Shown piece after piece: positions 1 to 62,237 of a DNA stretch of 62,237 bases (position 1 is its first letter; every line of letters starts with the position of its first letter). The position numbers and the translations under genes are program-made. This DNA comes from Alistipes sp. (GTDB lineage: Bacteria; Bacteroidota; Bacteroidia; Bacteroidales; Rikenellaceae). The notes under the pieces are model-generated. The model was not told the DNA's origin. It made no database searches and saw nothing but the letters and a program-made list of their open reading frames with translations. Location of the stretch: NCBI GenBank assembly GCA_017646785.1, contig JAGCLX010000077.1:1-62237 (forward strand), in the 5' to 3' direction.

Positions 1-60
1 ATGACTTTCTCCACCGACAACCAATGCCCTTTTAGTAGAAAGTACAATTCTCTTCGCCCT

Positions 61-110
61 GTTGTTGCAGCTCGTTGCACTCCATTGCACCTCATTGCGC
101 ACCATTGCAA
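61..110. repeat. Five degenerate 10-bp tandem units
   Basis: Five consecutive 10-bp blocks share the core (A/G)TTGC at the same phase (blocks begin at 61, 71, 81, 91 and 101). The period is close to one helical turn. It lies beyond the mnmE terminator at the window edge, so its gene context cannot be seen. Confidence 0.55.
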
Positions 111-150
111 ACTTGGCGAGATATTTTTGTTGAAGACATTAAAGCATAAA

Positions 151-184
151 AAATCCCGAGAGTCGAGTCTAACTTTCGGGATTT
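151..184 (-). terminator. Terminator of the parA-mnmE operon
   Basis: A perfect 9-bp inverted repeat (AAATCCCGA / TCGGGATTT) is followed on the minus strand by a T run. It lies 78 bases past the mnmE stop codon and closes the five-gene minus-strand operon. Confidence 0.8.
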
Positions 185-261
185 ATTCGTCTATTTTTGT
201 AGGAATTTCTGTTGCTATTTGTAGGCGTTGGCGTTTGTTCGTGTGCATTAGAGGGCGTTAG

Positions 262-1620
262 TTACTTTCCGATGCAGAAGTGGGAGAAGATTGAGTGGAG
301 GATGTCGTCAGAGGTGATCTCGCCGGTGATCTCGCCGAGGTGGTGGACGACACGACGGATATCCTCACTCAGCAAATCCGTGGGTAGGCCGTTATCCATT
401 GCCGCAAGGGCGGAGGTGAGGGCCGTATAGGCCTCGCGCAGTGCGGCATAGTGGCGCATATTCGACACCACGACACTACCTGTACCAAGCTTCGAGGTGT
501 CGATGGTAGCCGCAAGGCGCTCACGCAGTTCATCAATACCGATACCGCTCTTTGCTGATATACAGACTGTATCGGGGTCAAGCATTGCAGGGGCGGGCAT
601 GGTATCTATCTTATTCACCACGCGGATATGGTGCTGCGTGTCGCTATACTCGACTGTGTCGAACGCTGGATTATCTGCCGTCGTAAGGTGTATGATAACA
701 TGGGCATTTGCTATAGCGCGGTGTGTGCGGTCGATGCCCATCTGCTCGAGCTTGTCGTCCGTTGTATGGATGCCTGCGGTATCAACAAATCGGTAGCGCA
801 CACCATTAATCACGGTCGTTGCCTCGATGGTATCGCGCGTGGTGCCTGCTATATCCGACACCATGGCTCTATCCTCCTCAACAAGGGCATTAAGCAGTGT
901 ACTCTTACCGACATTTGGTTTACCTATAATAGCCACGTTTACACCATCTTTAAGCACCTTACCTAAGGTAAAAGATGATGTTAGTTTTTCTATCTGCAAG
1001 CCTATATCATTGAGTGCATTACGCAGCGTTGTGCGGTCGGCAAACTCGACATCCTCCTCCGAGAAATCGAGCTCCAACTCAAGGAGTGAGCATAGGTGCA
1101 GAAGCTCATTACGGAGCATGGCGAGGCGCTCTGAATAGCCACCGCGCATCTGTGTAGATGCCACGTTGTGTGACCACTGCGAGTCCGATGCGATGATGTC
1201 GGCAACGGCCTCAGCGCGGCTCAAGTCCATCTTACCAGCAAGGAAGGCACGACGTGTAAACTCACCCGGCATAGCCATCTTAGCACCGCGCTCTATAGCC
1301 AGTCGCATAACCTCCGAAGTGATATACTCCGAGCCATGGAGCGTTATCTCCACGGTGTCGTCACCCGTATAGGAGTGTGGCGCGCGGAAGAGAGCCACAA
1401 CAACATCATCGACTACCCTACCATCGCCATCTACAATACGACCGTAGTGCAACGTGTAGCCCTCGCAGTCCACAAGCAGGCGCTTACCGCGAAATAAGCC
1501 ATCGGCAATCTCTATAGCGCGCGAGCCGCTAAGTCTTATCACCATGACAGCGCCACCAGGGGCTGTTGCTGGGGCGACAATGGTAGAGTCGGTATCGAGG
1601 TAGCTGTGCAGCATATCCAC
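262..1620 (-). CDS. mnmE: tRNA modification GTPase MnmE (TrmE)
   Basis: MnmE works with MnmG to install the 5-carboxymethylaminomethyl (or related) group on the wobble uridine of certain tRNAs. The 452-residue protein has the usual length. It shows the N-terminal folate-binding region, then a G domain inserted in a helical domain: G1 GKPNVGKS near residues 233-240, G3 DTAG near 280, and NKID as G4. The C terminus is CIGK, the family signature whose Cys is needed for activity. It is the last gene of a five-gene operon, five bases after mltD, and is followed by a terminator. A second ATG two codons downstream could also be the start. Identification is secure. Confidence 0.97.
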   Translation of the reverse strand: MDMLHSYLDTDSTIVAPATAPGGAVMVIRLSGSRAIEIADGLFRGKRLLVDCEGYTLHYGRIVDGDGRVVDDVVVALFRAPHSYTGDDTVEITLHGSEYITSEVMRLAIERGAKMAMPGEFTRRAFLAGKMDLSRAEAVADIIASDSQWSHNVASTQMRGGYSERLAMLRNELLHLCSLLELELDFSEEDVEFADRTTLRNALNDIGLQIEKLTSSFTLGKVLKDGVNVAIIGKPNVGKSTLLNALVEEDRAMVSDIAGTTRDTIEATTVINGVRYRFVDTAGIHTTDDKLEQMGIDRTHRAIANAHVIIHLTTADNPAFDTVEYSDTQHHIRVVNKIDTMPAPAMLDPDTVCISAKSGIGIDELRERLAATIDTSKLGTGSVVVSNMRHYAALREAYTALTSALAAMDNGLPTDLLSEDIRRVVHHLGEITGEITSDDILHSIFSHFCIGK

Positions 1621-1625
1621 AATGT

Positions 1626-3029
1626 TTATCTATTGCTAACCTTTAGGCGCTGACCTATGCGCAGGGCATTTGCATTTTTAAGGCCATTCCACTTCATAAG
1701 TTGCTGTACGCTACAGCCATATCTCTTAGCGATGGCGCTAAGCGTATCTCCCTTCTTCACCGTGTGCATAGTTGCAGGAGGCGTCTCGTGCTTCTTCTTC
1801 TCGATGTTAGCATGCACGACATACTCCTTTAGGTATAGACTATCCTTTGCATAGATGCTATCTCTCTGGCGGTGAAACTCCGTATATAGCTCAGCAGGGA
1901 GCGTAAGAGGATAACTCTTGGTTGTTGCAGGGATAATCTGCATGGTATACTCAGGGTTAAGCATCTTCAAAACCTCGAGGCTGACATCTATAGTCGAAGA
2001 CACCTGTTCGAGGTGCATGGGGCGACTTATCATTACGGTATCTACCACCATAGGCATAGGTGGCATGGGCAGCGTCACGCCGTGCGCACGGTGATATGCA
2101 AAGGCGTATGTCGCACCCATATACAAGGGCACATATCCACGTGTTTCAGAGGGGAGATAGTAGTACACATCCCAGAACAAGCTACCCGCATCCTCAAGGC
2201 TTACACCACTGGCACTCAACGCTCTATTCACTCGACCAGGACCACAGTTGTATGCCGCGATGGCGAGGGTCCAATCACCATAGACGTTATACATACGCTT
2301 GAGGTATTGTGCTGCGGCACGTGAGGCGAGGCGGGGGTTACAACGCTCATCCACCATCGAGTTAATCTCAAGGCCATACTCCTTACCCGTAGACGGCATA
2401 AACTGCCACAAACCCATAGCACCTCTATTCGAACGAGCGAGGGGATTTAATCCAGACTCAACGATGGCGAGTGTACGTATCTCGACAGGAATTCCCGCAT
2501 TGATAAACTCCTCCTCTATGATGGGGAAGTAGTAGTACGCATAGCTAAAGATATCGGCATAGGCAGGCGAGCAGAAGCGCTCGATAGCCGTGCGCACCTC
2601 GCTGTTATAGGTAAGGGGCACAGGTGTCATGATAGCCTGCATACGCGAGATATATAGCGAGTCGGTACTATCGAAGCACTCTCTACGGCTTAGCGTATCG
2701 CTATACGTGCGAAACGCCTCGAAATAGCTATTATAGCGCTCCTTAGACACACTCTCGCGCCACAAAGTCATGATGGAGTCTATCTGCTCTGGGGTGTTGC
2801 GAGGCTCTACATAGACTGGAGCTACAACCTCAGCAACCGCAGTATCAGGCACAACGTCACCATTAAGTCTATATCTAATGCTATCCTGGCGACGCTGAAT
2901 CTCCTCGGGTGAGGTATATCGTTTCTCAACGCCACGGCGTGGGCGCTGGGCAGACACATAGGCATCCACAGATGCAAACATCATCAATGACACCGCCACA
3001 AGCAGTGCCTTTATAGTTGAAATTTTCAT
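1626..3029 (-). CDS. mltD: Membrane-bound lytic transglycosylase, MltD-like
   Basis: This enzyme cleaves the MurNAc-GlcNAc bond of peptidoglycan in the periplasm. The 467-residue protein has an N-terminal signal segment (about residues 1-27), a linker, and an SLT (goose-lysozyme-like) domain. The motif IVESGLNP places the catalytic Glu near residue 191, followed by [10 protein letters not shown] and [10 protein letters not shown]. One LysM peptidoglycan-binding module follows at the C terminus (about 421-466, [13 protein letters not shown]). E. coli MltD has two LysM repeats; here only one is evident. No lipobox is obvious, so it may be soluble or anchored by an uncleaved signal. It sits 5 bases from both neighbours. 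Confidence 0.92.
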
Positions 3030-3034
3030 GGCAA

Positions 3035-4252
3035 TTAAAATTTGAGACTCATGTTCACTCCAAACAGAGGCTGTGACTCGACATACGAATAGTCGAAGTA
3101 TGGCTCGAGGTTCATAGTCAGGTCGTCGGAGATGTCATAATCCTGAAGGTGGGCATCAACGTGCGCATCAATAATCTGCAACATGTAGACACCTGCGGTG
3201 AGCAAGATACACAAATCTCGGTTACGACGATAGCTATCCTTTAGGTTCTTAAGGAAGGTAGCCGAGTATGCTCCGCGGAACTCATCAGCTGCACCATTAG
3301 GATACTTATCGGGGTTGTTATCGTAGTCCACACGCAGCGCATAAGCAGTTCTAAATCGCTTATAACCGCGGTTGTTCCAGTCGATAGTGTAGATGGTCGA
3401 TGCCATACCACCAATAACGATTGGCACACGCCAGTAGCTCTTATTGTATATCTGACCAGCACCAGGACATATTGTCGAAAGCGTGGTCGCCTTCTTCACA
3501 TGCGACACATCGTTAGTCGAGTAGTTGACAGCCGCATCACCGATAAAATAGATATACGAAGCGATAGCAATACCCGCATATATCTGCTGTAAGGTGTTGT
3601 GGCGAATCATCTTCGTCTGTATCTCATCAAGCTCTGGAGTACGCATATAACCGTAATCCACCAGGTATTGGTCATACTCCGCCTTGAGAGGTTTGTACTG
3701 TTTATTCTCATGCACAAACATACCTATCGAAGCACCCACAACGGGATAGAGAATACCCAGCTTCCAGTACTGCTTGTTGTATATCTGACCGAAGCCTGGC
3801 AGTGGCAACGACAGCCAGCACATCTTCGACAAGCCCATAGAGTCGCTGATAAGGGGCTTACGCTCCTCGCCATACTTATTAAGGCGTATGCGACGACCAT
3901 CCGGAGCAATACTATCTCCGCGGCCACGCACCATAGAGTCGCGCTTGAGAGTAGCTGCAACAGTACGGCGCACAGAGTCGCGCTGCTCATCCGAGAGGTT
4001 GTCGTACATCAGCGTTCCAAGACGAGCAATAGAGTCGATATGGTTATAGTACAACGAGTCACGACGCGCTGCAGCCTCTGCCTGTGCTCGCCTAATAGCC
4101 GCAGAGTCGATGGGCACAAGACCGCCATTATTAATCGCACGAACATTACCGCGCAATCTTTCGCGGCTATACTCCTGCGCATAGACACCCTCGGTGACTG
4201 CAAAGAGTGCAACCACCGCCATGACAATGGCTATGGATATCCGTCTAATCAT
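3035..4252 (-). CDS. DUF5683 family exported/membrane protein
   Basis: A 405-residue protein with an N-terminal signal peptide ending near [12 protein letters not shown], a charged region rich in Arg and Asp, and a C-terminal DUF5683-type region. The motif PG.GQIYNK.YW occurs twice, first with [13 protein letters not shown] and again about 100 residues later with [13 protein letters not shown]. Each copy is followed by a hydrophobic stretch and then N-x2-YK, so the domain looks internally duplicated. The family is common in Bacteroidetes next to parAB and a lytic transglycosylase, as here. Its function is unknown; the setting suggests an envelope role linked to growth or division. Confidence 0.8.
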
Positions 4253-4275
4253 ACTTGGATAGTTACTAAACGCTA

Positions 4276-5157
4276 TTAACGGTTGTTTATTTTGTGGAGC
4301 TTAGCGATGAGCTTATCCACCTCGGCATCATTAGCACACTCGATGGTGATGCGACTTGCGCCACTCTTAGTGCGCTTAATAGAGATATTATCGCTAAAGA
4401 GGCGCTCGAGCTCATCCACCAACTTAGAGAACGACTCTGGGTACTCCTCCTCAATCTCCACGTCCGCAGTACGCACCTCGCTCATCTTGCGAGCCAAAGC
4501 CTCAGCCTGACGCACCGAAAGACCCTTCTTAACGCATCGCTTCATGGCCTTAATCTGCTCGGCAGGATCAAGCGCCGCAATAGCCTTAGCATGACCCATG
4601 CTGATGACACCCTCCTTCAAAGCCAACTGAACCTCCGAGGGCTGACCCAAAAGACGCATGTAGTTAGATACCGTTGAGCGCTTCTTACCGACCTTCTCGG
4701 CCATAGCCTCCTGCGTAAGACCACACTCCTCAACGAGGCGCTGCATACCCAATGCAATCTCGATAGCATTCAAGTCCTGACGCTGGATGTTCTCCACGAG
4801 AGCCATAGCGTGCAGATCCTCATCTTCCACCTCGCGTATGTATGCAGGGAGTGTCTCAAGGCCCGCCATCTGCGATGCACGCCAACGACGCTCACCGCTG
4901 ATGATAGTGTACTTGCCGTCATCGCGACGACGCAAGGTAATAGGCTGAATAACGCCAAGCGTAGCAATAGAAGCCGAGAGCTCCTGAAGGGCCTCGTCAT
5001 CGAAGTCGTGACGTGGCTGCAAGGGGTTAGGGACGATATCTGCAATCGCCACCTCTGCCATCTCCGACATGGGTGTAGACTGCTGTGTGGGGTTGACAGG
5101 ACCAAACAAGGCATCAAGGCCTCTGCCCAATCCTCTCTTATTCTTCTGTGTAGTCAT
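4276..5157 (-). CDS. parB: Chromosome partitioning protein ParB
   Basis: ParB binds parS sites, loads CTP to spread as a clamp, and stimulates ParA. The 293-residue protein shows the family order: a basic N-terminal ParA-interaction segment (KRGLGRGLDALFG), the nucleotide-binding region with GERRWRAS, a helix-turn-helix (LTQEAMAEKVGKKRSTVSNY), and a C-terminal dimerisation region. It starts 14 bases after the parA stop codon. I found no close match to the common parS palindrome in this window. Confidence 0.96.
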   Translation of the reverse strand: MTTQKNKRGLGRGLDALFGPVNPTQQSTPMSEMAEVAIADIVPNPLQPRHDFDDEALQELSASIATLGVIQPITLRRRDDGKYTIISGERRWRASQMAGLETLPAYIREVEDEDLHAMALVENIQRQDLNAIEIALGMQRLVEECGLTQEAMAEKVGKKRSTVSNYMRLLGQPSEVQLALKEGVISMGHAKAIAALDPAEQIKAMKRCVKKGLSVRQAEALARKMSEVRTADVEIEEEYPESFSKLVDELERLFSDNISIKRTKSGASRITIECANDAEVDKLIAKLHKINNR

Positions 5158-5171
5158 ATAGTGTTACGTTT

Positions 5172-5942
5172 TTACTCTCTCTTTGTCTTATTGCGTTTGA
5201 GGAACTCGCGAGCAAGGCTCAGGTAGTTAACAGCACCTGTAGCCGACGCATCGTAGAGCATAATGGGCTTACCGTGTGATGGAGCCTCGCCAAGACGAAT
5301 GTTTCGCTGGATGATGGTCTCGTATGCCAACTCACCGAAGTGCTCACGCACCTCGTTTACCACCTGGTTATTGAGCTTATTACGCATATACATCGTAAGC
5401 ACGAAACCCTCGATGGCCAACGCTGGGTTAAGACGACTCTTAACCATCTTAATTGAATTAAGAAGTTTGCTCAAACCCTCGAGCGCAAGGTACTCACACT
5501 GCACAGGCACAAGCACAGAGTCGGCTGCCGTAAGGATATTTACAGTGGTGAAGCCAAGCGAAGGCGAACAGTCAATAAAGATGTAGTCGTAGTTATCGCG
5601 CACGGAGTCCACAATACCCTTGATGATGTGGTGGGCATTGTCCATTGTAGATAGCTCGGTGTCGGCAGCTACGAGGTTGATTGACGAGGGGAGCAACCAC
5701 AATTTCTTGATATCCTCCGAGTGGAGTATAACATCCTTAGCCTCGGCATCGCCAACAATACACTCGTAGATACCAGGCAGGTTGATATCGAATCCCAAAC
5801 CCGATGTGGCATTTGCCTGGGGGTCGGCATCGATAAGCAACACCTTCTTACCCAACAGGGCCACAGATGCTGCAAGGTTAATGGCAGTAGTGGTCTTACC
5901 CACACCGCCCTTTTGGTTTGCTAATGCGACAACTTTTGCCAT
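5172..5942 (-). CDS. parA: Chromosome partitioning ATPase ParA (Soj)
   Basis: A 256-residue ParA/MinD-superfamily ATPase with the deviant Walker A motif KGGVGKTT at the N terminus (residues about 10-17), DADPQANAT as the A' motif, and IDCSPSLG as Walker B. It binds nucleoid DNA as an ATP dimer and is released by ParB, moving origins apart. It lacks an N-terminal HTH, so it is the chromosomal short form, not a plasmid ParA. It is the first gene of the operon, 41 bases downstream of a TATCTTTG promoter element. Confidence 0.96.
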   Translation of the reverse strand: MAKVVALANQKGGVGKTTTAINLAASVALLGKKVLLIDADPQANATSGLGFDINLPGIYECIVGDAEAKDVILHSEDIKKLWLLPSSINLVAADTELSTMDNAHHIIKGIVDSVRDNYDYIFIDCSPSLGFTTVNILTAADSVLVPVQCEYLALEGLSKLLNSIKMVKSRLNPALAIEGFVLTMYMRNKLNNQVVNEVREHFGELAYETIIQRNIRLGEAPSHGKPIMLYDASATGAVNYLSLAREFLKRNKTKRE

Positions 5943-5982
5943 CTATATTTCGTCCGTTTATTTTACAAATAAATTAATCGGA

Positions 5983-5990
5983 CAAAGATA
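5983..5990 (-). promoter_or_regulatory. -7 element of the parA operon promoter
   Basis: The minus strand reads TATCTTTG, an exact match to the Bacteroidetes TAnnTTTG element, 41 bases upstream of the parA ATG. No convincing TTTG partner is seen at the usual 18-22 base spacing. Confidence 0.6.
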
Positions 5991-6043
5991 GTAAATTATA
6001 TCGAATAAACCGCCTACTACAACAAAAAAATTAGGCACGAAAA

Positions 6044-6101
6044 AGTATAGGGAGATTGGGCGTCAAGCTTTTTATAGCTCACACCCATATCTCCCTATAC
6101 T
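6044..6101 (-). terminator. Terminator of the thiamine-uptake operon
   Basis: A 13-bp perfect inverted repeat (6044-6056 with 6089-6101), extended by TGGG/CCCA across a one-base bulge, is followed on the minus strand by TTTTT. It begins 23 bases past the stop codon of the PnuC-family gene, so it ends that transcript ahead of the parA promoter. Confidence 0.85.
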
Positions 6102-6123
6102 CACACTATCATTCAGCCTTACC

Positions 6124-6684
6124 CTATTCCACCTGCTTTCGCCAACGCAGATAGCCCGCAATGGCAAGAATACAGTATATGGTGTATAGGCCGGCAGTAA
6201 TGGGCATATCCTTATAAAAATATAGTCCCACGCTAATCATATCAACGACAAGCCACACCAGCCATTGCTCAACCAGCTTGCGCGAGAGCATCCACATCGC
6301 CACGATGCACATAGCCGTAGACATAGAGTCAAGGAACGACACAGTACTACCTATATAGTCGAGAATGAAGTATATAGCAACATGTAACACCGCATACACC
6401 GCCACAAGTGGTAGCACCCACCCTTTGGGTGTATGGCGAATTTTGCCATCATCCTTTTTCTTGGGTTGGCGTTTCCAAACCACAAGGCCATAAACACCCG
6501 CAGCGACGTAGTAAAGCTGCATTGCCGCATCGGCATAGATGCCATTTGTGAGGTACAAGACGCCATGCACCATGGGCATGATAGCGCCCACGACCCACAG
6601 CCAGATATTTGCCTTATACTCAAGCCACAAGTATATTAATCCGAGGGCTGTACCCACACATTGCAATAGAAGCGACCAATCCAT
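6124..6684 (-). CDS. pnuT: PnuC-family vitamin permease, probably thiamine (PnuT)
   Basis: A 186-residue inner-membrane protein with about seven hydrophobic segments and PnuC-family features (W.EYKAN in the second segment, LY..NG.YADA). PnuC proteins move a vitamin precursor by facilitated diffusion, followed by trapping through phosphorylation. It would be named a nicotinamide riboside transporter by similarity alone, but it shares a transcript with a TonB receptor behind a TPP riboswitch. In Bacteroidetes that marks the thiamine-specific branch, PnuT. The stop of the receptor gene is 6 bases upstream. No thiamine pyrophosphokinase gene follows; a strong terminator does. The family is sure; the substrate is inferred from context. 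Confidence 0.85.
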   Translation of the reverse strand: MDWSLLLQCVGTALGLIYLWLEYKANIWLWVVGAIMPMVHGVLYLTNGIYADAAMQLYYVAAGVYGLVVWKRQPKKKDDGKIRHTPKGWVLPLVAVYAVLHVAIYFILDYIGSTVSFLDSMSTAMCIVAMWMLSRKLVEQWLVWLVVDMISVGLYFYKDMPITAGLYTIYCILAIAGYLRWRKQVE

Positions 6685-6690
6685 TATAAT

Positions 6691-8937
6691 TTAGAAATTT
6701 ACAGTTACATTAGCAAGCACATTGATGGGCGCCTGGGGGAAATAGAATGCGCCGTCATAGCGCTCGCCATCCCACATATATGAGTAGCCATAACCGTTCG
6801 ACTCATAGATCGTAGAGAAGAGGTTATTTATAGCCACTCCAAAGCGCACCTCGCGCTTCTGAGCCGTATTAATCGTATAGCCAAGATTGAGGTTCGTCAC
6901 ACAGTAGGCATCCAATGACAAAGCCTCTACCTCATTATTCGTGAAGTACTGCTTGCCAACATACTGCGTGTGCCACAAAGCACTAAAGCCACCAATATGG
7001 AAATCCGCCATCAGCGAGCCCATCGCCGAGGGTGAGTACGATATGGTCATATCACCAAGGTTTTCGCCATAGGTGGGGCTATCCTTAAGCTCATCCACAT
7101 AGTCGCGTATCTTATTTTGCGACAACGTAGCATTGGCCGAGAGTGTTAGCCACTTCGCCACTCTCCACGACGCCATAAGCTCAACACCACGGCGGTAGCT
7201 GCGTGCCACGTTCGTATTAAGTGCATCATCGCCATCGTTAACCATACCCGTTGCAACAAGTTGGTTATGATAGAGCATATAGTACAAATTAACGCCCACA
7301 ACCACGCGTGGCGCTGTGTAGGTATAGCCCAGCTCAAAATCTATGAGGCGCTCGGGCTTAGGCTCAGTGTCATCGGCCGAGAACATATAGCGGTCGGTAA
7401 AGTCCGAACGTGTAGGCTCGCGGTGTGCCACAGCCGCCGAAGCAAACACATTATGACGATGGTGTATGTAGCTAATACCAGCGCGAGGATTAAAGAAGTT
7501 ATACTGATTATCTACGTTTATAGGCTGCATATAGACACCCTCATCGCCCCAGATGGCGTTGTCGTTTGTGCCCCACGCTCTATAATCTACATAGCGATAC
7601 TGCAAATCACCAAAAAGGTGTAACTCATTATCCATCAAGCCACGCACCATCGTCCAGTCGGCACGCGCAAAGAGGTTACCATCGTGCTTAACAACGTCAT
7701 TGTCATACCACTTACCAGCAACCGACGCACTATCCATACCATCTACCCAGCTGAGCGTACCCCAGTGAGGACACGTATAGTAGCTCCATGAGCCACCAAA
7801 GGTCACATCAACCGCATTGGTGCGATACTCCGCCGCAGCATTAACACCTGCAAGATGATTATACATCAACTTGTGGCGTATCAGATCAGCCTGTTCTATC
7901 GAGGTATTAAGGTTAGTATAGCTTGCCAACCATGCATCATCCTTATACTGATTATAGTAGCCATAGCCGTAGGTATAGAAAAGCGTAGCATTGAGTTGCC
8001 AATTCTTATCAAAGCGGTGATTTACAACCAACTGATTGTTGAATTGCAGATAGTTATCCGTCTGGTCATCATAGTAGTCTACATGGGTACCATCCTCCAA
8101 CACAAAGGGGCCATCAGAGGTTACATACTGACCCGAGTCGTGATAGCGGCGACCATATCGCTCCATATCCTTACGTGACACACCGTTATAGGTGAGGTAG
8201 GTCTTTGCCGAGCCACCAAAAGAGAGAAATTTTACCTTCGTATTTGTACCATAGTAGCCTGCCTGCAACATATAAGATTTTAGATCGGTAGCACCACGGT
8301 CAATGTAGCCGTCAGAGCCTATATGTGTAAGGCGTGCATCGACAACCCAGTGGTCACGCATAAGGCCCGACGAGATGTGTAATGCCTGTTTATTTGTGTT
8401 ATACGAGCCGTATGATAGCGATGCCGAGCCGCCAAACTGCGTAGACATAGCATCAGTAGTCATTGCCACCGAGCCACCAAAGGCACCAGTACCATTTGTC
8501 GATACACCTGCACCACGCTGCACCTGCACAGTACCCACAGAGGAGATAAGGTCGGGGGTGTCGTACCAGTACATAGAGTGTGAGTCGGGGTTATTCATAG
8601 CAACACCATTAATCGTGACGTTGATACGTGTGGCATCCGTACCGCGCAGGCGTATTGCCGTAGCACCAATGCCTATACCAGTTTCGTTTGTAGCAATGAC
8701 TGAGGGTGTTAGAGCAAGAGCCGAAGGCATATCAGTACCGTAGGCAGAGCGCACAAGGCTCTCTTTCGACAGGTTATCCTGCGCCACGGGCGTGGTGCGT
8801 TTAGCATTTACGGTAGTCACCTCGATAACGTCGATGTCGTAGTTGCGGAGCGAGTCCTGAAGATAGTAGGCATCTTGTGCCTTGAGTGCCGAACATAGAG
8901 TTAGCGTTGCGGCGATAAAACAAAAAATCCTTTTCAT
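6691..8937 (-). CDS. TonB-dependent outer-membrane receptor, probably for thiamine
   Basis: A 748-residue outer-membrane receptor with a signal peptide (cleavage near CSALKAQ), a plug domain (about residues 45-160, with RLRGTDATR, INGVAMNNPDSH, VQVQRGAGVSTNGTGAFGG) and a C-terminal beta barrel ending in aromatic VTVNF. It imports a scarce ligand using TonB-ExbBD energy. There is no SusD partner and no N-terminal CarboxypepD-like domain, which argues against a polysaccharide system. The 5' leader holds a TPP riboswitch and the next gene is a PnuC-family permease, so thiamine or its phosphate is the likely ligand. The start ATG is followed by AAAAGGATT, giving a good signal peptide. Confidence 0.9.
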   Translation of the reverse strand: MKRIFCFIAATLTLCSALKAQDAYYLQDSLRNYDIDVIEVTTVNAKRTTPVAQDNLSKESLVRSAYGTDMPSALALTPSVIATNETGIGIGATAIRLRGTDATRINVTINGVAMNNPDSHSMYWYDTPDLISSVGTVQVQRGAGVSTNGTGAFGGSVAMTTDAMSTQFGGSASLSYGSYNTNKQALHISSGLMRDHWVVDARLTHIGSDGYIDRGATDLKSYMLQAGYYGTNTKVKFLSFGGSAKTYLTYNGVSRKDMERYGRRYHDSGQYVTSDGPFVLEDGTHVDYYDDQTDNYLQFNNQLVVNHRFDKNWQLNATLFYTYGYGYYNQYKDDAWLASYTNLNTSIEQADLIRHKLMYNHLAGVNAAAEYRTNAVDVTFGGSWSYYTCPHWGTLSWVDGMDSASVAGKWYDNDVVKHDGNLFARADWTMVRGLMDNELHLFGDLQYRYVDYRAWGTNDNAIWGDEGVYMQPINVDNQYNFFNPRAGISYIHHRHNVFASAAVAHREPTRSDFTDRYMFSADDTEPKPERLIDFELGYTYTAPRVVVGVNLYYMLYHNQLVATGMVNDGDDALNTNVARSYRRGVELMASWRVAKWLTLSANATLSQNKIRDYVDELKDSPTYGENLGDMTISYSPSAMGSLMADFHIGGFSALWHTQYVGKQYFTNNEVEALSLDAYCVTNLNLGYTINTAQKREVRFGVAINNLFSTIYESNGYGYSYMWDGERYDGAFYFPQAPINVLANVTVNF

Positions 8938-8970
8938 ACTTTAAATTAATTAAGTTGAAAAGGGGCTTAA

Positions 8971-9119
8971 TAAGATATTTCCGTGTTCCCGGTCTCGGCA
9001 TTACCCGTATCCGGTACAATGGGTTTAATCTCAGCCAATCTCTCCACTGCATTGCGATATTGGCTGGCCATTTTTTATATAATCCAATACGCCACAGCAA
9101 GTGATTAGCACCCCTTATG
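8971..9119 (-). promoter_or_regulatory. TPP riboswitch (THI box)
   Basis: The minus strand carries the ordered parts of the thiamine pyrophosphate aptamer: AGGGGTGC (9115-9108), GGCTGAGATT (9036-9027), ACCC (9024-9021), GGGTAATGCC (9006-8997), then GAGACCGGGAA. ATAAG at the 5' end can pair with CTTAT at the 3' end to close P1. Just downstream, CCCCTT (about 8965-8960) is complementary to the AAGGGG at the aptamer's 5' end, giving a possible alternative pairing some 25 bases before the receptor start codon. Control of translation initiation by TPP is therefore likely, but the switching mechanism is inferred. Confidence 0.9.
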
Positions 9120-9124
9120 TGCTG

Positions 9125-9132
9125 CAAAGGTA
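9125..9132 (-). promoter_or_regulatory. -7 element of the thiamine-uptake operon
   Basis: The minus strand reads TACCTTTG, matching TAnnTTTG, a few bases upstream of the riboswitch 5' end. This is where the leader should begin. No clear -33 TTTG is seen at normal spacing. Confidence 0.6.
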
Positions 9133-9151
9133 AACATAATTTCTCAAAGTT

Positions 9152-9168
9152 ATAGCAGTATATGCTAT
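9152..9168. promoter_or_regulatory. Dyad between divergent promoters
   Basis: ATAGCA-GTATA-TGCTAT is a perfect 6-bp inverted repeat. It lies between the minus-strand TACCTTTG element (9125-9132) and the plus-strand TATCTTTG element (9176-9183), so one bound protein could affect both transcripts. Confidence 0.4.
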
Positions 9169-9175
9169 TTTTTGC

Positions 9176-9183
9176 TATCTTTG
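9176..9183 (+). promoter_or_regulatory. -7 element for the gene at 9217
   Basis: TATCTTTG matches the Bacteroidetes -7 consensus exactly, 33 bases upstream of the ATG at 9217. A -33 element is not evident. Confidence 0.6.
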
Positions 9184-9216
9184 CGATTACAAGCACCTTC
9201 ATCACAACAACCTTTA

Positions 9217-9825
9217 ATGAAAATTTACAGAGTGACAATACGCTTTGTGGCTGCGATTCTTCTCGGCACGCTATCCATAGGGATGGCACAAGCGCAAGAG
9301 AGGCACAACATTAGTATATCGTGGGCACTGGGAGCACGTGGCAACTACGGACTGGCAAGCCACACAGCACTCTGCTATGTTGGTGACTTGGACAACACCC
9401 CTCAGGAGCCTCGTGAGGGCTCTACCCTATGGTTAAGCGCAACGCTCGACTACGGCTACAAGATCAATGAATGGTTTAGCGTCGGTGGATGTGCCGCCTG
9501 GACAGCAGGACTCTGCAATCTATACGACAATCAGACACTCGAACATTGGGATACCATACATGTTGACTACCTATCTCTAATGCCCACTGTTCGTTTTACG
9601 TGGCTACGTCGGAGCATTGTTGAGCTATACTCAAGCATGGGCATAACAGCAGGCATTGAACACTGGATACACTACACCAACGGCAAGCAGCACACCTACC
9701 GTCCATACCTATCCTACGACGTTAAACCATTAGGCATATCTATTGGTCGCAAGTGGTATGGTTTCATGGAGACTGGGTATGGTGCGCGAGGCATATTAAA
9801 CGTAGGTGTAGGGCACCAATTTTAA
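9217..9825 (+). CDS. Exported barrel-like protein, paralogue 1 of 3
   Basis: A 202-residue protein with a signal peptide ending near GMAQAQ, then alternating aromatic and polar residues typical of an outer-membrane beta barrel. I chose the ATG at 9217 because it starts directly at the basic and hydrophobic leader and lies downstream of the TATCTTTG element; an in-frame ATG 45 bases earlier overlaps that promoter. Shared blocks with the two genes that follow (YG..INEWFSVG, WTAG, RW/FTW.R, ELYSS, KPLG.SIG.KWYGF, GYG.RGI.NVG.G) show that they are paralogues. The function is not recognised. The protein ends in aromatic QF, as barrel proteins do. Confidence 0.8.
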   Translation: MKIYRVTIRFVAAILLGTLSIGMAQAQERHNISISWALGARGNYGLASHTALCYVGDLDNTPQEPREGSTLWLSATLDYGYKINEWFSVGGCAAWTAGLCNLYDNQTLEHWDTIHVDYLSLMPTVRFTWLRRSIVELYSSMGITAGIEHWIHYTNGKQHTYRPYLSYDVKPLGISIGRKWYGFMETGYGARGILNVGVGHQF

Positions 9826-10133
9826 TCATCCATACCGAATTCTAACACACCATCATACGACAGATAGCCAATGCTATCCTTATTGTTATACCCATATATC
9901 AAGGCGTCCACTCCTAAAGCCAACATATTGAATATCAGTGATTTAATTTAAAAAATACATAACTCACTGATTATCAACACTATGAAAAATATACATTTTC
10001 ATCAATACACATCACGTTGATTATCAACGCATTATAAAACGCTTCGCGGAAAAACTTTTGGCCAAAAAATTTGGAATAGACCCTTTAGAACGTTAACTTT
10101 GCAGTAACGAAAAACATAAAAACTACCCCACTT
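9826..10133. promoter_or_regulatory. 308-bp spacer with stacked dyads and repeats
   Basis: This spacer holds three inverted repeats in a row: ATCAGTGA/TCACTGAT (9934-9941 with 9964-9971), ATGAAAA/TTTTCAT (9982-9988 with 9996-10002) and the perfect CGTTGAT-T-ATCAACG (10015-10029). The 11-bp word TGATTATCAAC occurs at 9968 and at 10018, exactly 50 bases apart and in the same orientation. All lie upstream of the promoter at 10070-10101, as activator or repressor sites would. No gene or terminator is evident. Confidence 0.55.
10070..10101 (+). promoter_or_regulatory. Promoter of the three-gene operon at 10134
   Basis: TTTG at 10070-10073, a 20-base spacer, and TAACTTTG at 10094-10101 form a canonical Bacteroidetes promoter 32 bases before the ATG at 10134. 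Confidence 0.8.
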
Positions 10134-10862
10134 ATGAGGATTAGAAATTCTATTACAAAGTTTGTGGCAGTCGCGCTTGTCGGGATACTCTCCATGGGTA
10201 CAGCACACGCGCAGTACACCTATAAATTTAAGGATGAGCTCGGCACATACAAGGTGACATTCACCCCCGCCGACAACAACACCAAGTTCGAGGGCTCATA
10301 CACAAAGCCTCTACATCCACGCACACACGAGCTACGCCTATCCTCTACTTGGGGAGGTACCGACGCCTACGGATTTAGAGCCGAAGGGTCACTTATGTAC
10401 ATTGGTAGTGACACGGACTACCCTCAGAACGTTCTGTGGGGTCCTCAGCACTGGTTGGGTGCTACGCTTGAGTATGGCTACTGGATAAACGAGTGGTTCA
10501 GCGTTGGTTGTTCTGTAACATGGACAGCTGGCATACGCAACATCTACAACAACAAGACAAAGCAGCTATGGCTGACGCTACGCAGAGATTACATATCGTT
10601 TGTTCCCACAGCGCGCTTTGCATGGTATCGCAATGGTGTATTTCAGCTCTACTCCAGCCTCGGTTTAGGAGCAGGCATACAGCGACGTGTGCGCTACATA
10701 GACGGCAAGGAGAACCTCATAGATGCATACTTCGCCTACGACCTTAAACCCATAGGCCTTGCCATAGGTCACAAGTGGTTTGGATATGTCGAGGTGGGCT
10801 ACGGCTCTCGAGGCATAGTTAACGTGGGCTTCGGCTATCGCATAAACACTAAAACTAAGTAG
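10134..10862 (+). CDS. Exported barrel-like protein, paralogue 2 of 3
   Basis: A 242-residue protein with a signal peptide ending near GTAHAQ. It is clearly related to the protein at 9217: both have ATL.YGY.INEWFSVG, TWTAGI, a Trp-Arg pair before a (E/Q)LYSS strand, and KPIG.AIG.KWFGYVE.GYG.RGI.NVGFG. It carries about 35 extra residues after the signal peptide (YTYKFKDELGTYKV). The next gene starts one base after its stop codon, so the two are translated from one mRNA. Predicted location is the outer membrane; function is unknown. Confidence 0.8.
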   Translation: MRIRNSITKFVAVALVGILSMGTAHAQYTYKFKDELGTYKVTFTPADNNTKFEGSYTKPLHPRTHELRLSSTWGGTDAYGFRAEGSLMYIGSDTDYPQNVLWGPQHWLGATLEYGYWINEWFSVGCSVTWTAGIRNIYNNKTKQLWLTLRRDYISFVPTARFAWYRNGVFQLYSSLGLGAGIQRRVRYIDGKENLIDAYFAYDLKPIGLAIGHKWFGYVEVGYGSRGIVNVGFGYRINTKTK

Positions 10863-10863
10863 T

Positions 10864-11574
10864 ATGAAAGCATATAAATATATAGTATCACTCACCGCAG
10901 CACTCGCAGTATGCAGTGCTGTGGAGGCGCAGGAGGTTGTAAGCAACGACATGATATACGACCGCATAACGGAGTTTATCGAAGCAGAGGGAGACAACCC
11001 CCAACATAGAGTTACGACAAAAAACATCCAGACAATACGCTATGAGCACGACCTACGCCTAACATACGGAGCAATAGGCTTGTCGTCGTGGCTACTACTA
11101 AGTCAAAACTTCGGATACTACGACCTACCAATGGACCTCCCAATGTGGCTTGATGAGCTACGCACAAAGAGCTCTCCAAGATATACACTCGCAACATTCG
11201 GACTGAGCTACGGCAAGCAGTACAAGCCATGGCTTACTCTGGGTTGTAAGACTACATTTGCATGCGACTGGCAAAGGATCTACGACACCGTAACCGATGA
11301 GTACCTATACAACAACAACTGCTACAATGCAGCCATGCTCCTCGACGCACGTTTCAGCTGGCTACGTCGCGAAAAGGTGGAGCTATACTCCTCATTTGCA
11401 CTTGGTATCTTGGCACACATAGAGCGTGCAAATAGCGGCTTCGTGCCAATGGCTGATGCAGCGCTTATAGGTATAAACGTAGGTCGTAGCGTATATGGCT
11501 TTGCTGAGATTGGTGGCGGCATTGGCGGCTCAGTGAGAGTGGGTATTGGATATAGGTTTAACACTAAAAAGTAG
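10864..11574 (+). CDS. Exported barrel-like protein, paralogue 3 of 3
   Basis: A 236-residue protein with a signal peptide ending near CSAVEAQ. It is the most diverged of the three paralogues but keeps the frame: LSYGK.YKPWLTLG, a Trp-Leu-Arg-Arg turn before VELYSSFALG, IGINVGRSVYGFAEIGGGIGGSVRVGIGYRF. The final Phe-Asn-Thr-Lys-Lys resembles a barrel end followed by a short basic tail. It starts one base after paralogue 2 and is 8 bases ahead of a lipoprotein gene. Function is unknown. Confidence 0.78.
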   Translation: MKAYKYIVSLTAALAVCSAVEAQEVVSNDMIYDRITEFIEAEGDNPQHRVTTKNIQTIRYEHDLRLTYGAIGLSSWLLLSQNFGYYDLPMDLPMWLDELRTKSSPRYTLATFGLSYGKQYKPWLTLGCKTTFACDWQRIYDTVTDEYLYNNNCYNAAMLLDARFSWLRREKVELYSSFALGILAHIERANSGFVPMADAALIGINVGRSVYGFAEIGGGIGGSVRVGIGYRFNTKK

Positions 11575-11582
11575 ATTCGGTT

Positions 11583-12365
11583 ATGAGAAGATATACAGCA
11601 ATTATAATCGCAGTAATATCGCTATTGGCGACATCATGCGAAATGGGACACGGCACTATGTATCGTCAGCCCATAGACATTGGCGACACCATCGCCGAAC
11701 ATGCACACATGTGTATAACACAAACCAACAAGCCCATAATGATTGCTCTACTGTGCAACACATACTACTCTACTGAGGATGAGACTATACGCGAGAGTAT
11801 CGAGGAGCTCATCTACAACATTGTGGGCGCAAAGATTGACCGCAACGACACCAAGAGCGCAATTACAATAACCGACATGACCTCTGTGGAGATATTCTAC
11901 TCCTTCAACACCAGCGAGGGTCTACTATCCGAGGGAGGCACATGGAGCTTAGGCGACTCGTACACCATCCTCTTCACACCCAAGGAGGAGGGCATAGAGG
12001 TTATAGTGGATATCCCAGAATACTACAGCAACCCTGGCAATGCGAGCTACATGGTCCAGGATATAAGCTACGACATTGAAAATGGTCTTAACTACAAGCT
12101 TAGTGGTAGCATAGAGCTTCAATATGGCAACGACGGCACAACCCTAAAAACTACCATCAGCGAGCCACTGAGCTATAGCACAATGAGCGACAAGCACTCC
12201 AACATCTATAACTATACGCTTGTTGGTTTCTACGACGGCAGCGCAGAGGCTGTTTACCACGATGCTGTATCAGATACCTACGACAACGTACACATGGAGT
12301 ATACCGACTCAGAATACATCAAGGTAAGTTACCTTGGCTACACAGGTAGAATAACGAACAACTAA
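11583..12365 (+). CDS. Putative lipoprotein of the barrel-paralogue operon
   Basis: A 260-residue lipoprotein: a basic N terminus, a hydrophobic core, and the lipobox LLATSC with Cys near residue 19. The mature part is rich in Thr, Ser and Tyr with beta-strand-like patterns, and no family was recognised. The segment around the lipobox (ISL.ATSCE.G.GT.Y) closely resembles that of the clostripain-like lipoprotein at 28862. It is last in the operon begun at 10134. Its stop codon overlaps the stop codon of the convergent MFS gene. Confidence 0.75.
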   Translation: MRRYTAIIIAVISLLATSCEMGHGTMYRQPIDIGDTIAEHAHMCITQTNKPIMIALLCNTYYSTEDETIRESIEELIYNIVGAKIDRNDTKSAITITDMTSVEIFYSFNTSEGLLSEGGTWSLGDSYTILFTPKEEGIEVIVDIPEYYSNPGNASYMVQDISYDIENGLNYKLSGSIELQYGNDGTTLKTTISEPLSYSTMSDKHSNIYNYTLVGFYDGSAEAVYHDAVSDTYDNVHMEYTDSEYIKVSYLGYTGRITNN

Positions 12366-13555
12366 TCGTCGCTACCCAGCACCCTATTACTCTTATAGGT
12401 GAGCGCCGTGGCAATGGCAAGGATAAGCACTACGACGCCGTTAAACAAGTAGGCAAAGGTGTATCCCTTGGCATGAAACAAATGGTCTATGCCATCTATC
12501 ATAAATGGGGCAACAAGAATGGCGAAATAGTTGGTTGTCATGACGATAGCCAGCGCTAATGTAGAGAGATTTGGCGGCGCATTTGTTGCCGCCTTATCGT
12601 ATATTATGGGTTGCATAACGCCATAGCCTAAGCCCGTGAGTATAGCACCCATGGTGAGGCCAAGCGATGTGGGGTGTGGCAGCGACATAAGCAACAGACC
12701 TATACCCATCGCCACCAACGACCACAGGTTCACCGCCCTACCGAAGATGGCTATGATGCGATTGAGCATAAATCCCGGTGCCATGATGGCGAGAAAAAAT
12801 AGCGATATTACCACACCCGCCTCACTACTCTTCATGCCTGCAAGCGACGCTACATAGGAGGTGTTATAGGTCACTATAAGCGAGGTGTAGGTGATAACGA
12901 AATAGAAGAGTACCAACCCTACTATCACTCGCACATTCAGCTTCGTCTGTCTATTCTGTGCACTCGATTTAGGCTCGGGCTCTGGTTTAGTGTGGCTAAG
13001 GGCGGGAATAAGCAAAAGCGTAATGGCTGGAAGCAAATAGACAATAAATGCCAAATGCCACTCTACGTCTGCCAAGTAGCCTACGGCCGAGGTCGCAATA
13101 ACAAGCGTCAAATTATTAACTGCAGAGCTGACACCCAGCTGCTTAACGCGTTTATCTCCAGTAAAATAATCAACAATAAGACCTGTAGACAGAGGGATGA
13201 TTATACCCGCACCTGCACCCACAAGCGAGCTCGTAATAATCAGCTCAACAAGCGTGCGCGAGAGCGTGCACCCCACGCCACTAATGAGGAATATCGAAGT
13301 ACCGATAACAAGCAGACGTATCTTATTACCGTGCAGCGACCACCGACCTGCCAACAGCATAAATGGGATAATCAACAACGACGGCAACGACTCGAGCATC
13401 TGCACCTCGAGTTCACTCGCATGCGGAAAGATACTCTGCATGTCATCCAAAATTGGCGAAATTGCCAAGCCTGGCAACGATACTATCGCCGACACCGACC
13501 ATATAGCCACAAGAGCAACAAGTGACAACCTTCCCTTACCAGTATCTACAGTCAT
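12362..13555 (-). CDS. MFS transporter
   Basis: A 397-residue inner-membrane protein with about twelve hydrophobic segments and major facilitator features: a short loop after segment 2 with GRWSLHGNKIRLL (a variant of motif A), and GAGAGIIIPLSTGLIVDYF in segments 4-5. MFS proteins move small solutes or drugs using a proton gradient. The substrate cannot be told from sequence. Its stop codon overlaps by four bases (CTAA) with that of the convergent lipoprotein gene, leaving no room for a terminator between them. Confidence 0.88.
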   Translation of the reverse strand: MTVDTGKGRLSLVALVAIWSVSAIVSLPGLAISPILDDMQSIFPHASELEVQMLESLPSLLIIPFMLLAGRWSLHGNKIRLLVIGTSIFLISGVGCTLSRTLVELIITSSLVGAGAGIIIPLSTGLIVDYFTGDKRVKQLGVSSAVNNLTLVIATSAVGYLADVEWHLAFIVYLLPAITLLLIPALSHTKPEPEPKSSAQNRQTKLNVRVIVGLVLFYFVITYTSLIVTYNTSYVASLAGMKSSEAGVVISLFFLAIMAPGFMLNRIIAIFGRAVNLWSLVAMGIGLLLMSLPHPTSLGLTMGAILTGLGYGVMQPIIYDKAATNAPPNLSTLALAIVMTTNYFAILVAPFMIDGIDHLFHAKGYTFAYLFNGVVVLILAIATALTYKSNRVLGSDD

Positions 13556-13633
13556 TTTAGCACATATTTAGTTTCATCCACGCCACGCAAATGCTATGCC
13601 ACGATTTTTCTGGCAACTATGACCAACATAAGC

Positions 13634-13664
13634 TTTGCTTATTTACTTTTTTTGACTACCTTTG
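13634..13664 (+). promoter_or_regulatory. Promoter of rpe
   Basis: TTTG at 13634-13637, a 19-base spacer and TACCTTTG at 13657-13664. The rpe ATG is 43 bases downstream. Confidence 0.75.
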
Positions 13665-13707
13665 TGCGAATGTAACGACACAAAAAAAACTCAACAAAAT
13701 ATAAACT

Positions 13708-14361
13708 ATGAAAAGAATTATTGCTCCTTCGGTGCTTTCAGCCGACTTTGGCAACCTCAATCGAGACATGGAGATGCTCCAGCGATCACAGGCTGAGTGG
13801 GTACACGTAGATGTTATGGATGGTGTATTCGTGCCCAACATCTCATTCGGCTTCCCACTTATGAAGCCTTTGCGCAAGGGTACTACAAAAGTTTTGGATG
13901 TGCATCTCATGATCACTGCACCCGAGAAGTATGTAACTCGCTTTGTTGAGGCGGGTGCCGACTATGTCACCTTCCACTACGAGGCTACTGAGAACATACA
14001 GGAGTGCATCGACCTTATCCGCAAGGCGGGTGCTAAGGTGGGTATCTCTATCAAGCCTGGCACAGAGCCAGAGGTGTTGGACAAGTGGCTCACACAGCTC
14101 GACCTCATCCTTGTTATGAGCGTTGAGCCTGGCTTTGGTGGTCAGAAGTTCATGCCATCATCTATCGCTAAGTGTGAGTACCTCAACCGCAAGAAGCAGG
14201 AGTTGGGCCTCGAGGAGCTTATCATCGAGGTGGATGGTGGCATCTCTGCATCTAACTCACGTCTCTTGTTCGACGCAGGCGCTGAGGCGTTGGTTGCAGG
14301 CAGCTCAGTATTCGGTGCTACAGACCCTGAGCAGGCTATTGTAGACATGATTAACTCATAA
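13708..14361 (+). CDS. rpe: Ribulose-phosphate 3-epimerase
   Basis: This enzyme interconverts ribulose 5-phosphate and xylulose 5-phosphate in the pentose phosphate pathway. The 217-residue TIM barrel shows the family motifs: IAPSVLSADF at the N terminus, HVDVMDGVFVPN with the metal-binding His and Asp, DVHLMI, VEPGFGGQ, and EVDGGI with the second catalytic Asp. Its length is typical. It is followed 14 bases later by an ABC-F gene, probably on the same transcript. Confidence 0.97.
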   Translation: MKRIIAPSVLSADFGNLNRDMEMLQRSQAEWVHVDVMDGVFVPNISFGFPLMKPLRKGTTKVLDVHLMITAPEKYVTRFVEAGADYVTFHYEATENIQECIDLIRKAGAKVGISIKPGTEPEVLDKWLTQLDLILVMSVEPGFGGQKFMPSSIAKCEYLNRKKQELGLEELIIEVDGGISASNSRLLFDAGAEALVAGSSVFGATDPEQAIVDMINS

Positions 14362-14375
14362 TCGGCAACCACAGG

Positions 14376-16313
14376 ATGATTTCGCTCGACAACCTCACCA
14401 TAAGCTACGGCGGCTGGACGCTCTTCGATGGCATATCGTTCATGATTAACCCCAAAGACCGCATAGGCCTTGTGGGTAAGAACGGTGCGGGTAAGACCAC
14501 CCTACTGCGCGTCATCACGGGAGAGCAACAACCCACCGAGGGCGCTGTGACCATAAACGGTGAGTGCACCATAGGCTATCTACCACAGCAGATGCGCGTG
14601 GCAGACACAACATCGCTTGTTGCCGAGACAGCCAAGGCCTTCGAGGAGGTATTGCGCATAGAGGCTAACATCGAGCGCCTAACAGCCGAGATAGCGTCAC
14701 GCACCGACTACGAGAGTGAGGAGTATGCCGAGCTTATACACCGTCTAAACGAGGCTAACGACCGCTATCACATTCTTGGTGGCGACACACGCGAAGCCGA
14801 CATCGAGCGTACGCTACTCGGCTTGGGCTTCAAGCGCACAGACTTCGAGCGCCCCACACGCGAGTTCTCGGGAGGTTGGCGCATGCGTATTGAGCTGGCA
14901 AAGCTACTACTACGCCGACCCTCAATCTTTCTCTTGGATGAGCCGACAAACCACCTCGACATCGAGAGTATACAGTGGCTCGAGGAGTACCTCAAAAACT
15001 ACAACGGAGCGGTGCTTCTCATCTCTCATGACCGCGCCTTCTTGGACAACGTGACAACACGCACGGTAGAGATATCGCTCGGCAAGGCATACGACTACAA
15101 GGTACCCTACTCGAAGTATGTCGTATTACGTCAAGAGCGCCGTGCACAGCAGATGGCGGCATACGAGAACCAGCAGCGCCTAATCGAGAAGACCGAGGAG
15201 TTCATCGAAAAGTTCCGCTATAAGCCCACAAAGAGCAACCAGGTGCAGTCACGCATCAAGCAGCTCGAAAAGCTCGACCGCATCGAAGTCGATGAGGAGG
15301 ATCTATCACGCCTTAATATAAAATTCCCTCCCGCACCCCGCACAGGTCAAATCGTCGCCGAGGTTAAGGAGGTAGGTAAAGCCTTTGGCGAGAAGCGCAT
15401 ATTCTCAGGCGCGGAGTTTACCATCGAACGCGGACAGAAGATAGCCCTCGTAGGTCGTAATGGCGAGGGTAAGACCACGTTCGCACGCATGCTCATTGGT
15501 GAGTTAGAGCCCACGGAGGGAGATATCAAGCTCGGCGCCAACGTAAATATCGGCTACTACGCACAGAACCAGGACGACCTCATGGATGGCGAGTTCACCG
15601 TATTCGACACTCTCGACCGTGTGGCTGTGGGTGACATACGCACACGCCTGCGCGACATCCTCGGAGCCTTCCTCTTCCGTGGCGAGGACATTGAGAAGAA
15701 GGTTAAGGTGCTGTCGGGTGGTGAGCGTTCACGTCTTGCCATGGCGCGCCTTATGCTTGAGCCATACAACCTGCTCATCCTCGATGAGCCTACCAACCAC
15801 ATGGATATGCGCTCGAAGGATATTTTGAAGGATGCGTTGCAGAAATACGACGGCACGGTGGTGGTTGTATCACACGACCGTGAGTTCCTTGACGGCCTTG
15901 TGGACCGCATCTACGAGTTCCGCGACGGTGGCGTGAGGGAGTACCTCGGCGACATCTGGTACTTCTTGGAGAAGCGCAAGGTGGAGTCGCTGCAGGAGAT
16001 TGAGCGCAAAGATAGACCCATGGCAACGGAGAAGAGCGGTGCAGAGAGCTCTAATGCAGGCAAACTATCCTACGAACAGAAGAAGGAGCAGGAGAAGCTC
16101 ATTCGCAAGTTGCGCAAGGCTGTTGAGAGCGTAGAGGAGGAGCTGGCAAAGGTCGAGGCGGAGATTGCGGCATACGACAAACGCTTTGCTGAAAGTACAG
16201 ACTACAATGCCGATGACTACGCCAAGTATGACGCCCTCAAGCAGCAGTACGACAAGCTCATGCACGACTGGGAAAAGGCATCATACGAGCTGGAGATAAC
16301 CGAGCAGAACTAA
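14376..16313 (+). CDS. ABC-F family ATPase
   Basis: A 645-residue soluble protein with two ABC domains and no membrane segments. Domain 1 has GKNGAGKTT (near residues 34-42), FSGGW.MRIELAKLL and LLDEPTNHLD. Domain 2 has GRNGEGKTT, LSGGERSRLAMARL and LILDEPTNHMD. Between them is the charged linker typical of ABC-F, and a long Lys/Glu coiled coil ends the protein (about residues 560-645), as in Uup. ABC-F proteins act on the ribosome, resolving stalled states or, in some cases, antibiotic binding. The coiled-coil tail favours a housekeeping Uup-like role over antibiotic resistance. Confidence 0.93.
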   Translation: MISLDNLTISYGGWTLFDGISFMINPKDRIGLVGKNGAGKTTLLRVITGEQQPTEGAVTINGECTIGYLPQQMRVADTTSLVAETAKAFEEVLRIEANIERLTAEIASRTDYESEEYAELIHRLNEANDRYHILGGDTREADIERTLLGLGFKRTDFERPTREFSGGWRMRIELAKLLLRRPSIFLLDEPTNHLDIESIQWLEEYLKNYNGAVLLISHDRAFLDNVTTRTVEISLGKAYDYKVPYSKYVVLRQERRAQQMAAYENQQRLIEKTEEFIEKFRYKPTKSNQVQSRIKQLEKLDRIEVDEEDLSRLNIKFPPAPRTGQIVAEVKEVGKAFGEKRIFSGAEFTIERGQKIALVGRNGEGKTTFARMLIGELEPTEGDIKLGANVNIGYYAQNQDDLMDGEFTVFDTLDRVAVGDIRTRLRDILGAFLFRGEDIEKKVKVLSGGERSRLAMARLMLEPYNLLILDEPTNHMDMRSKDILKDALQKYDGTVVVVSHDREFLDGLVDRIYEFRDGGVREYLGDIWYFLEKRKVESLQEIERKDRPMATEKSGAESSNAGKLSYEQKKEQEKLIRKLRKAVESVEEELAKVEAEIAAYDKRFAESTDYNADDYAKYDALKQQYDKLMHDWEKASYELEITEQN

Positions 16314-16343
16314 CGCAAATAACTGTTTATAAACAACATAAAG

Positions 16344-17072
16344 ATGGAGAACATCATTTTTGGAATACGCCCTGTTGCTGAGGCTATCGAGGCACGCAAG
16401 CAGATTGAGCGCGTATATATTAAGAAGGGTGCTGAGGGTCAGCTCATGAATGACCTCAAGGACCTTATGGTACGCCACCACATCCGCTGGCAGGAGGTAC
16501 CAATCGAGAAGCTCAGCCGACTCACCCGTGGCAACCACCAGGGTGTAGTAGCGCAGATTGCAGCTATCGACTATGTGGAGCTAAACGACATCCTCGAGCG
16601 CGTGCCCGAGGACGAGACTCCCCTCATCGTGGTCTTTGACGGCGTAACCGACGTGCGCAACTTCGGTGGTATCGCTCGCTCAGCAGAGTGTGCAGGTGCT
16701 CACGGCCTTATTACCCCACTCAAGAACTCTGCCCCCGTTAATGGCGACGCTATACGCTCGTCGGCAGGTGCTTTGAACAACATCCCCGTATGTCGCGTAG
16801 GCTCTATTCGCAACACTCTCAAGACATTGCAGGTGGAGGGCTTCCAGATTGTAGCCGCTACAGAGAAGAGCACAAAGCTTCTCTACGATGCAGACTTCAC
16901 AAAGCCTACGGTTATTGTCATGGGTGCCGAGGATAAGGGTATCTCGAAAGAGGTGTTAAAACTATGTGATGAGCAGTTGGCAATTCCTCTTATCGGCCAT
17001 ACTGAGTCACTTAACGTGGCTGCCGCTGCTGCCATCATGCTCTTCGAGGCTGTACGCCAGCGCATCGGCTAA
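16344..17072 (+). CDS. rlmB: 23S rRNA 2'-O-ribose methyltransferase RlmB (TrmH family)
   Basis: A 242-residue SPOUT methyltransferase. The N-terminal substrate-binding domain begins IIFGIRPVAEAIEA. The C-terminal trefoil-knot domain has the family motifs NFGGIARSAECAGAHG, SSAGALNNIPV, VMGAEDKGIS and IPLIGHTESLNVAAAAAI. E. coli RlmB methylates G2251 of 23S rRNA with SAM. The next gene overlaps its stop codon by one base (TAATG), so translation is probably coupled. Confidence 0.94.
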   Translation: MENIIFGIRPVAEAIEARKQIERVYIKKGAEGQLMNDLKDLMVRHHIRWQEVPIEKLSRLTRGNHQGVVAQIAAIDYVELNDILERVPEDETPLIVVFDGVTDVRNFGGIARSAECAGAHGLITPLKNSAPVNGDAIRSSAGALNNIPVCRVGSIRNTLKTLQVEGFQIVAATEKSTKLLYDADFTKPTVIVMGAEDKGISKEVLKLCDEQLAIPLIGHTESLNVAAAAAIMLFEAVRQRIG

Positions 17073-17638
17073 TGGCTATCATAGAGCATCGAACACTTGG
17101 CATGATAGAGTGTGTACGCTCACTGCGTACACGCTCTATTCGTCTTGTAGTGCGCCGAGATGGAACACTACGCCTTACATATCCTATTTTTAGTAGCCGC
17201 GCAAAGGCTATTGCATTTGCCGAGAGTAAGAGTGCGTGGATTGAACTCACACGACAGCGCATAGCACAACGCACAAGCAACTACCCCACAATCACACCGG
17301 CAGAGGTGGAAAACCTACGCCGTGAGGCCCGTGCATACATCCCCATAACACTATCGCGCCTGGCCAAGGAGCACGGGTTTACGTATACATCGATACGTAT
17401 CTCCTCAGCACACACTCGCTGGGGCTCATGCAGTGGCAGAAATGGCATAAGCATCTCGCTATTCACAATGCTCCTACCAGAACATTTGCGCGAGTTTATC
17501 CTACTTCATGAACTCTGCCACACACGCCATCACAACCACTCCGCAGCCTTTCACAACCTGCTTAACTCTCTCGTGGATGGCAACGAAAAGGCACTCAACC
17601 GCGAACTAAAGAGCTACCATATACCACGCGTAGAGTAG
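17072..17638 (+). CDS. YgjP/SprT-like metal-dependent hydrolase (DUF45)
   Basis: A 188-residue protein with the zinc-binding HELCH motif in LLHELCHTRHHNHSAAFH, preceded by RWGSCS, the signature of the YgjP-like family. These look like zinc metallopeptidases of the M48/SprT type; their substrates are mostly unknown. The ATG overlaps the rlmB stop codon. A hairpin terminator follows at 17684. Confidence 0.88.
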   Translation: MAIIEHRTLGMIECVRSLRTRSIRLVVRRDGTLRLTYPIFSSRAKAIAFAESKSAWIELTRQRIAQRTSNYPTITPAEVENLRREARAYIPITLSRLAKEHGFTYTSIRISSAHTRWGSCSGRNGISISLFTMLLPEHLREFILLHELCHTRHHNHSAAFHNLLNSLVDGNEKALNRELKSYHIPRVE

Positions 17639-17683
17639 CCCTTGACATGACTCATAATAGATTTATACCTATATATAATAGAT

Positions 17684-17713
17684 AAGGAGCTATCCGAAAA
17701 CGGATAACTCCTT
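17684..17713. terminator. Hairpin terminator between convergent genes
   Basis: A 13-bp stem with one mismatch and an AAAA loop (AAGGAGCTATCCG / CGGATAACTCCTT). It sits between the plus-strand DUF45 gene and the minus-strand HMA gene and may stop both. The T runs on either side are weak. Confidence 0.6.
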
Positions 17714-17747
17714 AAACATTTGTCATGAATAGACCGAAGCCTATCTA

Positions 17748-18152
17748 TTAATGGTTGTGGCTGTGACCATGGTCGTGGTTATGGTCGTGACCGTGGTCGT
17801 GACCACCGCAGCATGCGTCAGTGCACTCCTTCTTCTCTGTCTTCTCAGCGCAGTCACCGCAGCAACCAGCCTCTGCCTTAATTTTAATTTTAGCAAATGC
17901 CTTAACGAGAGTGTCGTCGTTAGTCTTTGCTGGATCATATGTTACGGTAACAGTCTTTGATGGGACATCTACCTTTACATCCTTAACACCCTTCTCGTAT
18001 GGGATGGTGTTAGTAACCTTCTTAGCACAACCCTCACAGTCGATATCTGTTGTGAATGTTGTAGTAACAGTCTGCTTGCCCTTAGGCTGCTGTGCGTCAA
18101 CAACTGCGACGCTAAAAAGTGCTACGAAAAGCACCAAAATAATCTTCTTCAT
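17748..18152 (-). CDS. Exported heavy-metal-associated (HMA) domain protein with His-rich tail
   Basis: A 134-residue protein with a signal peptide (about residues 1-20, ending VVDAQ). An HMA ferredoxin-like domain follows, with the metal motif in DIDCEGCAKK (Cys39 and Cys42). The Cys-rich stretch CCGDCAEKTEKKECTDACC comes next, and then a tail of alternating His, Asp and Gly that ends the protein. It probably binds Cu, Zn or a similar soft metal in the periplasm. It is the last gene of a three-gene operon with a TonB receptor and a second Cys/His-rich protein, so it may receive or buffer the metal handled by the receptor. Which metal cannot be told from sequence. Confidence 0.9.
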   Translation of the reverse strand: MKKIILVLFVALFSVAVVDAQQPKGKQTVTTTFTTDIDCEGCAKKVTNTIPYEKGVKDVKVDVPSKTVTVTYDPAKTNDDTLVKAFAKIKIKAEAGCCGDCAEKTEKKECTDACCGGHDHGHDHNHDHGHSHNH

Positions 18153-18200
18153 AATCAGTATAATTTATTAAGTTAACGTATCTATTCTTACATTATTGTA

Positions 18201-20561
18201 TTAGTAGATATTCAATCGCAAGCCGATATAGAACTTGCGACCCATGAGTGGGCCCCACACAGCTGACGAGTTGAAACCTGCATCATAGGGAGCATCACCA
18301 CCAAGGATGGGAGCCTGACCGTGACCATTGTGGCCCTGCATATAGTTGGCGATGTTCTCGCAACCAGCATATAGCGTAAGGTTACTCATCTTATAGCTCA
18401 CCTGTGCAAAGAACATAGGATAGATGGGCGACAAGCTGGGGTTATCCACAGCATTTGTAAGGTTGCCATCAAGTGCGGGAAGACGAACAGGACCATTGAG
18501 CTGCGCCGTAGCATCAAACACCCAGCGACCTACGGCGTACTGAATGTTGATAAGGCTCTTGTAGCGTGAGGTCAAAGGACGCTCCACGAGCACCTTCTCG
18601 CCATTCTGCTCCAACGTAATTTTAGCATTGGTATAGCGGAATGTAGCGAAGAGGTCGAAGCCACGGAAGGGAGTCCAGTTGAAGTCCACCTGGTAGTTAT
18701 CCGTAAACGAACGCTCATGGCTATTGTAGATTGCTATGGTGTTATCCGCAGTCTCCTGGTCAAAGACCATAGTGTTGAAGAACTGCGAACGGAAGTAGTC
18801 GAAGCTAATGGTCGCCATGTCGTCACCCGCGAGGTTGAAGGTCTGCGAGAGGCTACCACCAACGGTCAACGCCTGCTCCATGTCGTCGTGGAGGTTATCA
18901 AGGTTGAGAATCTCGCGCGAGGTGGTCATCATCCAGATGTTATCCGTAACGAGGTTCTGACGGCGTGAGCCAAGACCTGCCGAAGCACGCAATGTAGTGC
19001 GAGGAGTGATGCTCCAGCGTATGTGTGCACGTGGCGTAACGAGGAACTTGTTTTTAGCATCCTTAACATAGTAGTTGTTACCCACCATAGCATAGTCACC
19101 ACGAATACCAGCGACAAGAGAGAACTTCTCCTCTATCTGGAACGTATACTCCGCAAAGACACCAGGCTCCATGAGCGAGCTATTGTTCTGCAACGTCCAC
19201 TGATAACCATCATTAGAGCCGAAGTGTGAATAGTTATCATCCATCATGCGGGCGTAGTACGAAGCACCAGCATTGAGTGACGAGCGCTGTGTGAAGTAGT
19301 GTGCGTAGGTGATGTTGAAGCGGAAGGTATTCTCCAAAACATCTACCTTGCTACGACCAAAGTATGAGTCGGTGAGATAGTTGTCATAGTCGAAAATCAT
19401 AGCCACATTATTCTGCACAGCATCTGCAGGGTCACCAGTAAATGTGCGCTCGTAGCCAACAGGGATACCAGCCTTAACGTAAGCGTTGATATTACGGTTG
19501 TGGATAGCCGAGCCGTAGGTGTTAGACTCGAGGTCGTTAACCATCTCCTCGTAGAGGTCCTTAGTGTAACCCATCTGACCACCGAGGCGATTCTCATTAA
19601 CCACCTTCCAGCCCCAGCGCAACTGCACGCCATCTCTATTCTGCCACAACCACTTGTTAGCCACGTTAATCTGGTTAGACTTAGGCATATCCGAGAAGCC
19701 ATCGTGGTTCATATCGTGCGTCGCAGTGTCGAGAGAGCCGTGTGCCATGATAACGGTTGAGAGGCTCTTATCGGGCGTAAGAGGAATAGCCGACGACACG
19801 TTAATCTCGGGACGAAGCTCCGAGTCGAAGTAGAGGTTGAGGAAGAAGCGCTCATCGTCGGTAGGCTTGCGGTGCTCGAGGTTAATCTGACCAGTGATGG
19901 CCTCGTGTCCTGCAGTCACCGAAGCGACGCCCTTAGAGACCTGGATAGAGTTGAGCCACATACCTGGCGTATAGCTAAGGCCGTATGTAGCACCAGCACC
20001 CTGCATGATGGGGCGGTTTTCATCGAGAATCTGTGTATATGTGCCCGCAAGACCGAGCATCTTAATCTGTCGCGCACCAGAGATAGCGTCGCTATAGCCC
20101 ACGGTAACCGAGGCTGAGTTCTCGAACGACTCGGCAAGCGAGCAGCACGCCATCTTACATAGACCGGCAAACGATATCTGCTCCTGACGTGTGATACCAC
20201 TGCTCTTAGCGTAGTTACCACGCTGCTGACCCTCGATAACCACCTCGTCGATATCCACTGCCGAGGGCTGCAACTCGATTGTCACGGTGTTGACATCCTT
20301 GTCGCTGAGGTCAACCTCCGCGATGTCGTAGCCGAGGTAGTCAACAACAAGTATCTCGAAGCCGCTGACACGACGGATAGAGAATGTACCATCCACAGAT
20401 GTTGTTGCACCTGCTGTGGTATTCTTCCAGTAGAGCGAAGCACCTATGAGGGGCTGCTGGTTGTTAGCATCTAAAACTGTACCCGTAACCATACGCTGCG
20501 CCATAGCTACCATGGGCACGAGCATGAGGGCTACAAGTAGAATAGAAACTCTGTTTTTCAT
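18201..20561 (-). CDS. TonB-dependent receptor of a metal operon
   Basis: A 786-residue outer-membrane protein: signal peptide (to about residue 21, VAMAQR), a CarboxypepD-regulatory-like domain (about 22-100, GTVLDANNQQPLIGASLYWK), a plug with the distinctive block CKMACCSLAESFENSASV followed by KMLGLAGTYTQILDENRP, and a C-terminal barrel. The Cys-Cys-x-Leu-x-Glu-Ser-Phe plug block belongs to a receptor subfamily I associate with metal operons in Bacteroidetes. Both neighbours encode Cys/His-rich exported proteins, supporting a metal or metal-chelate ligand. There is no SusD-like gene. The receptor class is certain; the ligand is inferred. Confidence 0.9.
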   Translation of the reverse strand: MKNRVSILLVALMLVPMVAMAQRMVTGTVLDANNQQPLIGASLYWKNTTAGATTSVDGTFSIRRVSGFEILVVDYLGYDIAEVDLSDKDVNTVTIELQPSAVDIDEVVIEGQQRGNYAKSSGITRQEQISFAGLCKMACCSLAESFENSASVTVGYSDAISGARQIKMLGLAGTYTQILDENRPIMQGAGATYGLSYTPGMWLNSIQVSKGVASVTAGHEAITGQINLEHRKPTDDERFFLNLYFDSELRPEINVSSAIPLTPDKSLSTVIMAHGSLDTATHDMNHDGFSDMPKSNQINVANKWLWQNRDGVQLRWGWKVVNENRLGGQMGYTKDLYEEMVNDLESNTYGSAIHNRNINAYVKAGIPVGYERTFTGDPADAVQNNVAMIFDYDNYLTDSYFGRSKVDVLENTFRFNITYAHYFTQRSSLNAGASYYARMMDDNYSHFGSNDGYQWTLQNNSSLMEPGVFAEYTFQIEEKFSLVAGIRGDYAMVGNNYYVKDAKNKFLVTPRAHIRWSITPRTTLRASAGLGSRRQNLVTDNIWMMTTSREILNLDNLHDDMEQALTVGGSLSQTFNLAGDDMATISFDYFRSQFFNTMVFDQETADNTIAIYNSHERSFTDNYQVDFNWTPFRGFDLFATFRYTNAKITLEQNGEKVLVERPLTSRYKSLINIQYAVGRWVFDATAQLNGPVRLPALDGNLTNAVDNPSLSPIYPMFFAQVSYKMSNLTLYAGCENIANYMQGHNGHGQAPILGGDAPYDAGFNSSAVWGPLMGRKFYIGLRLNIY

Positions 20562-20676
20562 CTTTGTATTTTGGGTATTAATTACTTATGCTTTATATAC
20601 GAGTTTATCCCCCTGCATTTAGCAGAGAGAGGATACGGACATGGCGCTACGACACCCTACCGGGCGCGTAAGACAC

Positions 20677-21126
20677 CTAAGCAAGCACAGGAGGGGCACG
20701 CAACGAATCGTACCTCGAGAAAGCCGCCCGCAGCGGCATGGATTCATCGCCACGATATATTTCCCCAGTGGCATAAAGTGCGATGATGTCATCCCCTGCA
20801 TTGTCAACCATAGCGACAACAGTAAGGAGTGTAGATAAGATATTTGATGCGCTATTGTCGCGCTCGTTGTCAGAGATTATCTGTGTATTAATATCGCTCA
20901 AGAGCACATGGCTATGATCACAACACTCCTCACTAAATGCGAGGGCATTGTCCAACGACGACACTACATCATGGTGACTACCACAACAACACTCTACGTT
21001 CTCAACGACATGATGCTCATGATGGGGATGGTCACAGCACAGTACAGAAAGTGATGACATAAGCGAGGCCGTTACGTAAATAACCACCAAAACTACTGCA
21101 TATATCATCTTCACACGTACCATCAT
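20677..21126 (-). CDS. Small Cys/His-rich membrane-anchored protein
   Basis: A 149-residue protein with one N-terminal hydrophobic segment (about residues 6-27), directly followed by a dense metal-ligand region: LCCDHPHHEHH, then ECCCGSHH, then EECCDHSH (about residues 29-74). The rest is unremarkable. It is the first gene of the operon, 24 bases downstream of a TACCTTTG element, with a TonB receptor 115 bases below. I suspect the DUF6769-type family but cannot confirm it. A role in periplasmic metal sensing or binding is inferred from composition and neighbours. Translation may start at either of two adjacent ATG codons. Confidence 0.75.
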   Translation of the reverse strand: MMVRVKMIYAVVLVVIYVTASLMSSLSVLCCDHPHHEHHVVENVECCCGSHHDVVSSLDNALAFSEECCDHSHVLLSDINTQIISDNERDNSASNILSTLLTVVAMVDNAGDDIIALYATGEIYRGDESMPLRAAFSRYDSLRAPPVLA

Positions 21127-21149
21127 ACATCTAAGTATTATAGTCGCGA

Positions 21150-21185
21150 CAAAGGTATTAAAAAAAATGGAAACCTATAAGGTTT
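21150..21185 (-). promoter_or_regulatory. Promoter and candidate operator of the metal operon
   Basis: The minus strand reads TACCTTTG at 21157-21150, an exact -7 element, 24 bases before the start of the first gene. The perfect palindrome AAACCT-ATA-AGGTTT (21171-21185) covers the place where the -33 element should be, as a repressor site would. Confidence 0.55.
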
Positions 21186-21202
21186 ATATAAAATTTTTTT
21201 TT

Positions 21203-21314
21203 GTCAGAAGGCTGCAGATACAACGCTCAACAAAATACCATCGATGGGTAGTACTTAGCGTACGGCCCATTGATGACATTCTCTGCTAGTGGCTGTAGAT
21301 GTCTGTCTTACAAT
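21203..21314 (+). repeat. Structured repeat, copy A (diverged)
   Basis: About 112 bp, the first of two tandem copies with a period of 123 bp. It opens with GTCAGA and holds the core hairpin GATGGG..GTAC(n)CGTAC..CCCATTGAT. Compared with copy B its 3' arm is diverged (GACATTCTCTGCTAG, and ACAA in place of TATCAC), so it no longer folds end to end. See copies B, C and D. Confidence 0.75.
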
Positions 21315-21325
21315 AAAAATTTCTT

Positions 21326-21438
21326 GTCAGAAGGCTGCAGATACAACGCTCAACAAAAATACCATCGATAGGTAGTACTTAGCGTACGGCCCATTGATGG
21401 TAGTTTTTGTTAGCGGCAGTAGATGTCTGCCTTATCAC
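21326..21438 (+). repeat. Structured repeat, copy B (intact)
   Basis: A 113-bp element from GTCAGA to TATCAC. The ends pair (GTCAGAAGGC with GCCTTATCAC) with a fixed C-C and G-A mismatch at positions 3 and 5. Inner stems are AACAAAAA/TTTTTGTT, TACCATCGAT/ATTGATGGTA, and a GTAC...GTAC tip. Its TATCAC end is 13 bases from the stop codon of the histone H1-like gene on the minus strand. No protein is encoded. Confidence 0.8.
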
Positions 21439-21451
21439 AAGAAATAATAAC

Positions 21452-21625
21452 TTATTTTGAAGCCTCTACAGATACCTTGCGGAACTCCTTAAGAAGCTTT
21501 GTAAGCTCCAAAGCTGCCTTACGAGCGCGTGTGCCTGCTGCCTTGTTATTCTTCTCAACCTGAGCGTTTGCGTTCTCTGCAAATGCTGCATACTGAGCTG
21601 CGATGTTCTCTACCAATGTCTTCAT
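21452..21625 (-). CDS. Histone H1-like (Hc1 family) small nucleoid protein
   Basis: A 57-residue protein starting MKTLVENIAAQYAAFAEN and containing KNNKAAGTRARKAALEL and KLLKEFRKVSVEASK. These blocks match the Bacteroidetes histone H1-like (Hc1) family: short, Lys/Arg/Ala-rich, helical, and thought to bind DNA. The full length is present, with an ATG, a TAA stop and a canonical promoter upstream, 33 bases from the start. It is easily overlooked because it is short. It stands alone between the metal operon and feoAB, with structured repeats A and B just past its stop codon. Confidence 0.9.
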   Translation of the reverse strand: MKTLVENIAAQYAAFAENANAQVEKNNKAAGTRARKAALELTKLLKEFRKVSVEASK

Positions 21626-21657
21626 AATTTCTATTTATTAAAAGGTTTATCGTCATG

Positions 21658-21687
21658 CAAAGTTATAAATTATTTTTGTTTTCCAAA
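21658..21687 (-). promoter_or_regulatory. Promoter of the histone H1-like gene
   Basis: On the minus strand: TTTG (21687-21684), an 18-base spacer, and TAACTTTG (21665-21658), with the ATG 33 bases further on. This is a near-consensus promoter, consistent with high expression. Confidence 0.75.
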
Positions 21688-21796
21688 TATTTTTGCAAAA
21701 AAAATAATCCTTAACATGGTGATTTACCGACTAATTACCTATTTATACCTACCAATAAAACAACAATACATAGATATTTATTCATTTCATAAATTA

Positions 21797-21845
21797 AATC
21801 CCCACTTTTGGGGATTGCATGCTTACGGCATTTTTCGTACCTTTG
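21797..21845 (+). promoter_or_regulatory. Promoter and candidate operator of feoAB
   Basis: TACCTTTG at 21838-21845 is an exact -7 element, 27 bases before the feoAB ATG. ATTG at 21814-21817 is a possible -33 with a 20-base spacer. The inverted repeat AATCCCC-(6)-GGGGATT (21797-21816) overlaps that -33 position, a natural place for an iron-dependent repressor. Confidence 0.55.
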
Positions 21846-21871
21846 TCGCAAATATTATAAAGTATAAACAG

Positions 21872-24238
21872 ATGCGACTTAGTGAACTTAAAACAGGGGA
21901 GACAGCAACCGTAGTCAAGGTGCTTGGCTATGGGGGCTTCCGTCGTCGCATTATAGAGATGGGTTTTGTGCGCGGCCAGGAGGTAACCGTCATCCTCGAT
22001 GCGCCTCTCAAAGACCCCATAGAGTACCACATCATGGGTTACGACATCTCGCTGCGCCGCAAGGAGGCCGAGATGATTGTGGTCATGACACGCGAGGAGG
22101 CTGAACAGCTGTCGGCAGGCGAGTCAACAACACTCATCAGCGATGAAGATATCGTGGAGAGAGCCGTTAACAACCGACATAAGCATATCTCAGTAGGTCT
22201 TGTTGGCAACCCCAATTCGGGTAAGACTTCACTCTTCAACACGCTCTGTGGACGTAGCGAGCACGTGGGTAACTATAGCGGTGTGACGGTAGATGCTAAG
22301 CGTGGCACGCTACGCTACAAGGACTACACCTTGGAGATTACCGACCTACCAGGCACATACGCCCTATCGGCATACTCACCCGAAGAGGTCTACGTGCGCC
22401 GACATATTATAGACGACACCCCCGACATCATTGTAAACACCATCGTTGCCTCTAACCTCGAGCGCAACCTATACCTCACCACCGAGCTTATCGACATGAG
22501 CCCCAAGATGGTCATCGCCATGAACATGTACGACGAGCTGGAGTCAAGCGGTGCGAAGTTCGACCACGAGGCCCTCAGTGGCATGATTGGCGTGCCCATG
22601 ATACCTATCGTAGCTCCCTCGGGCCGAGGCATGGAGGAACTTCTTGAAGCTATAATTGCAGTGCACGAGAACGACGACAGGCGTGTACGACATATCCACA
22701 TCGGCTATGGTGCGGTCATCGAGGAGAACCTCGAACCACTCAATGCTGACATGCGCCTACACAGAGAGGAGTTAATTGCACACTTCCCTCCGCGATACTT
22801 CGCGCTCAAGATGATTGAGGGAGATAGGGAGATTGCACAACTCATCGCCTCATCGTCACATAAGGAGCGTTGGGCTAAGATGGCTGATGTAGCCCGCAAG
22901 GAGATTGAAGAGGCGCTTGGCGAGGATATCGAAACAGCGCTATCAAACCAGAAATATGGTTTTATATCGGGTGCACTGAAAGAGACATACACCGCGGCAA
23001 AGAACACACGTAACACTCTGAGTGACAAGCTTGACGCCATAGTTACGCACCGCATATGGGGCTTCCCCATCTTCTTTGCCATCATGTGGCTTATGTTCTA
23101 CTCCACGTTCGAGTTGGGTGCCTACCCCCAGCAATGGATAGAGATGGGTGTCGACTGGCTATATAATGCTGTACACGAGGTTATGAGTGCAGGAGCACTA
23201 CGTGACATGCTCACCGATGGCATCATCAGTGGCGTAGGCAGCGTACTTGTCTTTCTGCCTAACATCATGATTTTGTACCTCTTCATCTCGTTCCTCGAGG
23301 ACTCGGGTTACCTGGCTCGCGCAGCATTTATCATGGATAAGGTTATGCACCGTATGGGTGTTCACGGCAAGTCGTTCATACCCATGGTAATGGGCTTTGG
23401 CTGCAACGTACCCGCTGTAATGGCATGCCGCACCATCGAGTGTCGTACCTCTCGCCTCATAACCATTATGGTTGTACCCTTCATGTCGTGTAGCGCTCGC
23501 CTACCCATCTACATGATGATTATAGGCACCTTCTTTGCTCAGCATGCCGGCACGGTGCTATTCCTTATGTATATGCTTGGCATACTTATAGCCGTGGTCA
23601 CTGCACGCCTTATGCGTCGCTTCATGTTCCGCGAGCAGGAGGCACCATTTGTCATGGAGCTATCGCCCTACCGCATCCCGATGCCCAAGACCACACTCCG
23701 CCACATGTGGAGTAAGTGTGCGCAGTATCTTCGCAAGATGGGAGGTCTTATCCTCATCGCCTCAATCGTCGTATGGCTACTCGGCTACTACCCACGCCCC
23801 AAGCACGACAATAGCGATACCAGTGCACCCCACTATGAGATGTCATACATGGGTATGATAGGACAGGTTACAGAGCCTATTTTTGAACCCATGGATATGG
23901 ACTGGCAGGCCTCTGTGGCTCTTATCTCGGGCATACCAGCTAAGGAGATTGTCGTTAGTACCCTAAGCGTGCTCTACTCACACCCCGACGACGCGGGTAT
24001 TGAGTCAGAAGAGGAGCTTAACCACATGGTTAGCAAGCGTGTTGCTGGTAGCATGGAGCCACCAACAGCTGTAGCATTCCTTATATTTGCACTACTCTAC
24101 CTACCATGTATCGCCACCATTGTTGCCATATCTTCGGAGCTTAACTGGAAATGGGCAATAGGCTCTGCGCTCTACAACACCATCATAGCATGGCTCTTGG
24201 CATGGGGAGGATATCACCTAACGCTATTATTCATGTAG
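21872..24238 (+). CDS. feoAB: Ferrous iron transporter, FeoA-FeoB fusion
   Basis: A 788-residue inner-membrane protein. Residues 1-75 are a FeoA (SH3-like) domain beginning MRLSELKTGE. FeoB follows: G1 GNPNSGKTS at about 112-120, a DLPG G3 motif, a G4 motif in NMYDE, then a cytoplasmic helical region and two Gate-type membrane segments (SFIPMVMGFGCNVPAVMACR and AVAFLIFALLYLPCIATI). It imports Fe(II), with GTP hydrolysis controlling the channel. I chose the ATG at 21872 because FeoA begins there and the promoter lies just upstream; an in-frame ATG 156 bases earlier precedes that promoter. Such fusions are usual in Bacteroidetes. A small FeoB-associated gene follows 6 bases later. Confidence 0.96.
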   Translation: MRLSELKTGETATVVKVLGYGGFRRRIIEMGFVRGQEVTVILDAPLKDPIEYHIMGYDISLRRKEAEMIVVMTREEAEQLSAGESTTLISDEDIVERAVNNRHKHISVGLVGNPNSGKTSLFNTLCGRSEHVGNYSGVTVDAKRGTLRYKDYTLEITDLPGTYALSAYSPEEVYVRRHIIDDTPDIIVNTIVASNLERNLYLTTELIDMSPKMVIAMNMYDELESSGAKFDHEALSGMIGVPMIPIVAPSGRGMEELLEAIIAVHENDDRRVRHIHIGYGAVIEENLEPLNADMRLHREELIAHFPPRYFALKMIEGDREIAQLIASSSHKERWAKMADVARKEIEEALGEDIETALSNQKYGFISGALKETYTAAKNTRNTLSDKLDAIVTHRIWGFPIFFAIMWLMFYSTFELGAYPQQWIEMGVDWLYNAVHEVMSAGALRDMLTDGIISGVGSVLVFLPNIMILYLFISFLEDSGYLARAAFIMDKVMHRMGVHGKSFIPMVMGFGCNVPAVMACRTIECRTSRLITIMVVPFMSCSARLPIYMMIIGTFFAQHAGTVLFLMYMLGILIAVVTARLMRRFMFREQEAPFVMELSPYRIPMPKTTLRHMWSKCAQYLRKMGGLILIASIVVWLLGYYPRPKHDNSDTSAPHYEMSYMGMIGQVTEPIFEPMDMDWQASVALISGIPAKEIVVSTLSVLYSHPDDAGIESEEELNHMVSKRVAGSMEPPTAVAFLIFALLYLPCIATIVAISSELNWKWAIGSALYNTIIAWLLAWGGYHLTLLFM

Positions 24239-24244
24239 TGGCTT

Positions 24245-24388
24245 ATGGATTGGCAGAGTATGGTTGTGGCTGTGGTAGCCGTTGTTGTGGTAGTCATCAT
24301 CGCCCGTAAGACGTGGCGCATGTTCACCTGCCACGACACCTCCCACTGCTCGGGGTGCAACAAGGAGTGTAACCACCGCAAGAGATAA
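24245..24388 (+). CDS. FeoB-associated Cys-rich membrane protein
   Basis: A 47-residue protein beginning MDWQSMVVAV. One Val/Ile/Ala-rich membrane helix (about residues 6-20) is followed by RKTWR and a Cys/His cluster, CHDTSHCSGCNKEC (four Cys), then a basic end. This matches the small FeoB-associated Cys-rich family often found right after feoB. It starts 6 bases past the feoAB stop codon. It is thought to help ferrous iron transport, but its role is not well established. It is short enough to be missed by gene finders. Confidence 0.88.
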   Translation: MDWQSMVVAVVAVVVVVIIARKTWRMFTCHDTSHCSGCNKECNHRKR

Positions 24389-24392
24389 AAAC

Positions 24393-24426
24393 AAGCGATG
24401 CAGACCCACAAGGACCTGCATCGCTT
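24393..24426. terminator. Terminator of the feo operon
   Basis: An 11-bp perfect stem (AAGCGATGCAG / CTGCATCGCTT) with a 12-base loop starts 5 bases past the small gene's stop and is followed by CTATTTTAC. It may also stop the convergent gene at 24450-24761. Confidence 0.75.
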
Positions 24427-24449
24427 CTATTTTACATCACTGTCTAAGA

Positions 24450-24761
24450 CTAAAAGTCGTCGTCTGACACCTCATCAGATGCATCAGCCAACTCATCAGC
24501 ACCCTTCAAATCGTCGTCATCGTAGTAGCCGTCGTTGTCGTCATCCTGACCATCATCGACCTTTACATCAATCTTCACCATGTAGTATGTATCCTCTGTC
24601 TCGTAAGGAACAGTATAGAAGAATGAACCATCGGGCTTATCAAAACGGCTCATCACTTCGGTGAATCCCAATGGGTATAGTGCCTTAACCTCAGCCTGCT
24701 GTTCAGCTGTAAGATTGTGGAAGCTGGTAATTAGACGTCTCTTCTTGTTATCAGTAGCCAT
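24450..24761 (-). CDS. Conserved Bacteroidales protein with acidic tail
   Basis: A 103-residue soluble protein starting MATDNKKRRLITSFHNL. The N-terminal 70 residues look like a small folded domain (YPLGFTEVMSRFDKPDGSFFYTVPYET). The last 30 are strongly acidic (a run of Asp in DGQDDDNDGYYDDDD). I recognise the type as a conserved hypothetical in Bacteroidales, with no function I know. The ATG at 24761 was chosen over one 120 bases upstream, because that one precedes the TACATTTG promoter element at 24848-24841. It is divergent from ligA. Confidence 0.75.
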   Translation of the reverse strand: MATDNKKRRLITSFHNLTAEQQAEVKALYPLGFTEVMSRFDKPDGSFFYTVPYETEDTYYMVKIDVKVDDGQDDDNDGYYDDDDLKGADELADASDEVSDDDF

Positions 24762-24772
24762 AAAATCTATAA

Positions 24773-27061
<2,289 letters not shown>

Positions 27062-27085
27062 TTGAATCTAAACACTTAAAAGTCT

Positions 27086-27973
27086 ATGATACAGGACAAA
27101 ATCAATGGTGTGGGTGTAGCACTTATCACCCCATTCGATAACTACAAGGTCAACTACGACGCCCTAAAGCGAATGATTGAGCACGTCATCAACGGTGGCG
27201 TGGACTACATCGTGGCGCTTGGCTCGACAGCCGAGACCGCAACCCTATCACCCACAGAGCAGCAGGAGGTCCTGCGCTTCATCGTCAGGGAGGTTGCCGA
27301 GCGTGTGCCCATCGTTGTGGGCATGGGTGGCAATAACACCCATGCGCTGGTTAACAGCCTCCGCACATACGATCTCTCGGGTACCGTGGCTATTTTGAGC
27401 GTCGCACCATACTACAATAAGCCATCGCAGGAGGGTATCTATCGCCACTACATGGCCGTTGCCGAGGCGTCACCCGTGCCCGTCATATTGTACAATGTTC
27501 CAGGGCGCACAGGTGTGAACATGACGGCCGAGACAACCCTACGCCTTGCGCATGCCTCAGACAAAATCGTGGCAATGAAGGAGGCCTCAGGTAGCCTCGA
27601 GCAGATGCAGGCAATCATAGATGGCAAGCCCGAGAACTTCTTGGTTATATCAGGTGATGACGGCATCACCGTGGAGCTCATAAAGCGCGGTGGTGCGGGT
27701 GTTATCTCCGTGGCTGCCAACGCCTTCCCCGAACGTTTCTGCCGTTGTGTGCACGACGCTATGGAGGGTCGCATCGAGGATGCTGAACGCGCAATGGAGG
27801 GTTTTAATGAGCCTATAGCCCTACTCTTCAAGGAGGGTAACCCCACGGGTGTAAAGGCAATGACCGCCGCCATGGGCATCACACGCCCCGAGGTGCGTCT
27901 GCCATTGGTTGAGGGAACCGAGGAGTTGTGCTCGGCGATAAAAAGTGCTGTCGAGAAGTACGATTTGAGGTAG
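27086..27973 (+). CDS. dapA: 4-hydroxy-tetrahydrodipicolinate synthase
   Basis: DapA condenses pyruvate with aspartate semialdehyde, the committing step of lysine and meso-diaminopimelate synthesis. The 295-residue TIM barrel has GVGVALITPF at the N terminus, GSTAE binding pyruvate, YNVPGRTG with the catalytic Tyr (about residue 136), and the Schiff-base Lys in AMKEASG (about residue 165). It lies 24 bases after ligA. Confidence 0.96.
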   Translation: MIQDKINGVGVALITPFDNYKVNYDALKRMIEHVINGGVDYIVALGSTAETATLSPTEQQEVLRFIVREVAERVPIVVGMGGNNTHALVNSLRTYDLSGTVAILSVAPYYNKPSQEGIYRHYMAVAEASPVPVILYNVPGRTGVNMTAETTLRLAHASDKIVAMKEASGSLEQMQAIIDGKPENFLVISGDDGITVELIKRGGAGVISVAANAFPERFCRCVHDAMEGRIEDAERAMEGFNEPIALLFKEGNPTGVKAMTAAMGITRPEVRLPLVEGTEELCSAIKSAVEKYDLR

Positions 27974-28012
27974 TTGGAGCGTTGACTCTGTAAACCTTCA
28001 AATAGAACGAAT

Positions 28013-28804
28013 ATGAGATATGTAACTACCCTACTATTGCTACTATGTGTGGCAGTTAGCGCCTCGGCGGCGTCACGCATCGAGGAGCCTAACCCTCTTG
28101 TAGCAAATACTACAGAGCGCGAGATACGTGTGCCAGACGAGGAGGACATCATACACCAAACAGTGTCGGTGTCGTCACCCTACTACTACACCAACCTCAT
28201 GCTTAAGTACATCAACGGCACGTCACCACTGAGCGAGTTGGAGTACTACTATCTCTATTATGGCTATCTCTACGACGACAACTACAAGCCATTTAACGAG
28301 AATGTAGCATTGGATAAAATGTTGATGATAGTGTCGGCAATAAACCCCGACCAGCCCACCGTCATGCAGCTTGAGGCGCTCGTTGAGAATGGTTTAGCAG
28401 CAATGGAGGTAGACCCATTTAACCCCAAGGTACTCAACATCATGGCATACGCCTATGGTGCGCTGGGTGACACTACACGCGAGCAGTTATACTTCAACCA
28501 TCTAAACGGCATACTATCTACCATAGAGTCCTCAGGCACTGGACTTAAGGAGGAGGAGCGCTGGCATGTGTTGATGTTCTCGCACGCCTACGACCTGCTT
28601 GCATCCAAGGGGTATGACTACGACGAGAACCGCATCATTAGTCGTGACGCCATGTTCATCCCCATTGCGCAACGCCCCAAGGAGCGCATCAAGGGTTTCT
28701 ACTTCGACTACGGCCGTATATACCGCAACAAGCCCGACAATGTGACGTTCAAGCGCGACCGCACATGGCAATTTAACAACCTTAAACCACGCGAATACAA
28801 ATAG
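28013..28804 (+). CDS. Exported DUF4919-like protein
   Basis: A 263-residue protein with a signal peptide (LLLLLCVAVSASAAS). The body resembles DUF4919: a helical, partly TPR-like region (YYYLYYGYLYDDNYKPF, then ALVENGLAAMEVDPFNPKVLNIMAYAYGALGD) and the C-terminal block KGFYFDYGRIYRNKPD. Function is unknown. It lies 39 bases after dapA, while the next gene has its own promoter. Confidence 0.7.
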   Translation: MRYVTTLLLLLCVAVSASAASRIEEPNPLVANTTEREIRVPDEEDIIHQTVSVSSPYYYTNLMLKYINGTSPLSELEYYYLYYGYLYDDNYKPFNENVALDKMLMIVSAINPDQPTVMQLEALVENGLAAMEVDPFNPKVLNIMAYAYGALGDTTREQLYFNHLNGILSTIESSGTGLKEEERWHVLMFSHAYDLLASKGYDYDENRIISRDAMFIPIAQRPKERIKGFYFDYGRIYRNKPDNVTFKRDRTWQFNNLKPREYK

Positions 28805-28810
28805 CATCGC

Positions 28811-28840
28811 TTTGTTGGGAAGATAATTTTATTATCTTTG
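28811..28840 (+). promoter_or_regulatory. Promoter of the clostripain-like gene
   Basis: TTTG (28811-28814), an 18-base spacer and TATCTTTG (28833-28840). The ATG at 28862 is 21 bases downstream. Confidence 0.75.
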
Positions 28841-28861
28841 CGGCAAAATTTACCAAACCAG

Positions 28862-30370
28862 ATGAAAAACATATACACCATACTCCTCGTAGCGTTTATT
28901 TCGCTCTTCGCCACATCGTGCGAACAGGGCATTGGCACACGCTACGCTATCGCCATAGAGAACTCTGTTAGCCTATCGTACGACGAGCAGAGTGTTACAC
29001 TCAAATACGTATTGGGAAACGCCGAGCAAGTAAGCAGCGTCAAAGCCTCAACGGCGGCAGCATGGATTAAAAACATCGACACCACGGAGATAGGCAAGAT
29101 CACCTTCGAAGTGGAGGCTAATGATGGCGATGTGCGCCAGGCAACCATCAAGGTGCAGGCCCAGGGTCACGCCACAGCAGAAGTAACCGTGGTGCAGATA
29201 ACAAAGAAGGAGAGCACCTGCATGCAGACACTGCTATTCTACTTCTTCGGCACAAGCCTCGACCGCTACTTCAAGACCAACATCCAGGATGCAGCGGCGG
29301 CTATAGCTGAGGGTGCTATCGGCACAAACAACCGCGTGTTGTTCCTCATCCAGGACGAGAAGCACGAGGCTCACTATGGCGAGTTGTGCTACGACCCCAT
29401 AAACAAGAAGTGCGTAGAACGACATATCGAGGACATCACCCTCGATGGTGCGCTCATCACGCCCGAGCAGATAGGTCAGAACATAGCCCGCATAGCGGAG
29501 ATTGCCCCCGCAGAGCGCTACGGCATCATCTTCGCTGGTCACGGCCAAGGTTGGATACCACGCGAGGCACTCAACGACAATGGTGGCATATCGGCATTCA
29601 GCACATCGTACGGCATGTGGGAGCAGGCACTCGGAGCAGAGGTAACACGCTTGGGCATGCCCGAGACTCGCGCCTTTGGCGAAAAGAACGTACAGGTAAA
29701 CATCACGGAGCTTGCACAGGGCATAGATCTGTCGGGCATATCTCTCGACTACATACTCTTTGACGCATGCTTCATGTCGAACGTGGAGGCTATTTACGAC
29801 CTACGAAACTGTGCAGATTACATTATCGCCTCGCCATGCGAGATTATGGGTCGCGGATTTCCATACCACCGCACACTCCCCCACCTCTTCACCGACAATG
29901 GCGCAACCAGCGACCTCGATGCTGCGGCAAAGAGCTACTACAGCTTCTACAAAGATGAGTACACGGGTAATGCGCGTTGCGGGTCGGTGGCACTCATTGA
30001 CTGCAGCCAGCTGGAGGGACTACGCGACGCCGCTAAGGAGCTGATGAAGACGGGCACCATAGACTACGACCGCGACAACATGCAAACATACGAGGGTCAG
30101 AGCTACCACTTCTTCTACGACATAAGTGAGTGGGCAGACCTCGCAGGAACAGATAAAGAGGCACAAGAGGCATTTCATGAGCAGCTTGAGCGTACGGTAG
30201 TAGCCAAGTATACGCTACCCACATTCTACTCGGCATATGGCTCGTATGGCACATACACCATCAACGAGGAGATATACTCGGGCCTCACAACATCGGCACC
30301 AAGCTACGTGCACACAAGCTACTGGCGCAGTTCTAACTGGTACAAAGATGTGTGGCCATTGGATATGTAA
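28862..30370 (+). CDS. Clostripain-family (C11) cysteine peptidase, lipoprotein
   Basis: A 502-residue surface or periplasmic lipoprotein. The signal ends in the lipobox LFATSC (Cys20). Residues about 35-115 look like a BACON-type beta domain (LKYVLGNAEQVSSVKAS...AEVTVVQ). The rest is a clostripain-like peptidase with the catalytic His in FAGHGQGW (about residue 227) and catalytic Cys in FDACFMSN (about residue 303). C11 peptidases cut after Arg or Lys. The ATG at 28862 was chosen because the in-frame ATG at 28838 lies inside the TATCTTTG promoter element. Possible targets include surface proteins, but none is shown here. Confidence 0.9.
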   Translation: MKNIYTILLVAFISLFATSCEQGIGTRYAIAIENSVSLSYDEQSVTLKYVLGNAEQVSSVKASTAAAWIKNIDTTEIGKITFEVEANDGDVRQATIKVQAQGHATAEVTVVQITKKESTCMQTLLFYFFGTSLDRYFKTNIQDAAAAIAEGAIGTNNRVLFLIQDEKHEAHYGELCYDPINKKCVERHIEDITLDGALITPEQIGQNIARIAEIAPAERYGIIFAGHGQGWIPREALNDNGGISAFSTSYGMWEQALGAEVTRLGMPETRAFGEKNVQVNITELAQGIDLSGISLDYILFDACFMSNVEAIYDLRNCADYIIASPCEIMGRGFPYHRTLPHLFTDNGATSDLDAAAKSYYSFYKDEYTGNARCGSVALIDCSQLEGLRDAAKELMKTGTIDYDRDNMQTYEGQSYHFFYDISEWADLAGTDKEAQEAFHEQLERTVVAKYTLPTFYSAYGSYGTYTINEEIYSGLTTSAPSYVHTSYWRSSNWYKDVWPLDM

Positions 30371-30388
30371 AATTAATCACTATCTTTG
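30359..30388 (+). promoter_or_regulatory. Promoter of ffh
   Basis: TTGG (30359-30362), an 18-base spacer and TATCTTTG (30381-30388), with the ATG 45 bases downstream. Confidence 0.65.
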
Positions 30389-30433
30389 TGCGCCCATTTT
30401 CTAAAAGAATATAATTAAAAGTAGTATAACAAT

Positions 30434-31774
30434 ATGTTTGAAAATCTAACCTCTAAACTCGAACGCTCGTTCAAGATACTCAAGGGTGAAGGTCGCATCA
30501 CCGAGATCAACGTTGCCGAGACTCTCAAGGAGATACGCCGCGCGCTTATCGATGCCGATGTAAACTACAAGGTGGCAAAGACATTCACCGACGAGGTGAA
30601 GCAGAAGGCTTTGGGCCAGGATGTATTGCGCTCGGTGAAGCCCGGACAGATGATGACCAAGATTGTGCGCGACGAGCTCGCAGCACTCATGGGTGGCACT
30701 GCCACTGACATCAACATCGAGGGCAACCCCGCAGTAATCCTTATCGCCGGTTTGCAGGGTTCTGGTAAGACCACCTTCTCTGGTAAGCTCGCCTCGTTCC
30801 TCAAGACTAAGAAGGGCCGACAGGTGTTGCTCGTAGCAGGTGACGTATACCGCCCTGCAGCTATTGACCAGCTTAAGATTCTTGGTGAGACCGTTGGCGT
30901 AGAGGTGTACACCGAGCCAGGAAACAACAACCCTGTGCAGATTGCCGAGAATGCCATTAAGTATGCAAAGCAGAAGTCATACAACACCGTTATCGTCGAT
31001 ACAGCAGGTCGCTTGGCTGTAGACGAGGCAATGATGGTTGAGATTACCGCTATCAAGGCTGCCGTTAACCCCTCGGAGACACTCTTCGTTGTGGACTCAA
31101 TGACTGGTCAGGATGCTGTAAACACAGCTAAGGAGTTCAACGACCGCCTCGACTTCGACGGCGTGGTGCTCACTAAGCTCGATGGCGACACACGCGGTGG
31201 TGCTGCAATCTCTATCCGCTCGGTAGTAAACAAGCCCCTTAAGTTCATCTCTTCGGGTGAGAAGATGGATGCCCTGCAGGTGTTCCACCCCGAGCGTATG
31301 GCAGACCGCATCTTGGGCATGGGTGACGTGGTATCGCTCGTGGAGCGCGCACAGGAGCAGTTCGACGAGGAGGAGGCACGCAAACTTAAGAAGAAGTTGA
31401 TGAAGGATCAGTTCAACTTCAACGACTTCCGCGACCAGATTAGCCAGGTGAAGAAGATGGGTAACCTCAAGGACCTCGCCTCAATGATTCCAGGCATGGG
31501 TAAGGCTCTCAAGGATATCGATATTCCAGATGACGCCTTCAAGCAGACCGAGGCCATCATCGACTCTATGACCCCAGCCGAGCGTGAGCGCCCAGAGATT
31601 ATTAACGCAAGCCGCCGCGAGCGTATTGCTAAGGGCTCTGGTACTAACGTAGCAGATGTAAACCGTCTTCTTAAGCAGTTTGAGCAGACGCGCAAGATGA
31701 TGAAGACCGTGGCAAGTGGCAACCTTCAGCAGCGCATGCAGCAGATGCACAGAGCCGGCAAGCGCCGCAGATAG
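30434..31774 (+). CDS. ffh: Signal recognition particle protein Ffh
   Basis: The GTPase of the signal recognition particle, which delivers membrane proteins to SecYEG through FtsY. The 446-residue protein has the N domain, the G domain with GLQGSGKTT (about residues 108-116), DTAGR, TKLDGD and GGAA, and a Met-rich M domain (about 325-440) that binds 4.5S RNA and signal sequences. It ends with a basic tail. The 4.5S RNA gene was not seen in this window. Confidence 0.97.
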   Translation: MFENLTSKLERSFKILKGEGRITEINVAETLKEIRRALIDADVNYKVAKTFTDEVKQKALGQDVLRSVKPGQMMTKIVRDELAALMGGTATDINIEGNPAVILIAGLQGSGKTTFSGKLASFLKTKKGRQVLLVAGDVYRPAAIDQLKILGETVGVEVYTEPGNNNPVQIAENAIKYAKQKSYNTVIVDTAGRLAVDEAMMVEITAIKAAVNPSETLFVVDSMTGQDAVNTAKEFNDRLDFDGVVLTKLDGDTRGGAAISIRSVVNKPLKFISSGEKMDALQVFHPERMADRILGMGDVVSLVERAQEQFDEEEARKLKKKLMKDQFNFNDFRDQISQVKKMGNLKDLASMIPGMGKALKDIDIPDDAFKQTEAIIDSMTPAERERPEIINASRRERIAKGSGTNVADVNRLLKQFEQTRKMMKTVASGNLQQRMQQMHRAGKRRR

Positions 31775-31857
31775 ACCTTAGATAGTAACATCCATCTACG
31801 ACAAGATAGGTTCATCGTTACCAGATGGCTAAAATTCTCCAAATTTAGTCCTACTAT

Positions 31858-31888
31858 TTTGGAAGAATAAAAATAATTACTATCTTTG
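31858..31888 (+). promoter_or_regulatory. Promoter of tRNA-Lys
   Basis: TTTG (31858-31861), a 19-base spacer and TATCTTTG (31881-31888). The tRNA starts 33 bases later. Confidence 0.75.
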
Positions 31889-31921
31889 CACCACCAAACG
31901 CGAAAGCATTGGTACATCGGA

Positions 31922-31997
31922 GAATCCGTAGCTCAGTCGGTAGAGCACAACACTTTTAATGTTGGGGTCCCGGGTTCGAGCCCCGGCGGATTCACCA
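31922..31997 (+). tRNA. tRNA-Lys (anticodon UUU)
   Basis: A full cloverleaf: acceptor GAATCCG/CGGATTC, D stem GCTC/GAGC, anticodon stem CAACA/TGTTG with loop CTTTTAA (anticodon TTT at 31955-31957), and T stem CCGGG/CCCGG with TTCGAGC. Discriminator A is at 31994 and CCA is encoded (31995-31997). It has its own promoter and terminator. Confidence 0.96.
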
Positions 31998-32004
31998 AAA
32001 GGTT

Positions 32005-32034
32005 AACGAGCAGCAGATTAATCTGTTGCTCGTT
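32005..32034 (+). terminator. Terminator of tRNA-Lys
   Basis: Arms of 15 bases (32005-32019 with 32020-32034) are complementary except for one G-T pair, with no spare loop bases beyond the tip. It lies 7 bases past the tRNA 3' end. Confidence 0.65.
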
Positions 32035-32105
32035 ATTGTATACGTCAGCGAGTAAACTACCCTTGCCACAAAAAAAAGTGGGCTTATGCGCAACGTAAAA
32101 ACAGA

Positions 32106-32133
32106 AAAAGGATGACCCGAAGATCATCCTTTT
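32106..32133. terminator. Terminator of tRNA-Asp (bidirectional)
   Basis: A perfect 10-bp stem (AAAAGGATGA / TCATCCTTTT) with an 8-base loop. On the minus strand it directly follows tRNA-Asp and ends in T residues. Confidence 0.75.
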
Positions 32134-32135
32134 CG

Positions 32136-32209
32136 CGGTGCGTAGGGGACTCGAACCCCTGACCCCGTGCGTGACAGGCACGTATTCTAACCAGCTGAAC
32201 TAACGCACC
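32136..32209 (-). tRNA. tRNA-Asp (anticodon GUC)
   Basis: The minus strand folds as a cloverleaf: acceptor GGTGCGT/ACGCACC, D stem GTTC/GAAT-type, anticodon loop CTGTCAC with GTC, T stem GGGGT..TTCGAGT..CCCC, and discriminator G. CCA is not encoded, unlike the neighbouring tRNA-Lys, so it must be added after transcription. Confidence 0.95.
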
Positions 32210-32247
32210 ATTGTTAGAATCACAACCGTTATCTCTCGATTGCGGTG

Positions 32248-32279
32248 CAAAGATAGCACAAGTTTTTTTATTATGCAAA
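32248..32279 (-). promoter_or_regulatory. Promoter of tRNA-Asp
   Basis: On the minus strand: TTTG (32279-32276), a 20-base spacer and TATCTTTG (32255-32248), 38 bases upstream of the tRNA 5' end. Confidence 0.8.
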
Positions 32280-32412
32280 TTTTTCCGCATATATTTATCA
32301 CAAAATTAACAAACTTATGACTCTATAAGGCTTTATATATGCCCGAGGAAGAGTTTGCAATACCATCCACGCAGGAGCAGAATCTCACCACTACCCTACA
32401 AGTGATGACCGG

Positions 32413-34419
32413 CTATTGAGAGTCCGATGTGGAAGCGTCTGCGTTGGGCTCTGTGGCAAAGGGCTCGGAGCTTGCGGCGGTCACGGAGCTTGCAGGGTTC
32501 GCAGTATTCGCGGCAGTCGCGGCATTGTTAGAGCCCAAGATATCGTCGATAAAGTTCTCGAGTGGGTATTCGGTGGTCATGCCTATCTTTTGGCGGAAGC
32601 GGTGGCGAAGCATCAAGACACTACGTGGCGCAATGGCCAAGAGCTCGGCAATCTCCTTGTTGTCCTGCTTAAGAACGATAAGCATCGACAGCAGCTCCTC
32701 ACGGCGGGTGATTGAAGGCACTCTATCGCGCAGGCGGTGCAGGAACAGCGGATAGAGCATCTCGAAGCATTGGCGGAACTTGGTCTCGCCACTCTCCTTG
32801 AGGATAAACGGCGTCAAAGTCTCCAGCTCGTGACGATTGTCGTTATCGCGTATGAACTCCTTGATATTGCGCGCAATCTCCTCCTTCTCGATATTCGTCT
32901 GGTTAAGTTCTTGCGCCAACGAGGCAAATCGCTCATCGGCCCTTCTCATCTGTATGGTGTAGCGACGCTTCTGATAGAAGAGCAGCACAACAACGACAAG
33001 GATGATTACGACGGATATGGCTATACAAATCAAGAACCACAGGCGCTGATTGGTCTCCTTAAGTTGCATGATGCTCTGCTGCTGCCTCTTCTGCTCCACC
33101 TTCAAATCCACGACGCTCTCAACGAGGTTGAAGTTTAGCTTCTTCGCCTTTAGCGCCTGTTGCTCCTGTAGCATTAGTCGGACATAGTCCTCTACTCGAG
33201 CGTAGTTCTTGCGCTTGAGGTAGTGGTTTAGAATTGGCTCATAGTCGAGGGCTATATTCAGCGGTAAATCACTAGCGCTGAGCAACGTATAGAGGCTATC
33301 CAACATCACGTTAGCCCTTTTTGCGTCCTCTTGTTTTAGGTAGGTGCGCGCCAACTGGTGATATGCCTTGGCACGGTTTGCAGCAGTGCCATGCTTAGCC
33401 ACCAACGCCAACTCTCTTATACCAATGTTTATAGAGTCGCCACCCACCTCGCACATTAGACTGCCGTGCAATAGGTCTACATCCACCATGCCACTGTTAT
33501 ATGGTAGCGACTGGCATAGCTTGCGCGCCCTATCTGTGTAGTACGATATCGAATCGACAACTCCGAGTTGATACAATACCCTACCCTTATTTATATACGT
33601 CTGGGCAGACACCATGGGGTTCTCAGCACTCATTCGCAGCTCAACGCACACAGCCTCTGTTGCGTACAAGTTGGCATACTCGGGAATATCCCAGTAGAGG
33701 AATAGGTCGACCAACGCGTGCAGACTATTTATAACGCCCAAGTCATCACCCTTCATTGCAGCCTCCTCCTTAGCTTGCTGAAACAGCTCTAAGGCATTGT
33801 TGAGATGGCCATTCTTTTTATAGAGCGAGCCCAACATCGCCTTCACCCATTGAGCTCCCGAGGTGTTCTTGCACAGCGAGGCCTGTCGTAGTGCCTCCTG
33901 ACACCAGTTGATTACCTCGGTCTGATAGTTGGGGTTGCTGTAAAATACAGCTGCCGCGTATGCATAGTCGCGGAAATAGCGCTCGGGAGTTGCACGATAA
34001 AGTGGCATGGTTAGGGCCATCATCATGACCTCCTCGGCCTCGCTCATGCGCTCCGTGCGCGAGAGGGCATAACCCTTTACGGAGCAGAAATCTCTCAAGC
34101 ACTCGTTCTGAAGAAGTGGCGATGCGTCAAACGTCTCCTCCAACAAGAGTATGCAAGCCTCGGGCTCACCCTTACTCTGAAAGGTGTTCATCAGCTGCAC
34201 CAACGCCTCTGTGTAGATGAACAGCTGCTCGTCGTCAAGTTCACTTGCATTAACTGGCTGCGAAAGTATGCTCTTGTAGGCAACGATAGCCTCGTCATAC
34301 TCACCGCTACGTTGCGCACCTCTTGCCTGCTGATAGAGATTATCGTTAGCATAGCCGGTGTAGCACACCTGCGCAAATAAGAGGATTGTTACTATTTTTC
34401 TCCAAACAGACAAACTCAT
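32413..34419 (-). CDS. Membrane-spanning TPR-HTH regulator of the fimbrial locus
   Basis: A 668-residue protein: signal-like N terminus (about 1-24), a long helical TPR region (about 30-440), one membrane helix (about 461-482, LWFLICIAISVVIILVVVVLL) followed by KRR, a coiled coil (about 485-530), and a C-terminal LuxR-like helix-turn-helix (about 570-628: TRREELLSML, NKEIAELLAIAPRSVLMLRHRFRQK). The last 40 residues are Ala/Ser/Thr-rich and disordered. The layout suggests a one-component sensor: periplasmic TPRs detect a ligand or subunit and the cytoplasmic HTH binds DNA. It is divergent from the fimbrial operon, which is the likely target. The ATG at 34419 begins the signal segment; an in-frame ATG lies 66 bases upstream. 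Confidence 0.82.
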   Translation of the reverse strand: MSLSVWRKIVTILLFAQVCYTGYANDNLYQQARGAQRSGEYDEAIVAYKSILSQPVNASELDDEQLFIYTEALVQLMNTFQSKGEPEACILLLEETFDASPLLQNECLRDFCSVKGYALSRTERMSEAEEVMMMALTMPLYRATPERYFRDYAYAAAVFYSNPNYQTEVINWCQEALRQASLCKNTSGAQWVKAMLGSLYKKNGHLNNALELFQQAKEEAAMKGDDLGVINSLHALVDLFLYWDIPEYANLYATEAVCVELRMSAENPMVSAQTYINKGRVLYQLGVVDSISYYTDRARKLCQSLPYNSGMVDVDLLHGSLMCEVGGDSINIGIRELALVAKHGTAANRAKAYHQLARTYLKQEDAKRANVMLDSLYTLLSASDLPLNIALDYEPILNHYLKRKNYARVEDYVRLMLQEQQALKAKKLNFNLVESVVDLKVEQKRQQQSIMQLKETNQRLWFLICIAISVVIILVVVVLLFYQKRRYTIQMRRADERFASLAQELNQTNIEKEEIARNIKEFIRDNDNRHELETLTPFILKESGETKFRQCFEMLYPLFLHRLRDRVPSITRREELLSMLIVLKQDNKEIAELLAIAPRSVLMLRHRFRQKIGMTTEYPLENFIDDILGSNNAATAANTANPASSVTAASSEPFATEPNADASTSDSQ

Positions 34420-34510
34420 ACTCTTCTCTTTTTTTAATATAGGACAAGCTAATCCTCTGGAGTACGTATACCCCATGTAGACCATCGTCGCTTAGTTATT
34501 CATTCTATTG

Positions 34511-34542
34511 CAAAATTATGTAAATTCCTTGTTAAGACCAAA
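34511..34542 (-). promoter_or_regulatory. Promoter of the TPR-HTH regulator
   Basis: On the minus strand: TTTG (34542-34539), a 20-base spacer and TAATTTTG (34518-34511), 91 bases upstream of the ATG at 34419. Confidence 0.7.
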
Positions 34543-34553
34543 GCCGAACTGTT

Positions 34554-34615
34554 TACATTTCGATATACATTAGCTATTTTCACCTATAAAATGGTCTATT
34601 GTATGATAAAATGTA
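34554..34615. promoter_or_regulatory. TACATT repeats between the divergent fimbrial promoters
   Basis: TACATT occurs at 34554-34559 and 34566-34571 (12 bases apart), and its inverse AATGTA at 34610-34615. All three lie between the -33 elements of the two divergent promoters. They are candidate binding sites for the neighbouring HTH regulator. The rest of the 323-bp gap (34420-34742) is AT-rich with no gene seen. Confidence 0.35.
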
Positions 34616-34625
34616 GGATTTTGGT

Positions 34626-34657
34626 TTTGGATACTTATAAATATTAAGTTAAATTTG
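34626..34657 (+). promoter_or_regulatory. Promoter of the fimbrial operon
   Basis: TTTG (34626-34629), a 20-base spacer and TAAATTTG (34650-34657), 85 bases upstream of the ATG at 34743. No inverted repeats flank it, so phase inversion is not suggested. Confidence 0.75.
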
Positions 34658-34742
34658 CACGTTGATTTTTTTTAACATAAATCACAAGAACAAACGGGCT
34701 ACTCTTTGCACCCAAGAAGAGGCTCGAATAAAACAGAAAATA

Positions 34743-35333
34743 ATGAAACCAACCCACAGCTTTTACATCCTACTCTTCCTCCTCATCCTTGGTGGAGCGT
34801 CGCAGGTTCGCGCCCAGGAGGTGGCAATTAAGACCAACATCGCCTACGATGCTACAGCCACAGCCAACCTCGGAGTGGAGATTGGATTAGCCAAAAAGTG
34901 GACGCTCGACATCTCGGGCAACTTCAACGCATGGAGCAAGAACGAGGCGACAAAATGGAAGCACTGGCTGGTGCAGCCCGAGGCTCGCTACTGGTTTTGT
35001 GACCGCTTCTCGCGCCACTTCATAGGTGTTCACGCCATCACTGGAGCCTTCAACTTCGGTGGCATCAACAACGGCATCTCTTTCTTGGGTAGCGACTTCT
35101 CAGTGCTCGAGGATAAGCGCTACCAGGGTTACGCCTACGGAGCAGGACTCGCCTATGGCTTTGCCTTTATGCTTTCCGAGCATTTCAACCTCGAGCTGGA
35201 GGCCGGTTTCGGATATATGTATCTCGACTACGAGGTCTTTAATTGCGGTAATTGTGGCCGCAGGATAGGCGATGGCTATCATCACTATGTTGGCCCAACA
35301 AAGGTCGCTGTAAATCTCGTGTATCTCTTCTAA
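34743..35333 (+). CDS. DUF3575 family outer-membrane protein
   Basis: A 196-residue protein with a signal peptide (LLFLLILGGASQVRAQ) and a DUF3575 domain: VAIKTNIAYDATATANLGVE near the N terminus, then W..QPEARYWFCDRFSRHFIGVH, and GYGYMYLDYE-type strands ending in VNLVYLF. It looks like an eight-stranded barrel. The family is regularly found at the head of Bacteroidales fimbrial operons, next to DUF3868 as here. A part in assembly or anchoring at the outer membrane is inferred. The ATG at 34743 directly precedes the signal peptide. Confidence 0.85.
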   Translation: MKPTHSFYILLFLLILGGASQVRAQEVAIKTNIAYDATATANLGVEIGLAKKWTLDISGNFNAWSKNEATKWKHWLVQPEARYWFCDRFSRHFIGVHAITGAFNFGGINNGISFLGSDFSVLEDKRYQGYAYGAGLAYGFAFMLSEHFNLELEAGFGYMYLDYEVFNCGNCGRRIGDGYHHYVGPTKVAVNLVYLF

Positions 35334-35348
35334 TTCACCACACCCACT

Positions 35349-36788
35349 ATGAGAATTATTTTCTTGACCATAGCACTACTCCTAACCGCCGTTACGGGTT
35401 ATGCACAGAACAACCAAGAGGTAGACATCAAGGACTTTACCCTGGAGCTTAAGGATGATGGCTACCTGAATGTCGACATTGATATCGACTTCTCGGAGCT
35501 AAACATCAAGACTACCCAGGTGGTTGTCCTTACTCCCATCATCGTCAATGGTGATAACTCACACGAGCTTAAGTCGATAGCTATCTATGGACGCAACCGC
35601 CGCATATACTACCTGCGTAACGAGGCCGAGATACCCACAACGGCTGAGGATGTAGTACTCACACCCAAGGAGGCTGAGGGTATTATCTCCTACAGCGCCT
35701 CTGTCTATTTCACCAACTGGATGGATGGCTGCCGTTTGGAGTTGCTACGCTCAGACTTTGGCTGCTGCGGCACACCATTGATGATTGACAGAGAGCTGCT
35801 CGTTGATAGATTTCCCATCGAGGCCTACTACCCCGAGTTTATCTACCTGCGCCCCGAGCACGAGGCTGTTAAGACCCGTCAGATTAGCGGCTCGGCATTC
35901 GTAGACTTCCCCGTAAGCAAGACCGACATCTACCCCACTTACCGAAACAATGTGGCAGAGCTTGCCAAAATTACGGGTACTATAGACTCGGTGAAGCGCG
36001 ACAAGGATATCACCATCAAGTCGATTTCGATTAAGGGTTATGCCTCACCCGAGAGCCCATATAGCAATAACACCCGCTTGGCAAAGGGTCGTACCGAGGC
36101 CCTGAAGCTCTATGTCGAGGATATGTACCACTTCGACAATGGATTTATCAAAACAGACTATGAACCAGAGGATTGGGCGGGTCTTGAGCGCTATATCGAG
36201 GCATCATCACTACCCCACAAGGCGGAGATTTTGGAGGCTATTCGCTCGGACAGAGAGCCTGATAAAAAGGAGTGGATTATCAAGTCTACATGGAAGGAGG
36301 AGTACCGCTACTTGTTAGATAACTGCTACCCCGCACTGCGTCACTCGGACTACGTTATCGAGTACGAGATTAAGAGCTACAGCACCCCCGCGGATATAGA
36401 GCGCATACTCCACACCGCGCCACAAAATCTCTCACTGGAGGAGTTCTTCATCCTTGCACAGACCTACGAGCCTGGTAGCGACGAGTTTAACGACTTGTTC
36501 GAGACAGCCGTGAGAATGTATCCCAACGACCCCGTTGCGAACCTCAACGCTGCAAACTCAGCTATTCTCAAGGGCGACTACCCCTCTGCCCTCCGCTATC
36601 TCGACAAGGCGGGCGATATGGCTGAGGCCATCTACACGCGCGGTGTCTTGGAGGTGTACATGGAGAATAATAAGGCGGCAAAGCCCTATTTCGAGGAGGC
36701 TCTCCAGCGAGGCATACCCGAGGCTGAGGAGGCCCTGGTGGAGATTGCCAAGAACCGACATATTGTAACGATGAACAACAAACAATAA
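35349..36788 (+). CDS. DUF3868 protein with OmpA-like region
   Basis: A 479-residue exported protein. Signal peptide to about residue 20 (AVTGYAQ). Residues about 22-120 form the DUF3868-type beta domain (VDIDFSELNIKTTQVVVLTPII). The middle has an OmpA-C-like segment (SIKGYASPESPYSNNTRLAKGRTEALKLYV), which in OmpA proteins binds peptidoglycan. The C terminus carries TPR-like helices (NLNAANSAILKGDYPSALRYLDKAGDMAEAIYTRGVLEVYM). It lies 15 bases after the DUF3575 gene. The pair may link the fimbrial machinery to the wall and outer membrane; that is inferred. Confidence 0.8.
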   Translation: MRIIFLTIALLLTAVTGYAQNNQEVDIKDFTLELKDDGYLNVDIDIDFSELNIKTTQVVVLTPIIVNGDNSHELKSIAIYGRNRRIYYLRNEAEIPTTAEDVVLTPKEAEGIISYSASVYFTNWMDGCRLELLRSDFGCCGTPLMIDRELLVDRFPIEAYYPEFIYLRPEHEAVKTRQISGSAFVDFPVSKTDIYPTYRNNVAELAKITGTIDSVKRDKDITIKSISIKGYASPESPYSNNTRLAKGRTEALKLYVEDMYHFDNGFIKTDYEPEDWAGLERYIEASSLPHKAEILEAIRSDREPDKKEWIIKSTWKEEYRYLLDNCYPALRHSDYVIEYEIKSYSTPADIERILHTAPQNLSLEEFFILAQTYEPGSDEFNDLFETAVRMYPNDPVANLNAANSAILKGDYPSALRYLDKAGDMAEAIYTRGVLEVYMENNKAAKPYFEEALQRGIPEAEEALVEIAKNRHIVTMNNKQ

Positions 36789-36836
36789 AACATATAAACA
36801 ACTAACAATTAATTTATTAACTCAAATTTTCAGTTT

Positions 36837-38399
36837 ATGAAAAAGTATCTATTTATTGCACTTGCAGCATTGGGTTTTGCTGCATGCGCTGAGAATGGCG
36901 AGCAGAATGTCCCCGTTCAGAAGGGTGAGTTGGAGCAGTCATACGTGGCTATCACACTCGCAGCTGATGACATCACACGCGCCGCTGATGGTGTGTACGA
37001 GGAGGGTCTCGACGAGGAGCGTGCTGTGAAGTCGGCTTATGTATTCTTCTTCAAGGATGGTGCTGCTTTCCCTGTTTCATTTGATGGCACAACATCAACA
37101 AACGCTGGTCCTAACAACTACTTGAAGGTTGACTTGACTGGTAACACCGACAAGATGGACAATGTGTCTGACGTTAAGGATGCTGTTCTTGTTCTTCAGA
37201 ACTACAAGGGCGAGTATCCTAACAAGATTGTAGCTGTTCTCAACTGGGATCCTACTGCTAAGTCATCATACACTCTTAGCGAGCTTCAGACAAAGATCTC
37301 TGCTTTGGGCAACGCTACAGATGGTTTCATTATGAGCAATGCTGTATACGCTGATGGCGAAGGTCAGGTTGTTGATGCTGTTAACCTCACTATCGCAAAC
37401 ATCGCAAAGAACGAGGCGGATGCTTTGGCTAACCCTGTAACTATCCACGTTGAGCGTGTTGCTGCAAAGGTTGCCTTCACTGCTAATGACGGTGGCAAGT
37501 TCTACGTTGAGAAGGAGATCAAGGGTAAGGCTGTTTATGCACAGATTAAGGGTTTCGAGCTCTACAACGACTACCAGGAGTCATGGCTCATCAAGAAGAT
37601 TGATCCTACTTGGAGCGTCGGCTTCAATTGGAACGATGCTGACTGGTTCCGTTCATACTGGGCACAGTCACTCGGCAAGGCATTCGAGAATAACACATTC
37701 GCATGGACTACTGACAACACCGAGATGGGTGGTCATGTATACTGCGGTGAGAACACTCGTGCTTGGACTGAGGAGGCTGATGTTCGTACAAAGGTTGTAG
37801 TTAAGGCTCAGCTTGTTGACTCAGAGGGTAACCCATTCGAGGTTGTTAACTGGTACGGTAAGGACTATATCGGCGAGGGTGACCTTTTGACTGTTGTTGC
37901 TAACACTCTTAAGAACACCTACTTCTCATCTGCAGATGGCTCTACTTTCGTTGGTCTTACTCCAGAGGATATCAAGTGTGTTGACCGTCTTGTAACTGAT
38001 GCTAAGGCTTACGAGGTTTACTTCCAGCTCTCTGATACAGGTGCAGCAAAGGCATGGTACAAGTACGAGGGTGGCAAATACAACGCTATCACTTTTGACG
38101 CTTTCAACACTGCTCTTGCTGCAGTTCAGCCCGCATTGGTTTACAACGATGGTATGACTTACTACTGGTTGGATATCAAGCACCTTGGTAACACTGGTTC
38201 AACCGCAGAGTACGGTATCGTTCGTAACCACGTTTATAAGGTAAATATCTCTGATATCACTGGTTACGGTACCCCAGTTTACGATGGCACATCTGACTTC
38301 ATCAACCTTGAGAAGCCTGAGGATATCGTAACTTACGTTTCTGCTCAGATCAACATCCTCTCATGGCGTGTTGTTGAGAACGACTACGACCTCAACTAA
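36837..38399 (+). CDS. Major fimbrillin 1 (Mfa1/FimA family)
   Basis: A 520-residue lipoprotein precursor. The lipobox FAAC puts Cys at residue 17. After a first beta strand (SYVAITLAADD) comes ITRAAD, with Arg48 as the probable protease site that frees the mature subunit for strand exchange. The body is Mfa1-like (VHVERVAAKVAF, then HLGNTGSTAEYGIVRNHVYKV) and ends with the terminal strand INILSWRVVENDYDLN. Codon use is more biased than in the adhesin genes downstream, with many GCT, GTT and CTT codons like the ribosomal protein genes, which fits a very abundant protein. A hairpin follows the stop codon. Confidence 0.9.
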   Translation: MKKYLFIALAALGFAACAENGEQNVPVQKGELEQSYVAITLAADDITRAADGVYEEGLDEERAVKSAYVFFFKDGAAFPVSFDGTTSTNAGPNNYLKVDLTGNTDKMDNVSDVKDAVLVLQNYKGEYPNKIVAVLNWDPTAKSSYTLSELQTKISALGNATDGFIMSNAVYADGEGQVVDAVNLTIANIAKNEADALANPVTIHVERVAAKVAFTANDGGKFYVEKEIKGKAVYAQIKGFELYNDYQESWLIKKIDPTWSVGFNWNDADWFRSYWAQSLGKAFENNTFAWTTDNTEMGGHVYCGENTRAWTEEADVRTKVVVKAQLVDSEGNPFEVVNWYGKDYIGEGDLLTVVANTLKNTYFSSADGSTFVGLTPEDIKCVDRLVTDAKAYEVYFQLSDTGAAKAWYKYEGGKYNAITFDAFNTALAAVQPALVYNDGMTYYWLDIKHLGNTGSTAEYGIVRNHVYKVNISDITGYGTPVYDGTSDFINLEKPEDIVTYVSAQINILSWRVVENDYDLN

Positions 38400-38409
38400 A
38401 TTAATATTT

Positions 38410-38449
38410 GGTTACCGACTTTGTGGTCGATACCTCGGAGTCGGTAGCC
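38410..38449 (+). terminator. Hairpin after fimbrillin 1 (attenuator)
   Basis: An 11-bp stem with one G-T pair (GGTTACCGACT / AGTCGGTAGCC), 18-base loop, followed by CTATTTAATC. It lies inside the operon, so it may stop part of the transcription or protect the upstream mRNA end. Confidence 0.6.
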
Positions 38450-38480
38450 CTATTTAATCAACTAATCATGTAGATATTCT

Positions 38481-40112
38481 ATGAAAAAGTATCTATTTTT
38501 AACCTTGGCAGCATTTGCTTTCGCAGCTTGCGCCGAGAAGGATATCGATGACAACACACCAGTTCAGACTGGTGAGCTCGAGGAGGCATATATCGCTATC
38601 AACCTCTCGGCATCGGATATCACTCGTGCTGATGACGCCCCAGCATTTACAGATGGTGAGGAGGCAGAGCGCGCTGTTAGCCACGCTGACTTCTTCTTCT
38701 TCGATGAGTCTGGCAACGCATTCAATGTAACAGGTAACCCTGCAACAACTCCTGGCGGTGGCATTAACCACCTTCGTGCTGCAGATGTTACATTCAGCGC
38801 AGATAGCAATACTGGCGATGATATCTCTGATACATCAACTCCAGTTCTTTTGCTCAAGACCTACAAGGGTCAGTACCCAAGTCAGATTGTTGCAGTTCTT
38901 AACTGGAGCCCAGACAACAACACAGCATACTCATTGGAGGAGCTTCACACTGCTGTAGCTATTCAGGGCACATTTAAGAATACTCAGAATGAGGATACCA
39001 AATACTTCGTTATGAGTAATGCTGTATATGCACAGGGTACTACTGAGGTTTGTGCTACCCCACTCACAATTGAGAACATCAAGACCACAGAGGTGGATGC
39101 ATTGGCTGCTCCAGTTAACATCTATGTTGAGCGTGTAGCTGCAAAGGTTTCGGTTATTGCAAACGAGAAGTACGCTTTGGAAAATGATGTTTATGCAAAG
39201 ATTATTAGCTGGGACCTCTATCGCGACAACTCACAGTCTAAGCTTCTCAAGGATATTAACCCTACTACATGGACTGCGGATGATTTGGGCTTCAACTGGA
39301 ACGATTCTCCATGGTATCGTAGCTACTGGGCAACATCATTGGCTGCTCCAACAGACGACCAGATTTTCAACACTGGTTTTGCTGCTGGTGCTCACACCTA
39401 CATTGGTGAGAACACTACTGGTAAGGCAACTTGCACAAAGGCTGTCATCAAGGCTCAATTGGTAAAAACTGTTGGCGGCACAGAAACATCTCTCGAGCTT
39501 GCTATCTGGAACAATGTGGAGTATGTAGAAGATATCAATCTCCGTACAGCTGTGGCTAACACACTAAAGAACACTTACTTTGCAATGACTGAGGAGACTG
39601 ATGGCACCAAGAAATACACAGGTCTTAAGCCCGAGGATTTGCAGTGCGTGGCAGGTGGCACAACTGACGCTCCCGCTGGCGTAGCTGCTAATGAGGTTTA
39701 CTTCCAGTTGTCAACCGCAGGTAAGGAAAAGGATTGGTATAAGCTTGTAAATGGCGTGTACGAGAATGTTGCAAATGACCTTGCTAATGACGCAAAAAGC
39801 GTTAAGGCTACCAACGAGGCTCTTAAGAACGTTCCCGCTGCAGTTCTTTATGAGGATGGTTATACATTCTACTATGTAGATATCAAGCACCTTGGTGCTG
39901 CTGGTAAGACTGCAGAGTATGGTATTGTTCGTAACCATATTTACAATGTTACTATTAACTCTATCAAGGGTTATGGTAGCCCTGTTTATACTGGTACAGA
40001 GTTCATTGATTATCCACAGATTTCGGATCAGGAGACATATGTATCTGCAAAGATCAACATTCTCTCTTGGCGTTTGGTTAATCAGCAGGTTGACATTCAG
40101 CCAAACAACTAA
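38481..40112 (+). CDS. Major fimbrillin 2 (Mfa1/FimA family)
   Basis: A 543-residue paralogue of the gene before it, with the same start (MKKYLF.LAA..FAAC, Cys17), first strand (AYIAINLSASD), and site ITRADD with Arg49. Shared later blocks include VYVERVAAKV, GFNWND.PW.RSYWA.SL, TLKNTYF, and DIKHLG..GKTAEYGIVRNHIYNV, ending INILSWRLVNQQVDIQ. Two expressed major subunits in tandem could form mixed fibres or alternate. It is followed by a hairpin and a new promoter-like element. Confidence 0.9.
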   Translation: MKKYLFLTLAAFAFAACAEKDIDDNTPVQTGELEEAYIAINLSASDITRADDAPAFTDGEEAERAVSHADFFFFDESGNAFNVTGNPATTPGGGINHLRAADVTFSADSNTGDDISDTSTPVLLLKTYKGQYPSQIVAVLNWSPDNNTAYSLEELHTAVAIQGTFKNTQNEDTKYFVMSNAVYAQGTTEVCATPLTIENIKTTEVDALAAPVNIYVERVAAKVSVIANEKYALENDVYAKIISWDLYRDNSQSKLLKDINPTTWTADDLGFNWNDSPWYRSYWATSLAAPTDDQIFNTGFAAGAHTYIGENTTGKATCTKAVIKAQLVKTVGGTETSLELAIWNNVEYVEDINLRTAVANTLKNTYFAMTEETDGTKKYTGLKPEDLQCVAGGTTDAPAGVAANEVYFQLSTAGKEKDWYKLVNGVYENVANDLANDAKSVKATNEALKNVPAAVLYEDGYTFYYVDIKHLGAAGKTAEYGIVRNHIYNVTINSIKGYGSPVYTGTEFIDYPQISDQETYVSAKINILSWRLVNQQVDIQPNN

Positions 40113-40133
40113 AAGCTAATATAGCACAACATC

Positions 40134-40168
40134 AAGGGGCTGCCTGGCGGCTTGCTCGACAGCCCCTT
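40134..40168 (+). terminator. Terminator-like hairpin after fimbrillin 2
   Basis: A 9-bp perfect stem (AAGGGGCTG / CAGCCCCTT) with a 17-base loop, followed by TAATAAAATT. It should lower transcription of the anchor and adhesin genes relative to the two fimbrillins. Confidence 0.65.
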
Positions 40169-40185
40169 TAATAAAATTAACTTTG
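40152..40185 (+). promoter_or_regulatory. Possible internal promoter for the anchor and adhesin genes
   Basis: TTGC (40152-40155), a 22-base spacer and TAACTTTG (40178-40185), an exact -7 match, 32 bases before the ATG at 40218. It overlaps the terminator stem. Confidence 0.5.
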
Positions 40186-40217
40186 GGCACGACCCACAAC
40201 AACAAACAACTTTGAAA

Positions 40218-41255
40218 ATGAACAGAGTGCATATATTCGGAAGACTACTTCTCGCATCGGCAATGGTGGTGGCGATGCTGGCGGTGTCTTCTTGCAAGGA
40301 TGGACTTATCTTTGATGGTGAGGGCGATTGCGGAATATACTACCGCATACGCTTCAAGTATGATTACAATATAAAGTTTGCTGACGCCTTTGCCAACGAG
40401 GTGAACTCTGTTGCGCTCTATGTTTTCGACCAAAACAACACCCTCATAGAGGAGATAACCACCACAGATAAAGAGACTCTATCATCGGGAGCGTTCGAGA
40501 TACCCCTCGAGCTCGAACCCGGATGCTACACACTCCTTGCATGGGGAGGACTAATGAACGAGGAGTCGTTCGACATGCTTGCCGACACAAAGGTTGGCAC
40601 AACAAAGCTCGAAGAGTTGCAAGTAAAGATGTACCGCGAGCACAACGAGCGTGGTGAGGCCACCGTAAGCGATGACCTACTACCACTATATCACGGCACA
40701 ATGGCTCTCGAGGTGAAGGACATACCAGGCACCTACACAGAGACAATGTCGCTAATGAAAGATACAAACGCCGTGCGCATCCTACTACACGAGATGTCTG
40801 GACACGACGTAGATGCAGAGAAGTTCATTTTTGAGATTAAGGACAATAATGGACTCTACAACTGGGACAACACACTCCTCGAGGATGAGGAGATAACATA
40901 CGAGGCATGGTATCAGGCCACAGGCTCTGCCGAGATGGAGGAGGAGTCGACACGCGCAGTGACAGAGGTAAACGTGGCACTCGCCGAGCTCGCCATTGGC
41001 CGCATGAGAGCCGACGCCTCACCTATATTATATATCAAGAGCCGCGAGACGGGCGAGGAGCTCGTGCGCCTACCCTTGGCAGACTATGCGCTGCTCGTAA
41101 AGGGCTACTACAGACAAGGAATGAGCGATCAGGAGTATCTTGACCGCCAAGATGAATATACAATGACGCTATTCCTCGACGAGGGCGAGTGGGTATCATC
41201 CTACATACTCATCAACTCGTGGAGGGTGGTGTTGAACAACGCTGGATTGAAATAA
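40218..41255 (+). CDS. FimB/Mfa2-family anchor lipoprotein
   Basis: A 345-residue lipoprotein with lipobox VSSC (Cys26). The family core follows at once: CGIYYRIRFKYDYNIKFADAF, then VNSVALYVFDQN, GCYTLLAWGG, and the C-terminal ILINSWRVVLNNAGL. In Porphyromonas, FimB and Mfa2 end the fibre at the cell surface and limit its length. It has no Thr-Arg-Ala site near residue 50, as expected for an anchor that keeps its lipid. The ATG at 40218 was chosen because it begins the signal and lies downstream of the promoter; an in-frame ATG at 40152 does not. Confidence 0.88.
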   Translation: MNRVHIFGRLLLASAMVVAMLAVSSCKDGLIFDGEGDCGIYYRIRFKYDYNIKFADAFANEVNSVALYVFDQNNTLIEEITTTDKETLSSGAFEIPLELEPGCYTLLAWGGLMNEESFDMLADTKVGTTKLEELQVKMYREHNERGEATVSDDLLPLYHGTMALEVKDIPGTYTETMSLMKDTNAVRILLHEMSGHDVDAEKFIFEIKDNNGLYNWDNTLLEDEEITYEAWYQATGSAEMEEESTRAVTEVNVALAELAIGRMRADASPILYIKSRETGEELVRLPLADYALLVKGYYRQGMSDQEYLDRQDEYTMTLFLDEGEWVSSYILINSWRVVLNNAGLK

Positions 41256-41275
41256 CGCAATAGCATAATAACGTA

Positions 41276-42892
41276 GTGCGAGGAGCTGTAAAACATATCC
41301 TACTGCTTGTATTGAGCATCCTATCTGCATCGTGTATCTTCGATGCAGACAGATGCGTCATATCTACTGACGAGCAGTACGATGTGATGTTTACAGTGTC
41401 GCTTAGCGGTCAGCAGACCCGAGCATCGTGGGAGGAGGAGTACCCCTCGGAGGTGGGTGTGCCATTTGACTTCCGCATCATCCCCGACGACTTGCGCGTA
41501 GCGATATTCACCTCTGCGGGTGAGCGCTTGGGTGTTATTAACGACCTCTACTATTGGCCCATAAACGAGGCCCACACCGAGTTCCAGTTTATTGGACAGC
41601 TTCCACGAGAGTTTGTGGAGTATGTCGCAGCATACGGTGATGCGCAGAGCGACTACCGATTTATGGTCTTGGCCAACTGCGCGGATAACGTGGCAAGCGA
41701 GGAGGATATCACCTACAGCCAGTCGCAGCTCGACCCAGCGAGCGAGGAGTCGGCAATACCTATGTGGGGCGTCAAGGAGGTGGATATAACACCTCTGTAT
41801 GGCCGTGGCAACCTCAACATAGGCGACATATCGCTTCTTCGTGCTGCCGCAAAGATTGAGGTTAAGCTCTGCGATAGGCTTAAGGATGAGGGTACAACGA
41901 TAAACTCTGCGACGCTCAAATACTACAACCAGACGGGATATGTACTACCAACTGGTTGGTCGGAGGTGAGCGACACACAGCTCCTCGACCAAGAGGAGTG
42001 CATAAGGCTCTATCGCCACGCAGCCCTCAATATGCCATTGATAAAGGATAGCAAAACTGGCGACTACTATCTCTACGTCACAGAGTATGACAACATCCAC
42101 TACGTTGGCGAGCGCAATAAGATAAGCCTTGAGTTCACTGTGGGTGGCAAGGTTAAGTATTTCGAGGATGCCATATCCTTCTGTCAGTATAGCGACGGAG
42201 CACCTGTTGATGGTAGCCACTACAACATCGTGCGCAACCACATCTACCAGTTTGAGATTAGAAACATTGCTGGAAACAGCCTAATGCTTGAGTACACCGT
42301 GGCAGACTGGACAAGTGAGGATTGGGGTAATGGCGCTGAGTACGAGGAGCACAACCTCTCCTACCCCACTTACCACAACCCTGTTGTGCCATTTGAGTTC
42401 CTAAGCCTTACAGGCACAGAGCAGTCTAACTATATCATTACTGAGGAGCCTACGATGCACTATAACGCGGGAAGTCTCGAGGAGGGCGGTTTCCACTGCT
42501 ACTTCCAGATTTTGGCACCAGAGGATGTCGAGTGGAAGCCCGTGTTTATGGGTTCTAAGGAGAACTATCAGATTAGAGTATACCACCTTAACGATAAGCT
42601 CGCGGAGAAGGAGGAAGCAATCTTCGACTCAGGCGTTGATGGCAAGCAGGGCAATATCGGCGAATGTGGCAAAGGCGAGTGGTATCACATTATCATCTTC
42701 CCATTGAGCGACGAGGGCGCAGACAGCACAGAGATTGAGTTTGGTATATCCTACTATCAGAAATGGACCGACCAGTATATCAACCTCTATGTAAATGGAG
42801 AATACGAGAATATCAGATGGCCCAACAGCGGTAACAACCCCAAGATTATAAACATACGACACACCTCTGCCCAAGGTGTTAACGCGGAGTAA
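41276..42892 (+). CDS. Fimbrial accessory subunit lipoprotein, GTG start
   Basis: A 538-residue lipoprotein with GTG as its only plausible start: the frame is closed at 41261 and the hydrophobic leader begins right after the GTG. Lipobox LSASC, Cys20. A first strand and the site QQTRAS (Arg49) match the pattern of polymerising subunits. Later come VDITPLYGRGNLNIGDISLLRAAAKIEV and VRNHIYQFEI, both typical of Mfa/FimA-type minor subunits. It lies 20 bases after the anchor gene. It is probably a minor component incorporated near the tip; the exact place is not shown. Confidence 0.78.
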   Translation: MRGAVKHILLLVLSILSASCIFDADRCVISTDEQYDVMFTVSLSGQQTRASWEEEYPSEVGVPFDFRIIPDDLRVAIFTSAGERLGVINDLYYWPINEAHTEFQFIGQLPREFVEYVAAYGDAQSDYRFMVLANCADNVASEEDITYSQSQLDPASEESAIPMWGVKEVDITPLYGRGNLNIGDISLLRAAAKIEVKLCDRLKDEGTTINSATLKYYNQTGYVLPTGWSEVSDTQLLDQEECIRLYRHAALNMPLIKDSKTGDYYLYVTEYDNIHYVGERNKISLEFTVGGKVKYFEDAISFCQYSDGAPVDGSHYNIVRNHIYQFEIRNIAGNSLMLEYTVADWTSEDWGNGAEYEEHNLSYPTYHNPVVPFEFLSLTGTEQSNYIITEEPTMHYNAGSLEEGGFHCYFQILAPEDVEWKPVFMGSKENYQIRVYHLNDKLAEKEEAIFDSGVDGKQGNIGECGKGEWYHIIIFPLSDEGADSTEIEFGISYYQKWTDQYINLYVNGEYENIRWPNSGNNPKIINIRHTSAQGVNAE

Positions 42893-42901
42893 CCATAGAG
42901 C

Positions 42902-45289
42902 ATGAAAGATAGAATACTACATATAATTGCCTTCGTTATGATGTCGCTTGTGGCGATATCGTGCTCGACAATGTTCGACGACGATACTACACACAAGCAG
43001 GACAACTATATAACCCTTAGCTTCAGCACTCCAGGCGTTGAGACGCGCGGCGAAGTGGCAGACAACGAGTATGAGTCCGCCATGAGTCACCTCGATGTTA
43101 TCATATATGAGTATAACAGCGGAGCATACACACCATTCCACTACGAAAGAGTAAGAGTCTCGGCAACACCATCGGGCAAGGCTACAATCTCAAAGACCAA
43201 GAGGGACTTTAAGGAGATGGGCGAGTATCGCTTCTTCATCATCGCCAACAGCACGTTGGAGAGTTCTGCATACTATGACGATAGCGGTAACATCCTCGAC
43301 TACAACACATTCCTAAAACTCGACCAGACTGACAACTATATTCACCTATCAGGTATTGAGTATGGCGTTCAAGGCTCAATCTATCCGCAGATGTTCTTGA
43401 TGGATGGCGTGGCATACATGGGCAATAGTGAGCCTACAAAGGCAGGAAACATCGTCATTAACGACCCTGCAACAGAGGAGGATATCACGATTAAGGTTAC
43501 GCTACGTCGTGCTGCTGCCAAGGTGCAGATATCGATTACTCCTGGCGATAAAGTGAAGCTCACCCAGGAGCTTATGGCACAGTCGAGTGGATATATGGTG
43601 CGAAACATGCCCGTGAGGACTACGCTCACGGCTGAGGGTGGCTATCCTCTGAACAATGCGGGTGCTAACCCCTACTGGAAGTCTTCGACAATCTCGCAGA
43701 CCCCATATTTCGAGCTTATACCCGTGACTGATGGCGAGGGTAAGATCACAAACTATCAGGTAAAGTTGACCCTATACTGCTACTCGCACACATGGAACAA
43801 GGATGAGGTCTTCGAGCGAGGCACCTCTGTGGTTGTTATGATTCCGATGATATACGACGGAATGAAGTATATAAACAACTACTATCAGATATCGTTCAGC
43901 AAGAAGGAAGGTACGGGTGACGAGTCTTACCACCTCATCAAGCGTAACACCTACTACGACCTACGCATCAACCTCAATGCCCCAGGTGCGGAGGACTTCA
44001 ACGAGCCTGAGACAATCAAGGATATCACCTACTTCACAGCACCGTGGGAAAGGGTTGACTTGGAGATATCGGGAGAGAATACGGTTAAGTACCTGAAGGT
44101 CAACAAGGAGAAGATATATATGTACAACATTAGCGACGACACCTCGACGCTCTACTTCTCCTCTTCTTCGCCCGTAGATGTTGAGTTTGTATCGGGTAGT
44201 GCCTACTACTACAACAAGTACAACGTAAAGACTGCGCTCAAGGACAGTGCCGTTGACATATATGCGACAACCGAGGAGGGCTCAATATCAGGCAACATAG
44301 CCGTGCATAGCGACATCCCTACGAACCATACAATACGCTACTTCCAGCTTAAGGTTACAAACGAAGAGGGCATGACGGAGATTATCGACGTGGAGCAGTA
44401 TCCGCTGATATACATCACCAACAACCTACCCTGGTACTCTTACCGAGATGACTACTACTATCGCACGACGGGTGGTCATAAGTGGAACGGAAGTGTAGAA
44501 AAATCTACCACTTCGGGCGACTTGCCAACGACATACCAATACAATGGCGACCACATCGTAAGTATCTATAAGATAGATGATGTCAATGTCGACACCAAGG
44601 AGGTGAAGTATACCTACTCGAGTGCTGCGTCAAGCTCAAGCAACGGCGGTACGGGCTGGACCGTATCTAAGGTACGCGGTAATAAGCAGAATAACAGCGA
44701 GAACTACGCCATTCAATACTACTACTTCACCTACAGCAGAAATAGCTGGAGTAAGAAGGAGACAAACTGTGAGAACCACAATGTGCGTAACTACCACGTG
44801 CGCATGATGGCATCGTCGGATGAGTATACTCTTGGTCGTCCAGCGCTCGATGAGTATGGCTACACCTCGGGAGATGAGGAGAACTCGAAGCTCGTGTCGC
44901 CATCATTCGTCATCGCATCGCGCTTGGGAGCTGTTCTTTCGACCTATAGCGGTCTGTCGAATATGTCGAACGACAAGAAGCTGGTTGCCTTTGCCGACCA
45001 CTGCAAGAACTATGTAGAGGTTGATGACGAGAACGACGACAAGAAGGCGCCCGTCAAGGTATACGACAACTGGCGACTACCCACCGAGGCGGAGCTAAAG
45101 ATTATTATCGACATTCAGGGCAAGAGTGGCCAAAGTGCCGACGCCATCGACTATCTGCTCAACGGTGGATACTACATGAGTGCGAGTGGTCCGGTATTCA
45201 ACCCTAAGAATAATGACAGCACTACAGAGCTTGCAGACCCCATGAAGGCTACGGGTGTGGCTATTCGCTGTGTAAGAGATGCCTACTAA
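42902..45289 (+). CDS. Large fimbrial subunit with C-terminal FISUMP-like domain
   Basis: A 795-residue lipoprotein: lipobox VAISC (Cys21), first strand YITLSFSTPG, and the site VETRGE (Arg49). The N-terminal half is FimA/Mfa-like (TLRRAAAKVQISI). The last 150 residues change character and include NWRLPTEAEL (about residue 725) and ATGVAIRCVRDAY at the very end. This pattern is like the FISUMP or lectin-like domains of Bacteroidetes surface proteins, with a WRLPT motif and a final R-C-V strand. A tip adhesin is the natural reading. It begins 9 bases after the previous gene. Confidence 0.78.
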   Translation: MKDRILHIIAFVMMSLVAISCSTMFDDDTTHKQDNYITLSFSTPGVETRGEVADNEYESAMSHLDVIIYEYNSGAYTPFHYERVRVSATPSGKATISKTKRDFKEMGEYRFFIIANSTLESSAYYDDSGNILDYNTFLKLDQTDNYIHLSGIEYGVQGSIYPQMFLMDGVAYMGNSEPTKAGNIVINDPATEEDITIKVTLRRAAAKVQISITPGDKVKLTQELMAQSSGYMVRNMPVRTTLTAEGGYPLNNAGANPYWKSSTISQTPYFELIPVTDGEGKITNYQVKLTLYCYSHTWNKDEVFERGTSVVVMIPMIYDGMKYINNYYQISFSKKEGTGDESYHLIKRNTYYDLRINLNAPGAEDFNEPETIKDITYFTAPWERVDLEISGENTVKYLKVNKEKIYMYNISDDTSTLYFSSSSPVDVEFVSGSAYYYNKYNVKTALKDSAVDIYATTEEGSISGNIAVHSDIPTNHTIRYFQLKVTNEEGMTEIIDVEQYPLIYITNNLPWYSYRDDYYYRTTGGHKWNGSVEKSTTSGDLPTTYQYNGDHIVSIYKIDDVNVDTKEVKYTYSSAASSSSNGGTGWTVSKVRGNKQNNSENYAIQYYYFTYSRNSWSKKETNCENHNVRNYHVRMMASSDEYTLGRPALDEYGYTSGDEENSKLVSPSFVIASRLGAVLSTYSGLSNMSNDKKLVAFADHCKNYVEVDDENDDKKAPVKVYDNWRLPTEAELKIIIDIQGKSGQSADAIDYLLNGGYYMSASGPVFNPKNNDSTTELADPMKATGVAIRCVRDAY

Positions 45290-45301
45290 ATTTAAGACTA
45301 T

Positions 45302-48300
45302 ATGAAACGCGCCATATATCTATATACCCTATTGCTACTCCTGCTGAGCTCATGCGTGCAGGAGGATGTGGTCATTCCACCCACCACAGATGATGTACCC
45401 GAGGGATATACAAAAATCACCTTTAGAGCAAACATGTCATCTCCTACGGTTGTGGACACACGCGCTGTAGACCCCGATGGCTTGGACGTTAACAACATGA
45501 CGCTCTTCTGCTTCAACGAGTTTGGCCTCTACATCAGCTCGGAGGAGGCGCAAATCGTGCCAGGAAGTAAGAGTGAAGATGGTATTTCGGAGCATGGTGA
45601 GTACACCGCCGTAATACCCAGCCACACACACATCATCCACTTTCTTGCCAACCATAGTAGTGGTCTTTATGACGAGAAGGACTTTCCGGGACAGACCGAG
45701 AGCATGGTTGTGGCAAACATGGAGGGTGGCTCGGGTATGCTTGTCTACTGGTCGCGCTTCGAGATGGACAGCACAAGCAACAAATCTATCCATGACCAAC
45801 TTACGGAGCTATCCTACGAGATAAACGGCACAGAGTATAAGGGCGTTAAGCTGATACGTAATCAGGCGAAGGTAACTATCGACGACTGGGAGACCAACGA
45901 CTTCATCGTCACAGGCTTCCGCACGGTTAACATCCCCGCCTTTGGCACTGTTGCACCCCACCACCCCGACCTAAAGTTCGACCTTGTGGAGGATTGGGAG
46001 GAGACTGAAGATTTTGTTACACTACCCAACAACCAGGCGTTGATGTCGGACATCTCGGATATCAATACCAAGCCTGCGGACTACATCTTCGAGAGCGAGA
46101 ACTCGGGCGACAAGCTCATAAGCGTCATCATCAAGGGTCACGCGAAGGGTAAAACAGAGGCCGACGACAAGTACTACCGCATAGTGATGCAAAATCCCGA
46201 CGGTAGCAACTTCATGATACGCCGCAACCACCACTACAACATCACCATCACGGGCATGCTGACCTTTGGTCAGGATACGTTTGAGAAGGCACTCACAGCT
46301 GCCGCTTCGAACAATGCGTGGATATCTATCGACGAGTGGGTAAACGAGATTACGGATGGAACGGAGACCCTATGGGTGGAGCAGACAAGCTATGTGCTTA
46401 GTAGCGACATCTATGCGGGTACTGACTGGACATTCCCTTATAAATATACCAATACCAAGAATGGCAACTCAGCACCTTCCGTAACGTGGATTGACAATAA
46501 CGTGGCGTACAATAATATCACAAACAACTACAACAAATCCACTGGTGAGGGCCGTGTGACACTGCGACTATACCCCATGTACGAGGGTAACGAGCAGCAG
46601 GTGGGTACACTGCTTATTAAGCATGGTAAACTACAGCGTAAAATCTCAGTTTACATCATCCGTACACAGCACTTTACGCCATCGTGGATATCGTCACAAA
46701 TATACGGTGTGGCAGACGAGCACGTCACGGTGATGTTTACCGTACCCGAGACTTGTCCCGATGCACTCTTCCCATTCACGGTGTTGGTATCTGTAAACCA
46801 CCTCGACGTACGCTCCGACTCAGGAGAGCAGCTCCCCGTATATATCAAGGGTGAGGAGGGTTACTTCGGTGCCGACTGGGAGGGCATCAACTACAAGTAT
46901 GCCTATACCGTTACCGCACCTGGAAAACACCGTCTACATATGCGCTCTATCCTCAAACATAAGGATGGCGATACAGAGGCGGTGCATATTGAGGCAAACT
47001 TCTTCGAGACAATTACCAAGAATGCGATATTCAGTGGTTATGACCATACTCACCGCAGAATCTTTGTTGATAACCTCCAATCATATGGCAATCAGTATGC
47101 CGATGATGAGGAGCTATACTATATGCTTGTTCCTCAGAAGCGTGCACACCCGCTTGTCTTTACCATCATGTTGCAGGAGCGACAGGCGGATGGCACATAT
47201 AAAGCACTTAACCACGCAGCAAATGAAGGAAGTGCACAGTGGCATAAGAATGGACGTGATGAGTTCTTGATATACTCAAAGACGTTTAGCGACTATCGAA
47301 CATATTACGACCATAACGAGGACATATACGAGGAGATTCAGGGTCTTGCATGGGAGGGCGATGTGATACTCTTTAACGAGGAACATTGGAGTACGAATGG
47401 TCGCGTTATGGCATTCCGAACACAGGACTATAAAACGCCTCCATCTACAGAGTATCTTTATGGTCTTCAGGAGGATGGAACATACAACATATACTTCTTG
47501 ACAAATAGCGCAAATAATAAGGATGTAGTGCGCGTTGCATCGAATAATACATATAGTCCCCATGCCTATGAGTACTCGCGCGACAGTACTCAAAGATATG
47601 ACCACAACTACGACGGTAACGAGTATCGTTCCGTAATCTTTGATGTCGCACACTACCGCCCCTTCCGATTTGCGGCGCAGGTAAAAGTGTGGGATGACAG
47701 CAGAGCAGATGCAACAACTATACCTGCCGACAACGCCCTGCTAAGCAACGAGAAGCATGGCTCACAAGAGGAGAGCGTAGACGATGTAGTCTTTAGTTAC
47801 AAGCCCGGTCAGAAGGTTGATATACTCTTCGATATCACCAGTTTCAAGGGCTCTGATGGCTGCTCAGTGCATCCTTTCGGCGAGAACTTTGGTGATCATT
47901 TCGAGGTATATATCGACGCACCAATGCTCGAGATTGACTATGACCGTTACCCTGAGAATTGGAGAAAGGCAGCGAATAACGGCACTGGAGTAGCCGTTGA
48001 CAAGCTACGCCCCCACCCCACAATCCCAGGACGATATATCTACACCGTAGACCGTCACCGCGAGCATGGACATCAGTATAGCAGTCTCCCAGCGGCAAAT
48101 AAGGATGTGTCACAAGAGCAGTTCAACCAGTTTGGTCAGAAGGTGCCTGTAGTGGGCAGCATCGACCAAAGTGGCGAGCGTAAGTGTCTGCCATTTAAGA
48201 AGACATCAATTACCGCAGGTGGCGATATACACATCACTACCGACAAGGATAGGATTGTCTTTTGGGACAAGACCTTCAACGTAGATACCGAGCATATCAA

Positions 48301-48616
48301 GGGCGAAATATGCTACGAAAAGAATGGCCAACGCATTTCTATACCCAAGGATGCCTTCGTTGCATTTGTACGTCTGCGCACAGGTGCACGCATAGGTGTT
48401 ATCACCATTACGGAGAGTGGTAAGTTTGAGCTCAACCTCCGCGATGAGTACCAGTTTGCATGGGAGGACGATAGCATTGACTTCTACTATACCGACACAG
48501 ATGGCGTAGTCTACAACTTCAACTACACCGAAAATGGCGTAGCAAAGGCTGTCGACCTCAACCTCCTATACACCCTTGCTGGACGCGGCGAACGCATAGT
48601 GCTCACAGCCAAGTAA
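45302..48616 (+). CDS. Very large fimbrial adhesin-like lipoprotein
   Basis: At 1104 residues this is the largest protein of the window. Lipobox LLSSC (Cys18), then TKITFRANMSSPTVVDTRAVD with the Thr-Arg-Ala site at Arg54. The N-terminal domain is fimbrillin-like (LDVNNMTLFCFNEFGLYIS, KGVKLIRNQAKVTI, IRRNHHYNITITGML) and resembles DUF4906-type proteins. The remainder is a long series of beta-rich domains not recognised by motif. It ends the operon and is followed by hairpins. A stalk or tip adhesin is plausible; the ligand is unknown. Confidence 0.75.
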   Translation: MKRAIYLYTLLLLLLSSCVQEDVVIPPTTDDVPEGYTKITFRANMSSPTVVDTRAVDPDGLDVNNMTLFCFNEFGLYISSEEAQIVPGSKSEDGISEHGEYTAVIPSHTHIIHFLANHSSGLYDEKDFPGQTESMVVANMEGGSGMLVYWSRFEMDSTSNKSIHDQLTELSYEINGTEYKGVKLIRNQAKVTIDDWETNDFIVTGFRTVNIPAFGTVAPHHPDLKFDLVEDWEETEDFVTLPNNQALMSDISDINTKPADYIFESENSGDKLISVIIKGHAKGKTEADDKYYRIVMQNPDGSNFMIRRNHHYNITITGMLTFGQDTFEKALTAAASNNAWISIDEWVNEITDGTETLWVEQTSYVLSSDIYAGTDWTFPYKYTNTKNGNSAPSVTWIDNNVAYNNITNNYNKSTGEGRVTLRLYPMYEGNEQQVGTLLIKHGKLQRKISVYIIRTQHFTPSWISSQIYGVADEHVTVMFTVPETCPDALFPFTVLVSVNHLDVRSDSGEQLPVYIKGEEGYFGADWEGINYKYAYTVTAPGKHRLHMRSILKHKDGDTEAVHIEANFFETITKNAIFSGYDHTHRRIFVDNLQSYGNQYADDEELYYMLVPQKRAHPLVFTIMLQERQADGTYKALNHAANEGSAQWHKNGRDEFLIYSKTFSDYRTYYDHNEDIYEEIQGLAWEGDVILFNEEHWSTNGRVMAFRTQDYKTPPSTEYLYGLQEDGTYNIYFLTNSANNKDVVRVASNNTYSPHAYEYSRDSTQRYDHNYDGNEYRSVIFDVAHYRPFRFAAQVKVWDDSRADATTIPADNALLSNEKHGSQEESVDDVVFSYKPGQKVDILFDITSFKGSDGCSVHPFGENFGDHFEVYIDAPMLEIDYDRYPENWRKAANNGTGVAVDKLRPHPTIPGRYIYTVDRHREHGHQYSSLPAANKDVSQEQFNQFGQKVPVVGSIDQSGERKCLPFKKTSITAGGDIHITTDKDRIVFWDKTFNVDTEHIKGEICYEKNGQRISIPKDAFVAFVRLRTGARIGVITITESGKFELNLRDEYQFAWEDDSIDFYYTDTDGVVYNFNYTENGVAKAVDLNLLYTLAGRGERIVLTAK

Positions 48617-48626
48617 ATCAAAATGT

Positions 48627-48693
48627 TAAGAGGGTAACGCTGCAAAAGGCGTCGCTTTTGCAGCGTCACCTTGCATCGTTACCCCTCCTCTTA
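48627..48693 (+). terminator. Branched hairpin ending the fimbrial operon
   Basis: An inner perfect 12-bp stem (ACGCTGCAAAAG / CTTTTGCAGCGT, 48637-48666) sits within outer arms TAAGAGGGTAA and GTTACCCctCCTCTTA (48627-48693). It starts 10 bases past the stop codon of the large adhesin. There is no clear T run. Confidence 0.6.
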
Positions 48694-48715
48694 TAAGTCA
48701 TTACCCAATAAAGAA

Positions 48716-48756
48716 AGCCGTCAACAGTCTGTACTCAGTACATTCCGTTGACGGCT
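48716..48756 (-). terminator. Terminator of the ribosomal protein operon
   Basis: A perfect 10-bp stem (AGCCGTCAAC / GTTGACGGCT) with an inner GTAC-TCA-GTAC hairpin. On the minus strand it is followed by TTTCTTTATT. It lies 31 bases past the tsf stop codon. Confidence 0.8.
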
Positions 48757-48787
48757 TATCGTTAGCAGCAAGCTGCCCTATAGCTTA

Positions 48788-49618
48788 TTAAGCCTCAAGT
48801 GCAAAACGCTTGTAAGCTACTACTGTAGCCTCCTTGTCTGCCTTCTGGATGAACTCGCGGATAGACTCCTTCTCACCAACTACACACTGGTTGAGAAGTG
48901 TGTTCTCCTCATAGAACTTACGCATCTTACCCTCAGCGATCTTCTCGAGGATTGCATCAGGCTTGTTAGCGTTCTTAGGATCCTGCTTCATCATCTCCAT
49001 CTGGATAGCCTTCTCCTTCTCAACTACGTCTGCGGGGCAGTCGTTCTCGTCGATTGAAAGGGGAGCCATAGCTGTTGCCTGCATAGCAACCTTGCGAGCT
49101 ACCTCCTCGTCGATAGCCTTGTTGAAGCCGAGGATAGAACCGAGCTTCTTGTTGAAGTGAACGTAAGCCATGCAGTAGGGAGCCTCGATACGACCGTAGT
49201 AAGCGATCTCTACCTTCTCACCTGTCTGACCAGACTTCTCAGTTACCATCTCCTCTACAGTGTGACCCTCAGCGTTCTTAACGCCCATGAGTGCATCACG
49301 GTCAGCTGCATCAGCTGCAACTGCGATCTCGAGGATAGCATCTGCAGAAGCACCGAACTCAACGTTCTGTGCAACGAAGTCAGTCTCACAAGCAAGGCAA
49401 AGGATATATGCCTTCTCGCCTACAATCTTAGTTACTACAACACCCTCAGTAGCAGTACGATCAGAACGCTTTGCTACAACGAGCTTACCCTTCTCACGGA
49501 TGATGTCCTTAGCACGATCGAAATCGCCCTCAGCCTCCTGAAGAGCCTTCTTGCAATCCATCATACCTGCACCGGTCATCTTACGGAGCTTCATTACATC
49601 AGCTGCTTTGATTTCCAT
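48788..49618 (-). CDS. tsf: Translation elongation factor Ts
   Basis: EF-Ts recycles EF-Tu by exchanging GDP for GTP. The 276-residue protein begins with a UBA-like domain (DVMKLRKMTGAGMMDCKKALQE, containing the EF-Tu-contacting region) and continues with the core (ETDFVAQN, AMQATAMAPL, and a C-terminal coil). It is last in the operon rplM-rpsI-rpsB-tsf. An attenuator-like hairpin separates it from rpsB. Confidence 0.97.
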   Translation of the reverse strand: MEIKAADVMKLRKMTGAGMMDCKKALQEAEGDFDRAKDIIREKGKLVVAKRSDRTATEGVVVTKIVGEKAYILCLACETDFVAQNVEFGASADAILEIAVAADAADRDALMGVKNAEGHTVEEMVTEKSGQTGEKVEIAYYGRIEAPYCMAYVHFNKKLGSILGFNKAIDEEVARKVAMQATAMAPLSIDENDCPADVVEKEKAIQMEMMKQDPKNANKPDAILEKIAEGKMRKFYEENTLLNQCVVGEKESIREFIQKADKEATVVAYKRFALEA

Positions 49619-49656
49619 ATCTCAAAAGTTTTAATTCGTTAATTTGATAATTAAAA

Positions 49657-49693
49657 AACCGGGCGAGCGGGCCTATTGCCTACCCGCCTCGGT
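49657..49693 (-). terminator. Attenuator-like hairpin between rpsB and tsf
   Basis: On the minus strand, ACCGAGGCGGG pairs imperfectly with CCCGCTCGCCCGGT and is followed by TTTTTT. It lies inside the operon, so it may reduce tsf transcription relative to rpsB. Confidence 0.55.
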
Positions 49694-49731
49694 AAATGTT
49701 TGCCTTGCGGCAATGAGAAACTCAATAAGGA

Positions 49732-50565
49732 TTACTCCTCAACTGCAGCTACAACCTCAGCAACAGTAGCCTCCTCAGCATCAACAGCAGCCTTTACTGC
49801 CTTCTTGATGCGGGGCTTTGCCTGCTTTGCGCCCTCCTGAGCCTCAGCCTCCTGAGCCTCCTTCTCCTTCTCGAGCTTGCGCTCCTCAGCACCCTCAGCG
49901 ATAGCTGCACATACTACATCAAGGATAGTAGCGATTGACTTTGCAGCATCGTCATTTGCAGGAATTACATAATCGATGTCGGTAGGATCACAACAAGTAT
50001 CAACCATTGCAAATACGGGGATGCTCAAACGCTTAGCCTCCTTAACAGCGTTCTGCTCCTTCTGTACGTCGATAACGAACAATGCAGCAGGAAGACGGTT
50101 AAGGTCTGCGATAGAACCGAGGTTCTTCTCGAGCTTAGCACGCTGACGAGAGATCTGGAGCTTCTCGCGCTTTGAGAAATTGTCGAAAGTACCGTCGTTG
50201 GTCATCTTATCGATGGTAGCCATCTTCTTAACGGCCTTACGTATAGTGGGGAAGTTTGTAAGCATACCGCCTGCCCAACGCTCTGTAACGTAAGGCATAC
50301 CTACAGCTGCTACCTTCTCTGCAACGATCTCCTTAGCCTGCTTCTTTGTTGCTACGAACAATACGCGACGACCGCTCTTAACGATCTGCTTCAAAGCTGC
50401 TGCAGCCTCATCAAGCTTGATAGCTGTCTTGTGGAGGTCGATGATGTGGATGCCGTTCTTCTCCATGAAGATATAAGGAGCCATTTTGGGGTTCCACTTG
50501 CGCTTCAAGTGACCAAAGTGTACGCCGGCCTCCAACAATGTGTTAAAATCTGTACGTGTTGACAT
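49732..50565 (-). CDS. rpsB: 30S ribosomal protein S2
   Basis: The 277-residue protein has the S2 motifs LLEAGVHFGHLKRKWNPKM and RRVLFVATKKQA, then PVFAMVDTCCDPTDIDYVIPANDDAAKSI. S2 binds late to the 30S head and is needed for mRNA binding. The C-terminal 45 residues are a Lys/Ala/Glu-rich extension beyond the usual core. It is preceded by a 227-base spacer with leader-like structure. Confidence 0.98.
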   Translation of the reverse strand: MSTRTDFNTLLEAGVHFGHLKRKWNPKMAPYIFMEKNGIHIIDLHKTAIKLDEAAAALKQIVKSGRRVLFVATKKQAKEIVAEKVAAVGMPYVTERWAGGMLTNFPTIRKAVKKMATIDKMTNDGTFDNFSKREKLQISRQRAKLEKNLGSIADLNRLPAALFVIDVQKEQNAVKEAKRLSIPVFAMVDTCCDPTDIDYVIPANDDAAKSIATILDVVCAAIAEGAEERKLEKEKEAQEAEAQEGAKQAKPRIKKAVKAAVDAEEATVAEVVAAVEE

Positions 50566-50602
50566 TTTCTTAAACTTTTTTTTGTTTTATTACTCTTTAA
50601 TC

Positions 50603-50645
50603 AACCCACGAGTAACACCCCATATTGGGATCGTTCTTGAGGGTT
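50603..50645 (-). promoter_or_regulatory. Structured leader just upstream of rpsB
   Basis: The 227-bp gap between rpsI and rpsB (50566-50792) has no gene and no TAnnTTTG element. Near the rpsB start the minus strand forms nested stems: AACCC/GGGTT (outer) and ATCCCA-ATA-TGGGGT (inner). This is the expected place for an S2 autoregulatory leader, but I could not match it to a named motif. The upstream part of the gap shows no further clear structure. Confidence 0.4.
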
Positions 50646-50792
50646 TAATCGCAATCGGGCAACCAGCGTGGCAGCACTCCTATAATGCGACTCTTTGTCT
50701 ATCATTACGCCACGAGAGTGTGGCCTAAGAGAAGTGGTCCACGAGGTTTTCGAACCCTGATTGTGCTTATGTCGAAAGTAGATCGGTAAGGA

Positions 50793-51179
50793 TTAACGCT
50801 TACTGAACTGGAACTTACGACGTGCGCCGGGCTGACCGGGCTTCTTACGCTCAACCTCACGTGAATCACGCATGAGGAAGCCGTTCTTCTTCAATACAGG
50901 ACGCATCTCTGCATCGATCTGGCAGAGTGCACGAGCGATACCCATACGAGCCGCCTCAGCCTGACCCTTGATACCACCACCTACGAGGTTGATAGTAACG
51001 TCATAGTTCTCCAAGGTGTTAGTAACCATCAAAGGCTGCTTAACCTCATACTGGAGAATGTGCAAGGGGAAGTATACCTCAAGCTCCTTGTGGTTGATTG
51101 TAATCTTACCATTGCCGGGCTTCACGAATACGCGAGCAACAGCGGCCTTACGGCGACCTACGGTGTTTACAACTTCCAT
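50793..51179 (-). CDS. rpsI: 30S ribosomal protein S9
   Basis: A 128-residue protein with the S9 pattern: VGRRKAAVARVFVKPGNGKITIN at the start, GGGIKGQAEAARMGIARAL in the middle, and the C-terminal tail GARRKFQFSKR that reaches the P-site tRNA. It starts 5 bases after rplM. Confidence 0.98.
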   Translation of the reverse strand: MEVVNTVGRRKAAVARVFVKPGNGKITINHKELEVYFPLHILQYEVKQPLMVTNTLENYDVTINLVGGGIKGQAEAARMGIARALCQIDAEMRPVLKKNGFLMRDSREVERKKPGQPGARRKFQFSKR

Positions 51180-51184
51180 AATTC

Positions 51185-51646
51185 TTACTTAATCTCGTTT
51201 AACTTAATCTCCTTGGGGTTCTGTGCAGCGTGAGGATGCTCTGCGCCAGCATAAACCTTCAAATTCTTCATGATTGCCTCGCCCAAACGAGTCTTAGGCA
51301 ACATACCGCGTACAGCGTGCTCGATTACGAACTCAGGCTTCTTGTCTGTAGTAAGGAAATCAGCAGGTGTAGCGAAACGCTGACCACCGGGGAAACCAGT
51401 GTAGCGTGTGTAGACCTTATCGGTCATCTTTGCGCCTGTGAGCTTCACCTTATCCGCGTTAATTACGATAACATAGTCACCGCAGTTAGTGTGGGGAGTG
51501 TAGCTAGGCTTGTTCTTGCCACGGAGGATCTTAGCAACCTGCGAAGCAAGGCGTCCCAAAATCTCGTTCGTAGCGTCAATCACGAACCACTCCTTCTGAG
51601 CGTCCTCTGCCTTGATCGAGATAGTCTTGTAACTTCTTGAATCCAC
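51185..51646 (-). CDS. rplM: 50S ribosomal protein L13
   Basis: A 153-residue protein with L13 motifs: WFVIDATNEILGRLASQVAKILRGK, then NCGDYVIVINADKVKLTGAKM, and HAVRGMLPKTRLGEAIMKNLKVYAG. It assembles early into the 50S subunit. It is first in the operon, about 70 bases below a promoter, with a hairpin in its leader. Confidence 0.98.
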   Translation of the reverse strand: MDSRSYKTISIKAEDAQKEWFVIDATNEILGRLASQVAKILRGKNKPSYTPHTNCGDYVIVINADKVKLTGAKMTDKVYTRYTGFPGGQRFATPADFLTTDKKPEFVIEHAVRGMLPKTRLGEAIMKNLKVYAGAEHPHAAQNPKEIKLNEIK

Positions 51647-51691
51647 TTTGTTAAAAGTTTAGTTAATACTATAAATTATTGTAATCCAACA

Positions 51692-51711
51692 CCCGAAAAC
51701 CTAATTTCGGG
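51692..51711 (-). promoter_or_regulatory. Leader hairpin at the 5' end of the rplM mRNA
   Basis: CCCGAAA / TTTCGGG with a 6-base loop lies a few bases after the TATCTTTG element, so it forms the very 5' end of the transcript. It may be an L13 autoregulatory site or simply protect the mRNA. Confidence 0.45.
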
Positions 51712-51715
51712 CCTG

Positions 51716-51745
51716 CAAAGATACTAATTTTTCAATAGATGCAAA
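51716..51745 (-). promoter_or_regulatory. Promoter of rplM-rpsI-rpsB-tsf
   Basis: On the minus strand: TTTG (51745-51742), an 18-base spacer and TATCTTTG (51723-51716), 69 bases upstream of the rplM ATG. Confidence 0.8.
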
Positions 51746-51836
51746 CTTCGTCTCACTCTTTTTTTTCAGCAAAAGTGTTATGGGCTTAATAATCTGCGAG
51801 TTAACATATTTTTCAGGCAGAAAATTAAGTTAGAGA

Positions 51837-51907
51837 TAGTAGAGAATTTAGGGAAATTAGGGAGGTTAGGGAATTTAGAGTTTTCTCCCTAAACTCCCTA
51901 AACTACT
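51837..51907. terminator. Long TTAGGG-rich hairpin
   Basis: TAGTAG, TTTAGGGA and TTAGGGA on the left arm (51837-51861) pair with the right arm TCCCTAAACTCCCTAAACTACTA (about 51885-51907). The left arm and loop carry three TTAGGG words spaced about 10 bases apart. It lies past the Na/Pi gene and repeat C, and before the rplM promoter, so it probably insulates the two transcripts. Nothing else is evident in 51746-51836. Confidence 0.55.
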
Positions 51908-51928
51908 ACCCCCACAACCCAATTTGTT

Positions 51929-52040
51929 GTCAGAGTGGTACTAATGTGGCGCTGACACGAAAAAATGGCGGATGGGACATACTAAAACGTATTTCCCATT
52001 CGCCATTTTGACTGAAGCGTCGCAGTAGCGCCGCTATCAC
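51929..52040 (+). repeat. Structured repeat, copy C (intact)
   Basis: A 112-bp element from GTCAGA to TATCAC. About 25 terminal base pairs carry the same C-C and G-A mismatches at positions 3 and 5 as copies B and D. The inner stem AAAATGGCGGATGGGA / TCCCATTCGCCATTTT (one G-T) is capped by ATAC...GTAT. It ends 6 bases from the stop codon of the Na/Pi cotransporter gene on the minus strand. Confidence 0.85.
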
Positions 52041-52046
52041 AACAAA

Positions 52047-53759
52047 TTACTTGTCGAGGGCCTGTGAGATATTGATAATAAAATCACCCATGCGCTCGAT
52101 CTCCGACACGGTGTCGAGGTAGTAGACGCTCGACTGGTAGTTAGAGCCGTCGGTCTCTATCTTGCGAATCTCCTCCTCGCGGATGTTATTACGCAGGTCG
52201 TTAATCTCAATCTCGCAGTCGGTAGCCATGCGCAAGCCGAGTGGTTCGAAATGCTCCGCCTTAAGGTTGTCAATCATGATGCCGTAAGCCTTATCCACCG
52301 CCACGAGCATAGTCTCAATCTTAGCCTTCTGCTCATCAGCAAACACCTTACCATGGCTATTGCGACGCGCAAGGATGCGGCTGATGCTCTCACCTGAGTC
52401 ACCCAAGCTCTCAAGCTCACCGATAATCTTGTACATGCGCTTTGTCTCTGTGCGTGTATCCTCCGAGATACTATCCTCGGGAAGTGCGTTAAGGAACTGC
52501 GCAATCTCGTACTCGATGCGGTCCGAAATCTCCTCATACTTAACAAGGCGCTGGCGTGCCTCCTCAAACTCCTTATCGCTCTTTGCGTTGATAGCCTTAC
52601 GGATGAAGTCTACACCGCGGCGTGAGATCTCGGCAAAGTGAACGACCTCGTTGCGTGCCTGACCGATAGCGAGCTCGGCAGTTGAGAGGTGACCCGCATC
52701 GATGAACTTGAGCTTCACGGTATCCTCCTCAGCACCCTTCTTATCCTTAATCATAGCGGTCACAGTCTTAACAATCACAGGCACAAACCATACAAGGATA
52801 CATGTATTAAACACATTAAAAAGCGTGTGGAGCATAGATACACCGTAGAGCGATGCCATCTCCTCATCAGTAGTCATAGCTAAATCTGCCGAGTGTACAA
52901 TATCCATAGGATTAGGGAGTCCCATCCATGTGATTGTCAAACCAACAAGCTTGAGGAATGGTGTAAAGAGCGCGAGTGCCCAGATCACACCAAAGACATT
53001 GAACAACGTGTGAGCCATAGCTGCGCGACGTGCATTGGCATTAGCAACTGCGGCAGCGATGTTTGCAGTGATTGTAGTACCGATATTCTCACCAAGCACC
53101 ATCGCAGCACCCATCTCAAAGGGTATCCACCCCATATTTACCATAATAAGCGTGAGTGCCATGGTTGCCGATGACGACTGCAACACGAGGGTCAGCACCG
53201 TGCCAAGCAACAAGAAGATGAGCACCGAACCAAAGCCATAGCTTGTCCAGTTCTGGATGAATGCGAGCACCTCGGGCGTCTCACGCAAATCGGGCACTGC
53301 ACCCTTCATCAACGACAAACCAAGGAAGAGGAGCGAGAAGCCTATGATAAGCTCACTGATGTGGCGACGGCGGTCACTCTTAGAAAGGCTAAGAATGAAA
53401 CCTACGGCCATAAGTGGCACTGCAAAGAGCGAGATATCGGCCTTGAAGCCAAGGAGTGACACCATCCATGCTGTAACCGTAGTACCGATGTTAGCACCCA
53501 TAATCACACCAACAGCCTGTGAAAGTGTCAATAGGCCAGCATTTACAAAACCTACAGTCATAACAGTTGTTGCTGATGATGATTGGATGACCGTTGTGAT
53601 ACCCAAGCCCGTCATCACGCCCTTAAATGGATTAGAGGTCATTGCCGTAAGGAAGCCACGCATTTTGCTACCCGCCGCCTTTTGTAGGCCACCGCTCATA
53701 AGGTTCATTCCATAGAGGAACATACCCAGAGCACCAAGAAGTGTTAAAATACTCATCAT
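52047..53759 (-). CDS. Na/Pi cotransporter family protein with PhoU-like domain
   Basis: A 570-residue protein. The N-terminal 340 residues hold two inverted repeats of the Na/Pi-cotransporter type, each with a QSSSAT motif (TTVIQSSSATTVMTVGF and TLVLQSSSATMALTLI) and GANIGTT/GENIGTT. The C-terminal 200 residues are helical and PhoU-like (VVHFAEISRRGVDFIRKAI, IGELESLGDSGESISRIL). Members export or import phosphate with sodium; the PhoU part suggests control by phosphate state. Structured repeat C lies just past its stop codon. Confidence 0.93.
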   Translation of the reverse strand: MMSILTLLGALGMFLYGMNLMSGGLQKAAGSKMRGFLTAMTSNPFKGVMTGLGITTVIQSSSATTVMTVGFVNAGLLTLSQAVGVIMGANIGTTVTAWMVSLLGFKADISLFAVPLMAVGFILSLSKSDRRRHISELIIGFSLLFLGLSLMKGAVPDLRETPEVLAFIQNWTSYGFGSVLIFLLLGTVLTLVLQSSSATMALTLIMVNMGWIPFEMGAAMVLGENIGTTITANIAAAVANANARRAAMAHTLFNVFGVIWALALFTPFLKLVGLTITWMGLPNPMDIVHSADLAMTTDEEMASLYGVSMLHTLFNVFNTCILVWFVPVIVKTVTAMIKDKKGAEEDTVKLKFIDAGHLSTAELAIGQARNEVVHFAEISRRGVDFIRKAINAKSDKEFEEARQRLVKYEEISDRIEYEIAQFLNALPEDSISEDTRTETKRMYKIIGELESLGDSGESISRILARRNSHGKVFADEQKAKIETMLVAVDKAYGIMIDNLKAEHFEPLGLRMATDCEIEINDLRNNIREEEIRKIETDGSNYQSSVYYLDTVSEIERMGDFIINISQALDK

Positions 53760-53795
53760 ATAGTATAAAAATTAGTTAATTCATCTTTTCGACCA

Positions 53796-53826
53796 CAAAT
53801 GTAGTACGCACAAAAATTTCTTGCAA
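53796..53826 (-). promoter_or_regulatory. Promoter of the Na/Pi cotransporter gene
   Basis: On the minus strand: TTGC (53826-53823), a 19-base spacer and TACATTTG (53803-53796), 36 bases upstream of the ATG. Confidence 0.65.
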
Positions 53827-53942
53827 TAGGAGCAATAAAATGTAACAAAACTTTAACATTACTGAAAAGAGTTTGTTACCAAACCACACGCCAAGCACGG
53901 CTATTTGTGATTGGTTATATAATATATGGTATACGATACAAA

Positions 53943-53974
53943 TTTGTGCATGTCACATATTTTGACTATCTTTG
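53943..53974 (+). promoter_or_regulatory. Promoter of the Bax inhibitor-like gene
   Basis: TTTG (53943-53946), a 20-base spacer and TATCTTTG (53967-53974), 55 bases upstream of the ATG at 54030. Confidence 0.75.
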
Positions 53975-54029
53975 TCGAGTATACAATAATGATAGCACTA
54001 AAACGTTAACAATAAAAAAACAAAATAGT

Positions 54030-54728
54030 ATGACAAATTACACAACTACTGGGGCTGGCACACAGTCGATGGTATCGGCGCTCTTCAAGAGCCTCTATAT
54101 GCAGATGGCGGCAGCCCTCACCTTGACAGGTCTTACCGCCTATTTCACATCACAGTCACAGGCATTTTGGGCCACACTTGCCACAAATCCATCACTATTA
54201 TGGATATTGCTCATCGCACAAATTGGCTTGGTCATTTGGCTCTCTGCACGCGTTATGAGAATGTCTATAGGCATGGCAATAATACTCTTTATTGCCTACT
54301 CCGTGCTTACGGGCATCACCCTGTCATCTATCTTCTTGGTCTATGACATGGGCACCATCTCCACAACGTTCTTCGTAACAGCGGGCACATTCCTAACGAT
54401 GAGCATTGTGGGTTACACCACACGCATGGACCTTTCGCGCATTGGTAACCTACTCCTCATGTTGCTCATCGGCGTTATCATCGCTACGATTGTCAATATC
54501 TTCGTTGCCTCATCAACACTCTACTGGGTAATCACCTATGTGGGTGTTATAGTCTTCGTTGGACTTATTGCATGGGATACACAGAAGCTACGCACACTCT
54601 TTTTGGAGTATGGCTCCGCAGATGAAGGTGGCCAGCGCTTAGCACTCCTCGGTGCTCTGACCCTCTACCTCGACTTCATAAATCTCTTCCTCCACCTCCT
54701 ACGCATATTTGGCGGTAACAGAGATTAA
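54030..54728 (+). CDS. Bax inhibitor-1/YccA family membrane protein
   Basis: A 232-residue inner-membrane protein with seven hydrophobic segments. The first cytoplasmic part ends MVSALFKSLYMQMAAALTLTGLTAYF, later come LTGITLSSIFLVYDMGTI and the family end FVGLIAWDTQKLRTLFLEY and ALTLYLDFINLFLHLLRIFGGNRD. Bacterial members such as BsYetJ leak calcium in a pH-dependent way, and YccA modulates FtsH. The ATG at 54030 fits both the promoter and the family N terminus; the in-frame ATG at 53907 precedes the promoter. Confidence 0.93.
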   Translation: MTNYTTTGAGTQSMVSALFKSLYMQMAAALTLTGLTAYFTSQSQAFWATLATNPSLLWILLIAQIGLVIWLSARVMRMSIGMAIILFIAYSVLTGITLSSIFLVYDMGTISTTFFVTAGTFLTMSIVGYTTRMDLSRIGNLLLMLLIGVIIATIVNIFVASSTLYWVITYVGVIVFVGLIAWDTQKLRTLFLEYGSADEGGQRLALLGALTLYLDFINLFLHLLRIFGGNRD

Positions 54729-54749
54729 TCTCAAATATACATAACACAC

Positions 54750-54781
54750 AAAAGGCTGTTCCAATTGTGGAACAGCCTTTT
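54750..54781. terminator. Bidirectional terminator
   Basis: A 13-bp perfect stem (AAAAGGCTGTTCC / GGAACAGCCTTTT) with a 6-base loop and T residues on both sides. It ends the Bax inhibitor-like gene and, on the other strand, tRNA-Arg. Confidence 0.88.
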
Positions 54782-54804
54782 ATTTTCACTCATACATCAC
54801 AATG

Positions 54805-54876
54805 TAGCCCCTCCGAGACTCGAACTCGGATCTAAGGTTTAGGAAACCTTCGTTCTATCCCTTGAACTAAAGAGCC
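54805..54876 (-). tRNA. tRNA-Arg (anticodon CCU)
   Basis: The minus strand folds as a cloverleaf: acceptor GGCTCTT with AGGGGCT (three wobble pairs), D stem GTTC/GAAC, anticodon stem AAGGT/ACCTT with loop TTCCTAA (anticodon CCT), T stem CCGAG/CTCGG with TTCGAGT, and discriminator A. CCA is not encoded. The U-G pairs in the acceptor stem resemble those of other tRNA-Arg(CCU). Confidence 0.92.
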
Positions 54877-54886
54877 AAACAGATTG

Positions 54887-54917
54887 CAAATATAGCGAAT
54901 AAATTGATACAATCAAA
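54887..54917 (-). promoter_or_regulatory. Promoter of tRNA-Arg
   Basis: On the minus strand: TTTG (54917-54914), a 19-base spacer and TATATTTG (54894-54887), 10 bases upstream of the tRNA. The remaining gap up to 55103 is AT-rich with nothing recognised. Confidence 0.75.
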
Positions 54918-55103
54918 GAGGATGGTTAAAAATCTACTCTTTGGGTATGCGAAATATGGTAGCATGATAGGTCTATTTTACTTGCAGAATAGTTTTTTGC
55001 CGAAAAATTCATACATCATAACCGCATAAACACCTAATTGACAGCACATAGCAAATAATATATTCTAAAATTAATATTTCTGCAATAAGAAAATCGGTTG
55101 AAT

Positions 55104-55135
55104 TTTGCAAAGGTGACAAAATTTTATTATATTTG
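55104..55135 (+). promoter_or_regulatory. Promoter of the acyl-CoA synthetase gene
   Basis: TTTG (55104-55107), a 20-base spacer and TATATTTG (55128-55135), 44 bases before the ATG. Confidence 0.75.
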
Positions 55136-55179
55136 TAGTCGCAAAATAGTGAAGAGTATAATTCCAAAACATAATAAAT

Positions 55180-56880
55180 ATGCTGGAACAGAATCTTATT
55201 AAGCTCTATGAGCAGAGCTTCCGCGACAACCGCGAGATGTCAGCTTTGACAGACTACTTCAAGGGTGAGTCATTCTCATACTACGAGGTTGCTAAGGAGG
55301 TGGCAAAGCTACACCTCATGTTCAAGGAGGCAGGCATTGAAAAGGGTGATAAAATTGCACTCATCGGTCGTAACAACACTCGCTGGTGCATAAGCTATAT
55401 CGCTACAATCACATATGGTGCAGTCATCGTGCCCATTCTTCAGGACTTCAACCCCAACGATGTGATTAACATCATCAACCACTCGGAAAGTAAGATGCTC
55501 TTCCTGGGTGACAACTTCTGGGATGATATCGAGGGCGACCAGATTCCTGCCATCAAGGCTGTCTTCTCGCTCACCGACTTCCATGTTATCCACGAGAAGG
55601 GAGGCGACAAGCTCACCAACTACATGAAGAACATGACCCAGAACTACCGCGAGGCATATCCACGCGGATTTAGCATAGACGACATCAAGTATTCTGACAT
55701 ACCTAACGATGCTGTGTGCTTGCTAAACTACACATCGGGTACTACTGGTTCATCAAAGGGCGTTATGCTTACCGTAAACAATCTTACTGGTAATGTCATC
55801 TTCGCTAAGAACATGAAGAACCCCGACACAGGTGACTACTACTTCCGCAAGGGCTCACGCACATTGTCGTTCTTGCCTTTGGCACACGCTTATGGATGTA
55901 CATTCGACTTCTTGTCACCCCTCGCATGCGGCGGTCACATCACCCTACTCGGCCGTATTCCTTCGCCAAAGATTCTTGTAGAGGCTATGAAGGTTACTCG
56001 CCCCACAACAGTGTGCTCAGTGCCCCTCATCCTCGAGAAGGTATACCGCAAGAGCATCCTTCCTATGTTGGAGCAGGGCCCAATGAGTATCGCTATGCGT
56101 ATTCCATTGCTTAACACAGCCATCTACTCTACCATCAAGTCGCGTCTTATGGAGCAGTTCGGTGGTTGCATCGAGATTTTCATCGTGGGTGGCGCTGCAC
56201 TCAACCAGGAGACTGAGAACTTCTTGCGTAAGATTAAGTTCCCAATCACTGTGGGCTACGGCATGACAGAGTGCGCACCTCTCATCAGCTTCGAGTTGCC
56301 TCAGTACTTTAAGTTAGGCTCATGTGGCCGTGTCCTCGAGGGACTTTTGGAGCCTCGCATCGACTCACGCGATCCCCAGAATATCCCTGGCGAGCTCTTA
56401 ATTCGTGGTGAGCACGTCATGGCTGGTTACTACAAGAATGATAGCGCCACAAAGGCTGTGTTGGATGAGGATGGATGGTTGCATACGGGCGACATGTGTA
56501 CCATGGATAGCGACAGAACGCTCTACATACGTGGTCGTTGCAAGACTATGATCCTCTCAGGCTCTGGCCAGAACATCTACCCCGAGGAGATTGAGGAGCG
56601 CTTGAATAACCTTTATATGGTTGCTGAGTCGTTGGTTATCGAGAACAATGGCCGCCTCACAGCTTTGGTTGTTCCCGACTACGAGTTGGCAAATGCCGAG
56701 GGCGTAGCATTGGATAACCTACAGGAGATTATGGATGAGAACCTCAAGCAGCTCAACACTATGGTTGCATCGTATGAGAAGGTTGCAAACATCGTAATCC
56801 ACCGCGAGGAGTTCGTTAAGACACCTAAGCGTAGCATCAAGCGTTATCTATATAGCGCTGAGCGCCTCAACCTCAACTAA
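55180..56880 (+). CDS. AMP-dependent synthetase/long-chain acyl-CoA ligase
   Basis: A 566-residue adenylate-forming enzyme with the AMP signature YTSGTTGSSKGVMLT (about residues 186-200), VGYGMTECAPLISFE, the hinge region GWLHTGDMCTMDSDRTLYIRGR, and the catalytic Lys region TPKRSIKRYLY near the C terminus. It activates a fatty acid with ATP and CoA. The exact chain length is not known. Codon use is fairly biased, suggesting good expression. A strong terminator follows. Confidence 0.9.
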   Translation: MLEQNLIKLYEQSFRDNREMSALTDYFKGESFSYYEVAKEVAKLHLMFKEAGIEKGDKIALIGRNNTRWCISYIATITYGAVIVPILQDFNPNDVINIINHSESKMLFLGDNFWDDIEGDQIPAIKAVFSLTDFHVIHEKGGDKLTNYMKNMTQNYREAYPRGFSIDDIKYSDIPNDAVCLLNYTSGTTGSSKGVMLTVNNLTGNVIFAKNMKNPDTGDYYFRKGSRTLSFLPLAHAYGCTFDFLSPLACGGHITLLGRIPSPKILVEAMKVTRPTTVCSVPLILEKVYRKSILPMLEQGPMSIAMRIPLLNTAIYSTIKSRLMEQFGGCIEIFIVGGAALNQETENFLRKIKFPITVGYGMTECAPLISFELPQYFKLGSCGRVLEGLLEPRIDSRDPQNIPGELLIRGEHVMAGYYKNDSATKAVLDEDGWLHTGDMCTMDSDRTLYIRGRCKTMILSGSGQNIYPEEIEERLNNLYMVAESLVIENNGRLTALVVPDYELANAEGVALDNLQEIMDENLKQLNTMVASYEKVANIVIHREEFVKTPKRSIKRYLYSAERLNLN

Positions 56881-56899
56881 TTGAGAGGCATATAAAAAA

Positions 56900-56933
56900 C
56901 AATAACGCCCACTCGTGTGAGTGGGCGTTATTG
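56900..56933. terminator. Strong bidirectional terminator
   Basis: A 15-bp perfect stem (56900-56914 with 56919-56933) with a GTGT loop, followed by TTTTAT on the plus strand. It separates the acyl-CoA ligase gene from the convergent membrane protein gene. Confidence 0.9.
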
Positions 56934-56952
56934 TTTTATGCGGGCAAAGATG

Positions 56953-57579
56953 TTAATCCTCGCGCACTACATGACCGCCGTCAACCTTCTTCCAACGATC
57001 ACCCTTATCATCTACATAGGTATCATAGCTTGTCTCCTTAAGCTTGCGCTCAAAGCCACTCTCATCGGTAATAGTAGCATCGTACTCCTCCTCTTTTGAC
57101 GAAGAACGTGAAGAACGTGAAGAGCTACCACCAAGCATCGCCAATATAACCTTTAGAGCTACCCACAAGCATACAAACAAAAGTGTGATAACACTACCCA
57201 AAACGCCACCGATGAAGCCCAACAAGCAGGCTACCAACATGAAGAGTGAACGCCATATACAACGGCTCAATTTTGCCTCCACGGAGAATGCTCTATAGAA
57301 ACATACAGAGATAGTCAAGAAGAGGAGATATGGGATGATGTGACAAACGATACCCCATGAGCTAAAGCCCAAATCGAATGGGTTGTCGCTACATACCATA
57401 GAGTATATAGATACCACAAAGCCAAGTATAGCACCGAGGCAGATAGATATGTATAGACACACATTACCCATAGGCACATAACTACCATTATCAAATAGTT
57501 TAGCATCGATAGACTTATATTTCTTAATAAAGAAGTATAGAGCGACAATCGCCAATATCGCTATTATAATCTGAACCAT
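56953..57579 (-). CDS. Membrane protein of unknown function
   Basis: A 208-residue protein with four hydrophobic segments (about 1-18, 38-62, 76-96 and 108-146), a Ser/Arg linker (GGSSSRSSRSSSKEEE), and a C-terminal soluble part that looks like a short beta motif (YDATITDESGFERKLKETSYDTYVDDKGDRWKKVDGG). No family is recognised. It shares the strand with the 73-residue membrane protein gene 109 bases upstream and may be co-transcribed with it. Confidence 0.7.
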   Translation of the reverse strand: MVQIIIAILAIVALYFFIKKYKSIDAKLFDNGSYVPMGNVCLYISICLGAILGFVVSIYSMVCSDNPFDLGFSSWGIVCHIIPYLLFLTISVCFYRAFSVEAKLSRCIWRSLFMLVACLLGFIGGVLGSVITLLFVCLWVALKVILAMLGGSSSRSSRSSSKEEEYDATITDESGFERKLKETSYDTYVDDKGDRWKKVDGGHVVRED

Positions 57580-57688
57580 AATTATTCTGTTTACTTAATT
57601 AATCCAACACTACCGCTCAACATAGTCTACATGATTAGACGATGCGAGCAATCACTTAATAAATAGGGTTAGCCGTACAACATTTTTA

Positions 57689-57910
57689 CTATTCAGCCCA
57701 ACCCTCATTTGCCATTTCCTCATAATCCTCATCGGTGATATAGTCCATAGTCTCGTAGAAAACCTCCTCCTCGACAATATCGCTATTCTCCGACGACACA
57801 TACTGTCTTCCAATGACAAAGAAATAGACAAGCGATAGAATTAGAAAACAACAGCTCGCAGCGATTAAGCCCTTGGCCGTTGGCGATAACTTTGATTTAG
57901 TCTGTTCCAT
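57689..57910 (-). CDS. Small single-pass membrane protein with acidic tail
   Basis: A 73-residue protein: cytoplasmic start MEQTKSKLSPTAKG, one membrane helix (about 15-33, LIAASCCFLILSLVYFFVI), and an outer tail with many Glu and Asp (DIVEEEVFYETMDY, TDEDYEEM). A canonical promoter lies 34 bases upstream, which supports a real gene. Function is unknown. Confidence 0.65.
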   Translation of the reverse strand: MEQTKSKLSPTAKGLIAASCCFLILSLVYFFVIGRQYVSSENSDIVEEEVFYETMDYITDEDYEEMANEGWAE

Positions 57911-57944
57911 ATAAATTTAATTTAGTTAGTAGTCTATTGGTAGA

Positions 57945-57976
57945 CAAATTTACGAAATAAAAGTAAACAAAACAAA
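57945..57976 (-). promoter_or_regulatory. Promoter of the 73-residue membrane protein gene
   Basis: On the minus strand: TTTG (57976-57973), a 20-base spacer and TAAATTTG (57952-57945). Confidence 0.7.
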
Positions 57977-58007
57977 TTTTAATGCTGACTTATCACGCGA
58001 ATGTCGC

Positions 58008-58117
58008 GTCAGAGTGGTGTAGATGTGGCACTGATACGAAAAATGGCGGATGGGACATACTTGACGTATTTCCCATTCGCCATTTTGACTGAAGTGTCGC
58101 AGATGCGCCACTATCAC
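58008..58117 (+). repeat. Structured repeat, copy D (intact)
   Basis: A 110-bp element from GTCAGA to TATCAC, closely related to copy C. Compared with C, the outer stem has compensatory changes (T-A at 51942/52027 is A-T at 58021/58104; G-C at 51951/52018 is A-T at 58030/58095), while the C-C and G-A mismatches near the ends are kept. It ends 6 bases from the der stop codon on the minus strand. Confidence 0.85.
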
Positions 58118-58123
58118 GCAAAA

Positions 58124-59428
58124 TTACTTTTGGCGGAAATATATCTGAATAGGCACTCCCGAGAAGTCCCACTGCTCACGAAGCTTGTTCTCAAGGAAGC
58201 GACGGTACGACTCCTTGATATACTGTGGCAAGTTCACAAAGAAGGCGAACTGTGGCGTTGGCGTTGGGAGCTGCGTCACATACTTGATTTTGATATATTT
58301 GCCCTTTGTTGCTGCAGGAGGATAGTTCTCAATGAGAGGCAAGAAGAAGTCGTTGAGCTCTGAGGTAGAGATACGACGCTTACGTGACTCATATACGCGG
58401 ATTGCTGCCTGGAGCACATCGAGAATACGCTGCTTGTTGATTACCGATGTGAAGATGATTGGAATATCGCTGAATGGAGCGAGCTTCTTCTCGAGGAACT
58501 CACGCCACACCTTCATGGTGTTGCTATCCTTCTCCACGAGGTCCCACTTGTTAACTACAATCACACAGCCCTTGCGGTTACGCACGATGAGGTTGTGGAT
58601 GTTCAAGTCCTGTGACTCGATACCCTGCTCCGCGTCGAGCATAAGCACACAGACATCAGAGTTCTCGATAGCACGAATGGAGCGCATAACAGAGTAGAAC
58701 TCAAGGTCCTCGGTCACCTTACCCTTCTTACGCATGCCGGCGGTATCGACGAGATAGAAGTCCATGCCGTACATATTGTAGCGAGTGTGGATGGAGTCGC
58801 GCGTTGTACCCGCAACGTTGGTCACGATATTACGCTCGGTGCCCAGAAGTGCGTTAGTCATTGACGACTTACCCACATTAGGACGACCCACGATTGTGAT
58901 ACGTGGGAGCGAAGCATCGTACTCAGCAGATGTATCCTCAGGGAGGTTAGCAAGGATGGCATCCATCATATCACCAGTACCGCTACCCGACATTGAGCTG
59001 ATGCAGAAAGGCTCACCAAGGCCCAAGGCATGGAACTCGTGTGAGTAGTAGATAAGGTCGTATGTGTCAACCTTATTACATACGAGCATCACCTTCTTAC
59101 CCGAACGACGAAGGATATCGGCCATCATCATATCGAGGTCGGTGATACCTGTGCGCACCTCAACGAGGAAGAGGATGAGGTCTGCCTCCTCGATTGCGAG
59201 CATCACCTGACGGCGAATCTCGTCCTCGAAGATATCCTCAGAGTTTACGGTGTAACCACCTGTGTCGATTACAGAAAACTCCTTACCATTCCAGTCAGTC
59301 TTACCATAGTGACGGTCACGTGTTGTACCAGCCGTCTCATCGACGATAGCCTGACGCTGACCCACAAGGCGATTAAAAAGTGTTGACTTACCCACATTAG
59401 GGCGACCTACGATTGCAACAAGACTCAT
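58124..59428 (-). CDS. der: Ribosome biogenesis GTPase Der (EngA)
   Basis: Der is an essential double GTPase that helps assemble the 50S subunit. The 434-residue protein has two G domains: [16 protein letters not shown] and NKVD in the first (residues about 8-160), and [16 protein letters not shown] and NKWD in the second (about 175-350). A KH-like C-terminal domain follows. Its length is typical. Structured repeat D lies just past its stop codon. Confidence 0.97.
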
Positions 59429-59473
59429 AGCTTTATATCATTTATATTACTTTCTCATATACATATTACGCCA

Positions 59474-59481
59474 CAAAGATA
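59474..59481 (-). promoter_or_regulatory. -7 element of der
   Basis: The minus strand reads TATCTTTG, 45 bases upstream of the der ATG. No clear -33 TTTG is seen. Confidence 0.55.
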
Positions 59482-59529
59482 GATAAAATCCACGGAATTT
59501 GAAAACTTTATAAAATAATTACGCAATAT

Positions 59530-59561
59530 TTTGGTTATTTTATCAAAAGTGAGTAACTTTG
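59530..59561 (+). promoter_or_regulatory. Promoter of the barrel gene at 59571
   Basis: TTTG (59530-59533), a 20-base spacer and TAACTTTG (59554-59561). The -7 box ends only 9 bases before the ATG at 59571, so the mRNA would have almost no leader. Confidence 0.75.
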
Positions 59562-59570
59562 AAGGATTGT

Positions 59571-60224
59571 ATGAGTTTAAAGAGTAAATATAAGAGTATA
59601 ATTGTAGTAGTGGCTACGGTGGTATCCTCAATTATTTGCATGGACACTGCCGCGGCACAAGAGATGCACTACTCGTACTACCCCAGCGACGACCTACCTA
59701 AAGTACGCATTGAGTGGGGCTTGGGCTTGGGCGGCTCCTACACCGGCATACAGCGTGTATCAACACCCTATGTGAGCCTCTCGCCACGACTGGGCATTGC
59801 GGGCCACTTGGATATGGCGGTGTGCTTCGGTAAATACTTCGCCATCGAGAGTGAGATCATCTACGAAGGTGCGTCAATCATGGCGGCCACAAAGAGCGTG
59901 GACCGCAGAATAAAGACTCGCACTGTGGACATTCCCGTACTCTTGTCGCTACGTCTGCTCAACAGCCGCATAAGAGTCAACGCCGGACCGCTATTCACGG
60001 TTATGAGCAGCGCGGAGTATACAGAGGGTGGCAACGCCATGTTTTATGGACCAGTGCACCCCACCTGGAACATCGCGGCAGGCATAGGCGTGGGACTTAC
60101 CCGCCACTTTATCCTCGAGGCACGATATGTCTATGCCCTTAAGGATAGCATAAACCAGTTTGGCGGCTTTGATTTCACAACACGCACATATCGCGTTACG
60201 GCGGGTGTTACGTTGTTGTTTTAA
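59571..60224 (+). CDS. Outer-membrane beta-barrel protein
   Basis: A 217-residue protein with a signal peptide (IIVVVATVVSSIICMDTAAAQ) and an eight-strand-type barrel: RIEWGLGLGGSYTGIQ, LGIAGHLDMAVCFGKYFAIESEI, VDIPVLLSLRLLNSRIRVNAGPLFTV, and the final strand YRVTAGVTLLF. This matches the outer-membrane beta-barrel (PorT or OmpW-like) class of Bacteroidetes. The ATG at 59571 was chosen; a TTG 12 bases upstream would fall inside the promoter -7 box. The PhoH gene follows after 20 bases. Confidence 0.82.
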   Translation: MSLKSKYKSIIVVVATVVSSIICMDTAAAQEMHYSYYPSDDLPKVRIEWGLGLGGSYTGIQRVSTPYVSLSPRLGIAGHLDMAVCFGKYFAIESEIIYEGASIMAATKSVDRRIKTRTVDIPVLLSLRLLNSRIRVNAGPLFTVMSSAEYTEGGNAMFYGPVHPTWNIAAGIGVGLTRHFILEARYVYALKDSINQFGGFDFTTRTYRVTAGVTLLF

Positions 60225-60244
60225 ATGGAAAGATATAACATACT

Positions 60245-61243
60245 ATGAGTGAAGATATTACAAAAGAGATATTGGTCGAAGGTGTAGATGCACGCGAGCT
60301 TTATGGTGCACAGGATGCCTACCTTGAGCAGATGCGCGAGCTATGCCCCAAGATTAAAATTGTGGCTCGTGGCGACAAGATCAAGGCACTCGGTTCGCGC
60401 AGCGACGTAGCGTCGTTCGAGCGTAGAATGAACGCCCTTGTGGAGTACTACATCAAGTATGGCCACATATCATCGGAGGTGGTGTCACAAGCCTTCTCTT
60501 CGAGCCTCGAGGAGCTATCGACAGAGCCACCCGCAGTGGATAAGGATGCCATCGTTTATGGTAACAATGGCAACATCATCCGTGCCCGCACTGTCAACCA
60601 ACAGAAGCTGGTGAAGTTAGCTGAGCGCAACGACCTGCTCTTCGCTGTGGGTCCCGCAGGCTCAGGTAAGACATATACAGCTATTGCCCTTGCTGTGCGC
60701 GCGCTCAAGGAGAAGGAGGTGCGACGCATCATCCTCACACGTCCCGCTGTGGAGGCTGGCGAGAAGCTCGGCTTTCTACCTGGCGACATGAAGGAGAAGC
60801 TCGACCCCTATTTGCAGCCACTCTACGACGCCCTTAACGACATGATACCTGCTGCTAAGTTACAGAAGTATATCGAGGAGGGCACAGTGCAGATTGCCCC
60901 TCTGGCATATATGCGTGGTCGCACACTGGATAACGCCTTTGTAATCCTCGATGAGGCACAGAACACGACTCTATCGCAGATAAAGATGTTTCTAACACGT
61001 ATGGGTCGAAATGCCAAATTCATCGTCACTGGAGATGTCACACAGATCGACCTACCCCGTCGCTCGGATAGCGGCCTTACGCGCGCAATGGAGACGCTCA
61101 AGAATATCGAGGGCATAGGCATTGTAGAGTTCGACAAGCGCGACATCGTACGCCATAGACTGGTGAAGTATATTGTCGATGCGTTTGACAAGCGCGAGGA
61201 GCTGGAAAACAGCCTTAAGCATACGAATAAAGAGCATAACTAA
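60245..61243 (+). CDS. PhoH-like ATPase
   Basis: A 332-residue cytoplasmic protein with Walker A GPAGSGKTYTA (about residues 137-147), RPAVEAGEKLGFLPGD, FVILDEAQNTT (Walker B) and FIVTGDVTQIDLP. The N-terminal 100 residues look like the KH-type RNA-binding domain of PhoH/YbeZ. E. coli YbeZ works with the endoribonuclease YbeY in rRNA processing. No ybeY is seen here. Confidence 0.92.
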   Translation: MSEDITKEILVEGVDARELYGAQDAYLEQMRELCPKIKIVARGDKIKALGSRSDVASFERRMNALVEYYIKYGHISSEVVSQAFSSSLEELSTEPPAVDKDAIVYGNNGNIIRARTVNQQKLVKLAERNDLLFAVGPAGSGKTYTAIALAVRALKEKEVRRIILTRPAVEAGEKLGFLPGDMKEKLDPYLQPLYDALNDMIPAAKLQKYIEEGTVQIAPLAYMRGRTLDNAFVILDEAQNTTLSQIKMFLTRMGRNAKFIVTGDVTQIDLPRRSDSGLTRAMETLKNIEGIGIVEFDKRDIVRHRLVKYIVDAFDKREELENSLKHTNKEHN

Positions 61244-61280
61244 GCATCTAAATAATTAACAACTAATAGATTAATTTATT

Positions 61281-62201
61281 ATGGACAAGAATTTGAAAGG
61301 ATTGAAGCCAGCATTGGTGTGGAAGCACTTTGCTGCAATTTGTGAGATTCCCCACCCCTCACACGAGGAGGATGCCATCCGCGCATACATCGTTAAGTGG
61401 GCAGAGGAGCTTGGCCTTGAGCATAAGGTAGACGAGGCTCAGAACGTATATGTATACAAGCCCGTAACACCTGGCATGGAGGACCGCAAGGGTATCATCC
61501 TTCAGGCACACACCGACATGGTGCCACAGAAGAACAACGACAAGGAGTTCAACTTCTCTACCGACCCTATCGAGGCATATATCGATGGCGAGTGGGTGAC
61601 AGCTAACGGCACAACACTTGGTGCTGACAACGGTATCGGTTTGGCAGCAGCTATGGCAGCTATGGAGGATGCAGACCTCGTACACGGTCCATTGGAGTGC
61701 CTCTTCACAGCTACCGAGGAGACAGGCATGGATGGTGCTTTCGGCCTTCAGAGCGGCATGCTCAAGGGCGACATCCTTCTCAACCTCGACTCTGAGACCG
61801 AGGGCGAGTTGTATGTGGGTTGCGCTGGCGGTATGGATGTAAACGTTACATTCAAGTATCGTGAGCAGGCTCTCGAGGGTAAGTTCGCAGCATACAAGGT
61901 TACTGTTAAGGGTTTGAAGGGTGGTCACTCAGGTATTCAGATTGGCACACAGCGCGCTAACGCTAACAAGGTGTTGTTCCGCTTGTTGCGCCAGGAAACC
62001 GAGTCATACGGCTTGGAGCTCGCAGCAGTAGAGGGTGGCAACATGCGTAACGCTATCCCCCGCGAGGCATGGGCTGTGGTTGTAGTACGCGAGGCTGAGA
62101 AGGCTATCTTCGAGGCTAACGTTAAGTCATACGAGAAGGTTATCATAAACGAGTTCGAGGGTATCGAGTACTCTATCGAAATCTTCGCAGAGCCTATCTA
62201 G
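61281..62201 (+). pseudogene. pepD: Aminoacyl-histidine dipeptidase (PepD), broken near the window end
   Basis: The 306 residues match the N-terminal part of PepD (M20 family), which cleaves Xaa-His dipeptides: QAHTDMVPQKN (first zinc His and Asp), TLGADNGIGLAAAMAA, FTATEETGMDGAFGL (catalytic Glu pair), LNLDSETEGELYVG and KGLKGGHSGIQI. Full PepD is about 480 residues, so some 170 are missing. The frame stops at TAG 62199-62201, 36 bases before the window ends. In the +1 frame the text continues CPKVIITHLESH, which could be the true continuation. The cause may be a frameshift, a sequencing error near a contig end, or real decay. Confidence 0.75.
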
Positions 62202-62237
62202 TGCCCAAAGGTAATCATTACACACCTTGAGTCACAC

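What the first reader, a model, noticed from the sequence alone, without database searches (positions are those of the whole stretch)
51929..58117. Covarying 110-112 bp hairpin repeats (copies C and D)
Copies C (51929-52040) and D (58008-58117) lie 6 kb apart. Each folds from end to end into one long hairpin. Where they differ in the outer stem, at least two positions change on both arms: T-A to A-T (51942/52027 against 58021/58104) and G-C to A-T (51951/52018 against 58030/58095). The inner stem AAAATGGCGGATGGGA is kept almost unchanged. Two mismatches near the ends (C-C at position 3, G-A at position 5) are the same in both. Conserved mismatches plus compensatory changes point to selection on a specific folded RNA or DNA, such as a REP/MITE-like mobile hairpin or a structured RNA.
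Basis: seen in the sequence. Interest (0 to 1): 0.75.

Follow-up and report, generated by a model that had tools for sequence, protein, structure and literature searches.

The report
Swapped hairpins at gene stop codons
In Alistipes-type gut bacteria a large family of 126-base DNA hairpins sits at the stop codons of genes, where it seems to stand in for the usual transcription stop signal, and although genes often keep their hairpin site for a long time, the hairpin in it is often replaced by a different version.

Summary
C and D belong to a family of ~126-nt hairpins ("HP1"). The window holds four (C, D, tandem A/B), all on the minus strand; the nearest available genome (G001, an Alistipes MAG) has 144 in 1.75 Mb. 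Stem changes are compensated far beyond controls (20 of 35 pairs in 38 copies), G-U pairs are rare on the mRNA strand, and some mismatches are fixed, so the pairing looks DNA-like rather than selected in mRNA. HP1 is not scattered: of 115 loci, 89 begin within -12..+9 nt of the stop codon of a same-strand gene; in 62 the element's first two bases complete that codon. HP1 genes mostly lack canonical terminators (6/84 versus 144/547), tend to lie at transcript ends, and HP1 has a GC-rich inner hairpin followed by a U-rich tract. Seats are inherited (20/27 orthologous genes occupied; background 84/1293), but the subtype usually differs (16 of 20), and the tip loop varies even between copies with identical arms. 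No RAYT, reverse transcriptase or integron integrase tracks the family. Best reading: a Rikenellaceae-specific 3'-end palindrome acting as transcript end, whose seats persist while occupants are exchanged. Termination and the exchange mechanism are inferred.

The parts
51921..52048 (-). HP1 copy C, directly after the stop codon of the Na/Pi-cotransporter + PhoU gene
   Evidence: (139.1 bits)
52047..52049 (-). TAA stop codon of the gene 52047-53759(-); its AA are the first two bases of copy C
58000..58127 (-). HP1 copy D, directly after the stop codon of der (EngA)
   Evidence: (130.5 bits, 58000-58125)
58124..58126 (-). TAA stop codon of der (58124-59428, minus strand)
21318..21446 (-). HP1 copy B, stop-proximal copy of a tandem pair, about 5 nt after the stop of a 57-aa Hc1 histone-like gene (21452-21625, minus)
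   Evidence: (98.2 bits)
21197..21317 (-). HP1 copy A, second copy of the tandem pair
   Evidence: 56.1 bits
51903..51920 (-). linker-like sequence after copy C (GGGTTGTGG...), resembling the start of the linker that follows many HP1 arrays in G001
   Evidence: by eye (the strict linker pattern did not match in the window)
51840..51904 (-). second, low-complexity palindrome (HP2) of ~9-nt units (TTTAGGGAG.../CTCCCTAAA)
48706..48787 (-). HP1-like remnant after tsf (EF-Ts): left-arm-like pieces and an apical hairpin (GTAC TGA GTAC) followed by a T-rich tail; the G001 orthologue carries a full HP1 here. Not found by model R1 nor called by the terminator scan
   Evidence: by eye
57975..57999 (-). 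possible remnant of a second copy behind D (..CGCGTGATAAGTCAG..)
   Evidence: by eye only

Best explanation
HP1 is a lineage-specific 126-nt imperfect DNA palindrome that forms the 3' end of genes. It begins at the stop codon (usually the gene's T plus the element's AA give TAA; the element also carries TGA-TAA/TAG in a second frame) and replaces the ordinary intrinsic terminator: its GC-rich inner hairpin followed by a U-rich tract would end the transcript about 90-100 nt after the stop. The gene keeps its 'seat' through speciation, but the occupant is repeatedly exchanged for another subtype, probably by a new copy inserting next to the resident (tandem arrays) followed by loss of one copy or fusion at the tip (chimeric arms). 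Shown: copy number, covariation, stop-codon position and orientation, relative scarcity of canonical terminators, inherited seats with changed subtype, tandem arrays of unlike subtypes, tip-to-tip chimeras, hypervariable tip loop. Inferred: that it terminates transcription, the insertion-then-loss route, and that the recognised form is folded DNA.
For: Position: upstream gene on the same strand in 98 of 115 loci (11 opposite, 6 none called); stop-to-element distance -2 in 62 of these 98 and -12..+9 in 89 of 98; the junction reads TAA in 79 of 115 loci. In other genomes 33 of 38 loci have an ORF stop within -16..+20 of an element end, either orientation allowed. Terminator replacement: canonical terminators within 150 nt in 144/547 other genes, 6/84 HP1 genes after the array, 2/84 within 150 nt of the stop; 0/300 coding, 1/547 shuffled (Fisher p=4.7e-5 for 6/84); among convergent pairs 72/227 versus 3/40 (p=0.001). 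Several unoccupied orthologues show an ordinary hairpin + T-tract there (by eye). Transcript ends: next gene convergent in 36/84 versus 339/1292 (p=0.0015). T-rich columns after the inner stem (T 50-93% in 8 of the columns 97-106). Seats: 20/27 G169/G151 genes occupied in G001 (background 84/1293). Exchange: 16 of those 20 are below about 0.90 arm identity; at 8 further shared sites the orthologous copy is never the best match, though at two of them (L137, L149) it is within 0.01. Tandem neighbours: 29 junctions, identity median 0.64, maximum 0.76, like random pairs. Chimeras: about 7-8 of 142 by inspection. Loop: 15 of 18 pairs with identical arms differ in the loop.
Against: No transcript data were available, so termination is not shown. 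The U-tract score is moderate and nearly as high on the other strand (mean 2.27 sense, 1.88 antisense; median 1.95 versus 2.23; background mean 0.67), and the consensus terminator scan called neither C, D nor the tsf remnant. G-U pairs are rare on the mRNA strand and A-C mismatches commoner (39 versus 176 over 35 pairs, mostly in about nine positions, some perhaps misaligned), which an RNA terminator does not explain; A-C here is G-T on the other strand, so a fold of that strand is not excluded. 403 of 547 other genes also lack a terminator by my strict finder, so scarcity is relative. The seats tested in G151/G169 were high-scoring copies, which favours young or conserved subtypes, and 13 of the 40 loci dropped out for lack of a called gene or a full orthologue. 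Of 23 window genes with a usable G001 orthologue, G001 is occupied only at tsf, and the C and D seats are empty in G001. No clean empty site between close relatives was found, so the insertion step was never seen.
Confidence: 0.55

Rival explanations
1. Selfish REP/MITE-like element: an unidentified enzyme inserts HP1 at stop codons; terminators are lost because the insertion separates or destroys them, and HP1 has no host function.
For: Very variable presence between related genomes (19 of 41 in the genus sample; 36 of 150 in the family sample); tandem arrays with only 0, 1, 3 or 4 nt between copies; arms without a difference at unrelated genes and across species (9 of 40 copies); the C and D seats are empty in G001.
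Against: Seats are shared far above background (20/27 and 8/25 versus 84/1293) while the content differs; no candidate enzyme correlates.
Confidence: 0.25
2. RNA-level element: HP1 is a 3'-UTR hairpin that protects mRNA from exonucleases or stalls terminating ribosomes, as described for E. coli REPs within 15 nt of a stop codon.
For: Fixed orientation and position at the stop codon; E. coli REPs within 15 nt of a stop are reported to stall ribosomes (PMC12306157, passages).
Against: No G-U excess over A-C on the mRNA strand (8 versus 9 cells among 2464 in the best-paired positions; 39 versus 176 over all pairs), which would be expected if the RNA fold were selected on that strand.
Confidence: 0.1
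3. A known hairpin-using mobility system (RAYT/IS200-type HUH transposase, integron integrase with attC sites, or a reverse transcriptase) moves HP1.
For: Imperfect hairpin with fixed mismatches next to a stop codon resembles REP and attC anatomy (attC recalled, from no call).
Against: Y1_Tnp 0 of 40 genomes, integron integrase over cut-off 0 of 33, RVT_1 in 10 of 33 and absent from G001 and 12 of the 16 other element-rich genomes.
Confidence: 0.05
4. Protein-binding DNA site (gyrase, nucleoid or uptake signal) that happens to sit at transcript ends.
For: Strong Watson-Crick pairing and conserved mismatches; precedent of uptake sequences used as terminators in Neisseria and Pasteurellaceae (PMC1852404, passages).
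Against: Does not by itself explain exact abutment to the stop codon or the scarcity of terminators.
Confidence: 0.05

Closest known systems
GTAG/CGTC REPs, BIMEs and REPINs (RAYT-associated repeats)
   Same: High-copy intergenic palindromes; [quoted passage not shown] clustered and dimer arrangements; alternative complementary stem residues (PMC3733652, passages).
   Different: [quoted passage not shown] HP1 is ~126 nt, begins at TAA in most loci, shows few G-U pairs on the mRNA strand, and has no Y1 transposase in 40 genomes.
ERIC (127-bp enterobacterial repeats)
   Same: Similar length, one long stem-loop, intergenic and multi-copy (PMC2267715, passages).
   Different: No sequence comparison was run; the stop-codon register, nested interchangeable modules and hypervariable tip found here are not in the ERIC passages I saw.
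Uptake-sequence terminators of Neisseria/Pasteurellaceae
   Same: A repeated, sequence-conserved DNA motif doing duty as intrinsic terminator (PMC1852404, passages).
   Different: Those are pairs of about 9-11-nt signals; HP1 is one 126-nt unit with many subtypes and no known uptake role.
Palindromic structured-RNA candidates of human microbiomes (HMP2_4205, HMP2_1032, HMP2_4078 and others)
   Same: Bacteroidetes palindromes of 106-132 bp; 230 of 250 palindromic candidates predicted to form terminators (PMC8040213, passages).
   Different: Whether any is HP1 could not be checked (their sequences are in supplements, not available here); no stop-codon register or seat exchange in the passages seen.
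TnpAREP subclass 2.6 of Bacteroidetes
   Same: Bacteroidetes, with atypical secondary structures that recur in the genome (PMC6006769, passages).
   Different: Defined by a Y1 transposase gene, not found here.

Membership tests
REP/RAYT repeats | Y1 (HUH) transposase in the genome | tested here: not met
   PF01797 in 0 of 40 genomes, 23 of them with HP1 matches; E. coli and 4 other control genomes ring
REP/RAYT repeats | 20-40 bp unit with GTAG or CGTC tag at the foot | tested here: not met
   unit is ~126 nt; commonest ends AATTTsTTG/CAAsAAATT
REP/RAYT repeats | high-copy, intergenic, palindromic | tested here: met
   144 elements in 1.75 Mb
MITE | terminal inverted repeats and target-site duplication, clean empty sites | tested here: inconclusive
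   inverted ends present; several outer-end variants are inverted, not direct (by eye); empty orthologues gave no alignable clean site
MITE | autonomous parent transposon with the same ends | not tested
   no systematic search for an IS with these ends was run
Integron attC site | integron integrase (IntI) | tested here: not met
   TIGR02249 over cut-off in 0 of 33 genomes; but 0 of the 14 control genomes pass it either, so the search has no positive control
Retron/group II intron/DGR product | reverse transcriptase in the carrier genome | tested here: not met
   RVT_1 absent in G001 (a MAG, may be incomplete) and in 12 of 16 other rich genomes
Intrinsic terminator | GC-rich hairpin followed by a U-tract downstream of a stop codon | tested here: inconclusive
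   GC-rich inner stem plus T-rich columns, but imperfect stem and not called by the scan
Intrinsic terminator | RNA 3' ends at the site | not testable with these tools
   no RNA data
Known Rfam family | match above gathering score | tested here: not met
   window at gathering: three tRNAs only; copy C and flank at E up to 10: 13 weak hits, all below gathering

The most novel reading that the evidence does not exclude
An unknown recombination process in Rikenellaceae keeps hairpin 'seats' at gene 3' ends and swaps their occupants: a copy is inserted beside the resident at a TAA/AATT junction, the pair collapses end-to-end or tip-to-tip, and the tip is remade with errors each time (hypervariable loop). 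This would be a self-renewing, exchangeable terminator system working on folded DNA, without any known transposase.
Probability: 0.3. Interest if true: 0.78.

Novelty: new variant of a known kind. Interest (0 to 1): 0.62.

Why it matters
It would show that the 3' ends of about one gene in fifteen (84 of 1293 counted in G001) in a gut lineage are supplied by a repeat family rather than by gene-specific terminators, and that such ends evolve by exchange of whole hairpins. The loop pattern (arms identical, tip different) gives a direct handle on how DNA hairpins are copied or repaired in living cells, and cultured Alistipes could test it by RNA 3'-end mapping.

Tried and rejected
RAYT/HUH partner: 0 of 40 genomes (G001 alone). 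Reverse transcriptase: 10 of 33 (4 of 17 HP1-rich, 6 of 16 without DNA matches), no link with copy number. Integron integrase: weak matches in 33 of 33 and in 14 of 14 controls, 0 over cut-off anywhere. Tip cleavage by SbcCD as source of loop variation and conversion: SbcD over cut-off in 0 of 33 genomes (8 of 14 controls), so I dropped it as the driver; the lack may instead let long palindromes persist. Target-site duplication of TA or AATT: variant ends are inverted complements, so they seem to belong to the hairpin (by eye). Phage or plasmid carriage: no match in 50,697 phage and 72,556 plasmid records (copy C alone as query). Rfam: nothing. Tandem duplication as origin of arrays: neighbours are as unlike as random pairs. 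Literature: the listings showed no paper that I could tie to this family; of each list only the papers shown were seen, and six papers were opened, as passages only. The larger alignment A2 mixes both strands of the palindromes; I rely on A1 and on the strand-filtered part of A2, which holds 112 distinct of the 144 elements. My outer-stem complementarity measure is crude, and the chimera count is by inspection of its low tail. Gene calls in G001 are simple longest-ORF calls; some spurious ORFs enter the distances (5th percentile -176 nt).
Full report
What is there. Copies C (51921-52048) and D (about 58000-58127) are two of four members in the window of a hairpin family, which I call HP1; the others are the tandem pair A/B at 21197-21446. 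All four lie on the minus strand, each single copy or pair after the stop codon of a minus-strand gene: a Na/Pi cotransporter with a PhoU domain (C), der/EngA (D) and a 57-aa Hc1 histone-like gene (A/B). The window's own genome is not held. The closest Der protein in the genome collection (98% identical) is from an Alistipes MAG, RGIG4198, handled here as G001; der is 86% identical in nucleotides between the two.

How many and where. A covariance model of 38 copies (alignment A1, model R1) finds 273 rows on both strands in 1,749,260 bases of G001. After taking the better strand, and leaving out one element cut in two at a fragment edge, I counted 144 elements in 115 loci: 89 single, 23 double, 3 triple, head to tail. 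G001 is listed as 2.0 Mb, so a part was not examined. In a genus sample 19 of 41 genomes have DNA matches; in a family sample 36 of 150 have model matches, with at most 23 places scored per genome; in a sample of the order 2 of 247, one of them G001 (stricter filters). The family name Rikenellaceae is inferred from record titles and recalled taxonomy. Copy C had no match in the phage and plasmid collections nor in Rfam.

The fold. In A1, 95.6% of pair cells form, against 80.5% in shuffles and 40-49% when partners are slid; 20 of 35 pairs show changes on both sides, in 203 cells against 71 in shuffles. In 112 distinct strand-filtered G001 copies, 26 of 35 pairs show Watson-Crick to Watson-Crick double changes. 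In the 22 best-paired positions there are 2429 Watson-Crick cells, 8 G-U, 9 A-C and 18 others; over all 35 pairs 3634, 39, 176 and 71. If the mRNA fold were what is selected, G-U should exceed A-C; it does not. The A-C cells are concentrated in about nine positions and partly reflect subtypes that may be misaligned, but A-C on this strand is G-T on the other, so a fold of the opposite strand is not excluded. A G.G mismatch near the foot is present in 103 of 112 copies and a C.A mismatch in 92 of 112. Outer and inner parts of the stem are combined in many ways: two outer types occur with five and six of the seven named inner types.

Register with stop codons. In G001 the upstream gene is on the same strand in 98 of 115 loci, opposite in 11, not called in 6. 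In 62 of the 98 the stop codon ends two bases inside the element; in 9 it ends 12 bases inside, at the place of the element's own TGA; 89 of 98 lie within -12..+9. The junction (one external base plus the first two element bases) reads TAA in 79 of 115 loci, and the base before the element is T in 87 of 115. Loci of other genomes agree: 33 of 38 have an ORF stop within -16..+20 of an element end, either orientation allowed and the longest ORF taken. HP1 genes use TAA in 70 of 84 cases, others in 757 of 1209 (p=8.5e-5).

Relation to terminators. With a strict finder, canonical terminators occur within 150 nt of the stop in 144 of 547 other genes with a downstream gap of at least 60 nt, but in 6 of 84 HP1 genes within 150 nt after the array (8 of 84 within 300 nt) and 2 of 84 within 150 nt of the stop; controls are 0 of 300 coding and 1 of 547 shuffled stretches (p=4.7e-5). 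HP1 genes more often face a convergent neighbour (36/84 versus 339/1292), and their same-strand neighbours are further away (median 181 nt after the array versus 23 nt after the stop). Several unoccupied orthologues show an ordinary hairpin with T-tract near the stop (G001 der; G001 cotransporter gene; several; by eye). HP1 itself has a GC-rich inner stem followed by T-rich columns on the mRNA strand; the opposite strand is also T-rich, and the consensus scan does not call it. The window's tsf gene ends in a terminator-like remnant that keeps the HP1 apex motif, while the G001 orthologue has a full HP1; this is by eye, and neither model R1 nor the scan reports it.

Seats and occupants. Of 33 genes next to HP1 in other genomes, 25 had a usable G001 orthologue and 8 of these are occupied in G001, or 9 with a degenerate copy. 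For 40 loci fetched from G151 and G169 (high-scoring copies), 27 had a full-length orthologue and 20 of these are occupied: 13 of 15 for G169 and 7 of 12 for G151; median gene identity 90.7% (distance window +-45 nt). Background is 84 of 1293 genes (window -16..+20; p=8e-18). Only 4 of the 20 have arms about 0.90 or more identical. At 8 shared sites from other species the orthologous copy is never the best match; its rank runs from second to 118th of 144, and in two cases it is within 0.01 of the best. Yet 9 of the 40 copies have arms with no difference from some G001 copy. Against this, of 23 window genes with a usable G001 orthologue only tsf is occupied in G001, and the seats of C and D are empty there. 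The der site is occupied, by different subtypes, in the window and, of 29 loci from 28 further genomes, in full in G050, G160, G182, G048, G022, G163 and G181, partial or displaced in G151 and G035, and empty or not readable in the rest (by eye). I read this as inherited seats with exchanged content and some loss.

Traces of the exchange. In 29 tandem junctions 0, 1, 3 or 4 nt lie between copies, and neighbours are as unlike as random pairs (median 0.64 versus 0.66, maximum 0.76), so arrays come from joining different copies, or like neighbours are lost quickly. About 7-8 of 142 copies have arms from two subtypes joined at the tip (by inspection). Among 93 copy pairs with at most 3 arm differences, arms differ at 1.3% of sites (bounded by the selection) but same-length loops at 39.5%, and 29 pairs differ in loop length; of 18 pairs with identical arms 15 differ in the loop. 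There are 65 distinct loops in 142 copies, not fully random (GCCAA 19 times). The pairs are not independent.

What could do it. Y1 transposase 0 of 40, integron integrase 0 of 33 over cut-off but without a positive control, reverse transcriptase 10 of 33 without relation to copy number, SbcD 0 of 33 over cut-off. Many of these genomes are likely MAGs, so absence in one is weak; absence in all is stronger. The enzyme remains unknown.

Comparison. The nearest kinds are REPs, ERIC and uptake-sequence terminators (passages only). HP1 works like a 3'-end repeat but fails the defining tests of REP/RAYT repeats. Some palindromic Bacteroidetes candidates in PMC8040213 have similar length (passages); whether they are HP1 could not be checked. 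I found no paper on this family in the listings. I rate it a new variant of a known kind.

Noticed in passing
L111-L130 and L202-L281 (G001), after HP1 arrays; window 51840-51920: HP1 arrays are commonly followed by a linker (about GGGTCGTGCTGGCTGGAAGG) and then a second, low-complexity palindrome of ~9-nt units in at least five flavours (TTAGGGAG.., AAGACCATTAGG.., GAGTTAAAATG.., CAGGGAGATTT.., GAGGGGTCTGAGGGG..).
   Followed up: partly
L001 7700-7800 (= L280 in G001): The linker occurs without HP1 after der in G001, preceded only by GAAATT; the few other high-scoring linker matches without a called HP1 close by mostly had what look like HP1 remnants before them.
   Followed up: partly
33 genomes of the genus/family samples: No SbcD over the family cut-off (0 of 33; 8 of 14 control genomes pass), so these bacteria may lack the SbcCD palindrome nuclease.
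   Followed up: no
G146 contig C5 (3.79 Mb): A 3.79-Mb contig also carries the family (18 matches) with different outer ends (L155); possibly a cultured organism fit for tests.
   Followed up: no
L229, L214, L261 (G001): Some copies are preceded by a repeat of their own first 9-12 bases (for example TAATTTCTTGTG|AATTTCTTGTGATAAG), perhaps a scar of insertion into an older copy.
   Followed up: no
strand-filtered A2, 9 positions: A-C mismatches on the mRNA strand (176) outnumber G-U (39), i.e. the opposite strand holds more G-T pairs; cause not resolved.
   Followed up: partly
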